Shown in pieces: positions 1 through 64,000 of a stretch of DNA of 64,000 nt; position 1 is the stretch's first letter; every line of letters begins with the position of its first letter. This stretch comes from a bacterium (GTDB taxonomy: Bacteria > Cyanobacteriota > Vampirovibrionia > Obscuribacterales > Obscuribacteraceae), in assembly GCA_016124935.1 (NCBI GenBank), contig WGMS01000011.1, positions 87,322-151,321 of the forward strand. The letters are read 5' to 3'. The position numbers and the translations under genes were made by a program. The notes beneath the pieces were generated by a model, which worked only from the letters and a program-made list of their open reading frames with translations, did no database searches and was not told the DNA's origin.

Positions 1-57
1 GGGGCTGCTTTGATCTGGAGCGATATCTATGACCTTGTTTGTGAGCTTGGCCTATAA
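1..57 (+). CDS. C-terminal end of an upstream gene (partial)
   Basis: Frame 1 is open from the first base and stops with TAA at 55-57, giving 18 residues that end CELGL. The other two forward frames stop within the first 40 bases. It is probably the tail of a gene that begins before the window. It is too short to assign any family, and a chance open frame of this length is possible. Confidence 0.3.
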   Translation, partial: GAALIWSDIYDLVCELGL

Positions 58-109
58 TTTGCGATGCTAAGAACAATATGTGATTTTTGTGGCACAAATG
101 TGAAATGCT

Positions 110-805
110 ATGGACGTCATTCCAGTAATTTATAGAGATGATCGGCTTATTTTCGTCGAGAAGCCGACCGGGATGATTATTCATCGCGGTTATGATCGGG
201 ATCCTGTAACTGTTGCCGACATTGTCCGGGACAAGATCGTCGGTGCGCAGGTTTTTGCCTTACATAGACTGGATAGGGGCACTTCGGGGGTGATGGGCTT
301 CGCCCTCGATTCCGAGATGGCGGCCAAAATGCAGGCAGCGCTCAATCATTGCCCTGCCACGGAAAAGGAGTATATTGCCCTGGTCCGGGGACCGATGAAG
401 GAGCCTTACGATCTGGATCATCCGGTGCCGAATAAGCCTGGCGGTGAAAGGGTACCTGCCCGAACCTTATTCTTGCCTGTTGCCACCACCGGTCGCTGGA
501 GCCTGGTAAAAGCCTATCCCCGCACCGGGCGACTGCATCAAATTCGGCGCCACCTCAAGCATCTCAGCCTGCCTGTGGTCGGAGATACTAAGTACGGCAA
601 AGGCGAGGTCAATCGTCTATTTCGCCAGGACTATGCCCTGAACAGGCTCTTCTTGCATGCCCATCGCTTGACCTTCAAGCATCCGGTCAGCCGACATCTG
701 ATTGATGTTGAAAGCCCTATTGATAGTCATTTGCTTGGTGTGCTAGAGAAACTCTTCGGTAGACCATTGGTTTCGGAGATTGAGATGAGAGAGACAGGTA
801 TTTAG
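110..805 (+). CDS. TruC-like tRNA pseudouridine synthase (RluA/RsuA-type fold)
   Basis: Predicted to isomerise a uridine in RNA, most likely U65 of tRNA as TruC does. The catalytic motif HRLDRGTSG lies at residues 52-60 with the aspartate at 55. The second conserved block RLHQIRRHL (141-149), followed by HLSLPVVGDTKYG, is close to the TruC signature. The protein is 231 residues, slightly shorter than E. coli TruC, and has no S4 domain. The ATG at 110 has no strong Shine-Dalgarno sequence. The gene converges with the minus-strand pseudokinase, whose stop lies 5 bases further on. The family is certain; the exact RNA target is inferred from motif similarity. Confidence 0.85.
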   Translation: MDVIPVIYRDDRLIFVEKPTGMIIHRGYDRDPVTVADIVRDKIVGAQVFALHRLDRGTSGVMGFALDSEMAAKMQAALNHCPATEKEYIALVRGPMKEPYDLDHPVPNKPGGERVPARTLFLPVATTGRWSLVKAYPRTGRLHQIRRHLKHLSLPVVGDTKYGKGEVNRLFRQDYALNRLFLHAHRLTFKHPVSRHLIDVESPIDSHLLGVLEKLFGRPLVSEIEMRETGI

Positions 806-810
806 TCTTT

Positions 811-2157
811 TCAGAGATTGTTGGTGAAGGTGGAATGTTTCTTGTTCGGTGGAGGGTGATAGGACCTTTTGATAAGCAGCTTATCCGAAGGCATCTCTTC
901 TGCATAAAATTTATCACCGGGTTTTAGCGGTCTTGAAACGTTCTCAACAATTGATTCTCTCTCTTTCGGCGGGCTTATTGCCTGGGGCGAGGTTGTTGCC
1001 GGGATATGTCCGGCAAACTTTCGCTGGGTTTGTTTACTTCTTTTATCCTCTTCTAACTTGCTTGTAGGGCCAATTGTCCTCTTTGAGTGGAAGTTCTCTC
1101 TTAAATCGTTTTGAAAGCTTAGAAAGAAGAAAATAAGACTACAGAGTATCAGGACTGAAGCGATGCTGCTGGATACGATTCTGCCGATTGACTTAGAAGG
1201 AGATAGCCTTGGACCTTCCATGCTCGCTATCTCAGCAATTTTCATGACCGCTGTTTCTTCATTGCTCATCTGAGTTCGTTTCAGTGTCACGATGTCGTGT
1301 ACGGACTCCTTCAGATTCGAGATTAGAATTTCCTCTTCGGTTCGTTTGCACTCCTGTGAAATCGGAGCTTCCCGCTTTGATCCTGTCTGGTGATACCAGA
1401 GTTCGATCTCATGGAAGAAGCTATCGAAGGACAGTTCCGAACTGCGCCCTTTGAGAAGGTATCGGCGGAGAGTCTCTGCCAACAATCGCAGTTTGCCTTG
1501 GGTTGAGGCGAGATGGCTGAGGATCGTATCGTAAGGCTCTATCTGATCTGGTGAATAGAGTTTACCTGTTATGGTGTATGCCAGAATCAGTACCAGTTTG
1601 AAGACTTCTAGAGCTGCGGCGCTTTGATTTTGAGCCGACTCCGGCTCGATAAATCGGTTGAGCAGCGTTGACTCGAAACCTGTAAGCTTGATTTTTATCT
1701 GACCGTCTTCTTCGAAGAATAAAATATGATCGGAATTGAACTCAGTGTGATAGATTCCCTTTTCATGAGCGAATCGCAATACTTCTTCGGTAACTTGAAG
1801 AATGTTGTATATGTCTTCCTTGTTGGAGAGCTTGCCCGTCGACTCGATTAGCTCTGTCAAGGTAGTGCAAGAGAGAAATTCCATCACAATGTACTGCCGA
1901 CCAGCCTTGTCATCGCTAAGACCAAGCGCTTGGTGGATGGCGGAATGGTTTAGTTCTTTTAGAAGACCTCCGATTTCGGCAATCTCACGAACTGTGGTTT
2001 CGGGGGACTCCTTAAATTTTCTGACCAGTACTTTCTGCCTGGAGGACTTTAGACGGCCGAGAAAGCTTTCGAAATTCTCCGGACCTTCAATTCTTGACAG
2101 AATTTGCAGATCATCCAAGTCTATACTATTTATATCGTTTGCTCCGTCTGGTGGCAT
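811..2157 (-). CDS. membrane-anchored Ser/Thr pseudokinase
   Basis: The first 270 residues follow the order of a bacterial Ser/Thr kinase domain, including the hinge-like VMEFL at 91-95 and helix alpha-E, but every catalytic signature is altered. The glycine-rich loop keeps one glycine (25). VAVK reads VLVR (43-46). The HRDxKxxN loop reads HTEFNSDH (137-144), so the catalytic Asp is Glu and Asn is His. DFG reads GFE (160-162). One transmembrane helix at about 326-348 is followed by a basic, Pro-rich tail of about 100 residues. It is probably a scaffold or sensor rather than a phosphotransferase. It is divergent from the sensor kinase at 2316, so the two may share regulation. Loss of activity is inferred from residues only. 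Confidence 0.75.
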   Translation of the reverse strand: MPPDGANDINSIDLDDLQILSRIEGPENFESFLGRLKSSRQKVLVRKFKESPETTVREIAEIGGLLKELNHSAIHQALGLSDDKAGRQYIVMEFLSCTTLTELIESTGKLSNKEDIYNILQVTEEVLRFAHEKGIYHTEFNSDHILFFEEDGQIKIKLTGFESTLLNRFIEPESAQNQSAAALEVFKLVLILAYTITGKLYSPDQIEPYDTILSHLASTQGKLRLLAETLRRYLLKGRSSELSFDSFFHEIELWYHQTGSKREAPISQECKRTEEEILISNLKESVHDIVTLKRTQMSNEETAVMKIAEIASMEGPRLSPSKSIGRIVSSSIASVLILCSLIFFFLSFQNDLRENFHSKRTIGPTSKLEEDKRSKQTQRKFAGHIPATTSPQAISPPKERESIVENVSRPLKPGDKFYAEEMPSDKLLIKRSYHPPPNKKHSTFTNNL

Positions 2158-2315
2158 TTTTCATCGGTCTCTGCATTTAAAGATATATTTTCCCTTACTC
2201 AGCCAATTTCAACGACTGGCGCAATTTTTTTATGAGTCGCATGAAAGGGTGGATCGGCCTCGCCAGGGGTATATCTTCGCTATAGATAAGTGCTCTTCTT
2301 GACCAGGTTATCCCC

Positions 2316-4028
2316 ATGAGACTGCAACCCGAAGTAAGGATTTCTCTGGGGGTGCTCTTGTCCTTCTCTCTGGTAGCGCTGGGGGCGGTGTTCGCCTATT
2401 TCAACACCATGCGTGCCATCGAGTACGGAAAGAGTGTAGAGAAAAGTTTTGAATTGCTTGCTGCGATGGAGTCGTTATTGCAAGTTATCAGAGCTAACCA
2501 GCGGTACGCATACAAGTTCGCCTCTACCGGTGATCCTCTGGAGCAGGAAAAATACCGGTCCTCCGCCGAGTCTGTGGCACCGCATCTGGAGTTCATTAAG
2601 GGCCTCGCTTCGACTGATTCGCGGCGCTATTTGCTTCTTACCAGTCTGGAGACCCAGGTAAGCGGATTCTCCAACCTGGTCTCCGGAATAGTCCAGAGCA
2701 GGCTGGAAAGTGACTCCAACCAGGTGCTTCCAGGAGAGCTGAAGACTGAACTGGAGGAGCGATACGACTATATTAGAGGCAGAGTTCTCTATATAGAAGG
2801 CGAGGAAAAAGAGCTACTAAAGCGTCGGATATCCCTTCAGGAGAGAGAAACTAGGGCTCTATTTTCAACTTACGCTCTTTTGGGATTCGCCTGTTTTGTG
2901 CTTCTTGTTTTTCTTCTCCTCGCGCTAACCAGATATGTCAGAACGACCCGGAAGGCTGCCGAAGCAGAGCGTCGAGTCGCGGATTCTATCTTCCTCAATT
3001 CTCCTGTCGGAATTGTGGTTTTGGACAGGGATTTGAATGTAGTTACTTTCAATCCGGTGTTTGCTGATACTTATGGACCCGAGCAGTCAGCAGCCTTGAA
3101 GGGCAAGCCGGTAACCGAGATTTTCTCGGATGTACAGGAGGGTTCCGGGAAGTTCATTCGAGAGCTTGCTTCTTCTCGAGTTCTTCAAAGCGAATATGCC
3201 GATTTCGCGGAGCAATTGATTTTCGCTGATCGCTTTCATGACTTTATTTTATGGCCACTGCTGGATGGTGCTGAGCCTAGAGGTTTTGTTCTTCTGTTTG
3301 TCGATGTAACTGAGAAGGTAACTGCTAACAAACAGAAGCAGTTGCTCTTTAATACTTTCACCCATGATATGAAGAATCCTCTGATTGGTAATCAGTATTT
3401 ACTCAAAGCACTGAAACAGATAGCCTCTATCGATGCGGAAGAGTCGCAGACCCTGGTCGAGCAGATTGTACAGGGTAATAACGACGTTCTTAGGATGATA
3501 GCCAACGTGCTTGAATTAGCTAAAATTCAATCAGGAAAGCAATTCATCGCACAGTCGAGCTTTGATCTCGGGCTCGTTATCGAGGAATGTGTATCCGACC
3601 TTAGCAGCCTGGCACGACAGAGAGATGTGACTATCGAGATCCAATTGCCAGGCGGCGGTATGGAAATAGTGGCGGACAGGGTTCTTCTGAAGCTTCTGGT
3701 CATGAATCTATTGAACAACGCCATCAAGTTCTCGCCGGAAGGCGATTCGGTGAGCCTGATTATCGAGAAAGACGAATCGACGGCTCGTATTATTGTTCAA
3801 GATCACGGACCTGGTATTCCCTTTGAGGAGAGGAAGAAGTTGTTTCGATCTGCCTGGCAGGGCGAAATCGGAAAGAAGGTTCCTGGTGGCACTGGAATTG
3901 GATTGTTTCTTTGCGGGCAGATCATTAAAGTGTTGAATGGTTCCATAATTATGAATAGTGAAGATCGTGAAGGCTCGATCTTCGAGGTAGAACTTCCGCT
4001 GGATCTTTCGCTGGATAAACTGAGTTAA
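2316..4028 (+). CDS. transmembrane sensor histidine kinase (CHASE3-like, PAS, HisKA, HATPase)
   Basis: Transmembrane helices lie at about 9-29 and 182-205 and flank a helical extracytoplasmic region resembling CHASE3. A PAS domain follows (about 222-332), then HisKA with the phospho-acceptor in FTHDMKNP (His350). The HATPase part shows the N box NLLNNAIKFSP, the G1 box DHGPGIP and the G2 box GGTGIGLFL. It should autophosphorylate and pass the phosphate to a receiver. The obvious partner is the NarL-type regulator that begins 10 bases after its stop. The ligand is unknown. ATG at 2316 is preceded by only a weak AGG-containing ribosome site. Confidence 0.88.
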   Translation: MRLQPEVRISLGVLLSFSLVALGAVFAYFNTMRAIEYGKSVEKSFELLAAMESLLQVIRANQRYAYKFASTGDPLEQEKYRSSAESVAPHLEFIKGLASTDSRRYLLLTSLETQVSGFSNLVSGIVQSRLESDSNQVLPGELKTELEERYDYIRGRVLYIEGEEKELLKRRISLQERETRALFSTYALLGFACFVLLVFLLLALTRYVRTTRKAAEAERRVADSIFLNSPVGIVVLDRDLNVVTFNPVFADTYGPEQSAALKGKPVTEIFSDVQEGSGKFIRELASSRVLQSEYADFAEQLIFADRFHDFILWPLLDGAEPRGFVLLFVDVTEKVTANKQKQLLFNTFTHDMKNPLIGNQYLLKALKQIASIDAEESQTLVEQIVQGNNDVLRMIANVLELAKIQSGKQFIAQSSFDLGLVIEECVSDLSSLARQRDVTIEIQLPGGGMEIVADRVLLKLLVMNLLNNAIKFSPEGDSVSLIIEKDESTARIIVQDHGPGIPFEERKKLFRSAWQGEIGKKVPGGTGIGLFLCGQIIKVLNGSIIMNSEDREGSIFEVELPLDLSLDKLS

Positions 4029-4038
4029 ATGGATATCG

Positions 4039-4692
4039 GTGATCGCTTTGGCTCTAAAAATACTTATAGTAGATGATAACGACCAGGTGAGAATGGGCCT
4101 TTCTGTTCTCTTGAGAAATGCACCAGGCATCGAAGTTCTGGGGCAGTCCTGTAATGGTAGAGAAGCCCTGGATAGAGTTTATTATGAGAAACCGGATCTG
4201 GTTCTGATGGATGTCGGTATGCCTGTCATGGACGGAATAGAGTGTTGCCAGCGGATTAAGAAGATGCATCCTTCGGTCAAGGTAATTATGCTTACCTCTC
4301 ATGATTCTGATGAGGATGTTTTTGCTGCTCTTGCGGCCGGAGCGAATGGATATTGTCTCAAGGATGCCGATTTTGACCGTCTTTTGAATTCGATTCGATC
4401 TGTAGCCGAGGGTGATTGCTGGCTCGATTCGCAGATTGCCGTCAAGATAGTCTCGCTTTCTCGAAGTCTTCTTGTAAAAGGCGATGAGAGGGGGCCATTC
4501 CAGCCCGTTTCACCGAGGGAAATGGAAGTTTTGAAGCTGGTGGTCGAGGGCATGAATAATCGGCAGATAGCTGAGACTCTTAATATTAGCGTGGAGACCG
4601 TCAAAACTCACATAAGGCATTTGATGGACAAGCTGGCTGTATGCGATCGTACCCAGATGGCCGTAAAGGCTCTTCGAAGCGGCTTGATTTGA
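4039..4692 (+). CDS. NarL/FixJ-family response regulator
   Basis: An N-terminal receiver carries the acidic pair in VDDND (11-15), the phospho-acceptor Asp58 in LMDVGMP and the switch lysine in GYCLKD. A C-terminal LuxR-type helix-turn-helix follows (SPREMEVLKLVVEGMNNRQIAETL, with VETVKTHI as recognition helix). It is a DNA-binding transcription factor controlled by phosphorylation. It starts 10 bases after the sensor kinase, so the two form a two-component pair. The start is GTG at 4039; a TTG at 4048 would shorten it by three residues. It resembles the regulator at 52465 closely in layout. Confidence 0.9.
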   Translation: MIALALKILIVDDNDQVRMGLSVLLRNAPGIEVLGQSCNGREALDRVYYEKPDLVLMDVGMPVMDGIECCQRIKKMHPSVKVIMLTSHDSDEDVFAALAAGANGYCLKDADFDRLLNSIRSVAEGDCWLDSQIAVKIVSLSRSLLVKGDERGPFQPVSPREMEVLKLVVEGMNNRQIAETLNISVETVKTHIRHLMDKLAVCDRTQMAVKALRSGLI

Positions 4693-4794
4693 TCTGCAGA
4701 AGCTATCCCACAGTTGGGTGATGTTGCCTGTCTCTCGACTGACTAGGATTACAGTAGCACATAGTTTTGGTGGGCAATGGGCTGGAGGAAGAGA

Positions 4795-7308
4795 ATGTCG
4801 ATATTTACCCGGCGGCGAGCGGAGAGAGGCAACATGCTGGTTTTGATAACCGCTGTTACGGCTTTCATAGTACTTGTGCTTCTCCTCTTCGTACTCAACT
4901 ATACACGGTTTATTTTTGGGCAGTCCGAGAACGTAAACGCGCTTGAGGCAGCAAGCCTCAGTGCGGTTAGGGAGTTGTCCCGTATTGTCATTGAGGATGA
5001 TTACTATGGTCTGGTGTCGCTATCGGACTATCCACCTATCGGCACCGATACATCGGCCGATGATAACCAACCACTTCCAGTATTCGGAATTAATACCATA
5101 ATTGGTACCACCCGTCTCGACTTGATTATCGCCAATGAATTGAACAATCCTGTAATGATAGAGTTGGCTAGACGAGATGTTGCTAAGGCGCGGGAAGCCG
5201 CTACGAAGCTTTCGGCTGTTCTAGACCAAGCTGTCCAGGGTCAGGGAAGCCACAAGGATATGGACGGAAAATCGGTTGATGTTTTGCAGTCAGCCAGGGC
5301 AGCCTATCAGAGCAATCTCGATAAGAATTCCAAGACAGGTACTGCCAAAATTCAGTCTTTCTCGCTTTCGCTTGGTTGGATAGAGGGAGGAGCCTCGACT
5401 ATTACCGAAGTGCCCAAGCCTTCCAGCAAGTCGTACTGTCCTGCAGACAAGCAGCAGTCCGGAAATTACAAGGCTTTCGTCAATATACCGGTTTTCGGAG
5501 AGGATTTTTATTTCGCCGGATTAGCTGATAGACCATCTCTGGTCGATGCGAAGAAATGGCGACCTGCCGATGGTGTGAGAGTGCCCAGTGCCGTTAAGGC
5601 CGAAGCGACCCACGTGGTGACAGCTGCAGGCAGCTCCAATGAAGGGGAGATTGTTGGAACCGCTTGTGCTATTCCAGCAGGCAACAAAGATCTTTACCCA
5701 CCCGGACAGCTGAATATTGGATTCCCTCATGGACGGGTGCCAGGAATAGTCTCGATTCGAAGCATATTCGATGATCCGGACTTGAAAATCAATCCTATGC
5801 CTATTTTTATCCCCCAGGGTGGTGATTGGCCTGGTCCTGGAACGGTCATAGGTTCTCCGACGTCGGTTCCGGGGCTTGGCAGTTTCGGGCCCCCTTATCC
5901 AGTCGCCTCGGCCATGAGTATGGGGTTTTATGATTGGCTTCGTTCCAGTAGAACGAAACCGAGGGTTGATGCGGTGATAGCCCTGGTCGATATGGACTTA
6001 TTCTCTGTCCCGGGGGCCAATCAGGTCAGTCCAACCTATCAGACTTACACTTTTACCGGATGCCCGAATGATCCTGCCGATCCGCGATTTCTTGCCCTGT
6101 TAAACAATAGCCAGTCATCGAAAGATGGTTACTTGAATATGACCACGCTTGGGGATATCTGGAGTCAGCTGCCTGCCAACTCGACTACCTTGCAGGGTAA
6201 TGCCAACGGGGGCAATATCTCCGGAGGCAATCCTTTTACATCGGGTATGCTCAGAGATTTCTGGGACGGCATGGCGCTTAGCAATGCTAAGGGCTGGGAA
6301 GCTTACAACCTGGCTATGAGCATGAATGCAGCCGGGGGATTGACCGCTCAGCAGCAGGCGAATGTCGACACACTATTGATGCACTCGAAGTGGGTTATCC
6401 TGGCTAGCTATCACACAATAGAGCAACTGACGTCGATTACGGCCCAGGCTCCGCTTCAGCAGAATGGACCGAACTTTCAGTTCTCAGATAAGCTTGCCTT
6501 CAACAATAGCTGGGTCGCCGTCGTCAATGGAGGGCTGGCAAATGAGCATGATAAGGTCAACTTTGTCACCCTTGCGCCGACCCAGGCTCAAGTCCTGGCT
6601 GGCTCGGCGTCCATGAACAGTGTCCCCGGAAGCAACAACTGGTTCGACACGACTGATTATGCTTCTGATACCAGTCACTTCTTTTTCATGGGTGGATTCA
6701 ATCCATCGCTTATACCCTCCGGCCCCATGTCCGGTATGACTGTTCCCAGCGGCCCCACCGCTGGCGGTAGCACCGGTCCGGTGGGACCCAATCCCAACCC
6801 TCCGGCAAGTTTGAATGAGGCGATCCGGCTGAGAGTGAACAACGATGGGACAGTAAATATAGTGTATTCATTGACTCCATTTGGAAATATTCCTGTTTCC
6901 GAAAGTCAGATCTACGGTGTCGCCCTGGGAGCCAAGACACATGGAACGGACAATCCCGTTACATGGACCGCTATATTAAGGGACAACGTTCGAGTCATGG
7001 GAAGAACATCTGGAGGAAGTCATGCCGGGCAACCTCCGGCCGGCTCTCCTCCGGACTATATTAACAATCCGACTTTTGGAGGCACGCCAGGGACTTCCAA
7101 TCTCACATACAGCAATCCGGATTTCAGGTTGGGAGGTCAACTGCTGAACCCACAGCCTCGGACTAATTACATGAGTGGTGGATTATCGGTGGAGTTCCAG
7201 TTTCGCAATCCTTTGATTCTGAAATGCAATCAGAATGCGGGTCAAACCACAAACGGAAATGGTCAGAGCAGTTCGGTGAATCCGGAGATACCTGCAGATC
7301 TTTTGTGA
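4795..7308 (+). CDS. TadG-like pseudopilus/Tad-locus protein
   Basis: The N-terminus has a basic stretch ending RRRAERGN, a hydrophobic helix (about residues 15-38) and then ALEAASLSAVRELSR, the usual TadG pattern in which a pilin-like helix runs into an Ala-rich segment. The remaining roughly 770 residues have no recognised domain and are rich in Gly, Pro, Ser and Asn, as expected for an exported, surface-exposed region. I prefer ATG at 4795 because a GGAGGA Shine-Dalgarno lies 5 bases upstream; ATG at 4777, six codons earlier, has none. No TadA or TadBC ATPase/assembly genes are next to it. TadE-like and Flp-like proteins occur 50 kb away in this window. Confidence 0.6.
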   Translation: MSIFTRRRAERGNMLVLITAVTAFIVLVLLLFVLNYTRFIFGQSENVNALEAASLSAVRELSRIVIEDDYYGLVSLSDYPPIGTDTSADDNQPLPVFGINTIIGTTRLDLIIANELNNPVMIELARRDVAKAREAATKLSAVLDQAVQGQGSHKDMDGKSVDVLQSARAAYQSNLDKNSKTGTAKIQSFSLSLGWIEGGASTITEVPKPSSKSYCPADKQQSGNYKAFVNIPVFGEDFYFAGLADRPSLVDAKKWRPADGVRVPSAVKAEATHVVTAAGSSNEGEIVGTACAIPAGNKDLYPPGQLNIGFPHGRVPGIVSIRSIFDDPDLKINPMPIFIPQGGDWPGPGTVIGSPTSVPGLGSFGPPYPVASAMSMGFYDWLRSSRTKPRVDAVIALVDMDLFSVPGANQVSPTYQTYTFTGCPNDPADPRFLALLNNSQSSKDGYLNMTTLGDIWSQLPANSTTLQGNANGGNISGGNPFTSGMLRDFWDGMALSNAKGWEAYNLAMSMNAAGGLTAQQQANVDTLLMHSKWVILASYHTIEQLTSITAQAPLQQNGPNFQFSDKLAFNNSWVAVVNGGLANEHDKVNFVTLAPTQAQVLAGSASMNSVPGSNNWFDTTDYASDTSHFFFMGGFNPSLIPSGPMSGMTVPSGPTAGGSTGPVGPNPNPPASLNEAIRLRVNNDGTVNIVYSLTPFGNIPVSESQIYGVALGAKTHGTDNPVTWTAILRDNVRVMGRTSGGSHAGQPPAGSPPDYINNPTFGGTPGTSNLTYSNPDFRLGGQLLNPQPRTNYMSGGLSVEFQFRNPLILKCNQNAGQTTNGNGQSSSVNPEIPADLL

Positions 7309-7377
7309 GCGATTGATGGCTTCGCCGGGTGACCTAGAGGGAACATTGAAGGTGGTAGTAGCTCTATTGGTGTTCCA

Positions 7378-9024
7378 TTGAATACTTCGCGCGATCCGGA
7401 ATCCAGGGACCTCAACTCTTTCGGGGATGAGGAAGTAAGCGCTTCCTCACTTGATGGTTCTCGAGATAACTGGTTTCAGGATTTCAGCTCTGGTCAACAA
7501 GATGAGTTCGAAGCTGAAGGGTCGCTAGCACGCTCTCATGCTTCCAGCAGAGATCCGCTTATTGGAAAGATCCTCTTCGGAACTTACAAAATCGAATCGA
7601 TAATAGGCGAAGGCGCCATGGGAATCGTTTATAAAGCTCGTCATCTCGCTTTTGATCGTTTTGTGGCGATGAAGACTTTGAAAACCGATGATCCTGTTTT
7701 ATGGCAGCGTTTTGCCCGGGAGGTTAAGACCCATGCCCGTCTGAAGCATGAGAACATTGTTGAGGCGGTGGATTGTCTCGTTGCGCCGGGCAACCGGACA
7801 TTTTTTGTCATGGAATATTTGGATGGGGTGCCGCTGGAGGATCTGATCAAGAATGGTGAGTTGGTCAAGATGCCGATTGAGTTCGGGTTGATAGTCAAAC
7901 AGATTTTGGCTGCGCTTTCTTATGCTCATAATGAAGGGGTCGTACACCGAGATATCAAGCCGGGCAATATAGTTTTGACCAAGCGGGATGGAAAGTATTG
8001 CGTAAAAATGGTCGATTTCGGTATCGCCCGTCTTCAGGAGGATGGTCAGCGTCTGACCAGAACCGGTCAGGCTTTAGGTTCTCCCCTCTATATGAGTCCT
8101 GAGCAGTGCATGGGAAATGATTTGGATGGTCGTGCCGATCTCTATTCTCTGGGAGTGTTGATCTATGAGTGCTTAACAGGGACCTTTCCGTTCCTGGGTC
8201 GAGATATGGTTTCTACGATGGCTTTGCATTGTGATCCCGATAAGACACCATTGCCTTTGAAAGAGCGTATTCCCGACTTTCCCTGTGTCGAGCAATTAGA
8301 CAGCATTATTGCAAAATCGCTTCAGACTTATCCCGAGAATCGTTATCGAGACGGTTCCGAATTCAACCTTGCCATGGATTTCTGGCTGGAGTCGGTAAAG
8401 AACAATACACCGGCTTTATCTGTTCCAGGGACATCAAGACGGGCAGGAAAGGCGACTGTCATTGATAAGTCCTCTTACGAGAGTCAAAGAATCGGATCTT
8501 CTCGAAAAAAGTCGATTACGGAGTCGGCTATCAATTCTTCTTCGAGAAAAGAGATATCCCAACCCGGTCTCCCTCCCAAAAAGTCGAAAGCTGGTTTTGG
8601 ACCGGCTATTATTGCCGGCGTCATCTTCGGTCTCCTGCTTTCCATAGCCGGCCTCGTGGTGACCTTGTTTGTTATGAAAGACCGTATGGCGCAGATGACC
8701 CAGTCTATGGATCCGGCACCTTCGAAGACCAGGCAGGTTAAAGAGATTAACGCAGTTACTCTGGATAAACCGGCTCCGGCACCGCTTCCAAAATCCGGCG
8801 GGGCAAATGACAAAAAGGATAGAAGGTATGAAGCTGGCATTATCAAGCATTCAACCGGTACCAAAAAGGACTCAACCAAGGGGAAGTCTCGCAGTGTCAG
8901 CTCTGTCAGACCGAGCAGAAAAGTATCACCTGGTATTAAGACGAGACCGTCAAGGCCTATGAAGACGGATAAACATTCAGTGGATAGATTCGATCTGATT
9001 CGCAATCAGAGGACTTTCAACTAG
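7378..9024 (+). CDS. membrane Ser/Thr protein kinase (PknB-like)
   Basis: The kinase domain spans about residues 67-335. It has the glycine loop GEGAMG (77-82), Lys99 in VAMK, HRDIKPGN with Asp192, DFG at 213-215, and GSPLYMSPEQ in the activation segment, so it should be active on Ser/Thr. A transmembrane helix at about 409-433 is followed by a Lys/Arg/Ser-rich tail of about 115 residues, probably outside the membrane. No PASTA or TPR domain is visible. The start is uncertain: TTG at 7378 lacks a Shine-Dalgarno, whereas an in-frame ATT at 7345 follows AGAGGG closely. Confidence 0.88.
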   Translation: MNTSRDPESRDLNSFGDEEVSASSLDGSRDNWFQDFSSGQQDEFEAEGSLARSHASSRDPLIGKILFGTYKIESIIGEGAMGIVYKARHLAFDRFVAMKTLKTDDPVLWQRFAREVKTHARLKHENIVEAVDCLVAPGNRTFFVMEYLDGVPLEDLIKNGELVKMPIEFGLIVKQILAALSYAHNEGVVHRDIKPGNIVLTKRDGKYCVKMVDFGIARLQEDGQRLTRTGQALGSPLYMSPEQCMGNDLDGRADLYSLGVLIYECLTGTFPFLGRDMVSTMALHCDPDKTPLPLKERIPDFPCVEQLDSIIAKSLQTYPENRYRDGSEFNLAMDFWLESVKNNTPALSVPGTSRRAGKATVIDKSSYESQRIGSSRKKSITESAINSSSRKEISQPGLPPKKSKAGFGPAIIAGVIFGLLLSIAGLVVTLFVMKDRMAQMTQSMDPAPSKTRQVKEINAVTLDKPAPAPLPKSGGANDKKDRRYEAGIIKHSTGTKKDSTKGKSRSVSSVRPSRKVSPGIKTRPSRPMKTDKHSVDRFDLIRNQRTFN

Positions 9025-9053
9025 ACATATTCAATCATCAGAGAGGTTTTGCT

Positions 9054-9971
9054 TTGATAAAGAAACTTTGTTATGCGGTTGCAGTGTTCGTTTCGTTTAT
9101 CCTTGTCGCATCGATAGCCGAGGCGAGAATGCCGGTTGCTACAGAAGAGGTCGTGGAAGTAGTTCAAGCTGCGCACGTATTAAAAGCAGGAGAGAAAATT
9201 TCAGTATCCATCAACAATACAGACAAAAGTCTGATTATTTCTGCTTATACGGAGCCTAAAATTCCTGACCGCGATCTTAAGATTAATTCTGTGCTTATCT
9301 GTAAGTCAGTGCTCGATAAGTTTCCAGATGTTCTTTATGTGAGGTGCATGTTCTACAATCGGTACAATCCTTCCACCTACAGGTACGTTCTTGTTCAAAA
9401 GGATATCGTTCTGCGTTTTGGTCAGGGAGACCTTGATGATAGGCAGTTGTTAGGCTCTTTGACGGTAGGTCATTCGCAGAGAGTCGCACCAGCAAAGACT
9501 AAAGTTCAAGGAATTGAATCCTACAGGCCGGTGGAAGGAATCTATAAACATGAGCGCGAAATGGTACTTCTCAAAATCAAGAAGCTCAAGGAGACAGGAG
9601 GCAATGCGCAACCTTTCTTCGAAGAGCTGGTCAAAATCGACCGAGAATTTATTGCGAAGAATGATCTGAAGATGTCTCAGATAGCAATGACCAGTCTCGA
9701 TGGCAGGCTGGCCTCGGAGTTGAGTGATGCTGGCTCCAGGTTGCAGCAAGAGTATGAGCGACAGGTAAAACGAGACGCCGGACCTTTTTACGACCGAAGA
9801 ATGCAGATAGTTGCCAGAATTCAGATGCTGGAGGCTTCGGGAAAGGACCTGTCTACTATCAAAAAGCTTTATGAGCAGACAGTCAATTCCAGGCTGAATA
9901 GACCTGGAGAGAAAGCCAATCTCGAGGCTGCTATTCGTTATATCGAAAACAAGCTCCAGTTAGTCCGGTAG
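9054..9971 (+). CDS. secreted protein of unknown function
   Basis: A signal peptide is clear (IKK, then a hydrophobic core, then IAEA before the mature start). The mature protein has an N-terminal half that looks like a beta-rich domain with a conserved-looking Cys pair (CKSVLDKF and YVRCMF) and a C-terminal half that is alpha-helical and highly charged. I do not recognise a family. The TTG start at 9054 has GAGAGG 7 bases upstream, which supports it. It follows the kinase at 7378 by 29 bases and may be co-transcribed. Confidence 0.65.
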   Translation: MIKKLCYAVAVFVSFILVASIAEARMPVATEEVVEVVQAAHVLKAGEKISVSINNTDKSLIISAYTEPKIPDRDLKINSVLICKSVLDKFPDVLYVRCMFYNRYNPSTYRYVLVQKDIVLRFGQGDLDDRQLLGSLTVGHSQRVAPAKTKVQGIESYRPVEGIYKHEREMVLLKIKKLKETGGNAQPFFEELVKIDREFIAKNDLKMSQIAMTSLDGRLASELSDAGSRLQQEYERQVKRDAGPFYDRRMQIVARIQMLEASGKDLSTIKKLYEQTVNSRLNRPGEKANLEAAIRYIENKLQLVR

Positions 9972-9990
9972 AAATAGGGTTCTCTATGTG

Positions 9991-10722
9991 TTACTTGCCG
10001 CCCAGGGTAGTGTCGATGGAGCGGCTTAGCTGCTCCAGTTCGTTGTACATAATTCTGTGCCGGTCGAAATTACTTCCGCTCTGGGAGCGCAACTGCGATT
10101 CCAGATCATGGATGCGATTCTCCATTTTAAAGAGATCGTTAGCCTGGGTTCTGTTGATGCGGCCCGCGGCCAGTCCGTTGGCGATTCTTTGATAGAGCAC
10201 ATTGCCTGCTATAGGTACCGGCGGGGTGCCGGGCGCTATTGAAGTAGCCGCCGGTGTCGTGACCGGGGTGGCAGCCGGGGTGGCAACAGATGTAGAAGCC
10301 GGTACTGTGGCGCTTCCCGGCGTTGTCGTACTTGTGTTATTAGTATAGTTCTGAATTTTTGTGCCCAGGGCTTCCATGGCTTGTACCATGGAGACTACTT
10401 CGGGGTCGTGCAGAGTGCCGTCGGCCATGGCCTGGGTGGCACTCTGTTTAATGGCATTGAGCTCGTTGGTCAGCTCCGTAGCCTCGGTAGTGGTCAGTTT
10501 CCCCGACTGAATTCCGGCCTGGATGTCGTTCTCCAGCCTGGACTGCTGCACGGCCAGATTGTTGAGGGTGGCCGCCTGGGCTCCGCCGCCGCCTTTCTTG
10601 AGGACGTTCTTGTCGACATAGTCTTTCATCATCTTCTGGAAATCCAGAGCCGAAGCAGGTAGTGGACTGACCATCGGAAGGATCAGGGAGATAACTAAAG
10701 TTGCGGCGAGCCTGCGCTTCAT
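9991..10722 (-). CDS. secreted helical protein with Thr/Pro/Ala linker, unknown function
   Basis: A signal peptide of about 26 residues ends ASA. The mature protein has an amphipathic helical block, then a low-complexity linker rich in Thr, Pro, Ala and Val (about residues 125-170), then a second helical block with coiled-coil character near the C-terminus. No catalytic motif is visible. ATG at 10722 is preceded on the minus strand by an AGGATTTG ribosome site. It converges with the secreted protein at 9054, leaving 19 bases between the stops. Confidence 0.65.
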   Translation of the reverse strand: MKRRLAATLVISLILPMVSPLPASALDFQKMMKDYVDKNVLKKGGGGAQAATLNNLAVQQSRLENDIQAGIQSGKLTTTEATELTNELNAIKQSATQAMADGTLHDPEVVSMVQAMEALGTKIQNYTNNTSTTTPGSATVPASTSVATPAATPVTTPAATSIAPGTPPVPIAGNVLYQRIANGLAAGRINRTQANDLFKMENRIHDLESQLRSQSGSNFDRHRIMYNELEQLSRSIDTTLGGK

Positions 10723-10843
10723 GACAAATCCTCAAGGTAAGTTCTAGATCTGGCTTTATTAAAGCACATATCGCCTGAAAAGATTAGGTTGTTACCTGGC
10801 GAAAGGCTTATGACTTTTCTTGTGATGGTTACCGGTGCGTGTA

Positions 10844-11131
10844 CTAGGAGTTCTGCACCTGTTTGCTCTCGTCCATGATCTTTTCATAGATGCGCATCAT
10901 GGCGGGCGCTAGAGAAGAGTTGCGAATATTGACGAGCAGGTGCTCGATTACTTTCTCTTCTCTCTTTTCATCGAGAATCGGCACACCGTCACGGGCTTTG
11001 AGGTAGCCTATCTCTCTAGCCAGATCCAATCTGGTTTCGAGCAGACCGGTTATCTCTCTATCTATCGCATCGATGGCGATTCTCATCTCTTGTATTTGCT
11101 TGTCTTCGGCGCTTATGTTCATTTCTTGCAT
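10844..11131 (-). CDS. chorismate mutase, AroQ class (monofunctional)
   Basis: This 95-residue all-helical protein matches the AroQ fold. It has RIAIDAIDREITGLLETRLDLAREIGYLK with the conserved Arg, Arg and Lys of the active site in helix 1, then PILDEKREEKVIEHL. It converts chorismate to prephenate. It lies 19 bases after the DAHP synthase gene on the same strand, so both should be expressed together and be controlled by the leader at 12026-12279. In many bacteria this domain is fused to PheA, TyrA or AroF; here it stands alone. Confidence 0.9.
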   Translation of the reverse strand: MQEMNISAEDKQIQEMRIAIDAIDREITGLLETRLDLAREIGYLKARDGVPILDEKREEKVIEHLLVNIRNSSLAPAMMRIYEKIMDESKQVQNS

Positions 11132-11150
11132 TTCTGATATTCCTCTATAT

Positions 11151-12008
11151 TCAAGCTACTTTTCTTGCCGGGATTCTCTTTGGCGCCGGCAGCGTTCTGC
11201 CGACGGCTCTTGCTATGCCGTCGAGGGAGTGAATCAGTTCACACAATTCGGGCAGGGTCAGGGCTTGTTTGGCATCTGAAACCGAACGCTCCGGTACTGG
11301 ATGGGCTTCTATGATGAGACCATCGGCACCACAGGCGATTGCGGCCCTGGAGAGATCGGGGATTATATCGGCTCTACCGGCGGCATGGCTGGGGTCAACC
11401 AGGACAGGCAGGTGGGTCATCTGTTTGAGAACAGCTACCGCTCCCAAATCAAGGACATTTCTTGTGCTCTGGTCATAGCTGCGGATACCTCTTTCGCAGA
11501 GAATTACCTTTTCATTGCCTTCGGCCATGATGTATTCGGCGGCGAGAATAAGCTCTTCTATGGTGGAGGAGAGACCGCGTTTGAGCAGGATGGGCTTATT
11601 AGATCTGCCCAACGCTTTTAAAAGCTCGAAGTTCTGCATATTGCGCGAGCCCACTTGCAGGATGTCGAGATGGTCGAGGGCGATATCGAGATGCTCTTTC
11701 GACATTACTTCAGAGACGAAGGGCATGCCGGAGATTCTGCGAGTCTCTTCTACGATGGTAAGCCCGTCGGCTCCCAGACCCTGGAAAGCGTAGGGGGAGG
11801 TTCTCGGTTTGAACAGACCGCCTCGGATGGCGTTTATCGGGGAGTTCGAGAGGACTCTTGCTACCTCTTTCATTTGATCCATATCTTCAATGGCGCAGGG
11901 ACCACCGATAAGAAGCAGCTCTTTGCCTCCCACCCGGCAGTCCCCGCTAATTGAGATGCTGCTTCTGTCGTTTGCATGCTTTTTGCGAGCTAGTTTGGCT
12001 TCCAACAT
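11151..12008 (-). CDS. aroF: 3-deoxy-7-phosphoheptulonate (DAHP) synthase, type I-beta
   Basis: Condenses phosphoenolpyruvate with erythrose-4-phosphate, the first step of the shikimate pathway. Visible motifs are IGGPCAIED (34-42), the KPRTSPYAFQG segment, ILLKRG, ILCERG and DPSHAAGR, with the metal and substrate ligands in place. Only about 30 residues precede the barrel, too few for the ferredoxin-like regulatory domain found in some homologues, and no chorismate mutase is fused. A strong AGAGGAGA ribosome site lies 8 bases before ATG at 12008. It directly follows two tandem attenuators and precedes chorismate mutase. Confidence 0.92.
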   Translation of the reverse strand: MLEAKLARKKHANDRSSISISGDCRVGGKELLLIGGPCAIEDMDQMKEVARVLSNSPINAIRGGLFKPRTSPYAFQGLGADGLTIVEETRRISGMPFVSEVMSKEHLDIALDHLDILQVGSRNMQNFELLKALGRSNKPILLKRGLSSTIEELILAAEYIMAEGNEKVILCERGIRSYDQSTRNVLDLGAVAVLKQMTHLPVLVDPSHAAGRADIIPDLSRAAIACGADGLIIEAHPVPERSVSDAKQALTLPELCELIHSLDGIARAVGRTLPAPKRIPARKVA

Positions 12009-12025
12009 TTAAAAATCTCCTCTGT

Positions 12026-12062
12026 AAAACAAAACTCCGGACTTCTTTGGGAAGTCCGGAGT
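12026..12062 (-). terminator. intrinsic terminator 2 (attenuator)
   Basis: ACTCCGGACTTC (12062-12051) and GAAGTCCGGAGT (12045-12034) form a perfect 12-base-pair stem with a 5-base loop, followed by TTT, G and TTTT. It ends only about 18 bases before the start codon of aroF and just before its ribosome site, a position expected for an attenuator rather than a gene-end terminator. Confidence 0.92.
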
Positions 12063-12103
12063 CAACACATAACCTTGATGAACGACTCTACTCAGGACTT
12101 CCC
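12049..12103 (-). promoter_or_regulatory. antiterminator stem 2
   Basis: GGGAAGTCCTGAGT (12103-12090) can pair with ACTCCGGACTTCCC (12062-12049) with 13 of 14 bases matched, the one mismatch being T-C, around a 27-base loop. The second arm contains the whole 5' arm of terminator 2 (12062-12051), so this stem and the terminator exclude each other completely. Confidence 0.87.
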
Positions 12104-12150
12104 CTGTTTGCGCTTCCAAAAAAATAAAAATAGGTATTGGCTGTGGTCAT
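12088..12150 (-). CDS. attenuator leader peptide 2 (Tyr/Phe-rich)
   Basis: A 20-codon ORF starts at ATG 12150 and stops at TAG 12090-12088. It encodes MTTANTYFYFFGSANRGSPE, with five consecutive Tyr/Phe codons at 12132-12118. An AAGGGA ribosome site lies about 8 bases upstream. The first arm of antiterminator 2 starts in the Arg codon and runs to the first base of the stop codon, so a ribosome that finishes the peptide would mask it. The peptide shares only the YFYFF core with leader 1. Confidence 0.9.
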   Translation of the reverse strand: MTTANTYFYFFGSANRGSPE

Positions 12151-12163
12151 TATCTTTTCCCTT

Positions 12164-12199
12164 ATAAACAAAAAACCGTGGAGCTCACGGTCCACGGTT
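12164..12199 (-). terminator. intrinsic terminator 1 (attenuator)
   Basis: On the minus strand AACCGTGGA (12199-12191), an 8-base loop and TCCACGGTT (12182-12174) form a perfect 9-base-pair stem, followed by TTTT, G and TTT. It lies between the two leader ORFs, so it would stop transcription before leader 2 and aroF unless antiterminator 1 forms. Confidence 0.88.
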
Positions 12200-12239
12200 C
12201 ATCTGATGTGCAAGAGCTCGGCTCGAAATCAGATGAACC
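12196..12239 (-). promoter_or_regulatory. antiterminator stem 1
   Basis: A perfect 11-base inverted repeat, GGTTCATCTGA at 12239-12229 and TCAGATGAACC at 12206-12196, encloses a 22-base loop. The first arm is the end of leader ORF 1 including its stop codon. The last four bases of the second arm (12199-12196) are the first four bases of terminator 1, so the two stems cannot both form fully. Confidence 0.85.
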
Positions 12240-12279
12240 TCGGGGCAAAAAAGTAAAAGTAGTAGGATTTGTTGCTCAT
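12229..12279 (-). CDS. attenuator leader peptide 1 (Tyr/Phe-rich)
   Basis: A 16-codon ORF on the minus strand starts at ATG 12279 and stops at TGA 12231-12229. It encodes MSNKSYYFYFFAPRFI. Seven of the 16 codons are Tyr or Phe, six of them consecutive (12264-12247). The last four codons plus the stop overlap the first arm of antiterminator 1. A ribosome stalled on the Tyr/Phe run would leave that arm free, while a ribosome at the stop would cover it. An AGG sits only 2 bases before ATG, so translation may begin from a very short or leaderless 5' end. Confidence 0.88.
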   Translation of the reverse strand: MSNKSYYFYFFAPRFI

Positions 12280-12286
12280 GACCTAG

Positions 12287-12315
12287 ATGTTATATCCGTC
12301 AGGGAACCAGGTCAA
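12287..12315 (-). promoter_or_regulatory. putative sigma-70 promoter of the attenuated operon
   Basis: On the minus strand TTGACC (12315-12310) is separated by 17 bases from TAACAT (12292-12287). Transcription would start about 7 bases later, at or next to the ATG of leader 1 (12279). That would give a leaderless or nearly leaderless leader mRNA. TATAAC at 15-base spacing overlaps and is an alternative -10. Readthrough from the upstream genes is also possible. Confidence 0.45.
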
Positions 12316-12345
12316 GATCAAATCGCGATGATGTTAATGTTTACA

Positions 12346-13713
12346 TTACAATTGCTGGAGTCGTTCCACGAACAAGAACTGGGTGAAGTTGGTTGAGGAA
12401 TCCTGGAGGTTCTCCTCCACGATTTTGAGATCGTTGATTTCGGCGAGCACCCGGCTGCCCATGGTGGCGACATTGGCAGGAATCTCGCCTTTTGCCAGCA
12501 ACTCTGCCACTCGAGCGTGATCTATTAGTTCACCTTCTCCTACTTTGAGCTCCAGCTTCGAGTATTTATGGGCGAGATTGTCTTTACACTGGCTGAAGAC
12601 CTGGGGATGAGCCATGATCGTATCGATTTTGTCGAAACGGCTATCTTTTCTAATCATCAGGGCATGGGCTATTTTGATGCCGAACTCTTCTACAATTTGA
12701 AAACGATATTCGGCCATAGCCCAGGCGCTCTCTTGAACCAGCCCGCCCACCGAGTTATGGATGGCGAATTGACCCCGGTCGATATCGCCGGCTTCCAGCG
12801 CCCGCAGTACGTTTTCGGTGGTATGAAGATAGACCAATTCAAATGGCTCTTCTGGTGTGCGAGAGAGATAATAGCGGGCAGCCTCTTCGTTGAAGCTGCC
12901 TCGACCGCCCTGAATTCCTACCACCAGCCGGTCTTTATGTATACGATTCGGCATCGCTCTTGCATAAATTGCTTTCTGGGCGGCGGTCAGCCTGGCTACC
13001 GTCTCTCTTGAGTACGGATTGTAATACTGTAGATCGTCGAAGAGCTGCCAGGTATCGTTGGCGACCTGGTTTTTTAAGTCATTCAGTCTGGTCGCACCCA
13101 GGGTATCTATGGCCGTCGGCTCGATTCCTGCATGCTCTAGCATTCTTCCTATGAAGTGAGCGATGCCCTGGCTTTTGGCCGCCAGCTCGTCATGGCGGTC
13201 ACAGGACAGCTCCAGCACCTCCATGCCGCGCTTTTTGAAATAGTCAAGGAAGTAGTTGTATTCCTCATCGTTCAGGTCGAGGCGGTCTACTACTATGCGT
13301 TTACCGGTCAGATTGAGATCTTCGTCGATGCTATCCGGTCCGAACATAGGATGAGTCAAAAGCACCCTTACATTTTGCGGTTTCTCTCTTATGAAAACCT
13401 GCTTAGGATAAGATTTGACCGAGAGCACATCTATGACAGTCTTTTGAGTCCCATCTTTCTCCAGCAGTTTGCGATGGCTTTTGAAAATCTCTTCGAATAA
13501 AGAGATTGGTACGCAATAGATGATAATCTCCCGGGCCAGGGTGGTTTCGAGGTCGGCAACGGCAAGACCCGCCTCTTTTGCCCGGGCAAGAGCGACTGCG
13601 TTATCGTCATAGGCAACCAGATCGAAATCATCTTTTAAAATCCGGGCAAAAAGCAGCCCGAATCTTCCTAAGCCGATAAGGCCCAGTTTCCGCTTCGCAT
13701 TTTCAGAAACCAT
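12346..13713 (-). CDS. fused prephenate dehydrogenase-prephenate dehydratase (TyrA-PheA type)
   Basis: Residues 1 to about 280 are a prephenate dehydrogenase: the Rossmann motif GLGRFG near residue 14, THPMFGPDSIDED, and SQGIAHFIGRML. From about residue 283 a prephenate dehydratase-like domain follows: GGRGSFNEEAA, FAIHNSVGG (for the usual ENS segment), AHPQVFSQC, and NFTQFLF in place of the catalytic TRF region. The protein ends there, with no C-terminal ACT domain and no chorismate mutase domain. It would draw prephenate towards both tyrosine and phenylalanine. ATG at 13713 is 3 bases after the phosphofructokinase stop, so the two are co-transcribed. Whether both activities are retained is not shown by sequence alone. 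Confidence 0.82.
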   Translation of the reverse strand: MVSENAKRKLGLIGLGRFGLLFARILKDDFDLVAYDDNAVALARAKEAGLAVADLETTLAREIIIYCVPISLFEEIFKSHRKLLEKDGTQKTVIDVLSVKSYPKQVFIREKPQNVRVLLTHPMFGPDSIDEDLNLTGKRIVVDRLDLNDEEYNYFLDYFKKRGMEVLELSCDRHDELAAKSQGIAHFIGRMLEHAGIEPTAIDTLGATRLNDLKNQVANDTWQLFDDLQYYNPYSRETVARLTAAQKAIYARAMPNRIHKDRLVVGIQGGRGSFNEEAARYYLSRTPEEPFELVYLHTTENVLRALEAGDIDRGQFAIHNSVGGLVQESAWAMAEYRFQIVEEFGIKIAHALMIRKDSRFDKIDTIMAHPQVFSQCKDNLAHKYSKLELKVGEGELIDHARVAELLAKGEIPANVATMGSRVLAEINDLKIVEENLQDSSTNFTQFLFVERLQQL

Positions 13714-13716
13714 AGA

Positions 13717-14922
13717 TTAATAGACCCGAGCTGGCACGCCGGAAATATTTTTGACGGTTACTTCCGCAGTCTCCGGCACTCTGCCGAAGCTGACACCGAG
13801 GGTTTCGTATAGAGCAACGTCTTTTTCGTCGACAAAGCGTTGTTTGATAGCGTCGTCGACTTCCATGTATTCGATTTTGCCGCTCCGATAAGAAGAGACC
13901 GTGACACCATAAGTGCCTCTTGAAACCAGCTCCACAGCGGCAGCGCCTGCTTCCAGTCCGAAGGTGGCGTCCACCGCCGAAGTGAAGCCGCACCGCATCA
14001 GGTGGCTTGGTCTTATTTCTCTGACTTCAGGAATTTCATAGACCCCTTCGACGAATTGTCCGGTCTGCTGCATGAAGGATTTGACTGTGGCATCTGCTTT
14101 GATGCGGTCTTCGAGCTGTTTGACCACATATTTGCCGGCGCCCATCAGTTTGCGATGACCGAAGGAGTCCGGTTTGGAATCCATGTCCACCAGTTCGTTG
14201 CCCGAAGCGTCTCTCAGTCCTTCGGCTACCACTATCATGGCGGTGCCTGCTTTGACATCGCTGTCTTCGATACGCTTGATGAAAAGATCGATGATGTGGC
14301 GATAGAGAACATCGAAATCTACTGGGATTTCCGGAATGAGAACGGCGTCGGCGTCGGCGGCCACTCCGCCCCGGAAGGCTGTGTGACCGGCATAGCGTCC
14401 GAAGACCTCCATGACGATGATACGGTTATGGGTGCGGCCGGTGGTTCTCAGGTCTCGGACCGCTTCGGCGATGCGATTGATGGTCGAGTCCCCGCCCACA
14501 CTGTAGGTCATCAGGTCGAGGTCCATGGTCTTGGGGGCGTGCACACAGGAGATTCCTTGCTTGGCCAGATCTGCGACCACCGAGCCGGTGTCGTCGCCGC
14601 CGGATATCACCAGGGCATCGAGCTTGTGTTTGGCGAGACCATCTTTGATTCTTTCGTATTTATTCTCGTCTTTGATTTTAGATATTTTGACGCGAGAATT
14701 GCCGGCTTCGGAGCCTGCCAGGTATACAGGTATGGCTTCGATGCGGTCCCTGGTCAATTCGGTCAGTTTGTCGATTTCTATCAGGTTGTAAAGTCCGGCG
14801 TAGCCGTTGGGAATGATCCAGGCTTTCATGCCTTTGGAAAGAGCCGTGAGTGCTGCTCCTTTGACGACTCCGTTGAGTCCGCCACAGTCCCCACCAGATG
14901 TGATGATCCCTATGTTTTGCAT
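13717..14922 (-). CDS. 6-phosphofructokinase, pyrophosphate-dependent type predicted
   Basis: PFK-A family enzyme that phosphorylates fructose-6-phosphate. It has the N-terminal TSGGDCGGLN loop, ISGGDDTGS (106-114), PKTMDLDL (130-137), GGDSTIN and EVFGRYAGH. The second Asp of GGDD (111) marks PPi-using enzymes; ATP-using enzymes have Gly there. It is 401 residues, longer than E. coli PfkA (320), as in group II/III PFKs. GGAGGAG lies 3 bases before ATG at 14922. It heads the run into the aromatic genes. Phosphate donor preference is inferred from one residue. Confidence 0.85.
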   Translation of the reverse strand: MQNIGIITSGGDCGGLNGVVKGAALTALSKGMKAWIIPNGYAGLYNLIEIDKLTELTRDRIEAIPVYLAGSEAGNSRVKISKIKDENKYERIKDGLAKHKLDALVISGGDDTGSVVADLAKQGISCVHAPKTMDLDLMTYSVGGDSTINRIAEAVRDLRTTGRTHNRIIVMEVFGRYAGHTAFRGGVAADADAVLIPEIPVDFDVLYRHIIDLFIKRIEDSDVKAGTAMIVVAEGLRDASGNELVDMDSKPDSFGHRKLMGAGKYVVKQLEDRIKADATVKSFMQQTGQFVEGVYEIPEVREIRPSHLMRCGFTSAVDATFGLEAGAAAVELVSRGTYGVTVSSYRSGKIEYMEVDDAIKQRFVDEKDVALYETLGVSFGRVPETAEVTVKNISGVPARVY

Positions 14923-15219
14923 GGCTCCTCCAGATAAGCTTGGTGATGAATTTCTATCACGAACCAGCCCCTTTTAGATCTTGACTAATGCCTTAATTCT
15001 CGGCGGCAGCCTTTCCCAAGTCTGAAAGAGTAAGGCCCGTCCGTTGGGCGCTCATCGGACTATTATTAACCAAGATGAACTATAATAAGAGCTATGTGCA
15101 ATCATCATGTAGACCGCAAATCCTTCATAGTCCATGTCATAAAGCGAATTCTCACCACAGGAATCTTCGCCGCTCTTATCTGTCAGCTTTTTCTCGGCAC
15201 TACATCAATTACAGGCTGA
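14923..15219. other. intergenic region upstream of the phosphofructokinase gene
   Basis: About 300 bases lie between two minus-strand genes. It should hold the promoter of the phosphofructokinase-aromatic block. I could not identify a convincing -35/-10 pair, a terminator with a T-tract, or a leader peptide. A plus-strand open frame here runs into the gene at 15220 in antisense and has no coding support. Confidence 0.4.
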
Positions 15220-15924
15220 TTAATCTCCCAGGATCTCTGAGAAACTCTCCATCAACTGTTCCGTTCTTCCGGAAGAGACCTGAAAGATTTCGTTTACCCG
15301 GCGGGCGCCTTTTGGAATTACCAGTCTTGATGAGTCGACGCTGGTTCTGTTCACCGCGATGGTATCTAATAAGGCAACCGGTTTACTCTTTGCCGAGGCA
15401 CTGAAAGCCGAGAGTTTGAGCGGCATGCCGCCGAGGTCAGGAAGATTGGACCAATCTAGATAGTCCCGGTAGATTTTTTTATCGATGCCCAGAGCCCGTG
15501 TTATGCAGTACTGCCAGCGCTTCCCTGCATAGTCCAGGCTATAAATTTCCACGGGCAAGTTGAAGAGAATTCCTTTTTTACGCAGTTTCCATTTATGTAT
15601 GTCACTTTTCTTTAGATTGGTGAGGCTGCGGTCTGCGAGATTCGAGACGAAAGCCATTCTCTTCATAACACTATCTGTAGTGCCCGTGTAAAAAACCATC
15701 TTCTTGCGGTTGAAGATCCTTGTCTCTTTTTGACCGAGCTCCTTGATATAGGTGGTTCCCTCGCGCAGGTTCTCGGTCATCATCCATTTGTCTGTCAGAT
15801 AGACATTCTGAGGACCGTAGATCTGGTGATTTTGGCGGATGCACCAGGTATTGGTGCTCGGTTTAGTAAATCCGGCCGGAGCCGACAATATCAAAAAAAA
15901 TAAGATTGCCAGAAAATGGCGCAT
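15220..15924 (-). CDS. secreted protein of unknown function
   Basis: A signal peptide (RHF, then a hydrophobic core, then APAGFTK) leads a 215-residue mature protein that looks beta-rich with many basic residues. Three Cys residues remain (one in the signal region boundary, CIRQN, and YCITR). No family was recognised. Its start overlaps the stop of the TPR protein upstream by one base (TAATG), so the two are translationally coupled and probably act together. Confidence 0.65.
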   Translation of the reverse strand: MRHFLAILFFLILSAPAGFTKPSTNTWCIRQNHQIYGPQNVYLTDKWMMTENLREGTTYIKELGQKETRIFNRKKMVFYTGTTDSVMKRMAFVSNLADRSLTNLKKSDIHKWKLRKKGILFNLPVEIYSLDYAGKRWQYCITRALGIDKKIYRDYLDWSNLPDLGGMPLKLSAFSASAKSKPVALLDTIAVNRTSVDSSRLVIPKGARRVNEIFQVSSGRTEQLMESFSEILGD

Positions 15925-17789
15925 TAGAAAACCGGTCTCCTCGAATCAATTTCGAGTTCCTGTCTGAGCTTGCCGGCTTTTTCCAGATCTCCTTTGTCGG
16001 CGCAGGATTCCGCTAGGTCTTTCAGCACGGATAAAACCTGGGGATGATGGATGCCGAGTATGGATCTGCGCTTATCAAGGCACTCTTTAAGGTTCTCGCA
16101 GGCCTTGTCATAGTCTTTTCCGTTGCGGAAATAATTGCCGAGCGACTGTTTCGGGCAGGCTGTTCGCAAGCTCTCTTTGCCGAAGATGCGGCAGCGTTCT
16201 TTGTAGATCTCTTGGATGCGCTCCTGGCTTGCTTCGTAGTCCCCTCGGGACATTTTTATATCCTCCAGGCTCAGAGCCGGCCAGGTCCATTCTCCTCCGG
16301 TTCTGTCCTTTTCGAGAATCTTTAGAGAGCGTTTGAAAATCGCTTCGGCTTCATCGAGTTTGCCTTGCAGCTTGAGGGTCTCTCCAAGGAAATTGAGATT
16401 TGTTGCAAGGCTGAATTCGGAGAGTGGTTTTTCCTGGTCGTAGAGGACAAGAGCTTTCTTTAAAAGCTGCTCGGCCGAGGCAAGCTCGTTTCTATTGAAG
16501 CTCCAGATCCCAAGTTCCACAAGGCGTGCAGCATTGGCCAGGGGCTGATTCGGGGACTCTTGTGCGGCCAGCTCCAGCACTCTGTCGAGTTCTGCTTCGG
16601 CTTTCTGGGGCTGATTTCTGCGGAAATAGTAGCTGGCCAGCCTCAGTCTGGTCGTCTCTTCTGCTCTAATTTGATTGTTCCTGTTCTCATGATTGATCAG
16701 ACTTATATAGCGCTGCTCTGCCAGTTCGGTATCGCCGGTAATATCATGAGCCATGGCCAGGGCCAGCAAAGCTTCTGCTTTGATGCTGTCGATGTTGTCT
16801 ACGGTGTAGCACCACCAGCCTGCCACTGGAGCGAGCAGACTTGTCTTCCCCCTTGGCTTGAGGATTTCGAGCGCTTCTATCAAGTGGGTCTCGGCCGCGT
16901 CTACTCTACCTGCTTCTATCAATACCTGTCCCAGATTCAAAAGAATATATGCGCGCCATAGTTCCGGATCCGGCAGAGCGCCGCAATCGTTTCTGGCTTT
17001 GGCCAGTTCATTCAAGGCTCCGTCAAATCTGCCTGATTCGGCCAGATATCTGGCACCCGTCACTTTGCTGGTCAATCTTCTTGGATCGGAACGGGCAAAT
17101 TTGTTTCCGGAATCAATCAGCTTGTTGACCGCAGCATCTCTATCGTGGACGGACAAAGCGGTACTTTCCAGTTTCAGCCGGGTTCCCAGAAAACTGAGGT
17201 CTTGCATGAAGATCACAAGAACTCCGCATAGGGCAGCAAGACAGATAGCGATGGTGGAAAGGCGCTTTTTCAGGATGGTTTTATCTGAAACCATCGGCAG
17301 TGGCGTCGCCCGCATGGCATTGAGCCTTGCGAAGATGAAGTTCTCTTCTAGATGAATCGCGATTGGAAAGTCTTTTGTCTTATCAATAACCACTTCTGCG
17401 TCTACTACTCTTCCGTCGAACAACTTTCGCATCACGTTTCTGGGATTGAGCTCCATCGTCTCCAGCTTGACTCCGTTTACTTCGAAGCCTCCCGGTTCGA
17501 TAAAACGGGCATAGTATCGCGGATTGACCGCGCCTTTTTTTATTAGTTGGAACCTGGCCTGAGTGTGTTTACTTTCTTTTATGTCTTCGTTCAGCCTGAT
17601 GCAGAGGCTGCGTTCGATAAGCCCGCCTACCACCGTGACAATGGAGAAACTGAGCACCATCAGGTCGAAGGGCGCTTGAATAACCGGAATCAATTCTGAG
17701 CGGGTGGTGACATAGGCTGTCAAAACCATTATGCCTATTGCGGAGCTGAACATGGCTCGATAGTAAGAGTGGCGGAGACCGATGTGCAT
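15924..17789 (-). CDS. membrane protein with C-terminal TPR repeats
   Basis: The first 60 residues contain two likely membrane helices (about 13-28 and 41-58), a cytoplasmic region of about 110 residues follows, and a third helix (about 181-200) leads into a long TPR region (about 240-615) of the kinesin-light-chain style, e.g. AEAIFKRSLKILEKD and ACENLKECLDKRRSILG. TPRs are protein-binding scaffolds. It is followed directly by a secreted protein with overlapping stop/start. ATG at 17789 has no clear ribosome site, so a later start such as the ATG giving MFSSAIG is possible. Confidence 0.75.
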   Translation of the reverse strand: MHIGLRHSYYRAMFSSAIGIMVLTAYVTTRSELIPVIQAPFDLMVLSFSIVTVVGGLIERSLCIRLNEDIKESKHTQARFQLIKKGAVNPRYYARFIEPGGFEVNGVKLETMELNPRNVMRKLFDGRVVDAEVVIDKTKDFPIAIHLEENFIFARLNAMRATPLPMVSDKTILKKRLSTIAICLAALCGVLVIFMQDLSFLGTRLKLESTALSVHDRDAAVNKLIDSGNKFARSDPRRLTSKVTGARYLAESGRFDGALNELAKARNDCGALPDPELWRAYILLNLGQVLIEAGRVDAAETHLIEALEILKPRGKTSLLAPVAGWWCYTVDNIDSIKAEALLALAMAHDITGDTELAEQRYISLINHENRNNQIRAEETTRLRLASYYFRRNQPQKAEAELDRVLELAAQESPNQPLANAARLVELGIWSFNRNELASAEQLLKKALVLYDQEKPLSEFSLATNLNFLGETLKLQGKLDEAEAIFKRSLKILEKDRTGGEWTWPALSLEDIKMSRGDYEASQERIQEIYKERCRIFGKESLRTACPKQSLGNYFRNGKDYDKACENLKECLDKRRSILGIHHPQVLSVLKDLAESCADKGDLEKAGKLRQELEIDSRRPVF

Positions 17790-17858
17790 CGACTGTTCGC
17801 GAATAAGTAATTCAGAATTGATTGTGTATTACGACTATATCAGTTCTGATTTGATGCT

Positions 17859-18467
17859 TCAGTAGCCGCCTATCGAGGCCCCTCTCACATGTCTGTGGTT
17901 GTCCCAGCCGACCGAGCGAGTTACGCCGGAGAGACCGCCATTCTTCACGAAAACCCCGAACAGGGCGGCAGCGCCCACTACTCCGGCTGCTCTTTTCATC
18001 ATGTCGGGGTTGTTCATAAAGTTACTGGCCGCCTGGGGCATGGTGCTGGCGTTTCCGCCATAGGCTCTTGCATAGCTCTGCTGGGGCATAGCCGCTTGAT
18101 TGTTGTAATAGCTATTGCCGGTACTATTACTATGGCTCTGACTCTGACTGACATTGCCCTGGAGCGTGTTTGCCCCCTGGGGCGCCGAATAGCCCATGGC
18201 TCTATGAAAGTTCAAAGAATCATCGACTATGTCTATTCCGGGACCCGAGCCGGCGCTTGAAACAACTCCGTCAGGGACCACCGGTACTTCGGCTTTCAGT
18301 GATGTCTGGTTGCTCTGCGAAACAGGGATGTTCAGGGCCACAGCCCGGGGACTGAGGTCTTCGGCGAAGACTGCCTGGCAGAATCCTGAAGTCAAGGTTG
18401 TCGAGGTAAAAAAGGCTGTTAAGAGGACTACGGCGACTGATTTGCTAGTTCGAGTTGTTGATTTCAT
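17859..18467 (-). CDS. secreted Gly/Ser/Asn-rich protein, unknown function
   Basis: A signal peptide of about 35 residues ends CQAVFA. The mature protein is low in complexity, rich in Ser, Asn, Gln and Gly (SQSQSHSNSTGNSYYNN), and near the C-terminus contains a hydrophobic stretch AAGVVGAAALFGVFVKNGG that could insert into a membrane. No known domain. It lies 69 bases upstream of the TPR membrane protein on the same strand. Confidence 0.6.
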   Translation of the reverse strand: MKSTTRTSKSVAVVLLTAFFTSTTLTSGFCQAVFAEDLSPRAVALNIPVSQSNQTSLKAEVPVVPDGVVSSAGSGPGIDIVDDSLNFHRAMGYSAPQGANTLQGNVSQSQSHSNSTGNSYYNNQAAMPQQSYARAYGGNASTMPQAASNFMNNPDMMKRAAGVVGAAALFGVFVKNGGLSGVTRSVGWDNHRHVRGASIGGY

Positions 18468-18673
18468 GACCGCGATTTCTAGAGGGTGGGTGATGACCTA
18501 ATCATAGGAAAGCCCGCCGTTTCCGGCATGGGTGGAATTACGAAGCAGGATAGCCCAAGAGGTTGAAACTACGTATGAAGTCCCTTTGGTTTTGATGAAA
18601 AAGCATTAAACTTTTAATCAAGCTAAGAGATCAGCGGATTATTCGGTCTTAAGCAGAGAAAAGCGCCACATGA

Positions 18674-19288
18674 TCAGGACCCTGCTCGGACGCCGGATAG
18701 GGTCATCTTGATCATGTTATCGGCATATTTGCGCAGCACGGCCTCGTCAAAAGAGTCCGGATCGCGGGCCTTGAGTCTGTCGTAGGGCGGGAAAAGCGCA
18801 GCCAGAAGATAGCAGATGAGCTCAGCCTTATAGAGATAATCCGTCGCACTTCTGGCTTTTGGAATCTCTTCATTGCTAGCCGCTTTTTCCAGCAAAAAGG
18901 CGATTTGCATGAATATGGCGCCCTGGAAGTTGATAATTTCGCCCATGATTGCAGGATTAGCGGAAGCGATAACCTCGGGGCTATGCAATTGTCCGTTGGC
19001 TATGGACCAGTAAGACATTACATGTCCGTATAAAAGTTCTTGCAGTACATCCAGATAGGGTTCTCTGGCTTCTTTTACAAGCTTGTGAATACGTTCGAGC
19101 TCCTTGCTCGTGAACTGCTGGACTACCGCTACCAGAATTGCTTCTTTGTTCTTGAATTCAAGATAGACAGAACCTTTGCTGATAGATGCTCGGTCGGCTA
19201 TGTCATCTACTGTGGTCTTTTCAAAGCCATAATAGCCAAATAGCCAGGTAGCCGCTGCCAGTATTTTTTCGCGTCTTGAAAGATTCAT
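18674..19288 (-). CDS. TetR-family transcriptional regulator
   Basis: The N-terminal helix-turn-helix is typical: KILAAATWLFGYYGFEKTTVDDIADRASISKGSVYLEFKNKEAIL in which TTVDDIA and SKGSVY mark the DNA-binding helices. The rest is an all-helical ligand/dimer domain of no specific subfamily. I chose ATG 19288 because AGAGGTA lies 5 bases upstream; a TTG five codons earlier has no such site. It is divergent from the fasciclin gene across a 123-base gap holding a nested palindrome, the likely operator. Confidence 0.88.
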   Translation of the reverse strand: MNLSRREKILAAATWLFGYYGFEKTTVDDIADRASISKGSVYLEFKNKEAILVAVVQQFTSKELERIHKLVKEAREPYLDVLQELLYGHVMSYWSIANGQLHSPEVIASANPAIMGEIINFQGAIFMQIAFLLEKAASNEEIPKARSATDYLYKAELICYLLAALFPPYDRLKARDPDSFDEAVLRKYADNMIKMTLSGVRAGS

Positions 19289-19311
19289 TTGTACCTCTGA
19301 CAAATTTTACA

Positions 19312-19372
19312 ATTAACGAATAAAGGTTTGACTGAAAAGATATAATCAGTCAAAATTTCATAAGTCGTTAAT
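19312..19372. promoter_or_regulatory. nested palindrome, likely TetR operator, with TATAAT box
   Basis: Inner arms TTTGACTGA (19327-19335) and TCAGTCAAA (19346-19354) are perfect 9-base inverted repeats with a 10-base spacer. Outer arms ATTAACGA (19312-19319) and TCGTTAAT (19365-19372) are perfect 8-base repeats with almost the same centre. A consensus TATAAT (19341-19346, plus strand) sits in the inner spacer and overlaps the right arm. Binding of the divergently encoded TetR protein here would block the fasciclin promoter and probably its own. Confidence 0.65.
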
Positions 19373-19411
19373 CCTACTTTATTGCTGCATTGGTTTGCAG
19401 TAGGAGGTCAC

Positions 19412-19960
19412 ATGAAATCCAGTAAATTGAGAAATGTAGCCAGGATAGCCCTTTGCCCTCTTCTGGCGGGCGTTTTCGCCTGGGCTCCGTTCAATGGGGC
19501 CGAGGCCGCCCCGTCTTGTTCCACTAAGAAGGACGTAAAGTCTCAGGCTTCGGCAGAAAAAGACATTGTTGATACCGCTGTGGGTGCAGGAAATTTCAGT
19601 ACCCTGGCCAAAGCCCTTGATGCCGCCGGTCTGGTTGAAACTCTCAAGGGGGAGGGACCCTTTACGGTATTTGCTCCCGATGATGCGGCATTCTCCAGGG
19701 TGCCTTCGGAGGCTCTCAAGTCTTTGCTGGCTGACAAAGACAAGCTGATCAAGGTTCTCACCTACCATGTCGTAAGTGGAGAAGTGCCGGCTAAGAAAGT
19801 AGTGAAATTGAAGTCGGCAAAAACCCTCGAAGGCTCCGATGTTTCCATTAAGAAGCAGGGGGATAAGGTGCTTATCGGAGACGCCGATGTTACGGCCACA
19901 GACATTAAATGCTCAAACGGAGTGATTCATGTAATCGATAAGGTTTTGATGCCACAATAG
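19412..19960 (+). CDS. secreted fasciclin (FAS1) domain protein
   Basis: After a signal peptide ending AEAA there is one FAS1 domain. It has [24 protein letters not shown], then [17 protein letters not shown] (the H1 box), [17 protein letters not shown] (with the YH motif), and [12 protein letters not shown] (H2 box). FAS1 proteins are adhesion or matrix proteins. AGGAGGT lies 3 bases before ATG 19412, so the ten earlier in-frame codons are excluded. It is probably repressed by the divergent TetR regulator. Confidence 0.92.
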
Positions 19961-19971
19961 AAACAGTTGCG

Positions 19972-19997
19972 GGGACCGGCGGGTAACTGCCGGTCCC
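19972..19997 (+). terminator. GC-rich hairpin after the fasciclin gene
   Basis: GGGACCGGC (19972-19980) and GCCGGTCCC (19989-19997) form a perfect 9-base-pair stem with an 8-base loop, 11 bases after the fasciclin stop. There is no T-tract, so it may stabilise the 3' end or weaken readthrough into the next gene rather than act as a strong terminator. Confidence 0.5.
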
Positions 19998-20032
19998 GTC
20001 CCATGATGGCGATTCTCGGGAGAGTAAATTCG

Positions 20033-20713
20033 ATGAACAAGGCTATTTTTTTGATGATGAGCTTGTTTTTCATCAATTCAACATTGCTCGCTCAAGATTC
20101 TTTCGCCCAGAATTATGTCTCTAAGCCCTCCTTGGCTAAATTGCCGGTTCCTTACCCGGGGGCATCAAAATCCCTGTCCGATTCTGAGCTCGACAGTATG
20201 TTTAATGCGATGCCTCTCGTTCGCACGGAGAAGCGAGGGCGGTATAACTACGTGGTCGGTTCTGTTCTGGTCGACGCACCGCAGGACCAGGTCTGGGAGA
20301 TCCTGGCCGACTATGAAAAGTCGCCTGAAATCTTTGCTAACTTGAGCTTATGCCAGGTGCTGGGTACCGAAGGCGAAGTTAAGCTGCTCAGGCAAGTTGT
20401 TAAACCGGGCGGTCCATTCAAGTTTGACTATGTCGTCAATTTGATTGAAAAGAAACCCTGCTTGATCCAGTGGAAGCGAAGGTCCGGCTCTTTGAAGGAG
20501 GTCATGGGTACCTGGGAGCTTAAGCCATTCAAGAAAAGTGCTTCGGCTTCCTCGCCTGCCTCCGACTATACTTTCGTCACCTACAGCATTTATCTGGATG
20601 GCGGCCTTGCATTGCCGCCCTGGTTGCTTGCTTCTCAGGTCAAGGGCTATTTGCCCCAGGTACTGAACGCTCTCAAGAAGAGGGTGGAGTCTTCAAATAG
20701 GGGGCGTCGATGA
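20033..20713 (+). CDS. secreted SRPBCC/START-like lipid-binding protein
   Basis: With ATG at 20033 the protein starts with a good signal peptide (MNKAIFLMM to SFA), and CGGGAGAG lies about 9 bases upstream; the earlier in-frame start at 19967 would add a charged stretch in front. The mature part matches the polyketide cyclase/START family: VVGSVLVDAPQDQVWEILADYEKSPEIFANLSLCQVL, then a beta-rich core and a C-terminal helix (LPQVLNALKKRVES). Such proteins hold hydrophobic ligands. It overlaps the following membrane gene (ATGA). Confidence 0.75.
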   Translation: MNKAIFLMMSLFFINSTLLAQDSFAQNYVSKPSLAKLPVPYPGASKSLSDSELDSMFNAMPLVRTEKRGRYNYVVGSVLVDAPQDQVWEILADYEKSPEIFANLSLCQVLGTEGEVKLLRQVVKPGGPFKFDYVVNLIEKKPCLIQWKRRSGSLKEVMGTWELKPFKKSASASSPASDYTFVTYSIYLDGGLALPPWLLASQVKGYLPQVLNALKKRVESSNRGRR

Positions 20714-21039
20714 TTCTTCTTTTGCGGGGCTTGTATGCTTCGATATTCTTATTCATGCTGGCTTTTACCGTATGGTCGGCCACCTGTGAGAGTATTCTGG
20801 ACATTCCTTCTGTGGTGCTTAATGACGTCTGGTTCAAAGCTACTCTTTTTGATGCTTATTTTGCTTTTTTGTCTGTTTTTCTCTGGATCTGCTACCGCGA
20901 GAGATCGCTACCTCTCAAAGTTTTCATGTTTTTTGCAATCGTCTGTCTGGGTAATATCGCAATCTCCCTTTATGTTCTTTTGCTGCTGTTGAGGCTTCAA
21001 CCGGGTGAAGGCGTCGAGGCATTATTCACCAGGAAATAA
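20710..21039 (+). CDS. small membrane protein, DUF1475 family
   Basis: This 109-residue protein has three hydrophobic helices. The pattern LAFTVWSATCES, then WFKATLFDAYFAFLSVFLWICYRE, then CLGNIAISLYVLLLLLRL, matches the DUF1475 family of unknown function. Its ATG overlaps the stop of the START-like gene (ATGA at 20710), so they are translated together. A terminator hairpin follows. Confidence 0.8.
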   Translation: MILLLRGLYASIFLFMLAFTVWSATCESILDIPSVVLNDVWFKATLFDAYFAFLSVFLWICYRERSLPLKVFMFFAIVCLGNIAISLYVLLLLLRLQPGEGVEALFTRK

Positions 21040-21051
21040 AAGGAAAATATT

Positions 21052-21082
21052 AGAAACGGAAGGTTGTCTACCTTCCGTTTCT
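21052..21082. terminator. bidirectional terminator hairpin
   Basis: AGAAACGGAAGGT (21052-21064) and ACCTTCCGTTTCT (21070-21082) form a perfect 13-base-pair stem with a 5-base loop between convergent genes. T-rich sequence follows on the minus strand (AATATTTTCC), with a weaker tail on the plus strand. It can end transcription from both sides. Confidence 0.8.
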
Positions 21083-21100
21083 TGTTCGGAACTACCCTGC

Positions 21101-22285
21101 TTATTGGCTGTAGCCGTTATAAGCGATGGGGGCTGTAAGCGCTGTAGAAGGGCTTCCGGCGAGTTGAAGGGGAGAGTCTAGCTTCAACTCGATGGCTGTT
21201 CCGCTGGGAATTACCACATCACTGCCTTTTCTGGCAATCAGACTTTGAGCTACGCCGAGACCGGCTCCGATTGCGGTACCGGACCAGGCTCCGCGACCGG
21301 CTCCTCTGCCTCCACCGGCGATGGCGCCGATGGCTGTACCGAGGGCGGCTCCGGTGCCGGCTCCCACAGCACCTCTGACACCGGCTTGTACAACTTTGCC
21401 TTTCCAGGTTTCGCCTTTGATGGCGCCATCTTCGATACTATCGTATTTGCCGATTTCACCGACTATGGTGGCAGATATAGGGGCTTCCTGACCATCCGGA
21501 GTACGGAGGCGATTGAAGGTGATGTCGAGAGCTCCGGTTCTTCCAAGGAATTTGCCGGCTTTCGAGTCTGTTACCTGACCGATCAGGGTAGTGCCGACAG
21601 GGATCTGGCTATCACCTAGAATAATCGCCTGACTTACCTTAGCCTGGATCATGTCACCGGCCTTGGCTACGCTGGTGGCGATAGATGTGTCGAGGGTGGC
21701 CGGTATCATCAGTCCGGCAGGAGCGTAGACCACCCGGGCCTGTTTGTAGGCGGGGATCTCCGGTCTGTAGACTGGATGGGGTTGGGTCGAGAAGGTGCTG
21801 GTCTGAGGTGAGTTATGGGCGGTTGCCGGAGCCGGAGCGGAGTCCGATACTCCGGTCAACTGGGAGATGTAGGCGTTGACGCTGGGGCTGTCGCCGAGGG
21901 CGCCGCGCAGGGCATTGGCCCATCTCTGGGCAAGCAATGCCGGAGTGGTGCCGGCCAGCTTGGCGGATGCACCGTCCACAGTGGCTACATGATAGCCGCC
22001 GAGGGTGACCACAGGTAAGCCGTTGACATAGGTGACACCGACTGTTTTATCGCCACTGTCTTTAGTGGCTACTAGGGCGTTGTCCAAATTCTGTTGGATC
22101 TTTGAAGCTCTTATGTCACCGGACATCCCACCGGCAGTGGCGATGTCGTTCATAACTACCGAGCCTGCAATTCTGACATTGGAGTCGGCGGCGAATACTG
22201 CAACCGGGGCGAGCGCAAAGGTCTGTCCCACAACGAGGGTCGCTGCAATTAGAGTTCTCTTGAGGCTTTCCATTTTGGCTTTCAT
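21101..22285 (-). CDS. secreted protein with glycine-zipper-like segment
   Basis: ATG at 22285 has AAGGAT 8 bases upstream and gives a normal signal peptide ending VAVFAADS. The middle region (LMIPATLDTSIATSVAKAGDMIQAKVSQAI) resembles the beta-rich conjugal-transfer/TrbI-like and pilus accessory domains, with IPVGTTLIGQVTDS typical. Then comes a glycine-rich helix repeat (GAGTGAALGTAIGAIAGGG) like a glycine zipper, then VVIPSGTAIELKLDSPL. It is likely a periplasmic or envelope protein; the exact role is unknown. Confidence 0.65.
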   Translation of the reverse strand: MKAKMESLKRTLIAATLVVGQTFALAPVAVFAADSNVRIAGSVVMNDIATAGGMSGDIRASKIQQNLDNALVATKDSGDKTVGVTYVNGLPVVTLGGYHVATVDGASAKLAGTTPALLAQRWANALRGALGDSPSVNAYISQLTGVSDSAPAPATAHNSPQTSTFSTQPHPVYRPEIPAYKQARVVYAPAGLMIPATLDTSIATSVAKAGDMIQAKVSQAIILGDSQIPVGTTLIGQVTDSKAGKFLGRTGALDITFNRLRTPDGQEAPISATIVGEIGKYDSIEDGAIKGETWKGKVVQAGVRGAVGAGTGAALGTAIGAIAGGGRGAGRGAWSGTAIGAGLGVAQSLIARKGSDVVIPSGTAIELKLDSPLQLAGSPSTALTAPIAYNGYSQ

Positions 22286-22535
22286 TATTGTTATCCTTTT
22301 AAAACTTAATCCACGCTTTAGAGGGCCCATGCTCTATTCAGGATTGGCAAATCCGAACTGGGCTAATAGACCCTGGTGCCCCCGAAGATGTTCCCGGCTT
22401 TCTTTATTTCATCTTGGCAAGGCTTGGGATCATTTATATAGGCAAGGATTCGGTGAAGATACCGTATATGATGCTGGCATCCGCCTGGTTGTTCTGCTAT
22501 CCTTCTTGTCTCGTTTATTCAGCAGGTCCCGGGAA

Positions 22536-22919
22536 ATGCAAGACCCTTTGAGCATCATACATTCGGCTGTCGGTGGCGATGAGCCTTTTTACCGGTTGGT
22601 CGAGGAATTCTATAAAGGGGTGGAAGATGACAAAATTCTAAGACCGATGTACCCTGAAGACCTTGAAGCACCAAAAGAGCGCCTCGCTCTTTTTTTGATT
22701 CAGCGCATGGGTGGCGCGACCACCTATAGCGACCAACGTGGGCATCCCAGGATGAGAGCCCGGCATTTGAAGTTTCCTATCGGTCTCAAAGAACGTGATG
22801 CCTGGCTTCTGAACATGGGTCGGGCTCTTGATTGCGTGTCCGAGTTCCAGCCTCACCGGCAAGTACTGGAGGAATTTTTCACAGAATTTGCCACTTTTAT
22901 GATCAATAGACCGGGCTAG
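22536..22919 (+). CDS. truncated haemoglobin, group II (TrHbO-like)
   Basis: A 127-residue globin binds haem and oxygen or NO. PFYRLVEEFYKGV carries the B10 tyrosine, YSDQRGHPRMRARHLKFPIG carries the proximal His77, and the RDAWL that follows carries the G8 tryptophan (90) typical of group II. Length is right for the family. The frame is open far upstream, but sequence before 22536 is not globin-like and overlaps the antisense gene. The ribosome site before ATG 22536 is weak (GGGAA). Confidence 0.9.
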   Translation: MQDPLSIIHSAVGGDEPFYRLVEEFYKGVEDDKILRPMYPEDLEAPKERLALFLIQRMGGATTYSDQRGHPRMRARHLKFPIGLKERDAWLLNMGRALDCVSEFQPHRQVLEEFFTEFATFMINRPG

Positions 22920-22926
22920 CCTGATC

Positions 22927-23832
22927 TTATTGCGAAGAGAAGAAGGTAATCATCCGGGTCATCGCAGAATCGGTTCTGGTCTTATGATCTGCCCCGACCA
23001 GTTCTGTAAATTCGACAGGCTCTTTCACATGCTCTTTTACTTCATCGTAAATCTCTTTGGCTTGAGCCATATAAGCTTCGTCCTCGTTGTCTCCCGATAC
23101 GAAAAGAAGCATCAGAGGGCATTTCAAATCACGGAAATACTCGCCCGGAGAGCGCACTTTCAGCTCCATCGGAATCTGCACATTGAAGGGCGGTTCGGAA
23201 TAGGTTTTCTTCGAGCGTAACATGCTGGTGTTCGGACCGAAGGCTGCTACTTTTTTCAGCTTCGGAGACATCTCAGCCAGTAACCAGATAATTGTTGCTC
23301 CGACTCCGTTTCCTGCTCCGTATATTTCTGAGCTGTCGACTTCGGGCCGGTTGCTAAGCCAGTTTAGCGCGTTGACAGCGTCGACGACTTCGCCGCAGCA
23401 CTGCTCATAATAACCTGGATTGCCATTCTCTGCTCTCCAGGAGGGCAGGAAAACGACATAGCCCGCGTCCACCAGCGGTCTGACCGTTTCGGCGTCATAT
23501 TTGTCCAGGGCGAAGCCCGAGTGCGCGTATAGCACCGCCGGACGTTTGCCCTCTTTGACCACCGGGGTGAACAACCAGCCTTTCATGTCTCTTTTCTCGG
23601 ACTGATAGACCACTGGAATTGCCCCGGCTGGAACACGATTGTCGAAGGGCTGCGGAGCAGAACCTTTGAAGATCGGCTCGGTTTTGAATTCTAGATGCTG
23701 CTTGGTAAAGGGAACGTACTCTTCTTCGACCTTTTCCTGGGTGCAGGAGCTGGTTGCGCAGCTCAAGCCGCTCAACAAAAGCACTGGAGTCATGGTTGAG
23801 AGTAGAAAGGATTTGACTGATTTGAGTTTCAT
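22927..23832 (-). CDS. exported alpha/beta-hydrolase-fold protein without the nucleophile
   Basis: After a signal-like N-terminus the protein follows the dienelactone-hydrolase/acyl-esterase pattern: KGWLFTPVV, RPAVLYAHSGFALDKYD, GYVVFLPSWR, EIYGAGNGVGATIIWLL, LMLLFVSGDNEDEA and VGADHKT. The acid (in SGDNED) and histidine (in ADHK) are present. The nucleophile elbow reads G-N-G-V-G where G-x-S/C-x-G is expected. It may be catalytically dead, or use another residue. The Cys pair in the EQCCGEV segment is notable. I placed the start at 23832 because the earlier in-frame region overlaps plsC. Confidence 0.7.
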   Translation of the reverse strand: MKLKSVKSFLLSTMTPVLLLSGLSCATSSCTQEKVEEEYVPFTKQHLEFKTEPIFKGSAPQPFDNRVPAGAIPVVYQSEKRDMKGWLFTPVVKEGKRPAVLYAHSGFALDKYDAETVRPLVDAGYVVFLPSWRAENGNPGYYEQCCGEVVDAVNALNWLSNRPEVDSSEIYGAGNGVGATIIWLLAEMSPKLKKVAAFGPNTSMLRSKKTYSEPPFNVQIPMELKVRSPGEYFRDLKCPLMLLFVSGDNEDEAYMAQAKEIYDEVKEHVKEPVEFTELVGADHKTRTDSAMTRMITFFSSQ

Positions 23833-23974
23833 CGACGGATTTAGGATTCCCTGGTAAAGCTGGACAATCATACGAATACCATTGTATCGCTTCAAGTCAA
23901 AAAAAAGATTATATTGACAGCCTTCTTGCCGAGGTGCCATCAGTATTGAATACGGTGTTTTCTTTCGACTCGCG

Positions 23975-24751
23975 CTATTCCTTTTTTCTCTCTTCAAGCA
24001 GGTTCTCCTGCTTCAAGGGCAATCTTTTTCGGATCTGATCAAGATTCTCTACCATTATTTGATGGACATGTTTTCGCATAAGACCGGAGCTTCTATCAAA
24101 ATCATCGGGATGTATCGGGGGCAGAACCCGGATAGTGATATCCGATCGAAAACCGATACTTTTGGCATGTTTGCCCAGGATCTCATGAGTGCCGTCTATC
24201 ACCACCGGAATCACCGGGACGTTACAGTCCACCGCGAGCCGGAAGGCTCCATCTCGAAAGTTCTGTATCTCTCCGTTTTCGGAGCGAGTACCTTCCGGGA
24301 ACAATAATATCGAGGAGCCCTGGTTCAGCCAGCCTTTACAAGTATTCATCATCTCTTTGATGCTCTTGAGCTCGCCCCGCTTTATCTTTACATACTGATT
24401 GAGATACATATTCTGTCCGACCAGCGGCATATTGAAGATGGATTCTTTCGAGACGAATTTGAAAGGTTTATAGAGTCCGTAAAGAACCAGAATATCCCAA
24501 TAAGATTGATGATTAGCCACCAGTACATAGGTCTTATTGGGATCAATCAGCTCCCTACCTTCGAAGCGGCATGGCCAGCCGGGATTGGTGTAGAGATAGA
24601 ACATGCCCCAGAAACTTGCAAACAAATGAGCGATTCTCCGGTTCTTATCGAAGGGAAAGGTGAAGAGACAGATGATTGCGACGATGGAGCAAAAGAAAAT
24701 GCTGGTGCCGAAGAAATATGCTGTCCAGAGAATAGTTGTCAGTTTCTGCAT
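23975..24751 (-). CDS. plsC: 1-acyl-sn-glycerol-3-phosphate acyltransferase
   Basis: Makes phosphatidic acid by acylating lysophosphatidate at the membrane. Motif I NHQSYWD (His81-Asp86), motif III FPEGTRS (151-157) and the final VPVIPVVIDGTHEI are all present. One or two N-terminal membrane helices (about 9-32) anchor it. 258 residues is usual for the family. There is no obvious lipid-synthesis neighbour. Confidence 0.92.
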   Translation of the reverse strand: MQKLTTILWTAYFFGTSIFFCSIVAIICLFTFPFDKNRRIAHLFASFWGMFYLYTNPGWPCRFEGRELIDPNKTYVLVANHQSYWDILVLYGLYKPFKFVSKESIFNMPLVGQNMYLNQYVKIKRGELKSIKEMMNTCKGWLNQGSSILLFPEGTRSENGEIQNFRDGAFRLAVDCNVPVIPVVIDGTHEILGKHAKSIGFRSDITIRVLPPIHPDDFDRSSGLMRKHVHQIMVENLDQIRKRLPLKQENLLEERKKE

Positions 24752-24867
24752 AAAGCCAGGTGAGATTTCCCTTCAGGTAAGGGCATTATAAAGGGCTCCA
24801 GCGCCGAAAACATTCTGCCACTTTAATGTGCAAGCCCAGACCAGGTCCCTGTTGCGCATCCGTCGGG

Positions 24868-25758
24868 TCAGCCTGCTAGATAGCCTTCATTCTCCAGGGC
24901 ATCGACATAGCATCTTTCCGAGCCGGGACTGGCTGCCAGAAATAGCGAGGGCTCAACCATCTCCAGTTCCAGGAGCTGATAGTTCCCGTGGTCCGCTTGC
25001 AGAAGGTCGACCCGCATGTAGGCTGGTCGGAAAGGCAGAGCTTCCAGGATTTTGTCTCCTATGGAGAGCGCTTCTACCGAAGGCTCTATGGCGGTGACTC
25101 TCGCCACTTCTTCATCCGGCTCGGCGTGGTGACCGGCGAGCGGCCTGTGAATGGCATGGGAGAAGCGTCCTCCAAAATAGAGCAGGGCATGTTCGCCTGT
25201 TTTATCGGCGCTTGGAAGATATGGCTGGATCATCACCCCGCTCTTTTGCGCCAGGGTGCCAATGTGCTCGATTGCGCCCGCCTTCTCTGCGTCGTTTTCC
25301 AGATTGAAGCGTTTCATTCCCTGGCTGCCGGCACCGATACTGGGCTTTATCACCACGTTCTTGCTATCCAAAGGAAGCTCGGGCAAGCAAGCCGGGCTGC
25401 CTTTATCCAGCCAGGCTGTCGGTATCGTCGGAATTCCCTCGCTTTCGAGTGATTTCAGATAGGTCTTGTCTATGTTCCATTCTATTATGCTGGCACTGTT
25501 CACAAGGTTGGAGCGGGTCATCGCTTCTTGTAACCATCGCCTGAAGCAAGCATAGTCCTCTTGATAGTCCCAGACCGAGCAGAAGATAAGGTTCTTGAAA
25601 CATTCCAGGGCTTCGCCGTCATGCTCCTGCCAGACCAGGGGCTCGGCCCTGTAGCCTCTGGCTTTCAGCTCTCGAACGAGTGGCAGATAGTCTGATTGAA
25701 GCTGCGGGAAGGCACGGGCGGTGAGGAGTCCGATATCTATTTCTCTTTGTATGACCAT
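24868..25758 (-). CDS. ATP-grasp ligase (glutathione synthetase/RimK superfamily)
   Basis: The fold is visible from IGLLTARAFPQLQSDYLPLVRELKARG (pre-ATP-grasp), WNIDKTYLKSLESEGIPTIPT (the conserved Lys and helix), VVIKPSIGAGSQGM (the ATP lysine and Gly-rich loop), EHALLYFGGRFSHAIHR, and MRVDLLQADHGNYQLLELEMVEPSLFL (Mg-binding Asp and Glu). Members ligate an amine to a carboxylate; this one resembles the small ATP-grasp proteins related to DcsG. The substrate is unknown and there is no pathway context. Confidence 0.75.
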   Translation of the reverse strand: MVIQREIDIGLLTARAFPQLQSDYLPLVRELKARGYRAEPLVWQEHDGEALECFKNLIFCSVWDYQEDYACFRRWLQEAMTRSNLVNSASIIEWNIDKTYLKSLESEGIPTIPTAWLDKGSPACLPELPLDSKNVVIKPSIGAGSQGMKRFNLENDAEKAGAIEHIGTLAQKSGVMIQPYLPSADKTGEHALLYFGGRFSHAIHRPLAGHHAEPDEEVARVTAIEPSVEALSIGDKILEALPFRPAYMRVDLLQADHGNYQLLELEMVEPSLFLAASPGSERCYVDALENEGYLAG

Positions 25759-25914
25759 GCTGCACTATATCCGTGGGAGCAAAAACAAGCGGGGGCGAAA
25801 GAGAATAGATTATCATTAGCCAGGGCGCCCCGGCTCTTGGCTCGGTTTCGCCCCTGTAGAAACCGGGAACGTAAAAATTGCAATCTATCTAACTAAGCCT
25901 AAGGAGTTGCTTTC

Positions 25915-26598
25915 ATGTTCAAAAGATTCATGAATCTAGTCAAGGGTTCAGCCAACAAAGGAATGAAGAAGCTGGAGACCCCGGAGCTCATGGCTGAAGA
26001 AGCGCAGATGGAACTGGAGAAAGCCGCTAAAGACCTCAAGGAAGCGACCATCGAGGCTCGCACCAACGAGAAGATGCTGGAGAAGAAGTTGGAAGCGACA
26101 GGTAAAAAGATAGAAGAATGGAAAGCCAGGGCTGCTTTGTCCGTTCAGCAGAAAAATGATGATGTGGCCAGGCAATGTCTACAGAAGAAAAAAGAGATGG
26201 AGGTCGAGCTGGAGTCTTTGAACATGCAGCTCGAGGAACAGAAGCGAATATCTCTGTCTATGAACGAAAGGCGTATACAAGTAGAGCGGGAGCTCTCCGA
26301 GTTCAAATTGAAAAAGCAGCAGCTCATCGCCAGGATGCAAGCCGGTGACGCTCTGGCCGATGCCAAATCGATAGGTGACCTATCCTCGGTGACCAGCGGC
26401 ATTGACCAGTTCGAAGAGAAGATCCGCGAACAAGAGATGCGCAATGAAGTTTTGCGAGAGCTGGATGAAGATACGCTTCTTGAAGATGAATTCAAGAAAC
26501 TGGAAAGCAGCCATGGAGCGTCTGCTGCTCCGTCGGCTGTGGATGACGAGCTTGCTCAACTCAAGCAGAAATTGCTCGAGGATAAGAGTTCCGAATAG
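25915..26598 (+). CDS. PspA/IM30-family coiled-coil protein
   Basis: PspA and IM30 (Vipp1) proteins form ESCRT-III-like polymers that repair or remodel membranes. The N-terminal amphipathic helix (FKRFMNLVKGSANKGMKKLE), then two long coiled-coil helices (about 40-185) and a variable charged C-terminus fit the family, at the usual length. AAGGAG lies 9 bases before the ATG. It is divergent from the ATP-grasp gene and convergent with the nitroreductase, ending 7 bases from it. Confidence 0.85.
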   Translation: MFKRFMNLVKGSANKGMKKLETPELMAEEAQMELEKAAKDLKEATIEARTNEKMLEKKLEATGKKIEEWKARAALSVQQKNDDVARQCLQKKKEMEVELESLNMQLEEQKRISLSMNERRIQVERELSEFKLKKQQLIARMQAGDALADAKSIGDLSSVTSGIDQFEEKIREQEMRNEVLRELDEDTLLEDEFKKLESSHGASAAPSAVDDELAQLKQKLLEDKSSE

Positions 26599-26605
26599 TC
26601 AAGCT

Positions 26606-27259
26606 CTAAATATGAATCACCACATCTGATACCGGGTGGCGCACTTTCTCCTGGCTGGCGTATTTATCTGATGAATCTCTGTAGCCCAGGGCGCAGAGAA
26701 CCACTGATGCCAGACCTCTGGGTGATAGATTGAGAACTTCGTCATAGCCATTTTTGTCGAAGCCTTCCATCGGGCAGGCATCGACCCTGAGAACGGCGGC
26801 GGCGGTGAGCAGATTGCCCAGCGCTATGTAGCACTGACGCGCCATCCAGTGTTCCAGGTCTGTCTGACTGGTTCTCTCGACGAAACCCGTGAGCATGCCT
26901 TTATAGGCTTCCAGGCTCTCCAATGTGGTCGAGCGGGCTTCGGCGATAGACTGCAGATATTTTTCGACATAATCGTGGTCCATCGTAGTCAGTCGAGAGA
27001 TAACCACCAGATGCGAGCAATCCAGGGGTTGGGGCTGCACAAAAGATTTTTCCCCCAGTTGAGCTTTGACTTCCGGGTCCGTGACCACTACGAATTTCCA
27101 GGGTTGAAGTCCGTAACTGGAAGGTGTGAGCACTAGAGATTCTTCCAGCTGGGTCCAGGTCTCCTGGTCGATCTTTTTCGAATTGTCGAATTTCTTCGTG
27201 GCATATCGCCATTTCAAGTGATTGACGATATCCACTTGAGAAGTGAGATTGTTTACCAT
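26606..27259 (-). CDS. nitroreductase-family NAD(P)H oxidoreductase
   Basis: FMN enzyme. HLKWRYATKKFD (FMN-phosphate-binding Arg/Lys), LTPSSYGLQPWKFVVV (the SS-GLQPW signature), IALGNLLTAAAVLRVDACPMEGFDK, and CALGYRDSSDKYA near the end are typical of NfsB/DrgA-type enzymes. The start at 27259 is preceded by AGAGGT at 8 bases; the upstream in-frame ATG is not. It runs divergent to the TPR protein at 27372. Confidence 0.9.
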   Translation of the reverse strand: MVNNLTSQVDIVNHLKWRYATKKFDNSKKIDQETWTQLEESLVLTPSSYGLQPWKFVVVTDPEVKAQLGEKSFVQPQPLDCSHLVVISRLTTMDHDYVEKYLQSIAEARSTTLESLEAYKGMLTGFVERTSQTDLEHWMARQCYIALGNLLTAAAVLRVDACPMEGFDKNGYDEVLNLSPRGLASVVLCALGYRDSSDKYASQEKVRHPVSDVVIHI

Positions 27260-27371
27260 GGGACTGACCTCTGGGAGAATTTTTGAGATCATATCATGGT
27301 CACCCGGGAGAAACCCGGAGGTGATAATCTTAGTTTCAGGTCGTCGCAGGCAGAAATCATGGAGTTTGATA

Positions 27372-28295
27372 ATGACCTATTTCAAGCAGGCCGCTCTTGC
27401 CCTATCCTTCCTCTTTTTCATGTCGCCTGCCTTCGCCGGTACCGGCGAAGTGCGTGGTCTCACCCAGGAAGGCATGATAGCGCTACAAAACGGTAAGCTC
27501 GACCTGGCAGAGACCAAGCTGCTGAAGGCTTCCAAGGTGGCCAAGGTGTCCGGTCCCCTCTACACGGAGTACGCCGAATCGCTTTTGAATCTGGGCACTT
27601 TATACGATCGAAAGAAGCAGGTCGATGAGGCCGCCTCAAAATATAACGAGGCTCTTTCAATCTACAACAAGGCCTACGGAAACAAGGCTTTGCAGGTCGC
27701 AAAGTGCTATCACGGTCTGGGCGAGCTCTACCGGCATCAAAAGCAGTATTTGAAATCCATTCCTTTCTATAATAAGGCTCTCGACATCAGAAGGGTCTCG
27801 GCTCCGGGTCACACGGATCTTGCCGAAACCTCCCATGGGTTGGCCAGAACCTTTCTTGCTCTGAAGCAATACGAAGAGGCCCAGCCTCTTCTGAAAGAGG
27901 TGGTCTCTATTCAGGAGAAGGCTTATGGTCCCGATGATCGTCGCATGGTCAAAACTCTTTACGAGTTGGCTCGGTCCTATGAAGGCGCCAATAAGACAAA
28001 TCTCGCCATCCCTACGTATAGAAAGGTGATAAGTGTTCTCAAGCTTGCCTATGGTGATCAGAACCCGCGTATCGCCTCGACCTATGAGCGCCTGGGAGCC
28101 GCCTATTCGCGCACGCTTCACTACAAAGAGGCGGAGAGTGCTTATGCCAGCGCCCTCCAGATAAGAGAAGCTCACAAGAAGAAGTTTCCCGATAAGTACG
28201 CCGATTGCGTGAAGGCATATGTGAAAGTGCTGAAGAAGCTCAAAAAAGATGCCCTGGCGAAAGAGTGGCAGGATAAGCTGGCTTCGCACAAATAA
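27372..28295 (+). CDS. secreted TPR (kinesin-light-chain-like) repeat protein
   Basis: A signal peptide ends PAFAGT. The rest is a run of about six TPRs with the 42-residue KLC spacing, e.g. AASKYNEALSIYNKAYG, SIPFYNKALDIRRV, AQPLLKEVVSIQEKAYG, and AIPTYRKVISVLKLAYG. It should bind partner proteins outside the cytoplasm. The start is ATG 27372, with GGAG 7 bases upstream. It precedes the phytoene desaturase by 21 bases and shares its strand, so it may belong to the carotenoid operon; a functional link is not established. Confidence 0.8.
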   Translation: MTYFKQAALALSFLFFMSPAFAGTGEVRGLTQEGMIALQNGKLDLAETKLLKASKVAKVSGPLYTEYAESLLNLGTLYDRKKQVDEAASKYNEALSIYNKAYGNKALQVAKCYHGLGELYRHQKQYLKSIPFYNKALDIRRVSAPGHTDLAETSHGLARTFLALKQYEEAQPLLKEVVSIQEKAYGPDDRRMVKTLYELARSYEGANKTNLAIPTYRKVISVLKLAYGDQNPRIASTYERLGAAYSRTLHYKEAESAYASALQIREAHKKKFPDKYADCVKAYVKVLKKLKKDALAKEWQDKLASHK

Positions 28296-28316
28296 TGCTT
28301 GAAGAAGGTGTTTCCT

Positions 28317-29852
28317 ATGGGTTCCAGAAGAGTAGTGGTTATCGGTTCGGGTTTCGGAGGATTGGCTTGCGCTATTCGTTTGAGAGCCCGGGGCTTCGAG
28401 GTCACTGTTCTGGAGAAAAGAGATAAGCCCGGAGGACGAGCCTATCTGTATGAGCAGGATGGTTTCAAATTCGACGGCGGCCCGACGGTGGTGACGGCAC
28501 CTTTTCTGTTTGGCGAGCTTTTTCAACTATGCGGCAGGGACATCTCCGACTATCTACAGTTCGTTCCGCTCGACCCTTATTATCGAATTCGTTTTCATGA
28601 CGGCAGGATCTTCAACTACTCGGGCGACCACGACAAGATGGTCGAGGAAGTAAGGAAGTTCAACCCCGGCGACATAGACGGATATGTCTCCTTCGTCAAA
28701 TCCACCGAAAAAATTTATGAGGTCGGCTTCGAAGAGCTTGGCGATGTGCCATTTTCCAGGGCCACGGATATGATCCGCATAATTCCGAAAATGATCGCGT
28801 TGGGATCCCATCGCACTGTATATGGTATGGTCAAAGATTATATCAAAGACGATGCCTTGCGAACCGCGCTCAGTTTTCATCCTCTTCTTGTCGGGGGGAA
28901 TCCGTTTACCACCACTTCGATATACGCGCTCATTCATTATCTGGAACGCAAATGGGGTGTCTGGTACAGTATGGGTGGCACCACCGCCATCGTCTCTTCT
29001 CTGGTTCGTCTTTTCGAAGAGATTGGCGGTGAACTCAGGCTGAATGCCGAAGTCGATGAGATTCTTGTGGAGCGCGGCAAGGTCTGTGGCGTCGCTCTGA
29101 AGAATAAAGCAGACGGCGGCGAGAGAATAGATGCGGATATTGTCGTCTCTAACGCGGACTCGACCTTCACCTATCGGTATCTTCTCGACCCTGGTGTGCG
29201 CAAAAAATATACGGATAAGAGAATCGATTCCATGAAGTATTCGATGAGTCTTTTTGTCGCTTACTTCGGAACCAGGGTCACCTATCCGGATCTTGCCCAC
29301 CATATGATTTTGCTCGGTCCAAGATATCGAGGGCTCCTGGACGATATCTTCCACCGCAAGACGCTGTCCGATGATTTTTCTCTCTATCTGCATGCTCCTA
29401 CCCGCACCGATCCCGGTACCGCCCCTGATGGCTGCGAGTCCTTCTATGTACTCTCGCCGGTGCCCCATCTGGCTTCCGGTACCGACTGGGTCCGGGAAGA
29501 AGATGCTTACAGGGAGAAGGTCTACAAATATCTAGAGGAGGTCTGTCTACCCGGTTTGAGCGAAAATATGATCACCTCGCTTTCGATTACTCCGGAGCAT
29601 TTCAAGACCGAGCTCAATTCGATTCATGGTTCCGCTTTCTCTGTGGAGCCTGTTCTGACGCAGTCTGCGTATTTTCGACCGCATAACAAGAGCGAAGATG
29701 TGGAAGGTCTTTATTTCGTAGGGGCTGGAACCCATCCCGGCGCCGGAATGCCCGGCGTGCTGTCCACCGCCAAAGTGGTGGACAGGCTGATAGCGGACCA
29801 GGGTGTGGCGGGCAACCCGCTAGATCCAATTGCCGGGAGTCATGCTCGATGA
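28317..29852 (+). CDS. crtI: phytoene desaturase-family flavoprotein (CrtI-like)
   Basis: FAD-dependent amine-oxidase-fold enzyme that introduces double bases into phytoene-type carotenoids. The dinucleotide fold GSGFGGLACAIRL and E-KRDKPGGRAY with FKFDGGPTVVT are present, and the C-terminal VGAGTHPGAGMPGVLSTAKVV binds FAD. ATG 28317 has GAAGGTG 6 bases upstream, so the TTG six codons before is unlikely. It overlaps crtB (ATGA at 29849). A second CrtI homologue lies at 33899. Reaction order (desaturation, isomerisation or ketolase-type oxidation) cannot be told by sequence. Confidence 0.85.
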   Translation: MGSRRVVVIGSGFGGLACAIRLRARGFEVTVLEKRDKPGGRAYLYEQDGFKFDGGPTVVTAPFLFGELFQLCGRDISDYLQFVPLDPYYRIRFHDGRIFNYSGDHDKMVEEVRKFNPGDIDGYVSFVKSTEKIYEVGFEELGDVPFSRATDMIRIIPKMIALGSHRTVYGMVKDYIKDDALRTALSFHPLLVGGNPFTTTSIYALIHYLERKWGVWYSMGGTTAIVSSLVRLFEEIGGELRLNAEVDEILVERGKVCGVALKNKADGGERIDADIVVSNADSTFTYRYLLDPGVRKKYTDKRIDSMKYSMSLFVAYFGTRVTYPDLAHHMILLGPRYRGLLDDIFHRKTLSDDFSLYLHAPTRTDPGTAPDGCESFYVLSPVPHLASGTDWVREEDAYREKVYKYLEEVCLPGLSENMITSLSITPEHFKTELNSIHGSAFSVEPVLTQSAYFRPHNKSEDVEGLYFVGAGTHPGAGMPGVLSTAKVVDRLIADQGVAGNPLDPIAGSHAR

Positions 29853-30865
29853 CGATGCCTGCAGAAGTTTTTACTCGGGCTCAATTAAGGGCCTGTCGAG
29901 ATGTAATCTATCGAAATTCTCAGAGTTTCTTTCTCTCCAGTCTTCTGCTGCCATCGGATGTCCGGGCCTGTGCCTGGGCTATATATGGATTCTGTCGCAA
30001 TGCTGATGACCTTATCGACAGTCCGCCTAAGCCGGACCGGGCTTTCCTTCAACATTCTCTCTTCCGCCTGCACCGGCGTCTCGATGAAGTCTACTCGGGG
30101 CAGCCTCAGACCTTGCTCGACTCTGCCTTTGCCTCTTTTGTTCATCGCTATGCCCTGCCGCGTTCCATTCCCGAATGCCTGCTCGATGGTTTCGCCACCG
30201 ATGTGAACGGTGTGGATTTCGCCGAGGAGCGCCAGTTGATCGAGTATTCTTTTAAGGTGGCATCCACTGTCGGTTTGATGATTGTTCATGCCATGGAACC
30301 GGAATTGAAAGAGAATCGAAAGTTCGTTTTGACCAAAGCCTGCGATCTTGGTATCGCCATGCAGTTGACGAATATAGCCCGGGACATGGGGGCCGATTTG
30401 AAAAACGGGCGGGTCTACTTTCCTCACAGCTGGAGAGAGCGACACGGTTTTGAACCTTTTTTTAATGACGGTGGCAACCCCGGTTTTTCGAAAGCTGAAT
30501 CGCTGATCGCCAGAGAGTTGATCACCCTCTCCGACCGTCACTATGCCTCTGCCCTCGAGGGCATCGAATTGCTTCCATCTCGGTGCCGTCCTGCTATCTC
30601 GGCCGCTTTATTCGTGTACTCGGCTATCAACGGCAAAATCAAAGCGAATAATTATGATTCTATCTCTCGCCGCGCTATTGTTCCCATCTCGTTCAAACTT
30701 GCTCTGGTGCTGAAAGCATATTTCAAACATGCTCCGGTCAACAGTCGGGTGTCTTCTTTAGAGCCCGGACCTTCGGACGAGATAATAGAGGCATATCTTT
30801 CTCGTCTTGGCTTATTGAATTCCGGGCTTCTCTCGGGGAGGTCGCTCCTTGAGTCTAGAGGCTGA
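29849..30865 (+). CDS. crtB: phytoene synthase (squalene/phytoene synthase family)
   Basis: Condenses two prenyl diphosphates head to head. Both Asp-rich motifs are seen: FCRNADDLID (first) and LTNIARDMGADLKNGRVYFP (second), with the YCR-like region replaced by FCRN. 338 residues is normal for the family. It overlaps crtI upstream and the cyclase downstream, so it is the middle gene of a compact operon. C40 (phytoene) is more likely than C30 (dehydrosqualene), but this cannot be decided by sequence. Confidence 0.88.
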   Translation: MTMPAEVFTRAQLRACRDVIYRNSQSFFLSSLLLPSDVRACAWAIYGFCRNADDLIDSPPKPDRAFLQHSLFRLHRRLDEVYSGQPQTLLDSAFASFVHRYALPRSIPECLLDGFATDVNGVDFAEERQLIEYSFKVASTVGLMIVHAMEPELKENRKFVLTKACDLGIAMQLTNIARDMGADLKNGRVYFPHSWRERHGFEPFFNDGGNPGFSKAESLIARELITLSDRHYASALEGIELLPSRCRPAISAALFVYSAINGKIKANNYDSISRRAIVPISFKLALVLKAYFKHAPVNSRVSSLEPGPSDEIIEAYLSRLGLLNSGLLSGRSLLESRG

Positions 30866-32321
30866 ATTTCCCCAGGCGTATAAGGCTCTGGGTAGTGACG
30901 ACCATCTACAGATAGAGCACATTCTAGATTTGGAGCGCGCATTTTTAACGCGAGGCTCCTCTTCGTCATCTTCTTCTATGGTCGCGGGAATTGATAGCGG
31001 ACCTTCCGATGCCGACTTTGATGTTTTGATCGCCGGGGGCGGACTCTCGCTGCTTTATTCTATAAAGCTGGCTCAGCTCGGTTTCTCGGTGGCAGTGGCG
31101 GACAAAGGCCTGGCCGGTCGTGGGCACCGAGAATGGAACATATCGCGAGAAGAGTTGAAGAGTCTGGAAGCTTCCTCGATTTTTGATTGTTCCGAAGTCG
31201 ATGCTTTCATAGATCATCGCTATGAAAAAGGACTGGTGCGCTGGCATGGAGGAAGATCCCACTGGGTAAAAGGGGTGCTCGACTGTGCTGTGGATGCGGA
31301 CGCTTTTTTAGCTGTCCTCAGGAAAAGAGCAGAGGATCTAGGGGTGACTTTCCTGGACCGGCATCGATGCGAGAAGGTTTTTTCCTTACCAGCGAACAAA
31401 GGACTCTCGGTGTCGCTGCGGCAAGCGGACGGGCGGGCCGAAGAGACTCGGATTCGGTGTCGACTGCTCCTGGATGGTCGTGGTGCCAGCAGCCCCTTCG
31501 GCAACTTCGATATAGTCTGCCCCACCGTGGGCGGTGTCATGAAAGGTCTGGAGCACGATTCTACGGTGGGTGAAATTCTGGTGAGCACCGAGGATGTTGT
31601 CGATGGCAGGCAGCATATCTGGGAGGGCTTTCCTCTTTCCGGCGATCGCCTGACGACATATTTGTTTTATTACTGTCAGCCGGATACGCTTGCGGCCACG
31701 CGGCATCCGCTGCTGGCTTTGTATAATCGCTTTTTTCGAGAACTGGGCAACTACAAGCAAGGAGAAGCTTCTCTGGTCCGAGCCACTTACGGTTTCATTC
31801 CAGGCAATACCAGATTATGCTCTTCGGATCTTTCGCCTGCCGACCGAATCTATCTGCTCGGTGACGCCGCCGCCAGGCATTCTCCTTTGACCTTTTGCGG
31901 TTTCGGCAATTTGATCCGCTCATTTTCGACTATTGGAGACGGACTTGCCGATTTGCTTCGTGAAGACAGGCTCGATAGAGCGTTCTTGAGCCGAGTCAAT
32001 TGCGAACAGGAGGGTTTGAGAGTTATGGGAGGACTGGCCCTGATGATGATAGGAGACCGCCCCGGTCTGGATGAAGATCCCCATCTTATCAATGCTTTAT
32101 TAGATGACGCCTTTGCCGCGCTTTCCGCCCGGGGCGAGGACATCTACAGGGATTTTATGCAGGATAGAATCAGATTTCAGCAGTTTCTTCCGTACATGCT
32201 TGCGGTGGCACGCAGTAGACCGACAGTCTGGCAGGAGGTCTATCGGCGAATGTCTGCCTCCGAACTGTTTGACTATGGAAAGCAGATAATCGGCTTCATG
32301 GGAAAAGATCTGTTTATCTAG
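30849..32321 (+). CDS. CruA/CruP-family lycopene cyclase-like flavoprotein
   Basis: A flavin-binding fold (DFDVLIAGGGLSLLYSIKLAQLG, with GRGHREWNISREELKSL and, further on, IYLLGDAAARHSPLTFCGFGNLIRS) matches the CruA/CruP cyclase family of green sulfur bacteria and cyanobacteria. The EWNIS signature is diagnostic for it. It probably cyclises or otherwise modifies lycopene ends. The 50 residues before the fold, with a Ser run (SSSSSSS), are unusual. TTG at 30849 overlaps the crtB end and has GGAGGT 5 bases upstream. Whether it is CruA-type (active) or CruP-type is undecided. Confidence 0.8.
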   Translation: MSLEAEFPQAYKALGSDDHLQIEHILDLERAFLTRGSSSSSSSMVAGIDSGPSDADFDVLIAGGGLSLLYSIKLAQLGFSVAVADKGLAGRGHREWNISREELKSLEASSIFDCSEVDAFIDHRYEKGLVRWHGGRSHWVKGVLDCAVDADAFLAVLRKRAEDLGVTFLDRHRCEKVFSLPANKGLSVSLRQADGRAEETRIRCRLLLDGRGASSPFGNFDIVCPTVGGVMKGLEHDSTVGEILVSTEDVVDGRQHIWEGFPLSGDRLTTYLFYYCQPDTLAATRHPLLALYNRFFRELGNYKQGEASLVRATYGFIPGNTRLCSSDLSPADRIYLLGDAAARHSPLTFCGFGNLIRSFSTIGDGLADLLREDRLDRAFLSRVNCEQEGLRVMGGLALMMIGDRPGLDEDPHLINALLDDAFAALSARGEDIYRDFMQDRIRFQQFLPYMLAVARSRPTVWQEVYRRMSASELFDYGKQIIGFMGKDLFI

Positions 32322-32760
32322 CAACCATGACCCAGAGGGCGTAAATTAGGGGAATAGTGGCGAACCAACCCAGGCTGCTCCAGCGTCTATAGGCGTTTAC
32401 AAATGCTTCTCTATCCTGGGCTTCGGCGTGTTTTTGCATGCGGAGCTGATCCGGAATCAAGAACACTATCCAGACCAGGGTGGAGACTGAAAGAGCGATT
32501 GCGCCCTGCACTATCCATGGTGTGGACATGAAAGTAAGATCTTGTCTGGCTACCATAATCATCCCCGGTACGACAATAAGACCTCCACCCACGAAAGTCA
32601 GGAAGATGTCCGCTTTCAGAATCGATCTTGCTGCGCAGCGGCGCAGGGCTTCTTTATCTTCGGAAACCGCCCAGTGGGCCCAGAGACCTGTGGTGATCAC
32701 ATTCCCTACCATGAGCACCGCGCCTAGAATATGTAAAAACTTGAGCAGCACATCGATCAT
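32314..32760 (-). CDS. integral membrane protein, DUF2269 family
   Basis: Four hydrophobic helices with LKFLHILGAVLMVGN at the N-terminus and a central GGGLIVVPGMIM fit the DUF2269 family of unknown function. Its ATG overlaps the stop of the glycosyltransferase (ATGA at 32757), placing it in the second carotenoid operon. Its stop overlaps the end of the convergent cyclase by 8 bases. Confidence 0.8.
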   Translation of the reverse strand: MIDVLLKFLHILGAVLMVGNVITTGLWAHWAVSEDKEALRRCAARSILKADIFLTFVGGGLIVVPGMIMVARQDLTFMSTPWIVQGAIALSVSTLVWIVFLIPDQLRMQKHAEAQDREAFVNAYRRWSSLGWFATIPLIYALWVMVAR

Positions 32761-33896
32761 CCTCTTTTGTAGACCCTCCCTTTCCAGACCACACCTTCAC
32801 CGGTGTAGCCGCGATAGGAAGCCAGCGCCATCAGTATCGTAATCGATATCGCTAGAGGATGAAGCAGGGTACTGATTAACGGCTGTTTCAGGCTGAAAGC
32901 AAGAATAACTCTGATCGCCAGGCCGTTGAAGATCTGCCATGATGCCGCCAGGGCAAGACCGCTGCTGCCTGCGGCAAGACCAGACAATAAAGCCGCCATG
33001 GGCAGTGCGTGACCTATTGCCAGGATGAAGAGGCTTGAGATGAAGAGAACGAAGTGGTTATTGAATGCAGGATAGAGGTTTTTTCTAAAACCCTGCCATA
33101 TTTTTTCGAAAGAATCATACATTCGGCATGTGGCAAGCTGTCCCGCGTCTCTTATGATTACCCGTTCTCCGCAGGCTTTTACTCTTTGAGCCAGTCTGAC
33201 GTCGTCCATAATCTCTTCCTTGAGCGCTTCATGTCCTCCGCATTTTTCGTAGGCGGACCTGGAAAAAATCATGAACTGTCCGTTGGCGGCGGTGAATTCT
33301 TTGAGAGGGGAGGATTCAGCGAACTTGAGAGGAAGGAAGGCCAGCAAGGTGAAGGATAAGAGAGGCATCATCATTTTTTCTTCGGGCGAAGTCATGGTCT
33401 GTCTTGGCCATAAAGACAGCAAGCCTGCTTTTTCCTCTTCGAGTATGGCGACTGCGACTTCAACCGCCTTTGGTGCCAGGCGAGTGTCGGCGTCTATAAA
33501 TATCAGGATCTCTCCTCCGGCGTCCCGGACCACTTTGCGAAGCGCGTCGTTCTTGCCCGCAAAGCCTTCTGTTTTGCCCTGGCCGCTGACCAGGCGAAAA
33601 CGCTGGTCAAGGGCTATGCATCGTGTAGCGATAGCGGCAGTATCGTCTTCCGAGCAGTCATCGAAAACGAGCACCTCCATATTTCTGTAAGTCTGAGATT
33701 TCAGGCTTTCTATGCAGGATTCGATATTGGCGGCTTCGTTTCTCGCCGGTATCATAACCGATACCGTAGTAGATCGCTTGCCGCCTTTGAGCGAATAAGT
33801 CCTTTTGAAGCGGGAGAGATTGTCCAGGAGAAGCAAGAGCTGGCAGGTACCCAGAACCGGCACCAGCCAAATTAGATAGTTGAAGAAGACGGTCAT
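32757..33896 (-). CDS. membrane glycosyltransferase family 2, probable carotenoid glycosyltransferase
   Basis: An N-terminal membrane helix precedes a GT-A domain: VSVMIPARNEAANIESCIESL, FDDCSEDDT, IFIDADTRL (metal-binding DAD), GQFMIFSRSAYEKCGG and EEIMDDVRLAQR, followed by QGFRKNLYPAF and three or more C-terminal membrane helices. This is the layout of CrtQ/CruC-type enzymes that add sugar to carotenoids. The gene starts 2 bases after the desaturase upstream, which supports that role. The substrate is inferred from context. Confidence 0.75.
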   Translation of the reverse strand: MTVFFNYLIWLVPVLGTCQLLLLLDNLSRFKRTYSLKGGKRSTTVSVMIPARNEAANIESCIESLKSQTYRNMEVLVFDDCSEDDTAAIATRCIALDQRFRLVSGQGKTEGFAGKNDALRKVVRDAGGEILIFIDADTRLAPKAVEVAVAILEEEKAGLLSLWPRQTMTSPEEKMMMPLLSFTLLAFLPLKFAESSPLKEFTAANGQFMIFSRSAYEKCGGHEALKEEIMDDVRLAQRVKACGERVIIRDAGQLATCRMYDSFEKIWQGFRKNLYPAFNNHFVLFISSLFILAIGHALPMAALLSGLAAGSSGLALAASWQIFNGLAIRVILAFSLKQPLISTLLHPLAISITILMALASYRGYTGEGVVWKGRVYKRG

Positions 33897-33898
33897 AT

Positions 33899-35416
33899 CT
33901 AATTTATCGCTTCCTTCATCCTGTCTTGTAGAATGCGCTGGGTAACCAGGCGCCCTGATTTTATCACCATCGGAATGCCGTTTCCTGGATGAGTACTGGC
34001 GCCTGCAAAATAGAGGTTTTTTATACGATGGTGTTTGTTCCTGGGACGCAGAGGACCCATGAGAGATAACTTGTGCGACAGTCCGAAGGCGGCATCGTTT
34101 TTGAGTCCGAATCGTTGTCCCTGTTCTTCCGGATTGATCCTGATCTGAAAAAGAATATCCTTTTCGTCGAGGCTCAAATTCGCTTTGGCCAGCTTCTCTT
34201 TTATGTAACTGAAGAGCTGGTCACCAATACGATCCCATCGAGAGTCGATGTCGCAGGCGCCCTTGGTTGAAGGCTTCGATGGTACAGGCACCAGTATTGT
34301 GACCGCGTGCTTGCCTGACGGTGCTAAAGTAGAATCGGTTTTTGTCGGACAGCAAAGGTAGAAAGTCGGCTCTTCAGAAATTCGATTCTCTTCGAAGAGT
34401 TGGTGCATAGAAGTTTCGAAACAGGAAGGCATGAACACCTGATGATGCATTAAATTTTCCGGGACATTCTCCATACCGAAGAAAAAGAGGTAAGCGCCGC
34501 AAGAATAGGAAAACTTCTCTTCGAGAGGATGTTTTTCGTTGAGAATGCTTTCGTAGGCCTCAGGCAGGTCGGCGTTGATCACCGCCAGGTCGCATTCTAT
34601 TTTGCCGCCATCTTCTAGAAGGACGCTATACAGCCTGTCATCTTCCGAGCGGAATCCTTTTACTCTGGTATCGCATTTGATCTCGACACCGATATCCAGA
34701 GCAAGGCTGGTCAGGGCTTGTGCTATCGAATACATGCCTCCATCGGGAAAGTAGAGCCCTTTGTTCAGCTCGGCATAGGGCAGCACATTATAGATGGAAG
34801 GAGCCTCGTATGGGTTGAGGCCGATATAGAGGCTGGAGAAAGCAAGGGCATCCTTCAAGCTCTTTTCCTGGAAATATCTGCCGAGGGATGTGTACAGGGG
34901 CGCTGTTACCATGCCTTTGAGCAGCAAAGAGAGGTTATCCGGTTTGAAAGCGCTTAGATAGTTTGGAGAGTTGCGGTCGATGAACTGTTGCATCCCGACT
35001 TCATAAAGTAGATTCTGGTCGGCAAGCCAGCGGTCGATGGTATCACCGGCGCCCTTCTGGAAAGACTCGAATTCCTGCTTCAGTTTATGACGTTCGCTTG
35101 TGAACTGCAGCCTTCTGCCATCGGCGAAATGGAAGCAGGAATGGGGGTCTAGTCGGTTGAGTTTTAGATAGTCGGTCATATCTCTGCCGGCTCTCTCGAA
35201 GAGGTTCTCAATCTCTTCTTTCATCATCAACATAGAAGGACCGGTGTCGAATTTGAAGCCGTCGATGACCGTCTGGTGGCAGCGTCCCCCGGTCTTGTCA
35301 AGCTTCTCGAAAACAGTCACCTCGAAATCATTCAGCCTCAGGTCAATAGCCGCTGCAAGACCGCCTATGCCGGCTCCAACGATTGCTGCGCTTTGTTTTT
35401 TATTGATACGCGTCAT
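33899..35416 (-). CDS. second CrtI-family carotenoid desaturase/oxidase
   Basis: The FAD fold AIVGAGIGGLAAAIDLR, E-KLDKTGGRCHQ, FKFDTGPSMLMM, and the C-terminal AGASTHPGNGIPMVIKSGRLV are typical. The final motif resembles CrtN/CrtP/CrtNb-like desaturase or oxidase enzymes rather than classic CrtI (GAGTHPGAG). It is the first gene of a minus-strand operon with the glycosyltransferase and DUF2269 and divergent from DUF2141. Being one of two homologues, it probably acts at a later step. Confidence 0.85.
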   Translation of the reverse strand: MTRINKKQSAAIVGAGIGGLAAAIDLRLNDFEVTVFEKLDKTGGRCHQTVIDGFKFDTGPSMLMMKEEIENLFERAGRDMTDYLKLNRLDPHSCFHFADGRRLQFTSERHKLKQEFESFQKGAGDTIDRWLADQNLLYEVGMQQFIDRNSPNYLSAFKPDNLSLLLKGMVTAPLYTSLGRYFQEKSLKDALAFSSLYIGLNPYEAPSIYNVLPYAELNKGLYFPDGGMYSIAQALTSLALDIGVEIKCDTRVKGFRSEDDRLYSVLLEDGGKIECDLAVINADLPEAYESILNEKHPLEEKFSYSCGAYLFFFGMENVPENLMHHQVFMPSCFETSMHQLFEENRISEEPTFYLCCPTKTDSTLAPSGKHAVTILVPVPSKPSTKGACDIDSRWDRIGDQLFSYIKEKLAKANLSLDEKDILFQIRINPEEQGQRFGLKNDAAFGLSHKLSLMGPLRPRNKHHRIKNLYFAGASTHPGNGIPMVIKSGRLVTQRILQDRMKEAIN

Positions 35417-35481
35417 GGAAGCTAAATTAGCATCTTTGTGGCGGGGTTCACATGGGAGCCGTTTCAGGCTCGGAAAAGCTA

Positions 35482-35487
35482 TATAAT
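35482..35487 (+). promoter_or_regulatory. -10 TATAAT box upstream of the DUF2141 gene
   Basis: A consensus TATAAT at 35482-35487 lies 20 bases before the ATG at 35508 in the divergent gap between the desaturase and DUF2141 genes. No good -35 is visible at 17 bases. A GAGCC/GGCTC inverted repeat (around 35456-35471) lies just upstream. Confidence 0.4.
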
Positions 35488-35507
35488 CAAACTCATGTGA
35501 CCGGAAA

Positions 35508-35978
35508 ATGAATTTCGATATGAAGCTCCTCGTTTACGCACTACTTTCAGCTTTTATGTTCTTGCATATATTTTGTATTCCTTCAGGGGCGGGCTCTTCC
35601 AATGCTAAGCTCAGAATAGAATTTACCGGTCTTGATAAAGACGGTAAAGGCCTGGTCAGGGGAGCTTTGTTCGATTCGGCCGGCACATTCTCCGACCAGC
35701 GTTATCATATTGAAGGCGCGCTCAGGACAGGTAGTCTACCTATCCAAAACAGAGGAGCGATCTGGGAGATAGAGGATCTTCCCCCTGGCGTCTATGCCGT
35801 GCGAGCCTTCCATGACGAAGACACAAGCGGACGCTTCAAGGTCAGTCGTTTAGGGATTCCGAAATACGCTTACGGATTTTCCAACAACGCCCGGGCAATG
35901 TTCGGTCCACCCTCTTTCGAGCGCTGTAAGTTTCGATTCGACCGTGACCTTACTCTAAGAATTCAGCTACATCGTTAG
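35508..35978 (+). CDS. secreted DUF2141-family protein
   Basis: A signal peptide leads into IEFTGLDKDGKGLVRGALFDS, then LPPGVYAVRAFHDEDTSGRFKVSRLGIPKYAYGFSNNARAMFGPPSFERCKF, which is the DUF2141 signature. These small beta-rich proteins of unknown role often sit near carotenoid genes, as here, divergent from the second desaturase. An alternative start at ATG 35520 is possible. Confidence 0.85.
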   Translation: MNFDMKLLVYALLSAFMFLHIFCIPSGAGSSNAKLRIEFTGLDKDGKGLVRGALFDSAGTFSDQRYHIEGALRTGSLPIQNRGAIWEIEDLPPGVYAVRAFHDEDTSGRFKVSRLGIPKYAYGFSNNARAMFGPPSFERCKFRFDRDLTLRIQLHR

Positions 35979-36022
35979 GACCGGGAGATAAAATAGGAGA
36001 AAAGATAGAGGACTGTTTCGAT

Positions 36023-36709
36023 TTGCCCATAGGAAAGTCTAGCCTTTCATTTGTTCTGATTGTGTTGTTGTCTCTGAGCGCTTCAGGATTTGGCGCGGCT
36101 TACTGTCAGGAAGGAATTGATTCAGGTGATTCGGGTGCTCCCGGCTCTTACATAGAGGAAGAGAGCCCGGAAGAAAGAGAAGCGCCATCGCCCTCGCTTC
36201 AGGGAAGAGCCGATTTGAACGTGGACCGGGAGGCGCCTCCAGGGCTCAATTCCGGAGTGATGCCACCGCTGGCACCACCGATATCTAATCCTGATCACAA
36301 TCTCAAGCCTGATTCCGCTATCCGTCGCGGCGGGATTCTCAAGAATCTGTTCGACTTGTCCTCCGACCATAGTGAAAAGACGATGCAACGACCCTCCTGG
36401 TTGCCTGCTCATGCCTACAGCAACGATAATATGGTGGCACCTTATCACAACCGTGAGTATTTCTGGTGGGATAAGAGTCCGATGCCGGACAAACCGCAAT
36501 GGGTAGTGCTTTCGACCTCGGTAACCCGTTTCTGGAGAGGCTTCGCGCCGCAGCCCTGTTGGGTACTGGTCTCGCCCAATCCTCTGGCGCCGGGCAATTT
36601 TACATTTCGGGCCAGGGTTGCCAACGGTCCCAGAGGTTGGTTGCAGGCTCTGCCGGCAAAAAGCAAGCATGGATTTCCTCTTTATCGATACTGGCTGGAT
36701 CAGCCTTGA
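36023..36709 (+). CDS. secreted proline-rich protein, unknown function
   Basis: A signal peptide ending AAYCQ is followed by an acidic, Pro/Glu/Ser-rich segment (residues 30-90) and a small C-terminal domain with many Trp and Pro residues (WWDKSPMPDKPQW, TRFWRGFAPQPCW). No known family. The TTG start at 36023 has TAGAGGA 11 bases upstream. It is 44 bases after DUF2141 on the same strand. Confidence 0.6.
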   Translation: MPIGKSSLSFVLIVLLSLSASGFGAAYCQEGIDSGDSGAPGSYIEEESPEEREAPSPSLQGRADLNVDREAPPGLNSGVMPPLAPPISNPDHNLKPDSAIRRGGILKNLFDLSSDHSEKTMQRPSWLPAHAYSNDNMVAPYHNREYFWWDKSPMPDKPQWVVLSTSVTRFWRGFAPQPCWVLVSPNPLAPGNFTFRARVANGPRGWLQALPAKSKHGFPLYRYWLDQP

Positions 36710-36802
36710 AGGTCGAATAAATCACCGGCTCTGATGTCAAGGTGCGCTTGCCCGTCTCCGCCGGGCACTTATATGTGATGGTTTCCGTTTGTCAGAGAGT
36801 TT

Positions 36803-37867
36803 ATGAAAATACTGGATTTTCAGCATGGTCGAATCGTCTTCTCCAGGCAGAGCCTGAAGATGGAGCCGAGCTTGCCGGACAAAGTACAGGCCGGCGCGCA
36901 GTATTTCCATTTTGAAGAAGGCGTAGGCTTTTTAGAAGCCGGTTTTTTTGATTTCGACGCTCTGGCAAAAGACCTCGAACGAAAGCAGTTCGCCTGGCTT
37001 CATCTATCAGGATCGGTTTCAGATGAGTTCTTCGGTCATCTGAAACGCTTCGCCGATATGTCGGACGAGCAGCTCAAGATGCTCAAGTTTCCCCATGGAA
37101 AGCCGGCTTATGAAGAGTATTCCAACGGTATTTTCTGGTCCATGCAGCGACCTTTCGTCACTGATAGCACCGACGCCATCGAGAACGTCAATTTCTATAT
37201 GACCGAGAAGGTCCTGTTCACCAGGCAATTCAGCCAGGACACCGCTTTTAATCTGGTATCACATAGAATGATGGCAAAGGGAGACACCTTGACCGGTATG
37301 TCGGTGGATCGGCTGGCGGCAAGTTTGATTGATGATGTATTGCAGAGTTATGTCGAGTTTCTGACGGTCGGTGGTGCCAAATTGGAGTCTATCCAGAATA
37401 AGATTATCCGTCGCCCTGGTTCCGAGGAACTGCATCTGATCAACTCGGCTCAGCAGATGATCTGGATATTTTTGAAGACGGTCTGGCCCCTGGAGACCCT
37501 TTTACAGGGTATGGTTCGCTCGAAAAGTCACATAATCACCGAAGCCGGTAGAGATGAGCTCAAATTTTGTCTGGCCGAAGCCAATTCTGTTATCGCTCTT
37601 TTCGATATTTACCGACAAATGTCCTACGACTTGATGGATGTCTACGTTTCCGGTCTCGGGTTGAGAACCAATAAAACAACCATGATACTGACTGTTATCG
37701 CGACGCTTTTTCTGCCACCGAGTTTGATAGCAGGTATCTACGGAATGAATTTCACTATTCCGGAAGTTCATTTCGCCTTCGGCTACTATTTCGCTTTGAG
37801 CGCCATGTTGGTTGTGTCCGGGGGACTTCTGATCTGGCTTAAATTAAGGGGCTATATCGAGTTTTGA
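36803..37867 (+). CDS. CorA-family divalent cation transporter
   Basis: A cytoplasmic N-terminal domain, long helices in the middle and two C-terminal membrane helices, with the pore motif GMNF in IAGIYGMNFTIPEV. This is the CorA/ZntB superfamily of Mg2+/Co2+ (or Zn2+) channels. The acidic loop after GMN is short (TIPEVHF). ATG at 36803 follows a GAGAG site by about 6 bases. The transported ion is not determined. Confidence 0.9.
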   Translation: MKILDFQHGRIVFSRQSLKMEPSLPDKVQAGAQYFHFEEGVGFLEAGFFDFDALAKDLERKQFAWLHLSGSVSDEFFGHLKRFADMSDEQLKMLKFPHGKPAYEEYSNGIFWSMQRPFVTDSTDAIENVNFYMTEKVLFTRQFSQDTAFNLVSHRMMAKGDTLTGMSVDRLAASLIDDVLQSYVEFLTVGGAKLESIQNKIIRRPGSEELHLINSAQQMIWIFLKTVWPLETLLQGMVRSKSHIITEAGRDELKFCLAEANSVIALFDIYRQMSYDLMDVYVSGLGLRTNKTTMILTVIATLFLPPSLIAGIYGMNFTIPEVHFAFGYYFALSAMLVVSGGLLIWLKLRGYIEF

Positions 37868-37911
37868 AGCATCTTTCTTTATCGGACTCAATCAAGTGAT
37901 TCCGGTGGATC

Positions 37912-38103
37912 TCAGTCCAGGCGAATGATAAAGAAATAGGCGAAAACCGCCGCTATCGAAACCAGTGCCAGGGCAAGAAAAATAAGAAAACCCGTGTCTT
38001 CGTGATTACGACGACGAACCGAGGTGAATATCGTCGTCTTGAGCTGCTCGTAGAAGCTTGCTAGACGTTCTTCTTTTTGTTCATCGGGGTCGTGTTCAGG
38101 CAT
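37912..38103 (-). CDS. small single-span membrane protein
   Basis: 63 residues: a charged N-terminal half (EHDPDEQKEERLASFYEQLKTT), a cluster of Arg residues, and one membrane helix (about 41-60). ATG at 38103 lies opposite the 5' region of the Sel1 protein. Composition favours a real gene over an antisense shadow, but no homologue is recognised. Confidence 0.45.
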   Translation of the reverse strand: MPEHDPDEQKEERLASFYEQLKTTIFTSVRRRNHEDTGFLIFLALALVSIAAVFAYFFIIRLD

Positions 38104-38163
38104 GGTAAATTGGAAAAGAGTCAGATTCTGTCTCTACTTAGTATACATCAGTATGAATTGCCG

Positions 38164-40170
38164 ATGAGACTGTTGAAGTTCATTCTATTTTTGCCGCTAG
38201 CGATTTTACTCTTGATCGTTGCTGTGGCATTGTTATCGCCCGACGGCAACTACCAGGTTGGTGTTTACATCGATGCAATACCGGGTGGTTGGCGCGGGTT
38301 GGCCAACTATTGGTACGATCGAGCCGCTCGTTCCGGTCATGTGGAGGCTCTTTCGAGGTCAGGCATCTATTATCTGTTCGGATTCGGTCCCCAGAACAAA
38401 AAGAAAGGCATCGACTATCTCAACCAAGCTGCGGCTAAAAACAGCACGCAGGCTACAGCAGCGCTTTCCACCGCCCGGGAGTGGGGGCTTGGTTTGGAGC
38501 AGGATTACGCTAAATCGTATCGACTTTCCTCAAAAGTGCTAGAACTTGATCCTACCGCCACACGCAGTTTGTATAGAATCGCTTATTTCAAAACAGTCTG
38601 TCCCGGCTCGCTTCGTGATCGCAAAGGGGCATTCGAAATCTATCAAAGTCTTTTCCAGGCAGGAGATCAAGAAGATCTCCCGGCAGAGTCCCTTGGTGTG
38701 GCTTATTATTTCGGGCATGGAGTCGAACTTGATCAGAAAAAAGCCTTCACCTATCTGGAGAAAGCGGCTCGTATGGGCTCTATTCAGGCCAGATCGCTGA
38801 CAGGTTTGTGTTACACAGCTGGTGTCGGAGTTGAAAGGGATGTTTCAGCCGGTTTGCGTTGGTTGGAGTTTGCAGCTCTCTGCGGCGACCTGGACAGCCA
38901 ATTGGCTTTATACTTGGGTCCTCGGTTCGGCTTGGGTGAATTCAAAAGTTATAGAGAGGCTGATAAATGGGGAGAGCTTTTAAGCAAGCGAGGATTCACT
39001 TTTCATCGTGATCTGAAAAGCGCTGATTTGAAGTCTTTGAGAGTCGATGCCGCAAATAGTATCGCTGCTCAAACTGCATACGGTATCATGAACGGTCTTG
39101 GTATAGGTATGGTTCCTAATCAGAAATTCGCCAAGACTTGCCTTCTGAAGGCTTATAAAGAAGGAAAGTGTCGAGACGCCGGTGTGCTCTGGGCTAATAT
39201 CGTCCTGAGGAGATTGCCTCCGGTTCAAGAGATGAGAGCTTCGATCGAAGTCTTGAAGTCCGCCCATGAAGGCGGTCATGGTTTTGCCGGATCTTTATAT
39301 GCGTCCCACATCGCAAGTGGTTTTTGTTTCCGGCAGAACTGGCAAGAGTGTTTCAGAGTTCTGAAAGACGCCGATCTTGCTTCGGAACCAGCCGGGCGAT
39401 TTTTGCTTGGTCAATGCTATCTTGCCGGGCTCGGTGTCGACCAGGATGTGAAAAGAGGCCTGACCGAAGTGCTTGCTACGGCAAAGGCAGGATATGCTCC
39501 TTCTTTCCGTTTCTTGATCGAGAACTATGATTTTTTCGATCGCGATCAAAGGATAGATATAGATCTGGTCGAGTTGGCTAGATCGTCCCTCAGTCTTGAG
39601 TTGCCCCGGGTGAAATGCTGGCTTGCCCGGAAAACATCGGCGGAGAAAAATTATAGAAAGCTCCTCGAAGAATGCATGGAAGCAGGTTTCCTCGATGCCC
39701 TGGGCGCGCTCGGGGATGACTATGGCATAAGCTCCAAAGAGTGTGATCGGGAGCAGGCGATAGTTTTTTATGGCAAAGCCGTAGAAGCTGGACGACTGGA
39801 CAGGCTGGCCGATCTCGAGCGAGTGAGACTGGCTGTTTTCGAGACACGCTTCAGGCGCTCTCCTGGATCAAAGCAGATATTGAGAACTACCAGAAAACTG
39901 ACCAGGGGTCAGTTGATAGAGCCTGATTGTTACGAAGTTGTAGATAGCGAGGATTATATTGGCGACAGTTACCTCGACGGCAGCGCTCTTTCCGTCGAGA
40001 TACTAAAAGGTATGCATACTTATAACGAGATCAATCAGGCAGAGGCGATTGTCACTTATAACCTGGGTATCAGTCCTGAGAGTCAACAAGAGCTGGTCAG
40101 GGAAAGGCAGAGCCGGGCAGCGCTTCTATTTCTTGAAAGTGAGAAAAAATCCAGGGAAGCAAGAAGATGA
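38164..40170 (+). CDS. membrane-anchored Sel1-repeat protein
   Basis: One N-terminal helix (MRLLKFILFLPLAILLLIV) anchors a long array of Sel1-like repeats (36-39 residues each), e.g. GVAYYFGHGVELDQKKAFTYLEKAARMGS and GLCYTAGVGVERDVSAGLRWLEFAALCGD. Sel1 repeats bind proteins, often in signalling or envelope complexes. I used ATG 38164 so that the protein begins with the helix; an upstream in-frame start at 38077 would overlap the opposite small gene. It precedes a secreted TPR protein by 38 bases. Confidence 0.8.
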   Translation: MRLLKFILFLPLAILLLIVAVALLSPDGNYQVGVYIDAIPGGWRGLANYWYDRAARSGHVEALSRSGIYYLFGFGPQNKKKGIDYLNQAAAKNSTQATAALSTAREWGLGLEQDYAKSYRLSSKVLELDPTATRSLYRIAYFKTVCPGSLRDRKGAFEIYQSLFQAGDQEDLPAESLGVAYYFGHGVELDQKKAFTYLEKAARMGSIQARSLTGLCYTAGVGVERDVSAGLRWLEFAALCGDLDSQLALYLGPRFGLGEFKSYREADKWGELLSKRGFTFHRDLKSADLKSLRVDAANSIAAQTAYGIMNGLGIGMVPNQKFAKTCLLKAYKEGKCRDAGVLWANIVLRRLPPVQEMRASIEVLKSAHEGGHGFAGSLYASHIASGFCFRQNWQECFRVLKDADLASEPAGRFLLGQCYLAGLGVDQDVKRGLTEVLATAKAGYAPSFRFLIENYDFFDRDQRIDIDLVELARSSLSLELPRVKCWLARKTSAEKNYRKLLEECMEAGFLDALGALGDDYGISSKECDREQAIVFYGKAVEAGRLDRLADLERVRLAVFETRFRRSPGSKQILRTTRKLTRGQLIEPDCYEVVDSEDYIGDSYLDGSALSVEILKGMHTYNEINQAEAIVTYNLGISPESQQELVRERQSRAALLFLESEKKSREARR

Positions 40171-40208
40171 GATTGCTAGAATTTCTCCTCTTTCCTTTTG
40201 TTCCATAG

Positions 40209-41075
40209 ATGTCCAAGAGATTGCTCAAAGCCATGTTAATTAGAGCCTGTCTGCTTTTCCTCCTGGTTCTTTTCGGGCATAGTGCCGCTTATGGTCAGGA
40301 GTTCGAGATCACTCTGCCGGAAGACCTGGAAGGGCGGCCCCAGAGGCGCTCGGTTCAGAAGACCGATGCGGCTCAGTCCGATTCGCGTTTTGACGGGGAT
40401 AACAAGCCGGGGTCTGCCGTGCGCAGTATTTCCGACGCAGAACTCTTTTTGTACCGTCGCACCTATGAATCGCAGTCTATGCTTATTAGATTGGAGCGAG
40501 TGGAAAAGACCCTTATGGGTCAAGTTTCGAAAGGCGATTTGAAAGCCCGAGTGGCAAAAATAACTGATACTATAAACGGTGGCAAAGTAAGAATCGCTTC
40601 GATCGAGGGGGCTGTAACCGACAGCGCAAAGTCCACAGCAATATCTTCGAAAAAAGAGAACCCCAGAAGAAAGTGGTGGCAACTCTTCCCTAAGTCAGAG
40701 ACCCGGGTAAAGCAGAAAGGCGATCCGGCTTCCACTCGAGAAAAGCTTTTAAAAGAGGGCAGGCGGTATTACCGGCAGGGCACCTGGCAGAAAGCCTCGG
40801 ATCAATTCAGCCAGGTTTTGATGCTCGATTCTGAGAATGTGGAAGCTCTCCATAAACAAGCAATCTGCCGCTATCATATCTGCACCGACGAAGCATCCGC
40901 TCTGTCCACCTCGACCCTGGATGCCAGGCTGGTTTCAGCCCGAGAAGATCTGGAGAAAGTGATTCGTCTCTACAGTCTTGCCGGCAAAACCGAAGAGGCC
41001 CTCGATGCGAAGAAAGCTATAGAGGCTATTGATCAGAGTCGACGCCGGCTATCCGGAGGAGTCGAAGACTTCTAG
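40209..41075 (+). CDS. secreted protein with helical motif and C-terminal TPRs
   Basis: A signal peptide (to AAYGQ) is followed by a disordered basic segment. A 30-residue helical motif comes next, with SISDAELFLYRRTYE, then RLERVEKTLMGQV, and TPRs in the C-terminal half (EGRRYYRQGTWQKASDQFSQVLMLDSENVEALHKQAIC). ATG 40209 is likely. It ends one base before the convergent FMN reductase. Confidence 0.7.
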   Translation: MSKRLLKAMLIRACLLFLLVLFGHSAAYGQEFEITLPEDLEGRPQRRSVQKTDAAQSDSRFDGDNKPGSAVRSISDAELFLYRRTYESQSMLIRLERVEKTLMGQVSKGDLKARVAKITDTINGGKVRIASIEGAVTDSAKSTAISSKKENPRRKWWQLFPKSETRVKQKGDPASTREKLLKEGRRYYRQGTWQKASDQFSQVLMLDSENVEALHKQAICRYHICTDEASALSTSTLDARLVSAREDLEKVIRLYSLAGKTEEALDAKKAIEAIDQSRRRLSGGVEDF

Positions 41076-41076
41076 A

Positions 41077-41622
41077 TCAAGCTGCGGTCTTGAGTGAATC
41101 GCTTATTCTAATCAACTCTCTGCTCAGTTTCTCTATTCTTGCTAGCACCGCTTCATCGGTGATACCATCCGTTTCGTCGAAAGCGTTGCCGTCTGCGTAA
41201 ACAAAAGAAGGGATGATCAGGCTGCGAAAGTCCAGCATCAAGCTATTGGCCAGGCTCATAACCGACATATAGCTGGATTTGCCGCCGGCGGCACAAAGGA
41301 ATCCCACTGTTTTGTCTGTCCATGCCCGGCCGGTGAGTTCGATCAGATTTTTTGCCATCGCTCCTGAAGCATAATTATAGATAGGAATAGCTACTATTAT
41401 TCCGTCCGCTTTTTCAATCTGCTCTTTGACGGCGGGAAGATTCGGGTGTTCATAAGCCGGCCCGCCATCACAGATTGGCAGTTCCACCTCTTGAAGATCC
41501 AGCCAATTTACCTCTGCCTGGTCCGCGAGCCGTTTCAGATTGTCGTAGGCGATTCTTGCCATGATTCTGCTTTTGCTATCTTGATTCAGGCTGGTGCTCA
41601 CCACCAGAAAGTTGCTTTTCAT
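41077..41622 (-). CDS. NADPH-dependent FMN reductase/flavodoxin-like protein
   Basis: VVSTSLNQDSKSR (phosphate-binding loop for FMN), ELPICDGGP, IIVAIPIYNYASGAMAKNLIEL and GFLCAAGGKSSY match the NADPH-dependent FMN reductase family (SsuE/ArsH/azoreductase-like). It probably reduces FMN, quinones or chromate-like compounds in the cytosol. A sigma-70 promoter and a flanking palindrome (41635-41683) lie directly upstream. Confidence 0.88.
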   Translation of the reverse strand: MKSNFLVVSTSLNQDSKSRIMARIAYDNLKRLADQAEVNWLDLQEVELPICDGGPAYEHPNLPAVKEQIEKADGIIVAIPIYNYASGAMAKNLIELTGRAWTDKTVGFLCAAGGKSSYMSVMSLANSLMLDFRSLIIPSFVYADGNAFDETDGITDEAVLARIEKLSRELIRISDSLKTAA

Positions 41623-41634
41623 ATCGATTTCCTC

Positions 41635-41683
41635 TTTAGACTGCTGTTAGAGTTAGAATAAGTCTAAAGTGCAAGAAAGTCAA
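41635..41683 (-). promoter_or_regulatory. promoter with flanking palindrome for the FMN reductase gene
   Basis: On the minus strand TTGACT (41683-41678) and TATTCT (41660-41655) are separated by 17 bases, an acceptable sigma-70 promoter. A perfect 8-base inverted repeat, TTTAGACT (41635-41642, plus strand) and AGTCTAAA (41661-41668), encloses the -10 box with an 18-base spacer. It is likely an operator; the regulator is not in the window. Confidence 0.55.
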
Positions 41684-41717
41684 CTATCTTTATTCTGAAT
41701 TTGTTTTCTAATCGGAT

Positions 41718-43052
41718 TTAACGATTAACGTCGGGCCAGCGCATGATCGTCGCATCGTCGATGGTGGAGAAAGGGTCTCCTTCCACTTCTTTGAAATTCT
41801 CCGAGAAAGGAACATCGGCCAGGGTCAGCTGTCTTGCCTTGAGTTCCACCGGTTTAGGCGCCGGCAGAACCATGCCAGCCACCTCCGCTTTTCTTTCGTA
41901 CTGAGCCTCGAGAGCCTGTCTCTTTTTATGCAGAGCCAGTCGTTTTTCTCTCGCCAGGGCGGCATCTTTCTTCTTCATAGCGAGCATCTTGGCCTCCAGT
42001 GCTTTCTTTGCCAATAGCTTCGCTTCCGCCTCTTGTTGGGCCAGCAGTTCGGCCTGGCGTTTCTTTACTGCTCGGACATAGGCTATGAAGCGCAGGAGCT
42101 TGCCGAAGTCCCACTTCATCTGAAAGTTATAGCCGGTGATTTTAGAACCCCGGGGAAACTCTAGAATTCTGGAGTGATTGAGCTCTCGAATGGTTTTGAG
42201 CAGGCAGCTATTCAGTCTCTGGCTGGCGGTGCTGGCGTATATATGACCGCGAAGATTGCCTTTGTTGTCGATGCTGAAGATGCAAGCGACCGAACCATAA
42301 GGATTTATCTCTCCTTCTTTGGCGAGGTGGCTCATCAATATGTACTGAAAAGAGCGCTTATATCTATTGATCCAATAATCCCAGGCCGGCGAGTCGGGAG
42401 GGGTCTGGCGAAAGGACTGGAGCCCGTCCGGGTGGCTTGCCCAGCTGTCCGGATTGATAACTTTGCTTTTTCGAACCAGGTCCTGAATATCTGCCATGGA
42501 CATGGTTTTAGCCGCCCAGCTCTGGTAGCTGCCGCCTCGTTTCCTGGCTTTGTCCTGACCTTTTACCATTTTTTTTGCCTGACGGTACATCTCGTCGAAG
42601 CCCGCCATCATATCCGGCATCTGAAAAGGCTTACTGAGGTCGAAAGATTCTTGTAAGCTCTGCCACCAGTCTTTCGGTTTGGGAGGCAGAGGCAGGGTCT
42701 TGGCCCCTGGCTTGTTCTGAACGCTTTTGACTGTTTCTACCGCCTGTTTGGTGTAAGCCGCCAGGGTCTCCGCCGGCAACAATCGAGCTGCCAGCTCCAG
42801 TTCGTCCAGGGCAGGCAGGTCTTCTCCCATCTCTTTTCTGACCAGGCCCAGATAGAAGTGGGTGGTTCCATCCTCCGGATTCTTCTTCATGTCTTCCTGA
42901 AGCAAAGCTATGGCTTTTTCGTAGTCGCCTTTTTCGTATTCGCTTCGGACCTTTTCTATTAGTTTCGAGTCTGATTCAGCCAGGGTAGCCTGGCCGAGAC
43001 CGGTACTCGATAGCAGTAAAGCCGTAAGCAGAATTGCAAGCGGCTTCCTCAT
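41718..43052 (-). CDS. secreted TPR protein with TonB-C-like domain
   Basis: A signal peptide ends TLAES. Residues about 30-115 contain two TPRs (YEKGDYEKAIALLQEDMKKNPEDG). A middle region (WINRYKRSFQYI to NFQMKWDF) has the shape of TonB-C domains with the conserved GSVACIFSIDNKGNL. A Lys/Ala/Glu coiled-coil follows (about 335-400) and a short C-terminal tail. Its ATG overlaps the stop of the upstream TPR peptidase (ATGA at 43049), so they are coupled. Confidence 0.7.
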   Translation of the reverse strand: MRKPLAILLTALLLSSTGLGQATLAESDSKLIEKVRSEYEKGDYEKAIALLQEDMKKNPEDGTTHFYLGLVRKEMGEDLPALDELELAARLLPAETLAAYTKQAVETVKSVQNKPGAKTLPLPPKPKDWWQSLQESFDLSKPFQMPDMMAGFDEMYRQAKKMVKGQDKARKRGGSYQSWAAKTMSMADIQDLVRKSKVINPDSWASHPDGLQSFRQTPPDSPAWDYWINRYKRSFQYILMSHLAKEGEINPYGSVACIFSIDNKGNLRGHIYASTASQRLNSCLLKTIRELNHSRILEFPRGSKITGYNFQMKWDFGKLLRFIAYVRAVKKRQAELLAQQEAEAKLLAKKALEAKMLAMKKKDAALAREKRLALHKKRQALEAQYERKAEVAGMVLPAPKPVELKARQLTLADVPFSENFKEVEGDPFSTIDDATIMRWPDVNR

Positions 43053-44416
43053 AAGCCCAGCCTGATCTGAAGCCAGCGGGTCACCCTGGGAAAGCCCGCC
43101 ATAATCACCCGGGTCTCTTTCTCTTTGCAGCCTATAAGGCCGCCTATAATCTCTGCCACGGTCTCCTCGAATCCATCCGCTTTCGGATTGATGTAGTTGG
43201 GATAGAGATTGGAAACATTGCCTGGTAAGTGCTTCTTATCTTCCTGGTAGGCTTTCTTCAAATCATCCACATTGGTTAATTTGCCGTTGATATCGTCGAC
43301 GGCATGACCCAGCTCATGAAATAGTCTGTGTCTGATCTGGTCTTGAGGATAGCGAGGACATAATCTGCCTGAGTCCGGATACATCGCCGCTTCGTAGATG
43401 TAGACATCGTGCCCGTAGGTGCGACCGGGTTCATCCCTCAGGTATACATCCGGCAGGGAATGATGCTTGTCGTTCAGGGCTTCGGGCCATTTGTCCACGA
43501 TATTGGAGGCCAGGTTGATGGTGGTTTCACCTTTGAAGAGCATCTCGGCGATTTTGGGAGGCAGGCAGCGGATCACATATTTGGCGCTCTCCACGGTGGC
43601 CGGGCGCACCGGAGTGCGGCCGTCCAGGGCTTTGAGCACATTTATCCTATTGACCAGGGCCGGATCCGATTTTGAAGCGGCAATACCAGTGCTTGCCGCT
43701 GTGGTTGACGTTTTAGCAGTGCTGCTGCCCGGTGAGAGCTTGTCCAGCACGGAGCGCGCCCGGGTTCCCAGGGAAGAGTCGGGGCTGAGCTCTAGCACCC
43801 TTTTATAGCTGGAGACAGCCAGGGCGGTCTTGCCCTTATAGTGGTGACAGAGGGCTTGATAGTAATAGGCGTTGGGGTCGCCGGGATCTTTTTTGAGGTG
43901 GCTTTCAGTATAGGCCAGAGCCTGATCATAGTTTTTTTTCTTCAGTTCCCCTATCGCTTTGGCCAGGTCCGAATCCGGCTTGACAGGCGGCACCGGTTTT
44001 CTGGCTGCGGTGGCTGCCGGAGCGACTGCGCCGCCTTTGTCTTCCACAATTCTGTCCGGTTTGCCTTTGATTTTGATTAGGCACTGTTTGGCTGCCTGCG
44101 CTTCTCTTGTGCCGGGGAAAGTTTTGAGTATCTCCCCGTATAGCCTTCTAGCCTCGGTATTGTTGCCTGCTCCTGCCTGGGAGTGGGCGGACATCAGCCA
44201 GGGCAGTGCCAGGGGATTGCCCGCCACGATGGAGTCCCAGAACAATTTAGCGGCAGCCTGATAATTGCGCTGCTTGTAGTTTTGCATAGCCTGATCGAAT
44301 TCGGCTTGACCTTTGACCTGATCCGGGGCTTCCTGGGACAGCACCGGTGCAATCGCCAGGGAGGCTAAGAACAAGAAATATACTGGTGCTTTGAGAATAG
44401 ACTTTCTTGACGGCAT
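43049..44416 (-). CDS. secreted TPR protein with zinc-metallopeptidase domain
   Basis: A signal peptide ends LSQEA. TPRs cover about 34-115 and 150-225, followed by an Ala/Ser/Thr linker. The C-terminal 200 residues contain HELGH at 367-371, the zincin HExxH motif, then ADGFEETVAEIIGG in which Glu418 or Glu422 could be the third zinc ligand (gluzincin style). A conserved-looking YGHDVYIYE precedes it. It probably cleaves proteins outside the cytoplasm, with TPRs holding a partner. The family was not recognised beyond the motif. Confidence 0.7.
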   Translation of the reverse strand: MPSRKSILKAPVYFLFLASLAIAPVLSQEAPDQVKGQAEFDQAMQNYKQRNYQAAAKLFWDSIVAGNPLALPWLMSAHSQAGAGNNTEARRLYGEILKTFPGTREAQAAKQCLIKIKGKPDRIVEDKGGAVAPAATAARKPVPPVKPDSDLAKAIGELKKKNYDQALAYTESHLKKDPGDPNAYYYQALCHHYKGKTALAVSSYKRVLELSPDSSLGTRARSVLDKLSPGSSTAKTSTTAASTGIAASKSDPALVNRINVLKALDGRTPVRPATVESAKYVIRCLPPKIAEMLFKGETTINLASNIVDKWPEALNDKHHSLPDVYLRDEPGRTYGHDVYIYEAAMYPDSGRLCPRYPQDQIRHRLFHELGHAVDDINGKLTNVDDLKKAYQEDKKHLPGNVSNLYPNYINPKADGFEETVAEIIGGLIGCKEKETRVIMAGFPRVTRWLQIRLGL

Positions 44417-44427
44417 CGAGTCTCCTA

Positions 44428-45780
44428 TCAGCTTCTGGTAGCTAGATCTCTTATATACCCGGCATCTCCCGCTTTATCAGTCAACCGACCATTGTCTGAA
44501 AGTCCGTGCTCTACCAGCCAGAGATCGAACTCCGGAGCTGCTTTGAGGCTCATGAGTTCGCGCAGGGAGGCAATATCATGAAAGCTTGTGGTCTGGTAGG
44601 AGAGCATCACATCATCACCCATTGGGACACCCATAAAATAGTTGACACCACTGGCGGTTAAAAGAACGGTCAGGTTTTCCAGGTCGTTTTGATCCGCTTC
44701 CATATGATTTGTGTAGCAGGCGTCTATGCCCATGGGCAGACCGAGAAGTTTGCCCATGAAATGATCTTCGAGACCGGCTCGGATCATCTGTCTGCCGTCG
44801 GCAAGGTATTCCGGTCCGATGAAGCCGACCACGTCGTTTACTAGAAATGGGTTGAAGTGGCGAGCATAGGCATAACATCTGGCTTCGAGGGTCAATTGAT
44901 CCGCTTCGTTATGGGAGCTGGAGGAAAGCTCGGAGCCCTGGCCGGTCTCAAAATACATGTACTGACCGCCTTGATTGAGCTTGGCGTTTTGAGCCAGATC
45001 AAAGGCCTCATGAAGAATTTCCAAGTCTATGCCGAAGGCTTCGTTACCCTTTTGGGTTCCGGCGATGCTCTGAAAAATGAGACCGGCGCGGGCTCCATTT
45101 TTTATCGCTTTGATCTGGGTGGTGACATGACTGAGCACACAGTTTTGGGTGGGCAAAGATAGTTTTTCGATAACAGCCGCGGTGGTATCGAGCAGTCTGG
45201 CGACAATGTCGGCGGTGTCATAGGCTGGATTTATGCCTATGACCGCATCGCCGACACCGTAGGCGATTCCTTCATAGATGGTAGCGAGAATGCCTTCCAC
45301 CGAATCGGTGGGATGATTGGGTTGCAGCCTGGATCCCAGTACTCCCAGTTCTCCCAGGGTGGTATTGGCTTTTGCCTTTACCCTGAGCTTTTTCGAAGCA
45401 CAAATCAGGTCCAGATTCGACATGAGCTTGGTTACGGCAGAAACCATCTCTCCGGTCAGTCCCCATCGTATCGCGGCCACGCCTGAACCATTGGGGCTGT
45501 CCGCTAGAATTAATTCTCTCAACTCTCTCACGGTCCAGTTTTTGATCTTTTCGTAGGCGCCTGCATCGAGTTTGTCTTCGATAAAGGCTGTGATCTCGTC
45601 TTGATCTCGGCTGATAACCGGCTCTTCTTTTAGCTGTTCGAGGGTGAGATTGCCAAGTGCCTCTTTGGCGACTATCCTCTTCTCTTCGGACGCAGCGGCG
45701 ATACCTGCCAGGATATCCCCTGACTTCTCTTCGTTGGCCCTGGCTAGAAGCTCTCTGGTTTGTATGCTCCGGGAAGTCAT
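44428..45780 (-). CDS. eutB: ethanolamine ammonia-lyase large subunit
   Basis: With EutC this adenosylcobalamin enzyme splits ethanolamine to acetaldehyde and ammonia. The 450-residue length matches E. coli EutB (453). Characteristic stretches are TTLGELGVLGSRLQPNHPTDS, GDAVIGINPAYD, THVTTQIKAIKNGARAGLIFQSIAGTQKGNEAFG-type sequence and GIDACYTNHMEADQND. It is transcribed away from eutC, with 86 bases between the two starts. Confidence 0.96.
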   Translation of the reverse strand: MTSRSIQTRELLARANEEKSGDILAGIAAASEEKRIVAKEALGNLTLEQLKEEPVISRDQDEITAFIEDKLDAGAYEKIKNWTVRELRELILADSPNGSGVAAIRWGLTGEMVSAVTKLMSNLDLICASKKLRVKAKANTTLGELGVLGSRLQPNHPTDSVEGILATIYEGIAYGVGDAVIGINPAYDTADIVARLLDTTAAVIEKLSLPTQNCVLSHVTTQIKAIKNGARAGLIFQSIAGTQKGNEAFGIDLEILHEAFDLAQNAKLNQGGQYMYFETGQGSELSSSSHNEADQLTLEARCYAYARHFNPFLVNDVVGFIGPEYLADGRQMIRAGLEDHFMGKLLGLPMGIDACYTNHMEADQNDLENLTVLLTASGVNYFMGVPMGDDVMLSYQTTSFHDIASLRELMSLKAAPEFDLWLVEHGLSDNGRLTDKAGDAGYIRDLATRS

Positions 45781-45866
45781 CTTCTCTAAAATCCATCAAA
45801 AAAACAGCGCTTCATAGTGTAACCTATCTATCATTCGGTTATCGTACTTACTTAGGGGTCTTCGGC

Positions 45867-46619
45867 ATGGCGCCTGCTTCCGAATCGAGTAAATATATCT
45901 GCGGCGAGACACCGGCGCGTCTTCACACCGGGCGCTGCGGTACCAGACCGCCTACCGATGCCTGGTTGCGCTTCAGGCAAGACCACGCCGTGGCGCGGGA
46001 TGCGGTTCATTCAGAGTTTAGCGCTTCGTTCGAGCGAGATTATCTTCTCGCCAATCACTATCCTCTGCTTCGAACTCGGGTTGCGGATCGCCGCCAATAC
46101 ATTCTCAATCCTCCTATGGGTAAGCGCCTTTCTTTTGAGGCAATAGAAAGCCTTTCTAGGCACGGACCGACAGGAGTCGATGTTCAGCCTGTTATTACCG
46201 ATGGATTGTCGGCAGAAGCGGTTGAGGCGAATGTGCCTGAGCTCTTGCCTACGTTGAAAGACGGCTGCGAACTTTCTGGGTTCTCTTTCGGAAAGCCTGT
46301 GGCAGTGCGCTTTGGCAGGGTGGCGGTGGCAGATCAGATTGGAGAGATCTTGCAGGCGAGGGTGGTGGTCAATTTGATAGGAGAGCGTCCAGGTCTTTCT
46401 TCCGGTGTGGGATTGAGCGCTTACATCACTTATAACCCCAGCATCACCACCACCATAAGCTCCCACCGCACAGTGGTTTCCAACATCAGTGGCGGTGCGC
46501 AATCAGGCGCATGCACATATGGCACCCCGCCGCCGGAAGCCGGAGCCTATATTACTTATCTGCTCAAGAAGATTTTTGAGTATGGGGTTTCCGGTGTCAG
46601 TCTGCAGCAGCGCTTATGA
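45867..46619 (+). CDS. eutC: ethanolamine ammonia-lyase small subunit
   Basis: The B12-binding partner of EutB. Visible: TGRCGTRPPTDAWLRFRQDHAVARDAV (the TPRAGTRPPT-like start), NPPMGKRL, VQPVITDGLSAEAVEANVPELLPTL, GEILQARVVVNLIGERPGLSS and LSAYITYNP. At 250 residues it is shorter than E. coli EutC (295), mainly at the N-terminus. ATG 45867 is preceded by AGGGG at about 7 bases; the frame is open upstream only in antisense to eutB. It overlaps eutA by 4 bases. Confidence 0.95.
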   Translation: MAPASESSKYICGETPARLHTGRCGTRPPTDAWLRFRQDHAVARDAVHSEFSASFERDYLLANHYPLLRTRVADRRQYILNPPMGKRLSFEAIESLSRHGPTGVDVQPVITDGLSAEAVEANVPELLPTLKDGCELSGFSFGKPVAVRFGRVAVADQIGEILQARVVVNLIGERPGLSSGVGLSAYITYNPSITTTISSHRTVVSNISGGAQSGACTYGTPPPEAGAYITYLLKKIFEYGVSGVSLQQRL

Positions 46620-48013
46620 AGCAAGAGCTTCTCAGTGTCGGTATCGATATCGGTACCACGACCACGCATCTGGTGTTCTGCATGCTTCGAGCAGAGAATA
46701 CCAGAAGCGTTTCTCAGATACCGCGACAGAGAATCGCGGCAGATAGCAAGATTCTCTACCAGAGTCCAATCTTTTTTACACCCCTTGATCAAGACGGCAA
46801 CATCGATGCTCCTGCCGTCTATAGACTAGTCGAAGCGGAGTATCGCAGAGCCTCGATAGAGCCCGGTGCGGTCTCTTGTGGAGCCGCGATCATCACCGGA
46901 GAATCGGCAGCCAGGCGGAATGCCGCCGCGCTTATTGCAGAGTTGTCTCGACTGGCCGGTGATTTTGTGGCGGCAAGCGCCGGTGCCGAACTGGAGAGTA
47001 TTCTTGCAGCCAGGGGATCTGGAGCCAGTGCTTTTTCTAGAAGAACCGGCAGCAGGGTACGGAACATAGATATCGGTGGCGGTACTACTAACGCCGCCAC
47101 ATTTCTTTCCGGCGAGCTTGAGAATGCCTGGTGTCTCGATTTTGGCGGGCGGTTCATTCGCTTTTCCGAAGACGGTATCGTCGCCTCGATATCTCCTTCC
47201 GCTCAACAGCTTTTCGAAGAGCTGGGCCTCGAAATTAATTGCGGTGATAAACCCCGGGAATGTCTTCTGGTGGAGAGCGCCAACGCTGTCGCTTTCGCGA
47301 TACTGGATGCCTGCCTCGAGTCTGATGATGATCAGATGCAGGCGCATCCTCAATACTGGTTTTCCGGAGGAGTGGCGGAGCTCATTAAGGAGAGCGAGAA
47401 GAACAAACTGGTCTTTGGGGACATGGGAGTCTTTCTGGCGGACGCACTGCACACAGAACTAGAGCGCCGCGGTCTTAGTTACAAGATATCCGATCAGGCC
47501 ATTCGTGCCACCGTAATAGGTGCCGGTTCTGAAATTGTGCAGTTGAGCGGTCATACTGTCTTTGTCGACGAGGCTCTTTTGCCGCTTAAAAACCTGCCTC
47601 TATTGAGGGTGCCGAAAGGAGCTTCTCTTGCTTCTTGTTTGAGGGAGCTCCACGGAAACTATGTAGATCAATTCGAAGATGGACCGGTAGCCCTGATTCT
47701 GCCTGATCTACCATTGCATACTTATAAGGCTTTGTGCGAGGCGGCGGAGCAGATACTCGGGTTTATCGAAGCGGTCGAACCGGTGGCGCCCCATGTATTC
47801 GTCACCCGCTCCGACTCGGCCATGGCTCTTGGTCAGCAGATCCGCAAAAGAAGCAGAGATCTTCCTTTGATAGTGCTGGACGGCATCGATCTGTTGAAAG
47901 GCGATTATCTAGAGATAGGCAGAACTATTTCAGGGGGGCTTACCCTGCCGGTCATAGTCAAGACCCTGGTTTTTCCGGATCAGATAGAGTTGCCCGAGGT
48001 TAAGGAGAAGTGA
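46616..48013 (+). CDS. eutA: ethanolamine ammonia-lyase reactivating factor
   Basis: EutA is an actin-fold ATPase that releases damaged cobalamin from EutBC. GIDIGTTTTHLVF (phosphate 1 loop), the middle TGESAARRNAA, NIDIGGGTTNAATF (phosphate 2 loop) and VIGAGSEIVQLSGHTVF are typical. ATGA overlap with eutC indicates translational coupling. No shell proteins, EutD, EutE or transporter genes are nearby, so the substrate is probably split without a microcompartment. Confidence 0.94.
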   Translation: MKQELLSVGIDIGTTTTHLVFCMLRAENTRSVSQIPRQRIAADSKILYQSPIFFTPLDQDGNIDAPAVYRLVEAEYRRASIEPGAVSCGAAIITGESAARRNAAALIAELSRLAGDFVAASAGAELESILAARGSGASAFSRRTGSRVRNIDIGGGTTNAATFLSGELENAWCLDFGGRFIRFSEDGIVASISPSAQQLFEELGLEINCGDKPRECLLVESANAVAFAILDACLESDDDQMQAHPQYWFSGGVAELIKESEKNKLVFGDMGVFLADALHTELERRGLSYKISDQAIRATVIGAGSEIVQLSGHTVFVDEALLPLKNLPLLRVPKGASLASCLRELHGNYVDQFEDGPVALILPDLPLHTYKALCEAAEQILGFIEAVEPVAPHVFVTRSDSAMALGQQIRKRSRDLPLIVLDGIDLLKGDYLEIGRTISGGLTLPVIVKTLVFPDQIELPEVKEK

Positions 48014-48047
48014 TGCAAGAAAGTTATCCTCGGAAGGGGCGTTATCG

Positions 48048-48779
48048 GTGACCGATCAGCATTATTTGAACCCTCTATTAGTGGAACTGTATGATCTTGA
48101 CAGTGGCTGGTCGGAAGACAGGCAATATTATCTTTCTTTGGCTTCCGGCAAAGACATGCGCATTCTTGATCTGGGTTGTGGTACCGGCCTGTTGTGCAAT
48201 GCTTATGCGCAAACCGGTCACCATGTGGTTGGGGTCGACCCTTCTTCTTCGATGCTGCAGTCGGCTCGACAGAAAGAGTTCGGAGCAAAGATAGAGTGGA
48301 TAGAATCATCGGCCCAGGAGTTTCGCTCTCCCCAAAAATTCGACCTCATAATCATGACCGGTCATGCTTTTCAGGTGTTGCACAGCGATGAGGATATTGC
48401 CTCCACCTTTGATACTATAAAGGCTCAGCTCGCTCCCGGCGGCCTTGCCGTTTTCGAGTCGAGAAATCCTTCTATAGAGTGGTCATCTAAATGGAACTAT
48501 GAAATCGAGCTTTCCGGTCCCAGAGGATCTGTTATAGAGAGAAGAGAGTTTCTCTCCTTCGAAAGCGGGACAGAGTTCATGAATTTCGAATTGAAATACA
48601 GCTTTCCAGAGTCGGAGTTCGTTTCAAGAAGTCGTTTGAGATTTCCCGATTTAGAAAAGATCAAGTCGAGTCTTTCTGAAGCCTCTCTTGCCCTGGAAGC
48701 TTTGTTCGGAGACTGGCGGCAGGGAGAATTTCAGGAGAACAGCTCTGAAGAGATGATCTTTCATGTGCGGTCGCGCTGA
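48048..48779 (+). CDS. class I SAM-dependent methyltransferase
   Basis: The SAM-binding motif ILDLGCGTGLLCNAYAQTGHHVVGVDPS is clear, followed by LIIMTGHAFQVL and a C-terminal beta-rich part. It resembles small-molecule methyltransferases. GTG 48048 has AAGGGG 8 bases upstream. It follows eutA by 34 bases on the same strand, so co-transcription is possible, but no link to ethanolamine is known. Confidence 0.88.
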   Translation: MTDQHYLNPLLVELYDLDSGWSEDRQYYLSLASGKDMRILDLGCGTGLLCNAYAQTGHHVVGVDPSSSMLQSARQKEFGAKIEWIESSAQEFRSPQKFDLIIMTGHAFQVLHSDEDIASTFDTIKAQLAPGGLAVFESRNPSIEWSSKWNYEIELSGPRGSVIERREFLSFESGTEFMNFELKYSFPESEFVSRSRLRFPDLEKIKSSLSEASLALEALFGDWRQGEFQENSSEEMIFHVRSR

Positions 48780-48782
48780 GTT

Positions 48783-49865
48783 TTATCTGGGTAGAGAAAC
48801 CAGAAATTCACTGCCGCCAAGCGAAGAGGCTCTGTATTCGATTCTTCCATGGTGCAGATCGGTTATCAGCTTACACAGATACAGACCAAGACCGGTTCCG
48901 ATTGTTCGTCTGCCATGTTTGTTCTTGTGAAAACGTTCGAAAATCGTCGGCAGTTCGTCTTCTGGAATGCCCGGACCGGAGTCACCGACCGCTATTTCTA
49001 TCGAGTCGTCCAGTTCTTTGTAGTAGGTTTGTATCTGTCCGCCCTGGGGCGTGTATTTGATGGCGTTGGATACCAGGTTGAAGAGCAGGCGAAAAATCTC
49101 TTTTCTGTCTCCATCTATCTTGATGGAGCCCTTGCCGGGGGCCGGATCGAGTTTGATATTCTTGGCACGCATGAGGGGCTCGAGCGACTCGCAACATTCG
49201 TCAAGTAGCACTTTTAGATTGACCGGCTCGATGTCCAGTTTCAAGTCGCCCTGGTCGTAGTTCGCCATAGAGAGAAGCGATTCGCACATATCGAGCAGCA
49301 GCCGAATATTGTCGATGCTCTTGGTCAGAATCGTTCTGTATTTGTCCGGCATCTCGCCATAGGTGCCGTCATGGGCTTGCTGCATGGTCATGTTCAGAGC
49401 CAGAAGCGGTGTTTTGAGATCATGGGTGAGAGCATAGGCGAAGTCTTTGATAGTCTCGGATTTCGCCAGCAGATTCTCATGCAGTTCTAGAATTCGAAGT
49501 CCCGAATTTATTCTTGCCAGCAGTTCGTTTTTATTGAAGGGTTTGGTCAGGTAGTCATCGGCACCGGCGTTGATGCCCATGACAAGGTCTTCTGCCTGCA
49601 CTTTTGCCGTGAGCAGGATGAAATAAGTATAGTCGCTCTCTTTTTTCTGGCGGACATATTTGAGGACTTCGAGACCATCCACAGAAGGCATCATCCAGTC
49701 GCAGATGATCATCCTCGGGGCATCCGGCTCGTCGACGGCTTTTAGAGCTTCTTTGCCGCCGCTCAATGCCACCACATTGAACCCGGATTTGGTGAGGATG
49801 GTTTTGAGAAGCAATAGTGAGTTCGGGTCGTCGTCGACGATTAATATCCTTTTGCTGGTTGTCAT
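48783..49865 (-). CDS. receiver-histidine kinase protein (inverse hybrid)
   Basis: An N-terminal receiver (VDDDP at 10-14, Asp56 in ICDWMMP, Lys in YLTKPF) is followed by HisKA with ALTHDLKTP (His148) and an HATPase domain (FNLVSNAIKYTP, GDSGPGIP, GTGLGLYL). No membrane helix. It can receive a phosphate and act as a kinase. Its ATG overlaps the stop of the large hybrid kinase (ATGA at 49862), so phosphate probably flows between the HPt of that kinase and this receiver. Confidence 0.9.
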   Translation of the reverse strand: MTTSKRILIVDDDPNSLLLLKTILTKSGFNVVALSGGKEALKAVDEPDAPRMIICDWMMPSVDGLEVLKYVRQKKESDYTYFILLTAKVQAEDLVMGINAGADDYLTKPFNKNELLARINSGLRILELHENLLAKSETIKDFAYALTHDLKTPLLALNMTMQQAHDGTYGEMPDKYRTILTKSIDNIRLLLDMCESLLSMANYDQGDLKLDIEPVNLKVLLDECCESLEPLMRAKNIKLDPAPGKGSIKIDGDRKEIFRLLFNLVSNAIKYTPQGGQIQTYYKELDDSIEIAVGDSGPGIPEDELPTIFERFHKNKHGRRTIGTGLGLYLCKLITDLHHGRIEYRASSLGGSEFLVSLPR

Positions 49866-52363
49866 TTTTTGCTCATCTCACTCAACTCCAGTGCCACTTT
49901 CTCTAGTTGTTCTACTAAGAGAGTCTTCAGTTGTTTGACCTGGTCTTCCTTCTTCTCTCGGGCTGCTTGTTCCAGTCTGTTTAGAGTGTCGAGAACCGCT
50001 TCGGCGCCAAGATTGCCGACCACTCCCCGAATTCGGTGGGCTGCCGCTTCCAGGCTTCCCTGCCCGTTACTCTCAAGGACAATCTTTTTGTATTCCGGTA
50101 AAGTAGTGATGAAGGTTTCGGAAGCTTCTTTAATCAATTCCCAGTCGTTTTGAAAGAGTTCTTGAATAAATTGATTCTGGATGAGAGCCGTCTTGCTTCG
50201 AATTTCGTGGAATGAATCTCCGGTAGAGCAGAGTTCTTCCAACTTTCGAAAAAGTTCGCTCGAAGAAAACGGTTTTGAAATATAGTCGTCTACCCCCGCT
50301 TCGATGAATTTTTCTCGTTCGTCTCTGGTGGCGTAGGCGGTGGAGGCGATGATGATAATGTGTCTTCCGGTCTCTTCTTCTTGGGCTCGGATAAGCTTGG
50401 TGGCGGTGATTCCGTCCATGGTCGGCATTTGCAAATCCATAATCACCGCATCATAGTCTGATTTCGCCAGCTCTTTCAGGACCTCCTGTCCATTTTCCAC
50501 GATTGTGCTTTTGTGCCCTCTTCTTGCGAGAAGCAGAGACACAATCTTCTGATTTACCTTGTCGTCTTCGGCTATCAGAATGTTGTAGGCGATGCCGTTG
50601 ATACCACCAGTGGAGCTTGATTGAATGCGCTCTCTCAGTTGAGGATAACGCTCGATGCTTTCGCTTAAAGCTGTAAACAGGCGAGTCTCGCTAACGGGTT
50701 TGCTCACCACATGGAGAATATTCAGCTCCGAGACATCCAGAGATACTTTTGAGCGACTGTTCTGGCTGAGCAGTAGAATCGGCATGTCGAAGAACTTGGG
50801 GTCATTGCGAATCTGCGCCACCAGATCGAGACCTTCCATTTCGGCAGAGCCATGATCGATGATCGCTATCGAATAGGGCGTGCCCTGATTGTGGGCATTG
50901 AGCAGCTCTTTCACGGCGTCGGCGTTGGATGTTACCGATTTGACTTTCATATGCCATGACTCGAGCATCAAAGCCAGTACTTTTCTGGAAACAGCGTCCT
51001 CGTCCACCACCAGCACGGACAGGTCTTGCAGAATGTTCGTGGCTTTGAGAGATAGTTTTCCGTCGCTGTAAGCCGGTTTTTGAAGGGTGATCACAAAACT
51101 GAATTTGGAGCCCCTGCCTTCTTCGCTTTCCAGCCAGATCCAGCCTTTCATCATCTCTACAAGTTTGTGCGCAATTGTCAGTCCCAGACCGGTGCCGCCA
51201 TAGTTCCTCGAAACCGAGCTGTCGGCCTGGATAAATGCTTCGAAGATAGAATTCTTCTTGTCATCGGGAATTCCTATACCGGTGTCCATCACTTCGCAGC
51301 GAATTGCCACCTCTTCTTCGCTTTGCTCCTTGCTGTCTTCCAGGGCGACCGTTACGGAAATGCCGCCCCGGTCTGTGAACTTGAGAGCGTTACTGATTAG
51401 ATTGAGGAAGATCTGTCTTATCCTGTTCCAGTCTCCGATCAGAATATTAGGAATATCTTCGGCAATTTCATAGTTCAAAGCCAGGCCTTTTTTGGAGGCA
51501 TTGAAAGAGAATAGCTGTACTACTTCTGCCACTGATTGATGCAGGTCGAAGGGCTCCAGCACAAGGCTGAGCTGACCGGATTCGATTTTTGAGAAATCGA
51601 GAATATCGTCCACGATACCGGTGAGCACCTCGGCGGATCGTTTTGCCGTGACCAGATAATCTGTTTGTTCTTCGGTCAATTCGGTATCGAGAGCCAGTTG
51701 CAGCATTCCATATATACCGTTGAGCGGCGTTCTTATTTCGTGGCTGACCTGGGCGATAAATTCGTCCTTGGCTTTACTGGTTTTTTCAGAAGCTTCCTTT
51801 GCTTTCTTGAGATTATCGATCACCTTTTTTCTCTCTGACACATCCTGAATAAAGGCACAGAAGTAATGTGTGTCTCCCTGGTGAATCGGCACAACCGATA
51901 TCTCAACCGGAAACTCCTCTCCGTCGCTTCTCAATGCTGTCATAGAAAGTCGTTTATTGAGAATGGGAGAATCGCTGTTCTCCATGTCTTTCATGACTTC
52001 TCTCGACTTCAAAAAATTGGTCCAGCCTCTATCGTAGGCTTCTCTATAGCGCTTGGGAATAATGAGCTCCAGAATCTTTTTACCCTGGGCTTCTTGGCGC
52101 CGCCAGCCGAAGATCTCTTCGGCGCGGTCGTTCCAGAAAATGATCCTGCCCAGCTGGTTGGTACCCACCACCGCATCCAGGGCGCCAGTAAGCACTTGCT
52201 CTACATTTGTCCGGAAACTGCGGTCATCTAAGGCGACCGCCATGGTTTTGCCGGAGCTGGTCATGTGCTCCCAGTCCAGCTGCTCACGAAGACCGACCAG
52301 TTCTTCTTCCAACCGGGCTATTTGCTCCAGGATTTCATTTTTGCTCTTCTTATTCCTTTTCAT
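49862..52363 (-). CDS. cytosolic hybrid histidine kinase: PAS-HisKA-HATPase-REC-REC-HPt
   Basis: Coiled coil at the start, PAS (about 50-178), HisKA with QVSHEIRTPLNG (His208), HATPase (LISNALKFTD, DTGIGIP, GGTGLGLTI), then a first receiver (VVDEDAVSRK, Asp in IIDHGSAEMEG) and a second (IAEDDKVNQ, Asp in IMDLQMPTMDG, Lys in YISKPF). The C-terminal HPt has AAHRIRGVVGNLGA. There is no membrane helix, so the signal is probably cytoplasmic. The first receiver has an odd region after its Asp (HGSAE for the usual xxMP). It is divergent from a NarL regulator. Confidence 0.92.
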   Translation of the reverse strand: MKRNKKSKNEILEQIARLEEELVGLREQLDWEHMTSSGKTMAVALDDRSFRTNVEQVLTGALDAVVGTNQLGRIIFWNDRAEEIFGWRRQEAQGKKILELIIPKRYREAYDRGWTNFLKSREVMKDMENSDSPILNKRLSMTALRSDGEEFPVEISVVPIHQGDTHYFCAFIQDVSERKKVIDNLKKAKEASEKTSKAKDEFIAQVSHEIRTPLNGIYGMLQLALDTELTEEQTDYLVTAKRSAEVLTGIVDDILDFSKIESGQLSLVLEPFDLHQSVAEVVQLFSFNASKKGLALNYEIAEDIPNILIGDWNRIRQIFLNLISNALKFTDRGGISVTVALEDSKEQSEEEVAIRCEVMDTGIGIPDDKKNSIFEAFIQADSSVSRNYGGTGLGLTIAHKLVEMMKGWIWLESEEGRGSKFSFVITLQKPAYSDGKLSLKATNILQDLSVLVVDEDAVSRKVLALMLESWHMKVKSVTSNADAVKELLNAHNQGTPYSIAIIDHGSAEMEGLDLVAQIRNDPKFFDMPILLLSQNSRSKVSLDVSELNILHVVSKPVSETRLFTALSESIERYPQLRERIQSSSTGGINGIAYNILIAEDDKVNQKIVSLLLARRGHKSTIVENGQEVLKELAKSDYDAVIMDLQMPTMDGITATKLIRAQEEETGRHIIIIASTAYATRDEREKFIEAGVDDYISKPFSSSELFRKLEELCSTGDSFHEIRSKTALIQNQFIQELFQNDWELIKEASETFITTLPEYKKIVLESNGQGSLEAAAHRIRGVVGNLGAEAVLDTLNRLEQAAREKKEDQVKQLKTLLVEQLEKVALELSEMSKK

Positions 52364-52464
52364 GGCAAAGTGAAATTCCTGGTCTCTATGGACGTGCGCC
52401 TGCTTGCATTTACTATATCATCGCGAGCTGTTTTAATAAGAGATACCCGGAGGGGGTCAGGTTG

Positions 52465-53127
52465 ATGCCGGAAATTTCTAAAATGATATCAGTCGTAATT
52501 GTGGAAGACCACGAATTGATGAGGGATGGTATTCGCTCATCTATAGAGGCAGATCAGCGTTTCGAGGTGGTCGGCGAAGCGGCGGACGGTGAAGAAGCCG
52601 TGGAGCTGGTCAATCGTCTGTGCCCGGATGTGGTGATTATGGATATCGGACTTCCCAAGCTCGATGGCATAGAGGCGACCAGAAAGCTGAACGAACTCGT
52701 CCCCCAGGTCAAAGTTATTATGTTGACTTCTCACCGTTCCGAGAACGAAGTCTTTGCTTCGTTTTGTTCCGGTGCCTCGGGTTATTGCCTTAAAGAATCC
52801 GCTTCAAAACTTTTGAAGACAGCTCTGGCTTCGGTGGCTGATGGTGCTATCTGGTTCGATCCTCATATTGCCGGTTTCGTGGTAGAGGCTTTTTCTGTGG
52901 CCGGTCGCAGTGCCGGCAAAGACCTTTCGACGGATAATCCCCTTTCTGAACGGGAAGTGGATGTTCTGAAGCTGGTTGTCGAGGGGATGAGTAATAAAGA
53001 GATAGCTTCCGCGCTTACAATCAGCACCGCCACGGTGCGCACTCATGTAGAGCATATTTTAGAGAAGCTTGCTGTTTCGGGAAGGACCCAGGCTGCCGTT
53101 GAGGCGATCAGGCGAAACCTGGTTTGA
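52465..53127 (+). CDS. NarL/FixJ-family response regulator
   Basis: A receiver (VEDHE at 13-17, Asp60 in IMDIGLP, Lys in GYCLKES) and a LuxR-type DNA-binding domain (SEREVDVLKLVVEGMSNKEIASAL, ATVRTHVEHI). GGAGGGGG lies 9 bases before ATG 52465, so earlier in-frame starts are excluded. It is divergent from the hybrid kinase and is its likely final output. Its sequence and layout closely parallel the regulator at 4039. Confidence 0.9.
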   Translation: MPEISKMISVVIVEDHELMRDGIRSSIEADQRFEVVGEAADGEEAVELVNRLCPDVVIMDIGLPKLDGIEATRKLNELVPQVKVIMLTSHRSENEVFASFCSGASGYCLKESASKLLKTALASVADGAIWFDPHIAGFVVEAFSVAGRSAGKDLSTDNPLSEREVDVLKLVVEGMSNKEIASALTISTATVRTHVEHILEKLAVSGRTQAAVEAIRRNLV

Positions 53128-53156
53128 GAAGGATTTTTGGGGCGTTATCCGTCAGT

Positions 53157-53179
53157 TGACCGATGAGAGAAATCGGTCA
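53157..53179 (+). terminator. hairpin after the response regulator gene
   Basis: TGACCGAT (53157-53164) and ATCGGTCA (53172-53179) form a perfect 8-base-pair stem with a 7-base loop, 30 bases after the regulator stop. No T-tract follows, so terminator function is uncertain; it could also be an operator for the Flp-like gene downstream. Confidence 0.35.
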
Positions 53180-53311
53180 GGCAATCGGCATGAAACCGGC
53201 AATTCTTACGATGTGCAGGCAGACACCGGCTTGCTATTCTGAAGATAGGCAGATGAAACGCAGTCGCAGAATCTTGGGATTTTGCGCCTAATAAAGAGTG
53301 GGCAGAAAATC

Positions 53312-53815
53312 ATGGAATTAAAACTTACTAGATTAGAAAGGCTTGTATCCCAATTTTTCTCCGAAGAGTTCACGGAAGACGAATCGGGTCAAGGTATAAC
53401 CGAATATGGTGCTGTCCTTGCTTTTGTCGCTCTGATCGTCGCCATGGTTTTCATGGCCGGTCAGGGTATGAGCAGCTCGGTGGGCAGCCTTTTCAATGCT
53501 CCCATCAATCAGCTGGAGCAAGTGGTGGCCTACGACGCCAGTGGTGCCGGTGGATCGAGCGGTGGCGGTGCTGCCGGGGGCAGTGGTTCTTCTTCTTCAT
53601 CGGGATCTTCAGGCTCATCCGGCTCCAGTCCAGGATCTTCTGATTCTGCGAGTGCTTCTTCCGGCGGCTCCAACTCTAACGCAGGTGGAAACGGCAACGG
53701 TAATTCCAACTCTAACGCGGGTGGAAACGGCAACGGTAATTCCAACTCTAACGCAGGTGGAAACGGCAACGGAAGAGGCAATGGCAGAGGCGGCAATACC
53801 AGGTTTACTCGCTGA
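53312..53815 (+). CDS. Flp-like pilin with long Ser/Gly/Asn-rich tail
   Basis: Residues 25-50 (SGQGITEYGAVLAFVALIVAMVF) match the type IVb Flp pilin: a Gly cleavage site, the Glu five residues or so after it with the following Tyr, and a hydrophobic helix. Ordinary Flp pilins end soon after; here about 95 residues of low-complexity Ser, Gly and Asn follow, including three 12-residue repeats. ATG 53312 has only a weak GAGTGGG site. It may be a surface pilin with a sticky or spacer tail. Confidence 0.75.
   Translation: MELKLTRLERLVSQFFSEEFTEDESGQGITEYGAVLAFVALIVAMVFMAGQGMSSSVGSLFNAPINQLEQVVAYDASGAGGSSGGGAAGGSGSSSSSGSSGSSGSSPGSSDSASASSGGSNSNAGGNGNGNSNSNAGGNGNGNSNSNAGGNGNGRGNGRGGNTRFTR
53669..53773 (+). 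repeat. three tandem 36-base repeats inside the Flp-like gene
   Basis: Units start at 53669, 53705 and 53741, each encoding SNSNAGGNGNGN (the third ends GNGR). Copies 1 and 2 differ only by one base (GCAGG versus GCGGG), so duplication is recent. They keep the reading frame. Slipped-strand changes in copy number would alter tail length. Confidence 0.9.
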
Positions 53816-53856
53816 CAAGGGCGATTTATCTCTATAAACTGAGGAAGGTGATACTA

Positions 53857-54603
53857 ATGGGGGAAATAGAATTCGGATCGCTGTCGGGAACTTTGCCGAA
53901 CCGATCGACTTATTCCGATTTACCGATCCAGGTGGCGGAAAGAGCTGTTTCGCAAAGAGAATTCTGCCAGGAACTGGGCAGAGAATCAGCTGGCGCAATC
54001 AAAGTGCTTCAGGCGCTCTCGAAGATTCTCAGTAAGAATTTTTGTTTGACCGATGACCGCTATACTTATAACAGCATTCTGAACCGGGGCGCTGTAAAGC
54101 TTCAGTTTCAGTTAGTGCAGCAGTTTCAAGCAGAGTTCAGCACCATGGGGTCGCTCACCTTGCAGTCGGCTCGATTGATGATAGACCGCAATTGTCGGGC
54201 TGAAGTCTATGTCGAAGGCGATACCATCCGCCTGGAGAACCTGAGTGGTGCCTTTGTCGTTCTGGTCGACGGCAAGAGGCGGCTGAGAGGTGAGATTCGA
54301 CTGATTCTGATCGGATATGAGGAAGAGAATGGTCTGGTGGTCTCAATCGACGCCACGAACCCGTTTTCAAAGATGGGTGTCAGTGGCCTGGTCAAACTGC
54401 GCTTGATTACAGGCGGTAAGTTGCCTCTGCATTCAATTGAATCGAGACCGGAAGATCGTAATTCTTCCATGAAGAGATTTCGAAGCAGCTACAGCAACCT
54501 CGAGAGCGTATCCCATAACGGTGCACTTAAGGTGAAGTTGACCCATAGCCTGTTTCGCTGGATCTGTTATTTGAAAGAGATCTTAGGTCGCAAGGGGAGT
54601 TGA
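53857..54603 (+). CDS. hypothetical protein
   Basis: No known family. 248 residues, soluble, with a helical N-terminal half and a beta-rich middle part (AEVYVEGDTIRLENLSGAFVVLVDGKRRLRGEIRLILIGYE) and a basic C-terminus. GAGGAAGGT lies 7 bases before ATG 53857. It follows the Flp-like gene by 41 bases and may be part of the same operon. Confidence 0.65.
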   Translation: MGEIEFGSLSGTLPNRSTYSDLPIQVAERAVSQREFCQELGRESAGAIKVLQALSKILSKNFCLTDDRYTYNSILNRGAVKLQFQLVQQFQAEFSTMGSLTLQSARLMIDRNCRAEVYVEGDTIRLENLSGAFVVLVDGKRRLRGEIRLILIGYEEENGLVVSIDATNPFSKMGVSGLVKLRLITGGKLPLHSIESRPEDRNSSMKRFRSSYSNLESVSHNGALKVKLTHSLFRWICYLKEILGRKGS

Positions 54604-54664
54604 TTGAGTGCCACCGATTTGAAAGTTTGCCTCAAAATTGAATACAGGCTGATTCTTTGACAAT

Positions 54665-55450
54665 CTAAGTTGGATCGGCTTCAATTGTGACTGGTGCCCA
54701 TTCCAGAGTCTCCAGTGACTTCGAGTAGAGCAGATGAGGATCTCCCAGTCTGCTTGTCGGCAATCCCAGGGAGTTCAACATAGTGTTGCACTCGAATTCC
54801 GCCTCTGCTTTTTGCAAGGGCCAGCGAATATGGTGCACCTCCCCTTTCAAAACGCGATTGTCTTTAACAGAGAAAAGGCGATATCTTTCAGTGAGAAATT
54901 CTTCTAGAGATCCCTTTTCGCTTTCAAAAACTTTGTCTGTCGGTCTATATCTTACTTTCAGTTCCGCTTTCACCGCTCGTCTGTCGCGGCGGATACTTGA
55001 ATACTCAATCCATTGAACTTCATTCTCCTCCGGCTTCGGCTTGAATTTTGCTTTCATAGTCGCCTGCAAATAAGGCAGACCGAACCAGATCCGGGCAGCC
55101 TCTACCGCCAGGCGGCTGGATGCGTCCAGACTGAAAAAATAGACCCCGGCTTCGCCTCTATGTTTGACATAGGTTCTTACGTTGAGCTCGAGGAAGGATG
55201 AGGCGATGGGTAGAGGTGGTAGCTTACGAAACCGAACTCGGTTCATCAGGAAAGGAACCACCGCTATCCAGGCATTACCGTCAAAACAGTCGAGTTCGAA
55301 TTGTCCCGGCACAGTCGCTCTCAAGTCGGCTGGTTTCACCGGCCAGTGGGCAAAGAGCAGCTGATCCCAGTACTGGCTCATCACCCAGTCCCCCTCGGCA
55401 AGCGCATAGGGGCGGTGTTTTACTATGTCGGTCAGGTTCGTGCTCTGCAA
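54665..55450 (-). CDS. DUF2071 (YqjF-like) protein
   Basis: DQLLFAHWPVKPADLRATVPGQFELDCFDGNAWIAVVPFLMNRVR, then FLELNVRTYVKHRGEAGVYFFSLDASS are the family signature. The function is unknown; some members relate to acetoacetate decarboxylase-like folds. 261 residues is normal. It is divergent from the sigma factor at 55548. Confidence 0.85.
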   Translation of the reverse strand: MQSTNLTDIVKHRPYALAEGDWVMSQYWDQLLFAHWPVKPADLRATVPGQFELDCFDGNAWIAVVPFLMNRVRFRKLPPLPIASSFLELNVRTYVKHRGEAGVYFFSLDASSRLAVEAARIWFGLPYLQATMKAKFKPKPEENEVQWIEYSSIRRDRRAVKAELKVRYRPTDKVFESEKGSLEEFLTERYRLFSVKDNRVLKGEVHHIRWPLQKAEAEFECNTMLNSLGLPTSRLGDPHLLYSKSLETLEWAPVTIEADPT

Positions 55451-55547
55451 ATGCCAATTCCCTCAAGTTCAATTCCAGGATCGGCATTTTAACCAATTTC
55501 GTACTGTTCATAGCCTGTTCACTCACCTTTTCTAAGATTTGAGTATT

Positions 55548-56453
55548 ATGAAAAGCGAGGAGTCCTATACTGAAAGAGTCGCCGGTGCCACCTATAACAG
55601 TGGCGTAACTTCGTATCAACAGTATTTCAAGCGCCTCAGAAAGTATCCTCTACTGACCAGAGACGAAGAGGTGGAGCTGGCTACTCAGATTCAAAGCGGG
55701 AGCACCACAGCGTTCAAGCGCCTTGTCTCATCCAACCTCAGGCTGGTTATTCAAATAGCCAGGCGTTTTCAAGGCAGGGGTCTGGAGCTGGAAGATTTGA
55801 TTCAAGAGGGCAATCTTGGTTTGATCAGGGCAGCAGAGCTTTTTGACCCGGATAGAGGCATTCGTTTCTCCACCTATGCTACAAGATGGATTGTCCAGAA
55901 GCTCTCCCGGGCTTGTGACAACCATTCCAGGGTGATTCGCATTCCTGTGGGTTTGCACCAGGCGATTCGGGCGGTGTTGCGGGCAAGAAATGACTATATG
56001 ATGAAACACGGGCTGGAGCCGGAACCGGAGGAGATTGTTCTGGTTACGGGGTTGCCCCTGCACAGAGTGGAGCTTGCCCTCGAGTACATGCAGAAAACGC
56101 TCTCTTTAAACCTGGACAAATACGGTGATGACAGCAGCGAATTGCTCGATGATGTGCCCTCGGATTTTATGGATGTAGAGAAAGTGGTGGACCGGCAGCT
56201 CGAGGCGGCCTATCTTGCGAAGTTGCTCAGAGAGCTCACGCCCCTGGAGCAGACCGTCACTGTCTATCGCTACGGTCTTTTCAACAATCAGCCTAGATCC
56301 TACGAGCAGCTCTCTGCCGGACTGGATCTTCCCAAGCAATATCTTCGCAACGCCTTCAAGCGCGCCCTTGCCAAGTTGCGAAAGCGGGCGAAGCTAGAAA
56401 GTGAGAAGGAGTATGGAAAAAGTGGAGGAAGCAACCTGCTTCTGAGCGGCTGA
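55548..56453 (+). CDS. group 2 RNA polymerase sigma-70 factor (cyanobacterial style)
   Basis: Region 1.2 (YQQYFKRLRKYPLLTRDEEVELATQIQ), region 2 (SNLRLVIQIARRFQGRGLELEDLIQEGNLGLIRAAELFDPDRGIRFSTYA, RWIVQKLSRACDNHSRVIRIP), region 3 and region 4 (LTPLEQTVTVYRYGL, SYEQLSAGLDLPKQYLRNAFKRALAKLRK) are all seen. There is no region 1.1, as in group 2 factors for alternate growth conditions. In region 2.3-2.4 the usual WW of TYATWWIRQ is R-W. ATG 55548 or TTG 55539. Confidence 0.88.
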   Translation: MKSEESYTERVAGATYNSGVTSYQQYFKRLRKYPLLTRDEEVELATQIQSGSTTAFKRLVSSNLRLVIQIARRFQGRGLELEDLIQEGNLGLIRAAELFDPDRGIRFSTYATRWIVQKLSRACDNHSRVIRIPVGLHQAIRAVLRARNDYMMKHGLEPEPEEIVLVTGLPLHRVELALEYMQKTLSLNLDKYGDDSSELLDDVPSDFMDVEKVVDRQLEAAYLAKLLRELTPLEQTVTVYRYGLFNNQPRSYEQLSAGLDLPKQYLRNAFKRALAKLRKRAKLESEKEYGKSGGSNLLLSG

Positions 56454-56457
56454 TCTT

Positions 56458-57138
56458 TCAGTTGGTTTTGAGAAGATCCGCCGCGGATGCTCTATCGTGG
56501 ACTTTTAGCTTGGTCAGAATATTTCTGATATGGGACTTGGTAGTATGGAGCGATATTTCTAGCTCCCGGGAGATGTCATGGTTAGAGCGTCCTTCGGCGA
56601 CCAGGGAGAGTACTTCCATCTCTCTACCGGTGAGCGCATCTTTGAGGGATTCTCGATGCTCGGGCGTTCCGTTGCCATTAAAAGACAACAACTTCTGGGC
56701 GTAATTCTGAATGATGGCACTGCTCTCGGAATCTATCCAGAGGTCTCCTTCTGCCACTATGAAAATCGCTTTGAATAGTTTTTGCAGGTCTATGCTGAGG
56801 CTGAAGAATCCGTGGGCTCCGGAAGCCAGGGAATGGATCAGTCTTTTCTCGGTATCATCCGAAGCCATGAGGATGACTCTCAGGTCGGCTCTATTCTTCT
56901 TGAGCGTTCGACAGAGCTCTGTGCCTTGGATGTCGTCAAGGTCGTCTTTGATTAACACCACTTGCGGTCTGGTTCTTGAAGCTATGCTCAATGCCTCTTT
57001 GCCGCTGGAGGCTTCTACCAATAAAGAGATTAATGGTACGTTCTCCAGGACAGAGCGAATACACTTGCGTGATAGTTTTTGTCCGTCAACGATAAGGACA
57101 GTTATCGGTTTTTCAGAATTTTGATTGTGCGAAAACAT
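56458..57138 (-). CDS. atypical NarL-type regulator with degenerate receiver
   Basis: The C-terminal LuxR HTH is intact (TGREMEVLSLVAEGRSNHDISREL, TTKSHIRNIL). In the receiver the acidic pair is VDGQ rather than VDDx, the phospho-acceptor position in VVLIKDDLDDIQG is Lys64 with an adjacent Asp65, and the switch lysine is replaced (GFFSLS for GYCLKD). It probably works without phosphorylation, or by ligand or partner binding. It converges with the sigma factor, leaving 4 bases between stops. Confidence 0.85.
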   Translation of the reverse strand: MFSHNQNSEKPITVLIVDGQKLSRKCIRSVLENVPLISLLVEASSGKEALSIASRTRPQVVLIKDDLDDIQGTELCRTLKKNRADLRVILMASDDTEKRLIHSLASGAHGFFSLSIDLQKLFKAIFIVAEGDLWIDSESSAIIQNYAQKLLSFNGNGTPEHRESLKDALTGREMEVLSLVAEGRSNHDISRELEISLHTTKSHIRNILTKLKVHDRASAADLLKTN

Positions 57139-57300
57139 AGCAACCCCGCCACCAGTCGCCTACCAGGTAAATTTCAGGACATCATTTGTTTAACCTACGA
57201 ATTTATTCTAGCTCAAATGAAATCACTGAGAGGCATGGAATTGGCAATTTATAGAAATTTAGGCAATAAGGATTAATCCCTGAGGGTGCTTTTTCACCAG

Positions 57301-57337
57301 GGACTAGCTCTTGAGTCGGTCAGGCAAGAGCCAGTCC
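57301..57337. other. imperfect hairpin between the regulator and TadE-like genes
   Basis: GGACTAGCTCTTG (57301-57313) and CAAGAGCCAGTCC (57325-57337) pair at 12 of 13 positions with an 11-base loop. A shorter CCCTG/CAGGG pair lies beside it. It follows the TadE-like gene on the minus strand by 43 bases, but has no T-tract, so I call it a hairpin only. Confidence 0.45.
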
Positions 57338-57379
57338 TCTAGAGTGGTGTTAAATATGGTGTCAATATGATAAGGCGAT

Positions 57380-58183
57380 TTAGTTACCGGTGACGGTCGT
57401 ACCACCGCCGCCCGGCGGTGCGACAAAGGGGTCTCCACCAGGGGGCATCGTGCTTCCGCCACCGGGCGGAACCACAGGAGCCGGATTGGTTACTCCGCTT
57501 ACAGGAGACCCAATCGGGCCCACTGTCGGATCTCCACCGGGCGGACTCGAGATGGGTCTGCCGAGACCGCCACCGGGGGGACCTATGGTCGAGGTTCCGC
57601 CGCCGGCGACAGGACCGACTCCGGTACCGATGCCCTCGGGATGCTCCGCCGCGCTACTGGCAAGAAATGATAGCCTGGCCGGTTTACCTACCCCGGGGAC
57701 ATCTTTGACGAAAGGGACCTCACCCATGTTCACGAATGGACCCATGTCGAAAGTGGCTCTTACATCGTAGGTATAGACATCGGTGCTGGTGTCCACCGCT
57801 ATCGGCGGTGGATTATTGGGACCATATGTGTTGGTGCTCATGCTGCTTATACTGGTATCGCTCACATACAAATCGATGCCGGAGCCGTTGTAGCCCGCCA
57901 CCGGCTTTAACTTTGCGAATTGACCGAAACCGGAGTTCGTGATTTGCACCGCCGCACTCTCGGCTGCGCTGAGTGCATCGGCATAGGTGGTCGAATTGCC
58001 GGCTTTGCCGGCAGACTCCTTGGCTAGCAGGTAGATAGTACCGGCGCCGGTACCCATAGCGATGAGGTTGATCATCGGAAAGAGAATGACCAGAAAAAAA
58101 ACTATCAGTGCCGGACCGAATTCTGCCATGGAGGAGCCGGTTCTGCGACGTTTTGAATATACTTTTTCTAGCCTGGTAATCAT
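57380..58183 (-). CDS. TadE-like pilus protein with Gly/Pro-rich tail
   Basis: RRTGSSMAEFGPALIVFFLVILFPMINLIAMG is the TadE-type start: basic residues, the conserved Glu21, and one membrane helix. A middle exported domain follows (about 50-180). From about 185 the protein is a low-complexity tail of GPPGGG, SPPGGDP and similar units. Minor pseudopilins of the Tad system normally lack such tails. The ATG is at 58183; it lies 30 bases after the kinase gene on the same strand. Confidence 0.7.
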   Translation of the reverse strand: MITRLEKVYSKRRRTGSSMAEFGPALIVFFLVILFPMINLIAMGTGAGTIYLLAKESAGKAGNSTTYADALSAAESAAVQITNSGFGQFAKLKPVAGYNGSGIDLYVSDTSISSMSTNTYGPNNPPPIAVDTSTDVYTYDVRATFDMGPFVNMGEVPFVKDVPGVGKPARLSFLASSAAEHPEGIGTGVGPVAGGGTSTIGPPGGGLGRPISSPPGGDPTVGPIGSPVSGVTNPAPVVPPGGGSTMPPGGDPFVAPPGGGGTTVTGN

Positions 58184-58213
58184 ATTATTCTTATACCCGC
58201 TTCAGGCTGAAAA

Positions 58214-61063
58214 CTACGGGGTACTTTTTGTCCCGGTGTAGTTTTTAATGAGTGTGCGAATATTCTGAGCGAGCTTTTCATCATTCAGTCTGTGAGCCGC
58301 CGAAAATTCGAATTTCTTGATCAGATCGTTTCTTGGGGCGAGGACTTCTTTATTCTCTTCGGCTATGGTCAGGGCTCTTTCCAGATAGGCTCTGGCTGCT
58401 TCTTTGTCCTTCCGGTCGAATTCCAGATTAGCCCGGTCGGTAAGGAGATCGAAGTAGCGGTCGGCGCGACCATTCATTTTTTTGAGCAATTTTTCCTGGC
58501 TGGCCAGATACTGATCGGCTCTGGCCAGATCAGCATGGAATCGGCTCAGCTCATAGAGTCTCTTGTAGTCGTTAAGGACGATTTCACTGGTTTCGCCGTG
58601 CATGCGTCGGTCCGAGTCGAGCTTGAGGGTCTCCAGGCTGAACAGTCTATCGAAGAGTTCGGGGCTCTCCATTCTGGTGCCGGCCAGAGTAGCGTTATGT
58701 CTACCTTTTATAATCTCCTCGAGCCGACCCATGGCTTTCTCGACTCCGACTGTATACTGTGGAATCTGTCTGAGACCTATAACCACAGCTCTTCTGTAGT
58801 ATGGCTCGGCTTGCGATACCGAACTTCTTTCCATGACTTCGCCAAGACCTATAAGGGTCTCGACGAAATAGGGCGAGTCCCGGAAACTGAGCGATTCGTA
58901 CAAACCCTTTGCCGCGGTAAGGTTCTCTCTGGCTTCCGGATAGTTTTTCTCGCTCAAGTCTATTCTTCCTAATAGAGAGAGGCAGTTGGCTCGCTCCAAT
59001 ACCGGCGGCTCCGGCATATTGTCGTAGAGTCTCAAGCTTGCGCGGGCGAGGGCTCTGGCTCGAGCACCGTCTTTTTCCTGGAAGAAGGTGAAAACAGCTT
59101 GTTCGAATTTGCTTCTGGCGAGATAGACGCTCGATTTGAGTTTGCCGACCGATTCTTGAGCAAGGAGAGAGCGGGCCACTGTCAGTCTTTCCTCGAGGAT
59201 TTTTTTCGCCTCTTTCGATTTGCCGCTCTCCATCAAACTATGGAAGTAGGTGTCGAGGGTATTTAGATAGGTGTTTCTGATGCTCGGGTCGGTTTTAAAC
59301 GCCTTTCGCTCATAGTCGAGGGCTCGGGCAAGCAGGGTATGGGATTTCAAAAAGTCTTTTTTCGTGTAGGCTATGAAGCCCAGATTGTGGACAGTTCTTA
59401 CCCTTGCCCGGCTTTCGGTAATACCAGCCTGATCGAGGCAGGAGAGAAGCTTCATGAGGGATTTTTCCGCCACATCTCGTTTCTCTGGAAAAACCTCGAT
59501 TATGTTATTTGCATTCTCGTTTATCTCATGGGCGATATTTTCTATCTCTTTTTCTTTAATAGACAGGGCCTTATCGCTTTTGAGAACCGTTTCAAGACGA
59601 CCGGCAAGATTATCGAGTTCGGCGGAGATGCTTTCGAAGTCTTCGTTTCTGTAGGTTGTCAGCTTCTTTTCATAGACCTGACCAGATTGACCCTGGGCTC
59701 GCATCAGATCGGTAAGTTCCCGGAGCACCGGAATCTCTTTCGTCCTGTCCCCTCCGCTCAACTGAAGCGCATTCTCGAAGTCATTTTTTGCCGTTTCATA
59801 TTGACCCTGATCGAACGCTTCCTGTCCTTTTATATAGGCTTCATTCCAGGTCATCTTTGAACTGGAGCCTCCTCCATCAAATAGATTGGGGGCGGCGGCG
59901 AGGGCAATAAAAGCCAAAATAATGACTGTACATGCACCTATAGCCAGTGCCGTTCGGTTTTGCAGGTGCCTGGCGCCACCGGCACCGCCTCTCCTTTTGA
60001 GATACTCGATTTCGTCGTAAACCCTGGTCAGGAGCGCCTTGTCCCCTTTGTCCTCGGTAAGGACCAGTCTCTCCAGATCGTCCTTCAGCTCTTTCATCGA
60101 CTGGTAACGATTTTCTGGCTCTTTCGCCATGGCTTTGAATATGATGCTATCGAGTTCTCTTCCCCTGGGCAGGTCAGGGCGCAGCTTTGATAGCGGCTCG
60201 GGCATTTCGGTGGTGTGTTTGAAAAAGGTCTCGAAAACATTAGCCCCTTCCAGAGGCGGGATTTTGGCGAAGGCTTCATAAATGAGGCAGCCCATGGAAT
60301 AGATGTCGGAGCGATGATCGAGCTCTTTTCCCATACACTGTTCCGGGCTCATATACAAAGGACTGCCAAAGACTTCGCCGGTTTTGGTCAGGCGTTGCTC
60401 CCGGTTTAAGTCCTCTTGAATTACTTTTGCGATGCCGAAATCCAGTATCTTGACCTGCTCTCCTGCCTCACTGTCAATGATCATCAGATTGCTCGGTTTG
60501 ATGTCGCGGTGGACAATGCCGTTTTTGTGCGCGTGCTCCAGGGCATCTATCGCCTGGCTGAATATATTGACCGCCCGCTCCAGACCGAGCACCCCTTCTT
60601 CGTCTATGAGGGACGATAGATCGCGCCCCTGGACATAGTCCATGACCAGATAGGAAAGACCTTGTTCTCCGGCTCTGAAGTCGTTGACTTTTACAATATT
60701 GGGATGATCAAGCTTGCCCACTGCCTTGGCTTCTTTCTGGAAGCGTAAGAGAGAATTTTTCTCTTCTATGAGATGACTGTGCATCACTTTTACCGCCACC
60801 GGCCGCTCTATTTGTTCATGCCAGCCCCGATAGACCGTACTCATGCCGCCTTTGCCGATAAGCTCCTGGATATTGATTGTGCCGCCAAGTATAGAGCCGA
60901 GCAACGGATCGGCTTCCTGGGAGATAGCCATTTCGCGGAGATCCGGGTTCAAGAGAGTGCTTTCTTGATCGATAGAATGGGATGGAGACTCGACCTCTTT
61001 CAGGTCGGGGGGACGATTCTTTTCATTTTCGATGGGGGCGAAATCTTTTTGCATATCAAGCAT
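58214..61063 (-). CDS. membrane Ser/Thr kinase with extracytoplasmic TPR region
   Basis: Kinase domain about 57-335: GKGGMST (70-76), Lys92 in VAVK, HRDIKPSN with Asp187, DFG 208-210, and GSPLYMSPEQCMG, close to the kinase at 7378. A membrane helix lies at about 371-391. The C-terminal 550 residues hold TPRs (AFDQGQYETAKNDFENALQLSGG, SHTLLARALDYERKAF and several more). It likely phosphorylates cytoplasmic targets in response to proteins bound by the TPRs. 30 bases separate it from the TadE-like gene. Confidence 0.92.
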   Translation of the reverse strand: MLDMQKDFAPIENEKNRPPDLKEVESPSHSIDQESTLLNPDLREMAISQEADPLLGSILGGTINIQELIGKGGMSTVYRGWHEQIERPVAVKVMHSHLIEEKNSLLRFQKEAKAVGKLDHPNIVKVNDFRAGEQGLSYLVMDYVQGRDLSSLIDEEGVLGLERAVNIFSQAIDALEHAHKNGIVHRDIKPSNLMIIDSEAGEQVKILDFGIAKVIQEDLNREQRLTKTGEVFGSPLYMSPEQCMGKELDHRSDIYSMGCLIYEAFAKIPPLEGANVFETFFKHTTEMPEPLSKLRPDLPRGRELDSIIFKAMAKEPENRYQSMKELKDDLERLVLTEDKGDKALLTRVYDEIEYLKRRGGAGGARHLQNRTALAIGACTVIILAFIALAAAPNLFDGGGSSSKMTWNEAYIKGQEAFDQGQYETAKNDFENALQLSGGDRTKEIPVLRELTDLMRAQGQSGQVYEKKLTTYRNEDFESISAELDNLAGRLETVLKSDKALSIKEKEIENIAHEINENANNIIEVFPEKRDVAEKSLMKLLSCLDQAGITESRARVRTVHNLGFIAYTKKDFLKSHTLLARALDYERKAFKTDPSIRNTYLNTLDTYFHSLMESGKSKEAKKILEERLTVARSLLAQESVGKLKSSVYLARSKFEQAVFTFFQEKDGARARALARASLRLYDNMPEPPVLERANCLSLLGRIDLSEKNYPEARENLTAAKGLYESLSFRDSPYFVETLIGLGEVMERSSVSQAEPYYRRAVVIGLRQIPQYTVGVEKAMGRLEEIIKGRHNATLAGTRMESPELFDRLFSLETLKLDSDRRMHGETSEIVLNDYKRLYELSRFHADLARADQYLASQEKLLKKMNGRADRYFDLLTDRANLEFDRKDKEAARAYLERALTIAEENKEVLAPRNDLIKKFEFSAAHRLNDEKLAQNIRTLIKNYTGTKSTP

Positions 61064-61167
61064 ATTCCCGTTACGAGAAATTCTAGCTATTTTGCAATCT
61101 TTACGGTTCTTTTATGCGCTTTCGGTCGATTATGGTCTCACAGCAGTTGAGACCAGTGAGGTTTATC

Positions 61168-61671
61168 ATGAATCGTAAGAATTTGTCCCTGGAAGCCGGA
61201 GCAAGAGATAACAGCGATATCAAAGCAAGATTTGCCAGCCAGTGCGATACTTTCAAGCATCTGGGCGTGGCGGATTCGATCAGATACAACTGGGCGAAGC
61301 ACTATACTCATAATCAGACCGATGCATCCGCTCGGGATCTAGCCGACCACATCAATAAGCTCGATGTTTCTATCCTTATATTAATGGCAGAGAGTCCGAC
61401 TACCTCTGCCAATACCCTCGATGTTCTGGCGTTTTCCTCTAATCCTGCCATTCGCCAGGCGGTGGCCGATAATGCCAGGACCCGCAAGGATACTTTGCTG
61501 CTTCTGGCGGAAGACGAGGATCCGGAGGTTCGCTACGCCATGGCGGAGAACTACAACATGGAGATCGATATCCTGGTTATCCTTTCCGAGGATGATAATC
61601 CTTTCGTCAAGGTGAGGGCTTGCGAAACCCTGGCACGGATGCTCGGTTCACAGGCGGGCTCTTTCGGATAG
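61168..61671 (+). CDS. leucine-rich-repeat-variant (LRV/HEAT-like) protein
   Basis: Short helical repeats such as NTLDVLAFSSNPAIRQAVADNARTRKD, TLLLLAEDEDPEVRYAMAENYNMEI and DILVILSEDDNPFVKVRACETLARM are LRV-like, about 24 residues each. No iron-sulfur Cys cluster. GTGAGGT lies 5 bases before ATG 61168. The gene's last 24 bases overlap the end of the convergent HIT gene. Confidence 0.75.
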   Translation: MNRKNLSLEAGARDNSDIKARFASQCDTFKHLGVADSIRYNWAKHYTHNQTDASARDLADHINKLDVSILILMAESPTTSANTLDVLAFSSNPAIRQAVADNARTRKDTLLLLAEDEDPEVRYAMAENYNMEIDILVILSEDDNPFVKVRACETLARMLGSQAGSFG

Positions 61672-62088
61672 ACGGTTGAGCCGAGCGCGCATACGAAGGC
61701 AGATTTCCTCGACGAGCTCGCTTGCACAGGCGGGCTCTGTCGGATAGGAGGTTATTCCCCGACCTTTATAAGCCCGGGGGAAATTCTCCCTTCGTGGAAT
61801 CACATGGAGATGATAATGGGGAACAGCTTCGGCTAGAGAAAAGGTATAGACCCGTTCGCAGTCGGTAAGCTCTTTAATTGAGGTGGTCAATGCCTTGATT
61901 ACAGGTCCATAAGAGCCGCATTCTTTCTCCGATGCTAAGGCCAGATCCAGAATATGACGCTTGGTCTGGATGATGAAATAGCCGAGAATATTCGTCTCTT
62001 CGCTATGTCTAATCAGCCATTCGGCATCTTCGAAAACGACATAGTCTCGGTTGAATTCTTGTTTGCAAATCAGGCACTCTTTCTCCAC
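61648..62088 (-). CDS. HIT-domain protein
   Basis: Nucleotide hydrolase/transferase of the histidine triad group. AVPHYHLHVIPR (H91, H93, H95) is the catalytic triad; GYFIIQTKRHI is the usual first strand. The N-terminal CLIC gives a CxxC as in many HIT members. 146 residues is typical. It overlaps the LRV protein at the 3' ends. Confidence 0.88.
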   Translation of the reverse strand: MEKECLICKQEFNRDYVVFEDAEWLIRHSEETNILGYFIIQTKRHILDLALASEKECGSYGPVIKALTTSIKELTDCERVYTFSLAEAVPHYHLHVIPRRENFPRAYKGRGITSYPTEPACASELVEEICLRMRARLNRLSERARL

Positions 62089-62184
62089 TTCCGGCTATGC
62101 TCCTTGGGCGGCTGGTGCCCGCCATTATAATTAGTCGGACTGGGCTGTGGTATAAAGCAGGTGTCGGCGGCTAGATAATTTAAT

Positions 62185-63963
62185 GTGACTCAGCCAGAGA
62201 AGTGCTTCGATTGCCATTTGCCCAGGGCTCCCCGCGGTGGGGTGGCTTCGCTTACTCAGTGGATTTCGGTCTGTAGTTGTGATCTTGCCGAAGACGAGGC
62301 CGTTTCCAGTGTCCCCCGCATAGTCTTTTGTCGAAGTTGCAATAAGCGTATCGTAGAAGCGCGAAAGGGCTCTTTCACCCAGTGGATCTTCCGCTCGGAT
62401 CTCTGCAGCTGCGAAGTCCCGGAGCCTATTGCGAGCAGTGGAGAGCAAGTCGATATCGAGATCGCAAGCGAGATCTTCGAAGCTCAAGAAGAGAATGAGG
62501 TAGAAATTGAGCTTGAGGAGGCTAAGTTTCCCAAAGAGCGCTTCAAGCCTCTGGGGCTGTTGGGCCAGGGTGCCGGCGGCAGTGTATATCTCTGTCGTGA
62601 TCGATATCTGAATAAGAAAGTGGCTCTCAAGGTATTGAACTATGTCTCGGACGAGATTCTGGTCGCGTTCCAGAGTGAAGCCAGGATCAACACAAGGCTC
62701 GAGCATCCTAATATCGCCAGAGTCCTGGACTTCGGCATTCATGAAGGCAATACACCGTATATGGTGGTCGAATACGTTGCCGGACTGGATCTGGAATTCT
62801 TTATAGAGAATCAGGGACCTCCGGATCCGGATATAGCTCTTTCTATACTGAAACAGATTTGTGACGCCCTTGCTTATGCTCACGGTCAGGGCGTGTTGCA
62901 TCGAGACATCAAGGCAGGCAATATCCTGTTCTACCAGGACTCAGAGAATGCCCCTTCCGTTTCGGTTATCGATTTCGGTCTAGCCAGGCTCTCTACTGCG
63001 GATCATGTCGAGAACAGTGGCACTATCATCGGTACTCCCCGCTATATGTCCTGCGATCAGGCCAGGGGGCTCTCTTATGACGAGCGTTCCGAGGTCTATT
63101 CGCTTGGTTGTCTGGCTTTCGAATTGTTTTCCGGGCGCACTCCCTTCGAGGCCGACACGACAATGGAGCTGGTGCGCAAACATGCCCTGGAAGAAGCCCC
63201 CCTGTTGCTGAATGTCGTTTCGGATGAGCGATTACCAGAAGAACTCGAGGCGGCTCTGGCTAAGGCTCTTGCTAAAGAGCCTGAGGGCAGATATCAGTCT
63301 GTAAAGCAGCTTGGTCTGGCTCTGGAAGAGATTCAAATCAAGCCGGTTCTTTCCACGCTTTCCGCCACTGCCGATGATGCTGAGGGTGCGACTGCAGAGC
63401 ATGGTTTACTGGGAAGCCTTCTCTCTTTGAGAACCAGGGCTTTTCAGTTGTTGTTGATACCATTTGCGATGCTCTTAGTGGTGCTGGCTTTCTATGGCTA
63501 TCGTCAGTATGCGGCGCCTCCTGCTCTGGGACCGACCACCGTAGCCGAAACAGAGCTGCTCGCGCCTCACTCTGAAAATGACAGCGAGCAAGAACTTGTG
63601 GGCGACCGGGTCTCTTTCTCAGAGAAGGAAGGCTTCATGCATCCGGATAACATCCTCGGTTTTCTGGATGAGGATATAAAAGCTCTCAAAGGAAAGGGCT
63701 ACAAAAGCGTTTCTTTTTACGGAATCAACATAGACGGCTCTGGACTGAAATATTTGAAGGGAGAGCCAGTGGAGAGGCTTTCTCTTGATCTGACCACAGT
63801 CACGGACGAATCTATGAAGACCTTGAATGATAGCTTGCCCCATTTAAAAGAGTTGTTTTCCCCCATTATGCATGAATATAGTAAAGAGGAAAGCTGGTGG
63901 AATCCAAGAGTGTTTCAAGAGGCAGAACTTGTACTTGGCAATTTTGCCGGAAGTAGATTTTGA
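62185..63963 (+). CDS. membrane Ser/Thr kinase with N-terminal double Cys-rich module
   Basis: Residues 7-76 hold two similar units: C7-x2-C10 with TQWI at 24-27 and C30-x-C32; then C49-x2-C52 with TQWI at 65-68 and C74-x-C76. Each could bind zinc. The kinase domain starts near 117 (GQGAGGSVY, VALKVL, HRDIKAGN, IDFGLAR) and looks active. A membrane helix lies near 425-445. The C-terminal part has LRR-like character (GLKYLKGEPVERLSLDLTTVTDESMKTL). GTG 62185 starts just before the first Cys motif. Confidence 0.88.
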   Translation: MTQPEKCFDCHLPRAPRGGVASLTQWISVCSCDLAEDEAVSSVPRIVFCRSCNKRIVEARKGSFTQWIFRSDLCSCEVPEPIASSGEQVDIEIASEIFEAQEENEVEIELEEAKFPKERFKPLGLLGQGAGGSVYLCRDRYLNKKVALKVLNYVSDEILVAFQSEARINTRLEHPNIARVLDFGIHEGNTPYMVVEYVAGLDLEFFIENQGPPDPDIALSILKQICDALAYAHGQGVLHRDIKAGNILFYQDSENAPSVSVIDFGLARLSTADHVENSGTIIGTPRYMSCDQARGLSYDERSEVYSLGCLAFELFSGRTPFEADTTMELVRKHALEEAPLLLNVVSDERLPEELEAALAKALAKEPEGRYQSVKQLGLALEEIQIKPVLSTLSATADDAEGATAEHGLLGSLLSLRTRAFQLLLIPFAMLLVVLAFYGYRQYAAPPALGPTTVAETELLAPHSENDSEQELVGDRVSFSEKEGFMHPDNILGFLDEDIKALKGKGYKSVSFYGINIDGSGLKYLKGEPVERLSLDLTTVTDESMKTLNDSLPHLKELFSPIMHEYSKEESWWNPRVFQEAELVLGNFAGSRF

Positions 63964-64000
63964 GTTTTAATGGGTTTTTCAATTGACCGGAATGGGTTTG

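Follow-up and report, generated by a model that had tools for sequence, protein, structure and literature searches.

The locus lies on the minus strand of a 64-kb stretch of DNA (64,000 nucleotides, called the window below) from a member of the Obscuribacteraceae, where the genes run in the order phosphofructokinase, prephenate dehydrogenase/dehydratase fusion, aroF and chorismate mutase (Table 1). The gap between the prephenate dehydrogenase/dehydratase gene and aroF contains two leader-ORF/antiterminator/terminator units in series on the same strand, and aroF starts 79 nt past leader 2. An earlier note on this DNA had placed two such units in 12026..12279, with Tyr/Phe runs in both leaders and perfect stems with T-tracts in both terminators; all of these features were confirmed at that place, on the minus strand. 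When both strands of the window were scanned for short ORFs with at least five aromatic codons in six that are followed by a terminator, exactly two combinations were found, namely the two aroF leaders (the second reported from an upstream in-frame GTG), and none was found in any of 30 first-order Markov shuffles. The single elements are less telling: in 10700-15000 five terminator-like sites were present against 4.2 in shuffles, so that they are singly not rare, and the one promoter-like site in the same interval compares with a shuffle mean of 3.4 and is not significant alone.

Table 1. Genes and putative regulatory features of the aroF locus (window positions)
Feature	Position	Strand	Remarks
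aroQ, chorismate mutase	10844..11131	-	gene after aroF, same direction
aroF, type I DAHP synthase, short form	11151..12008	-	lacks N-terminal ~68 profile positions (aligned 69-336 of 338, NF006421)
Terminator 2	12026..12062	-	12-bp perfect stem 12062-12051/12045-12034; T-tract 12033-12026
Unit 2 arm B	12049..12062	-	common to antiterminator and terminator
Leader ORF 2, MTTANTYFYFFGSANRGSPE	12088..12150	-	Tyr/Phe run 12132-12118; conserved in relatives
Unit 2 arm A	12090..12103	-	last codons of leader 2; 14 nt, 93% complementary to 12062-12049 (one mismatch)
Terminator 1	12166..12199	-	9-bp perfect stem 12199-12191/12182-12174; T-tract 12173-12166
Unit 1 arm B, antiterminator 3' arm	12196..12207	-	last 4 nt also within terminator stem
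Unit 1 arm A, antiterminator 5' arm	12228..12239	-	overlaps leader-1 end and stop codon
Leader ORF 1, MSNKSYYFYFFAPRFI	12229..12279	-	Tyr/Phe run 12264-12247; position and aromatic run conserved in relatives
Sigma-70-like promoter, TTGACC-N17-TAACAT	12287..12315	-	single promoter-like site within 10700-15000
Prephenate dehydrogenase/dehydratase fusion	12346..13713	-	gene upstream of aroF gap

Promoter-like sites also occur at other loci. Among 75 unit-1 loci, 67 carry a match of at least 9/12 within 120 nt upstream of leader 1, and the best match averages 9.1 against 7.4 in shuffled sequence. The -10 element stands 7 nt upstream of the leader-1 ATG in both leader-bearing aroF copies of the window's genome (the window and a second copy, L038) and 24-60 nt upstream at the other loci shown (81 for a weak match at L186). 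Because a start directed by this site would fall at or next to the ATG, the mRNA may carry little or no 5' untranslated sequence ahead of leader 1, whose translation would then be leaderless or almost so, unless transcription enters from upstream.

In unit 1 the antiterminator is a 12-bp perfect hairpin. Its arm B has 4 nt (12199-12196) in common with the terminator 5' arm, to which the fold adds 3 more pairs. The unit folds into the antiterminator (-33.9), and masking of arm A gives the terminator fold (-17.1). Even when arm B is engaged in the antiterminator, a 6-bp hairpin (-7.6 kcal/mol) is left adjoining the T-tract in the predicted fold. The idea that this residual hairpin is peculiar to the window's aroF copy was rejected: in a rough scan, which left 7 of 75 loci unanchored and misplaced the window by its own repeat, an inner stem of at least 5 bp survived antitermination in 57 of 68 anchored loci, in 44 of the 57 at 2 nt from the T run. 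Since an inner stem is left at most loci, unit-1 antitermination would shorten and shift the terminator stem, not abolish it, and the unit-1 gate, when open, may leak less or more than classical gates. The arms of unit 2 are ordered differently in energy: at equilibrium the terminator (-27.9) is favoured over the antiterminator (-23.3), which is folded before the last arm is made. As the antiterminator can win only in that interval, modelling implies that the unit-2 gate must work kinetically. In the window 13 of 200 shuffles pair as well as the unit-2 arms do, and a local hairpin lies within arm A of this unit. The two structures of each unit had been called mutually exclusive; exclusion is weaker than that, given the inner stem left in unit 1 and the preference of unit 2 for its terminator at equilibrium.

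The leader-1 frame of the window is shifted relative to its relatives, while the arm letters and their pairing are retained, which points to selection on the RNA. At L188 and L191 leader 1 does not run past arm A but stops where the arm begins or shortly before, and the arms are intact. A protector hairpin, which sets termination when the leader is untranslated and is not required of every attenuator, was sought upstream of arm A of leader 1 in 72 loci. Arm-A bases paired upstream averaged 5.2 against 5.9 in shuffled leaders, and just one of the 72 loci beats 29/30 shuffles; an apparent pairing of arm A with upstream sequence, suggested for 39 of the 72, was rejected because it does not exceed shuffles.

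Relatives were collected by an AroF search, which gave matches in 59 of 60 genomes (own included, distant enzyme relatives counted), and by a family-level search in 50 Obscuribacteraceae genomes (own included). Short-type loci were defined as the 46 family matches with E <=1.8e-98. Two aromatic leaders precede aroF at 37 of them (counting the weakly structured L038, and L008, whose leader 1 is cut off by a contig end), one leader at 4 and none at 5. The earlier note had staked its reading on leaders and stems being kept in close relatives. Losses do occur, of leader 2 in 4/46 loci and of both leaders in 5/46, but the rest retain their leaders, and the nine absences are read as lineage losses. 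By the T-tract rule, unit 2 is without a T-tract terminator at 9 of the 37 two-leader loci. Leader 2 is kept without such a terminator in all three loci of genus code g13 (L015, L018, L134) and in five of eight two-leader loci of g23 (L021, L025, L133, L138, L140); in these two genera unit 2 may have come to work differently. Three loci of another family in the same class (L028, L029, L030) carry a single aromatic leader before aroF, which possibly represents a pre-tandem state. In a midpoint-rooted FastTree phylogeny the family's long-form paralogs that were retrieved, with the exception of L043, form a separate clade with L048 (another family; support 0.994). No aromatic leader was seen adjoining the long-form family genes; L040 has one TTG ORF at -632.

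We then examined whether the arms have changed together. In 38 unit-1 sequences the antiterminator is paired in 94.0% of cells, with double changes in 8 of 11 pairs (28 cells), and the terminator in 94.4%, with double changes in 5 of 10 pairs (26 cells); for both helices, 0/500 shuffles reach the paired values or the covariation scores. Column 72 takes part in both helices and is A or G, it pairs with U in arm A (in one case C) and with either U or C in the terminator arm; where it changes to G, the terminator answers with C and the arm-A U wobbles. Unit-2 pairs were counted in oxygenic cyanobacteria only (29 sequences), the cross-group alignment being poor. The terminator is paired in 94.1% of cells, with double changes in 3 of 10 pairs and 14 cells, values reached by 0/500 shuffles for cells and 145/500 for pairs. 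The antiterminator is paired in 88.6%, with double changes in 3 pairs and 9 cells (shuffles: cells 0/500, pairs 207/500, further types 469/500), so that two of five covariation measures for this helix in cyanobacteria are not above shuffles. In an alignment-free partner test the A-B duplex of a locus was stronger than duplexes with other loci's partners, both in unit 1 (n=45, p 8.5e-14) and in unit 2 (n=37, p 9.4e-8), and the own partner was within the best 5% in 18/45 and 10/37 loci, respectively. The pair shuffles, like the composition permutations below, ignore relatedness. A terminator overlaps the antiterminator in 75/75 unit-1 loci examined, a set that includes 30 loci chosen by the unit-1 model, and in 65/75 unit-2 loci, a set that includes the single-leader L028-L030 and a misread ORF (L180); T-tract terminators are present in 75/75 unit-1 loci.

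aroF is preceded by the same tandem in Richelia, Nostoc (two), Rhizonema and an uncultured cyanobacterium (L050, L051, L053, L054, L056). Model R1, built from 38 unit-1 sequences with the window among them, is circular as proof for the window and was not used so; R2 (for unit 1) and R3 (for unit 2) therefore took in sequences of oxygenic cyanobacteria only. In the 64-kb window R2 has its sole match up to E 1 at 12255-12158 (E 1.4e-7). The best R3 match is 12130-12011 (E 1.6e-6), with unit 1 second (6.7e-5), perhaps due to the common aromatic run and T-tract. Among 28 leader-bearing family loci, R2 finds unit 1 at E <0.01 in 27 (L038 has E 0.2) and R3 finds unit 2 in 18; five long-form negatives (L037, L041, L045, L046, L047) are matched by neither. 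The comparison of upstream regions that the earlier note had called for thus shows conserved leader ORFs and stems with compensatory changes, and models made from cyanobacteria recover both units. Its guess at a cyanobacterial kinship was right as well: relatives match Candidatus Obscuribacterales, and the tandem recurs in Nostocales and other cyanobacteria. Neither model fits the single leaders of L028-L030 well (best E 0.13 with R2 and 0.12 with R3), and no order of age or copying between the units follows from them.

Of 386 genomes sampled evenly across the phylum, R1 matched 39. All 30 R1 loci returned lie upstream of aroF and 29 of them have a second aromatic leader, a figure conditional on the R1 match; prevalence was therefore counted from AroF first. 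Short AroF (E <=1e-100) occurs in 37 of the 386 genomes, the window's own included, and unit 1 lies 55-328 nt upstream in 36 of them. The cut-off was chosen after the list had been seen, and the next entries are the second copy of the window's genome (1.8e-98) and one at 8.7e-90. The exception is a cyanobacterium (G209) with unit 2 present (R3 E 2.4e-8) and unit 1 unmatched by R1 and R2, the latter up to E 1. Away from an intact short aroF, R1 matches G445, where the gene is interrupted, and G099 (E 0.0056), where just an AroF-like piece (query residues 46-103) is nearby; a match in G307 (E 0.0064) has no AroF within the 3 kb fetched and was taken as chance. We concluded that the tandem unit is a well-supported candidate, judged from sequence comparison, in several cyanobacterial families of the sample. 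As a separate observation, the aroF coding sequence at L202 (G445:C1:3950300-3958400) and L173 is split past residue ∼77 by ∼5.8 kb of DNA, which is bounded on either side by a 16-bp direct repeat and contains a phage-integrase-family ORF. This insertion resembles the excision elements of heterocyst-forming cyanobacteria.

To compare the codons of the two leaders, Phe, Tyr and Trp were counted in the densest nine residues of each. At 24 loci, left after 12 near-identical ones had been thinned out, leader 1 and leader 2 are correlated with Spearman coefficients of 0.84 for F, 0.91 for Y and 0.86 for W (0.80, 0.89 and 0.80 in all 36), and the permutation p of 2e-4 for each is the floor of 5000 permutations. 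Six genomes carry two attenuated aroF copies each, with the amino acids apportioned between them in 6/6; by comparison alone, these paralog pairs suggest that the two leaders of a copy follow the same amino acids. In four of the genomes (G010, G023, G033, G064) each leader of one copy has Tyr and no more than a single Phe, and each leader of the other has Phe/Trp and no more than a single Tyr. G034 combines a copy that has Phe only with a mixed Trp/Tyr/Phe copy, the leader 1 of which is cut by a contig end. In the genome of the window (G000) the window copy has Tyr/Phe. In L038, leader 1 contains a single Trp, and leader 2 contains three Trp and a Phe; this copy matches poorly (R2 E 0.2) and its antiterminators are not above shuffles, so that its Trp leaders are only suggestive. 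Among 29 non-divided leader-bearing family loci, 26 contain Phe, Tyr and Trp. The exceptions are L004 and L016, which are without Trp and for which no attenuated partner copy was found, and L024, without Tyr, in a 66%-complete genome. The Tyr and Phe named in the earlier note are right for the window copy; these 26 loci contain Trp as well, and Trp is prominent before the second copy.

The amino-acid split seems to have arisen more than once, since the Phe/Trp and Phe-only copies stand in different parts of the AroF tree, although several of its inner branches are weakly supported. The window's genome also encodes a third, long-form DAHP synthase (L037, G000:C31:103204-103932) with the N-terminal region present and no leader, which may be a feedback-inhibited isozyme. 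Since the short AroF proteins tested lack this N-terminal region, codon-level control may stand in for feedback inhibition in them. With Trp leaders at the second copy and no leader at the long form, the isozymes of this genome appear to share out the three amino acids by way of leader codons.

The elements by which an attenuator is recognised were thus found here: a leader ORF with a run of end-product codons, an antiterminator and a terminator that share an arm (partially in unit 1), and compensatory changes (in unit 1; mixed in unit 2). We consider it most likely that the gap holds two ribosome-mediated transcription attenuators in series that read the same amino acids. In the proposed mechanism, a ribosome that reaches the leader stop would cover arm A, leave arm B free and allow the terminator to form, whereas a ribosome stalled in the Tyr/Phe run would leave arm A free to pair with arm B, which would shorten the terminator or keep it from forming. 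Full-length aroF-aroQ mRNA would require ribosomes to stall on both leaders for shortage of charged Tyr- or Phe-tRNA. As leader 1 gives no sign of a conserved hairpin that shields arm A, transcription would be expected to pass a leader 1 that is not translated. Two gates that answer the same signal should multiply, giving a lower leak and a steeper response.

The main doubt concerns unit 2. It might be a copy in decay, terminate constitutively or control the translation of aroF, with unit 1 as the only sensor of amino acids. Unit 1 is indeed the more constant of the two (terminator overlap in 75/75 against 65/75 loci), the T-tract terminator is missing from unit 2 in 9/37 family loci, R3 falls below E 0.01 in just 18/28, and unit 2 of the window folds into its terminator at equilibrium. 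We nevertheless regard this reading as rather unlikely: R3, made from cyanobacteria only, recovers unit 2 of the window, the arms of unit 2 prefer their own partners (p 9.4e-8), the composition of leader 2 tracks that of leader 1 in the paralog pairs, an aromatic leader 2 is present in 29 of 30 R1-selected cyanobacterial loci, and G209 has unit 2 (R3 E 2.4e-8) where the unit-1 models are unmatched.

Two further readings were weighed. That the leaders act on translation, by reinitiation or through peptide products, and not on transcription termination could be argued from the unit-2 versions without a T-tract and from the 79 nt between leader 2 and aroF, but is made very improbable by the T-tract terminators at 75/75 unit-1 loci and by the covariation of the terminator stems. 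It is harder still to credit that the hairpins form a ligand- or protein-binding RNA switch with incidental ORFs. The arms are long, strongly conserved and able to fold without a ribosome; against such a switch, the aromatic runs immediately precede arm A, which itself falls within the final codons of the leader, the codon content follows the isozyme, and Rfam gave no match at gathering score for 16 related loci and low-scoring matches below it for the window. No Rfam family was matched by the window or those 16 loci; neither a Phe, Trp, His, Leu or Thr leader nor a T-box is among the nine window matches with E up to 10.

Returning to serial attenuation, we think it reasonably likely, though less firmly so than the mechanism itself, that a same-signal double attenuator acts on the aromatic entry enzyme in oxygenic Cyanobacteria and their non-photosynthetic sister lineage, and that after gene duplication the amino acids were split among DAHP synthase isozymes by joint codon change in both leaders, specificity residing in leader codons rather than in an allosteric domain. 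Two gates in series that read the same amino acids would constitute a circuit design for multiplicative gating, and the paralog pairs are natural codon-swap experiments which make the isozyme division directly testable. In the literature searched, mostly open access with subscription journals largely outside its scope, we found no earlier report of a tandem aroF attenuator, of a same-signal series of two gates, or of a leader or attenuator for a cyanobacterial DAHP synthase. Single Phe/Tyr/Trp-rich short ORFs precede DAHP synthase genes in Acidobacteria (L084, L095, L113, L117, L123), in Clostridia and kin (L072, L085, L105, L109), in Gemmatimonadaceae (L060) and in the Acholeplasma group (L066, L104), with terminator-like stems at several of these loci; aromatic attenuation of DAHP synthase may be widespread in bacteria.

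The trp, his and pheA leaders of enterobacteria are single ribosome-mediated attenuators. The present units are like them in the run of product codons, the competing antiterminator and the intrinsic terminator, and differ in that there are two full units with mixed Phe/Tyr/Trp runs in most relatives, placed before the first common enzyme, in Cyanobacteriota and with no sign of a leader-1 protector hairpin. In a survey of Actinobacteria the word DAHP is absent, and the elements named in its abstract are trp, trpS, leuS, ilvB, cys and leuA (PMC1262725). Term searches of two other papers gave neither aroF, DAHP nor cyanobacter (PMC11109978; PMC6429828). The rimP leader of some Gammaproteobacteria has a second tandem terminator, one of the pair with a potential antiterminator (PMC2965389); it is alike in its tandem terminators, and the available part of its description has no amino-acid-reading leader ORFs. 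The excerpted account of the Bacillus clausii metE leader describes tandem riboswitches with two intrinsic terminators in series and two different ligands bound directly (PMC3641672), thus two sensors and two terminators as here, but metE binds metabolites and has no leader peptides. A further case is uORFC-13-1, in the available text a predicted uORF with Phe codon(s) and a terminator before aroF, known only from Acholeplasma and environmental DNA (PMC8632094); it shares with our locus the Phe-codon leader and terminator before DAHP synthase, with one uORF and one terminator where we find two of each. In Salmonella mgtCBR, which its authors call a singular example, a leader RNA likewise contains two ORFs that both influence downstream transcription; its leaders answer different signals (ATP and proline) additively, and its stems are, according to the authors, unlike intrinsic terminators (PMC3641672). 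In contrast to mgtCBR, both units of the tandem described here have intrinsic terminators and would read the same amino acids, their composition being matched as judged by codon content only.
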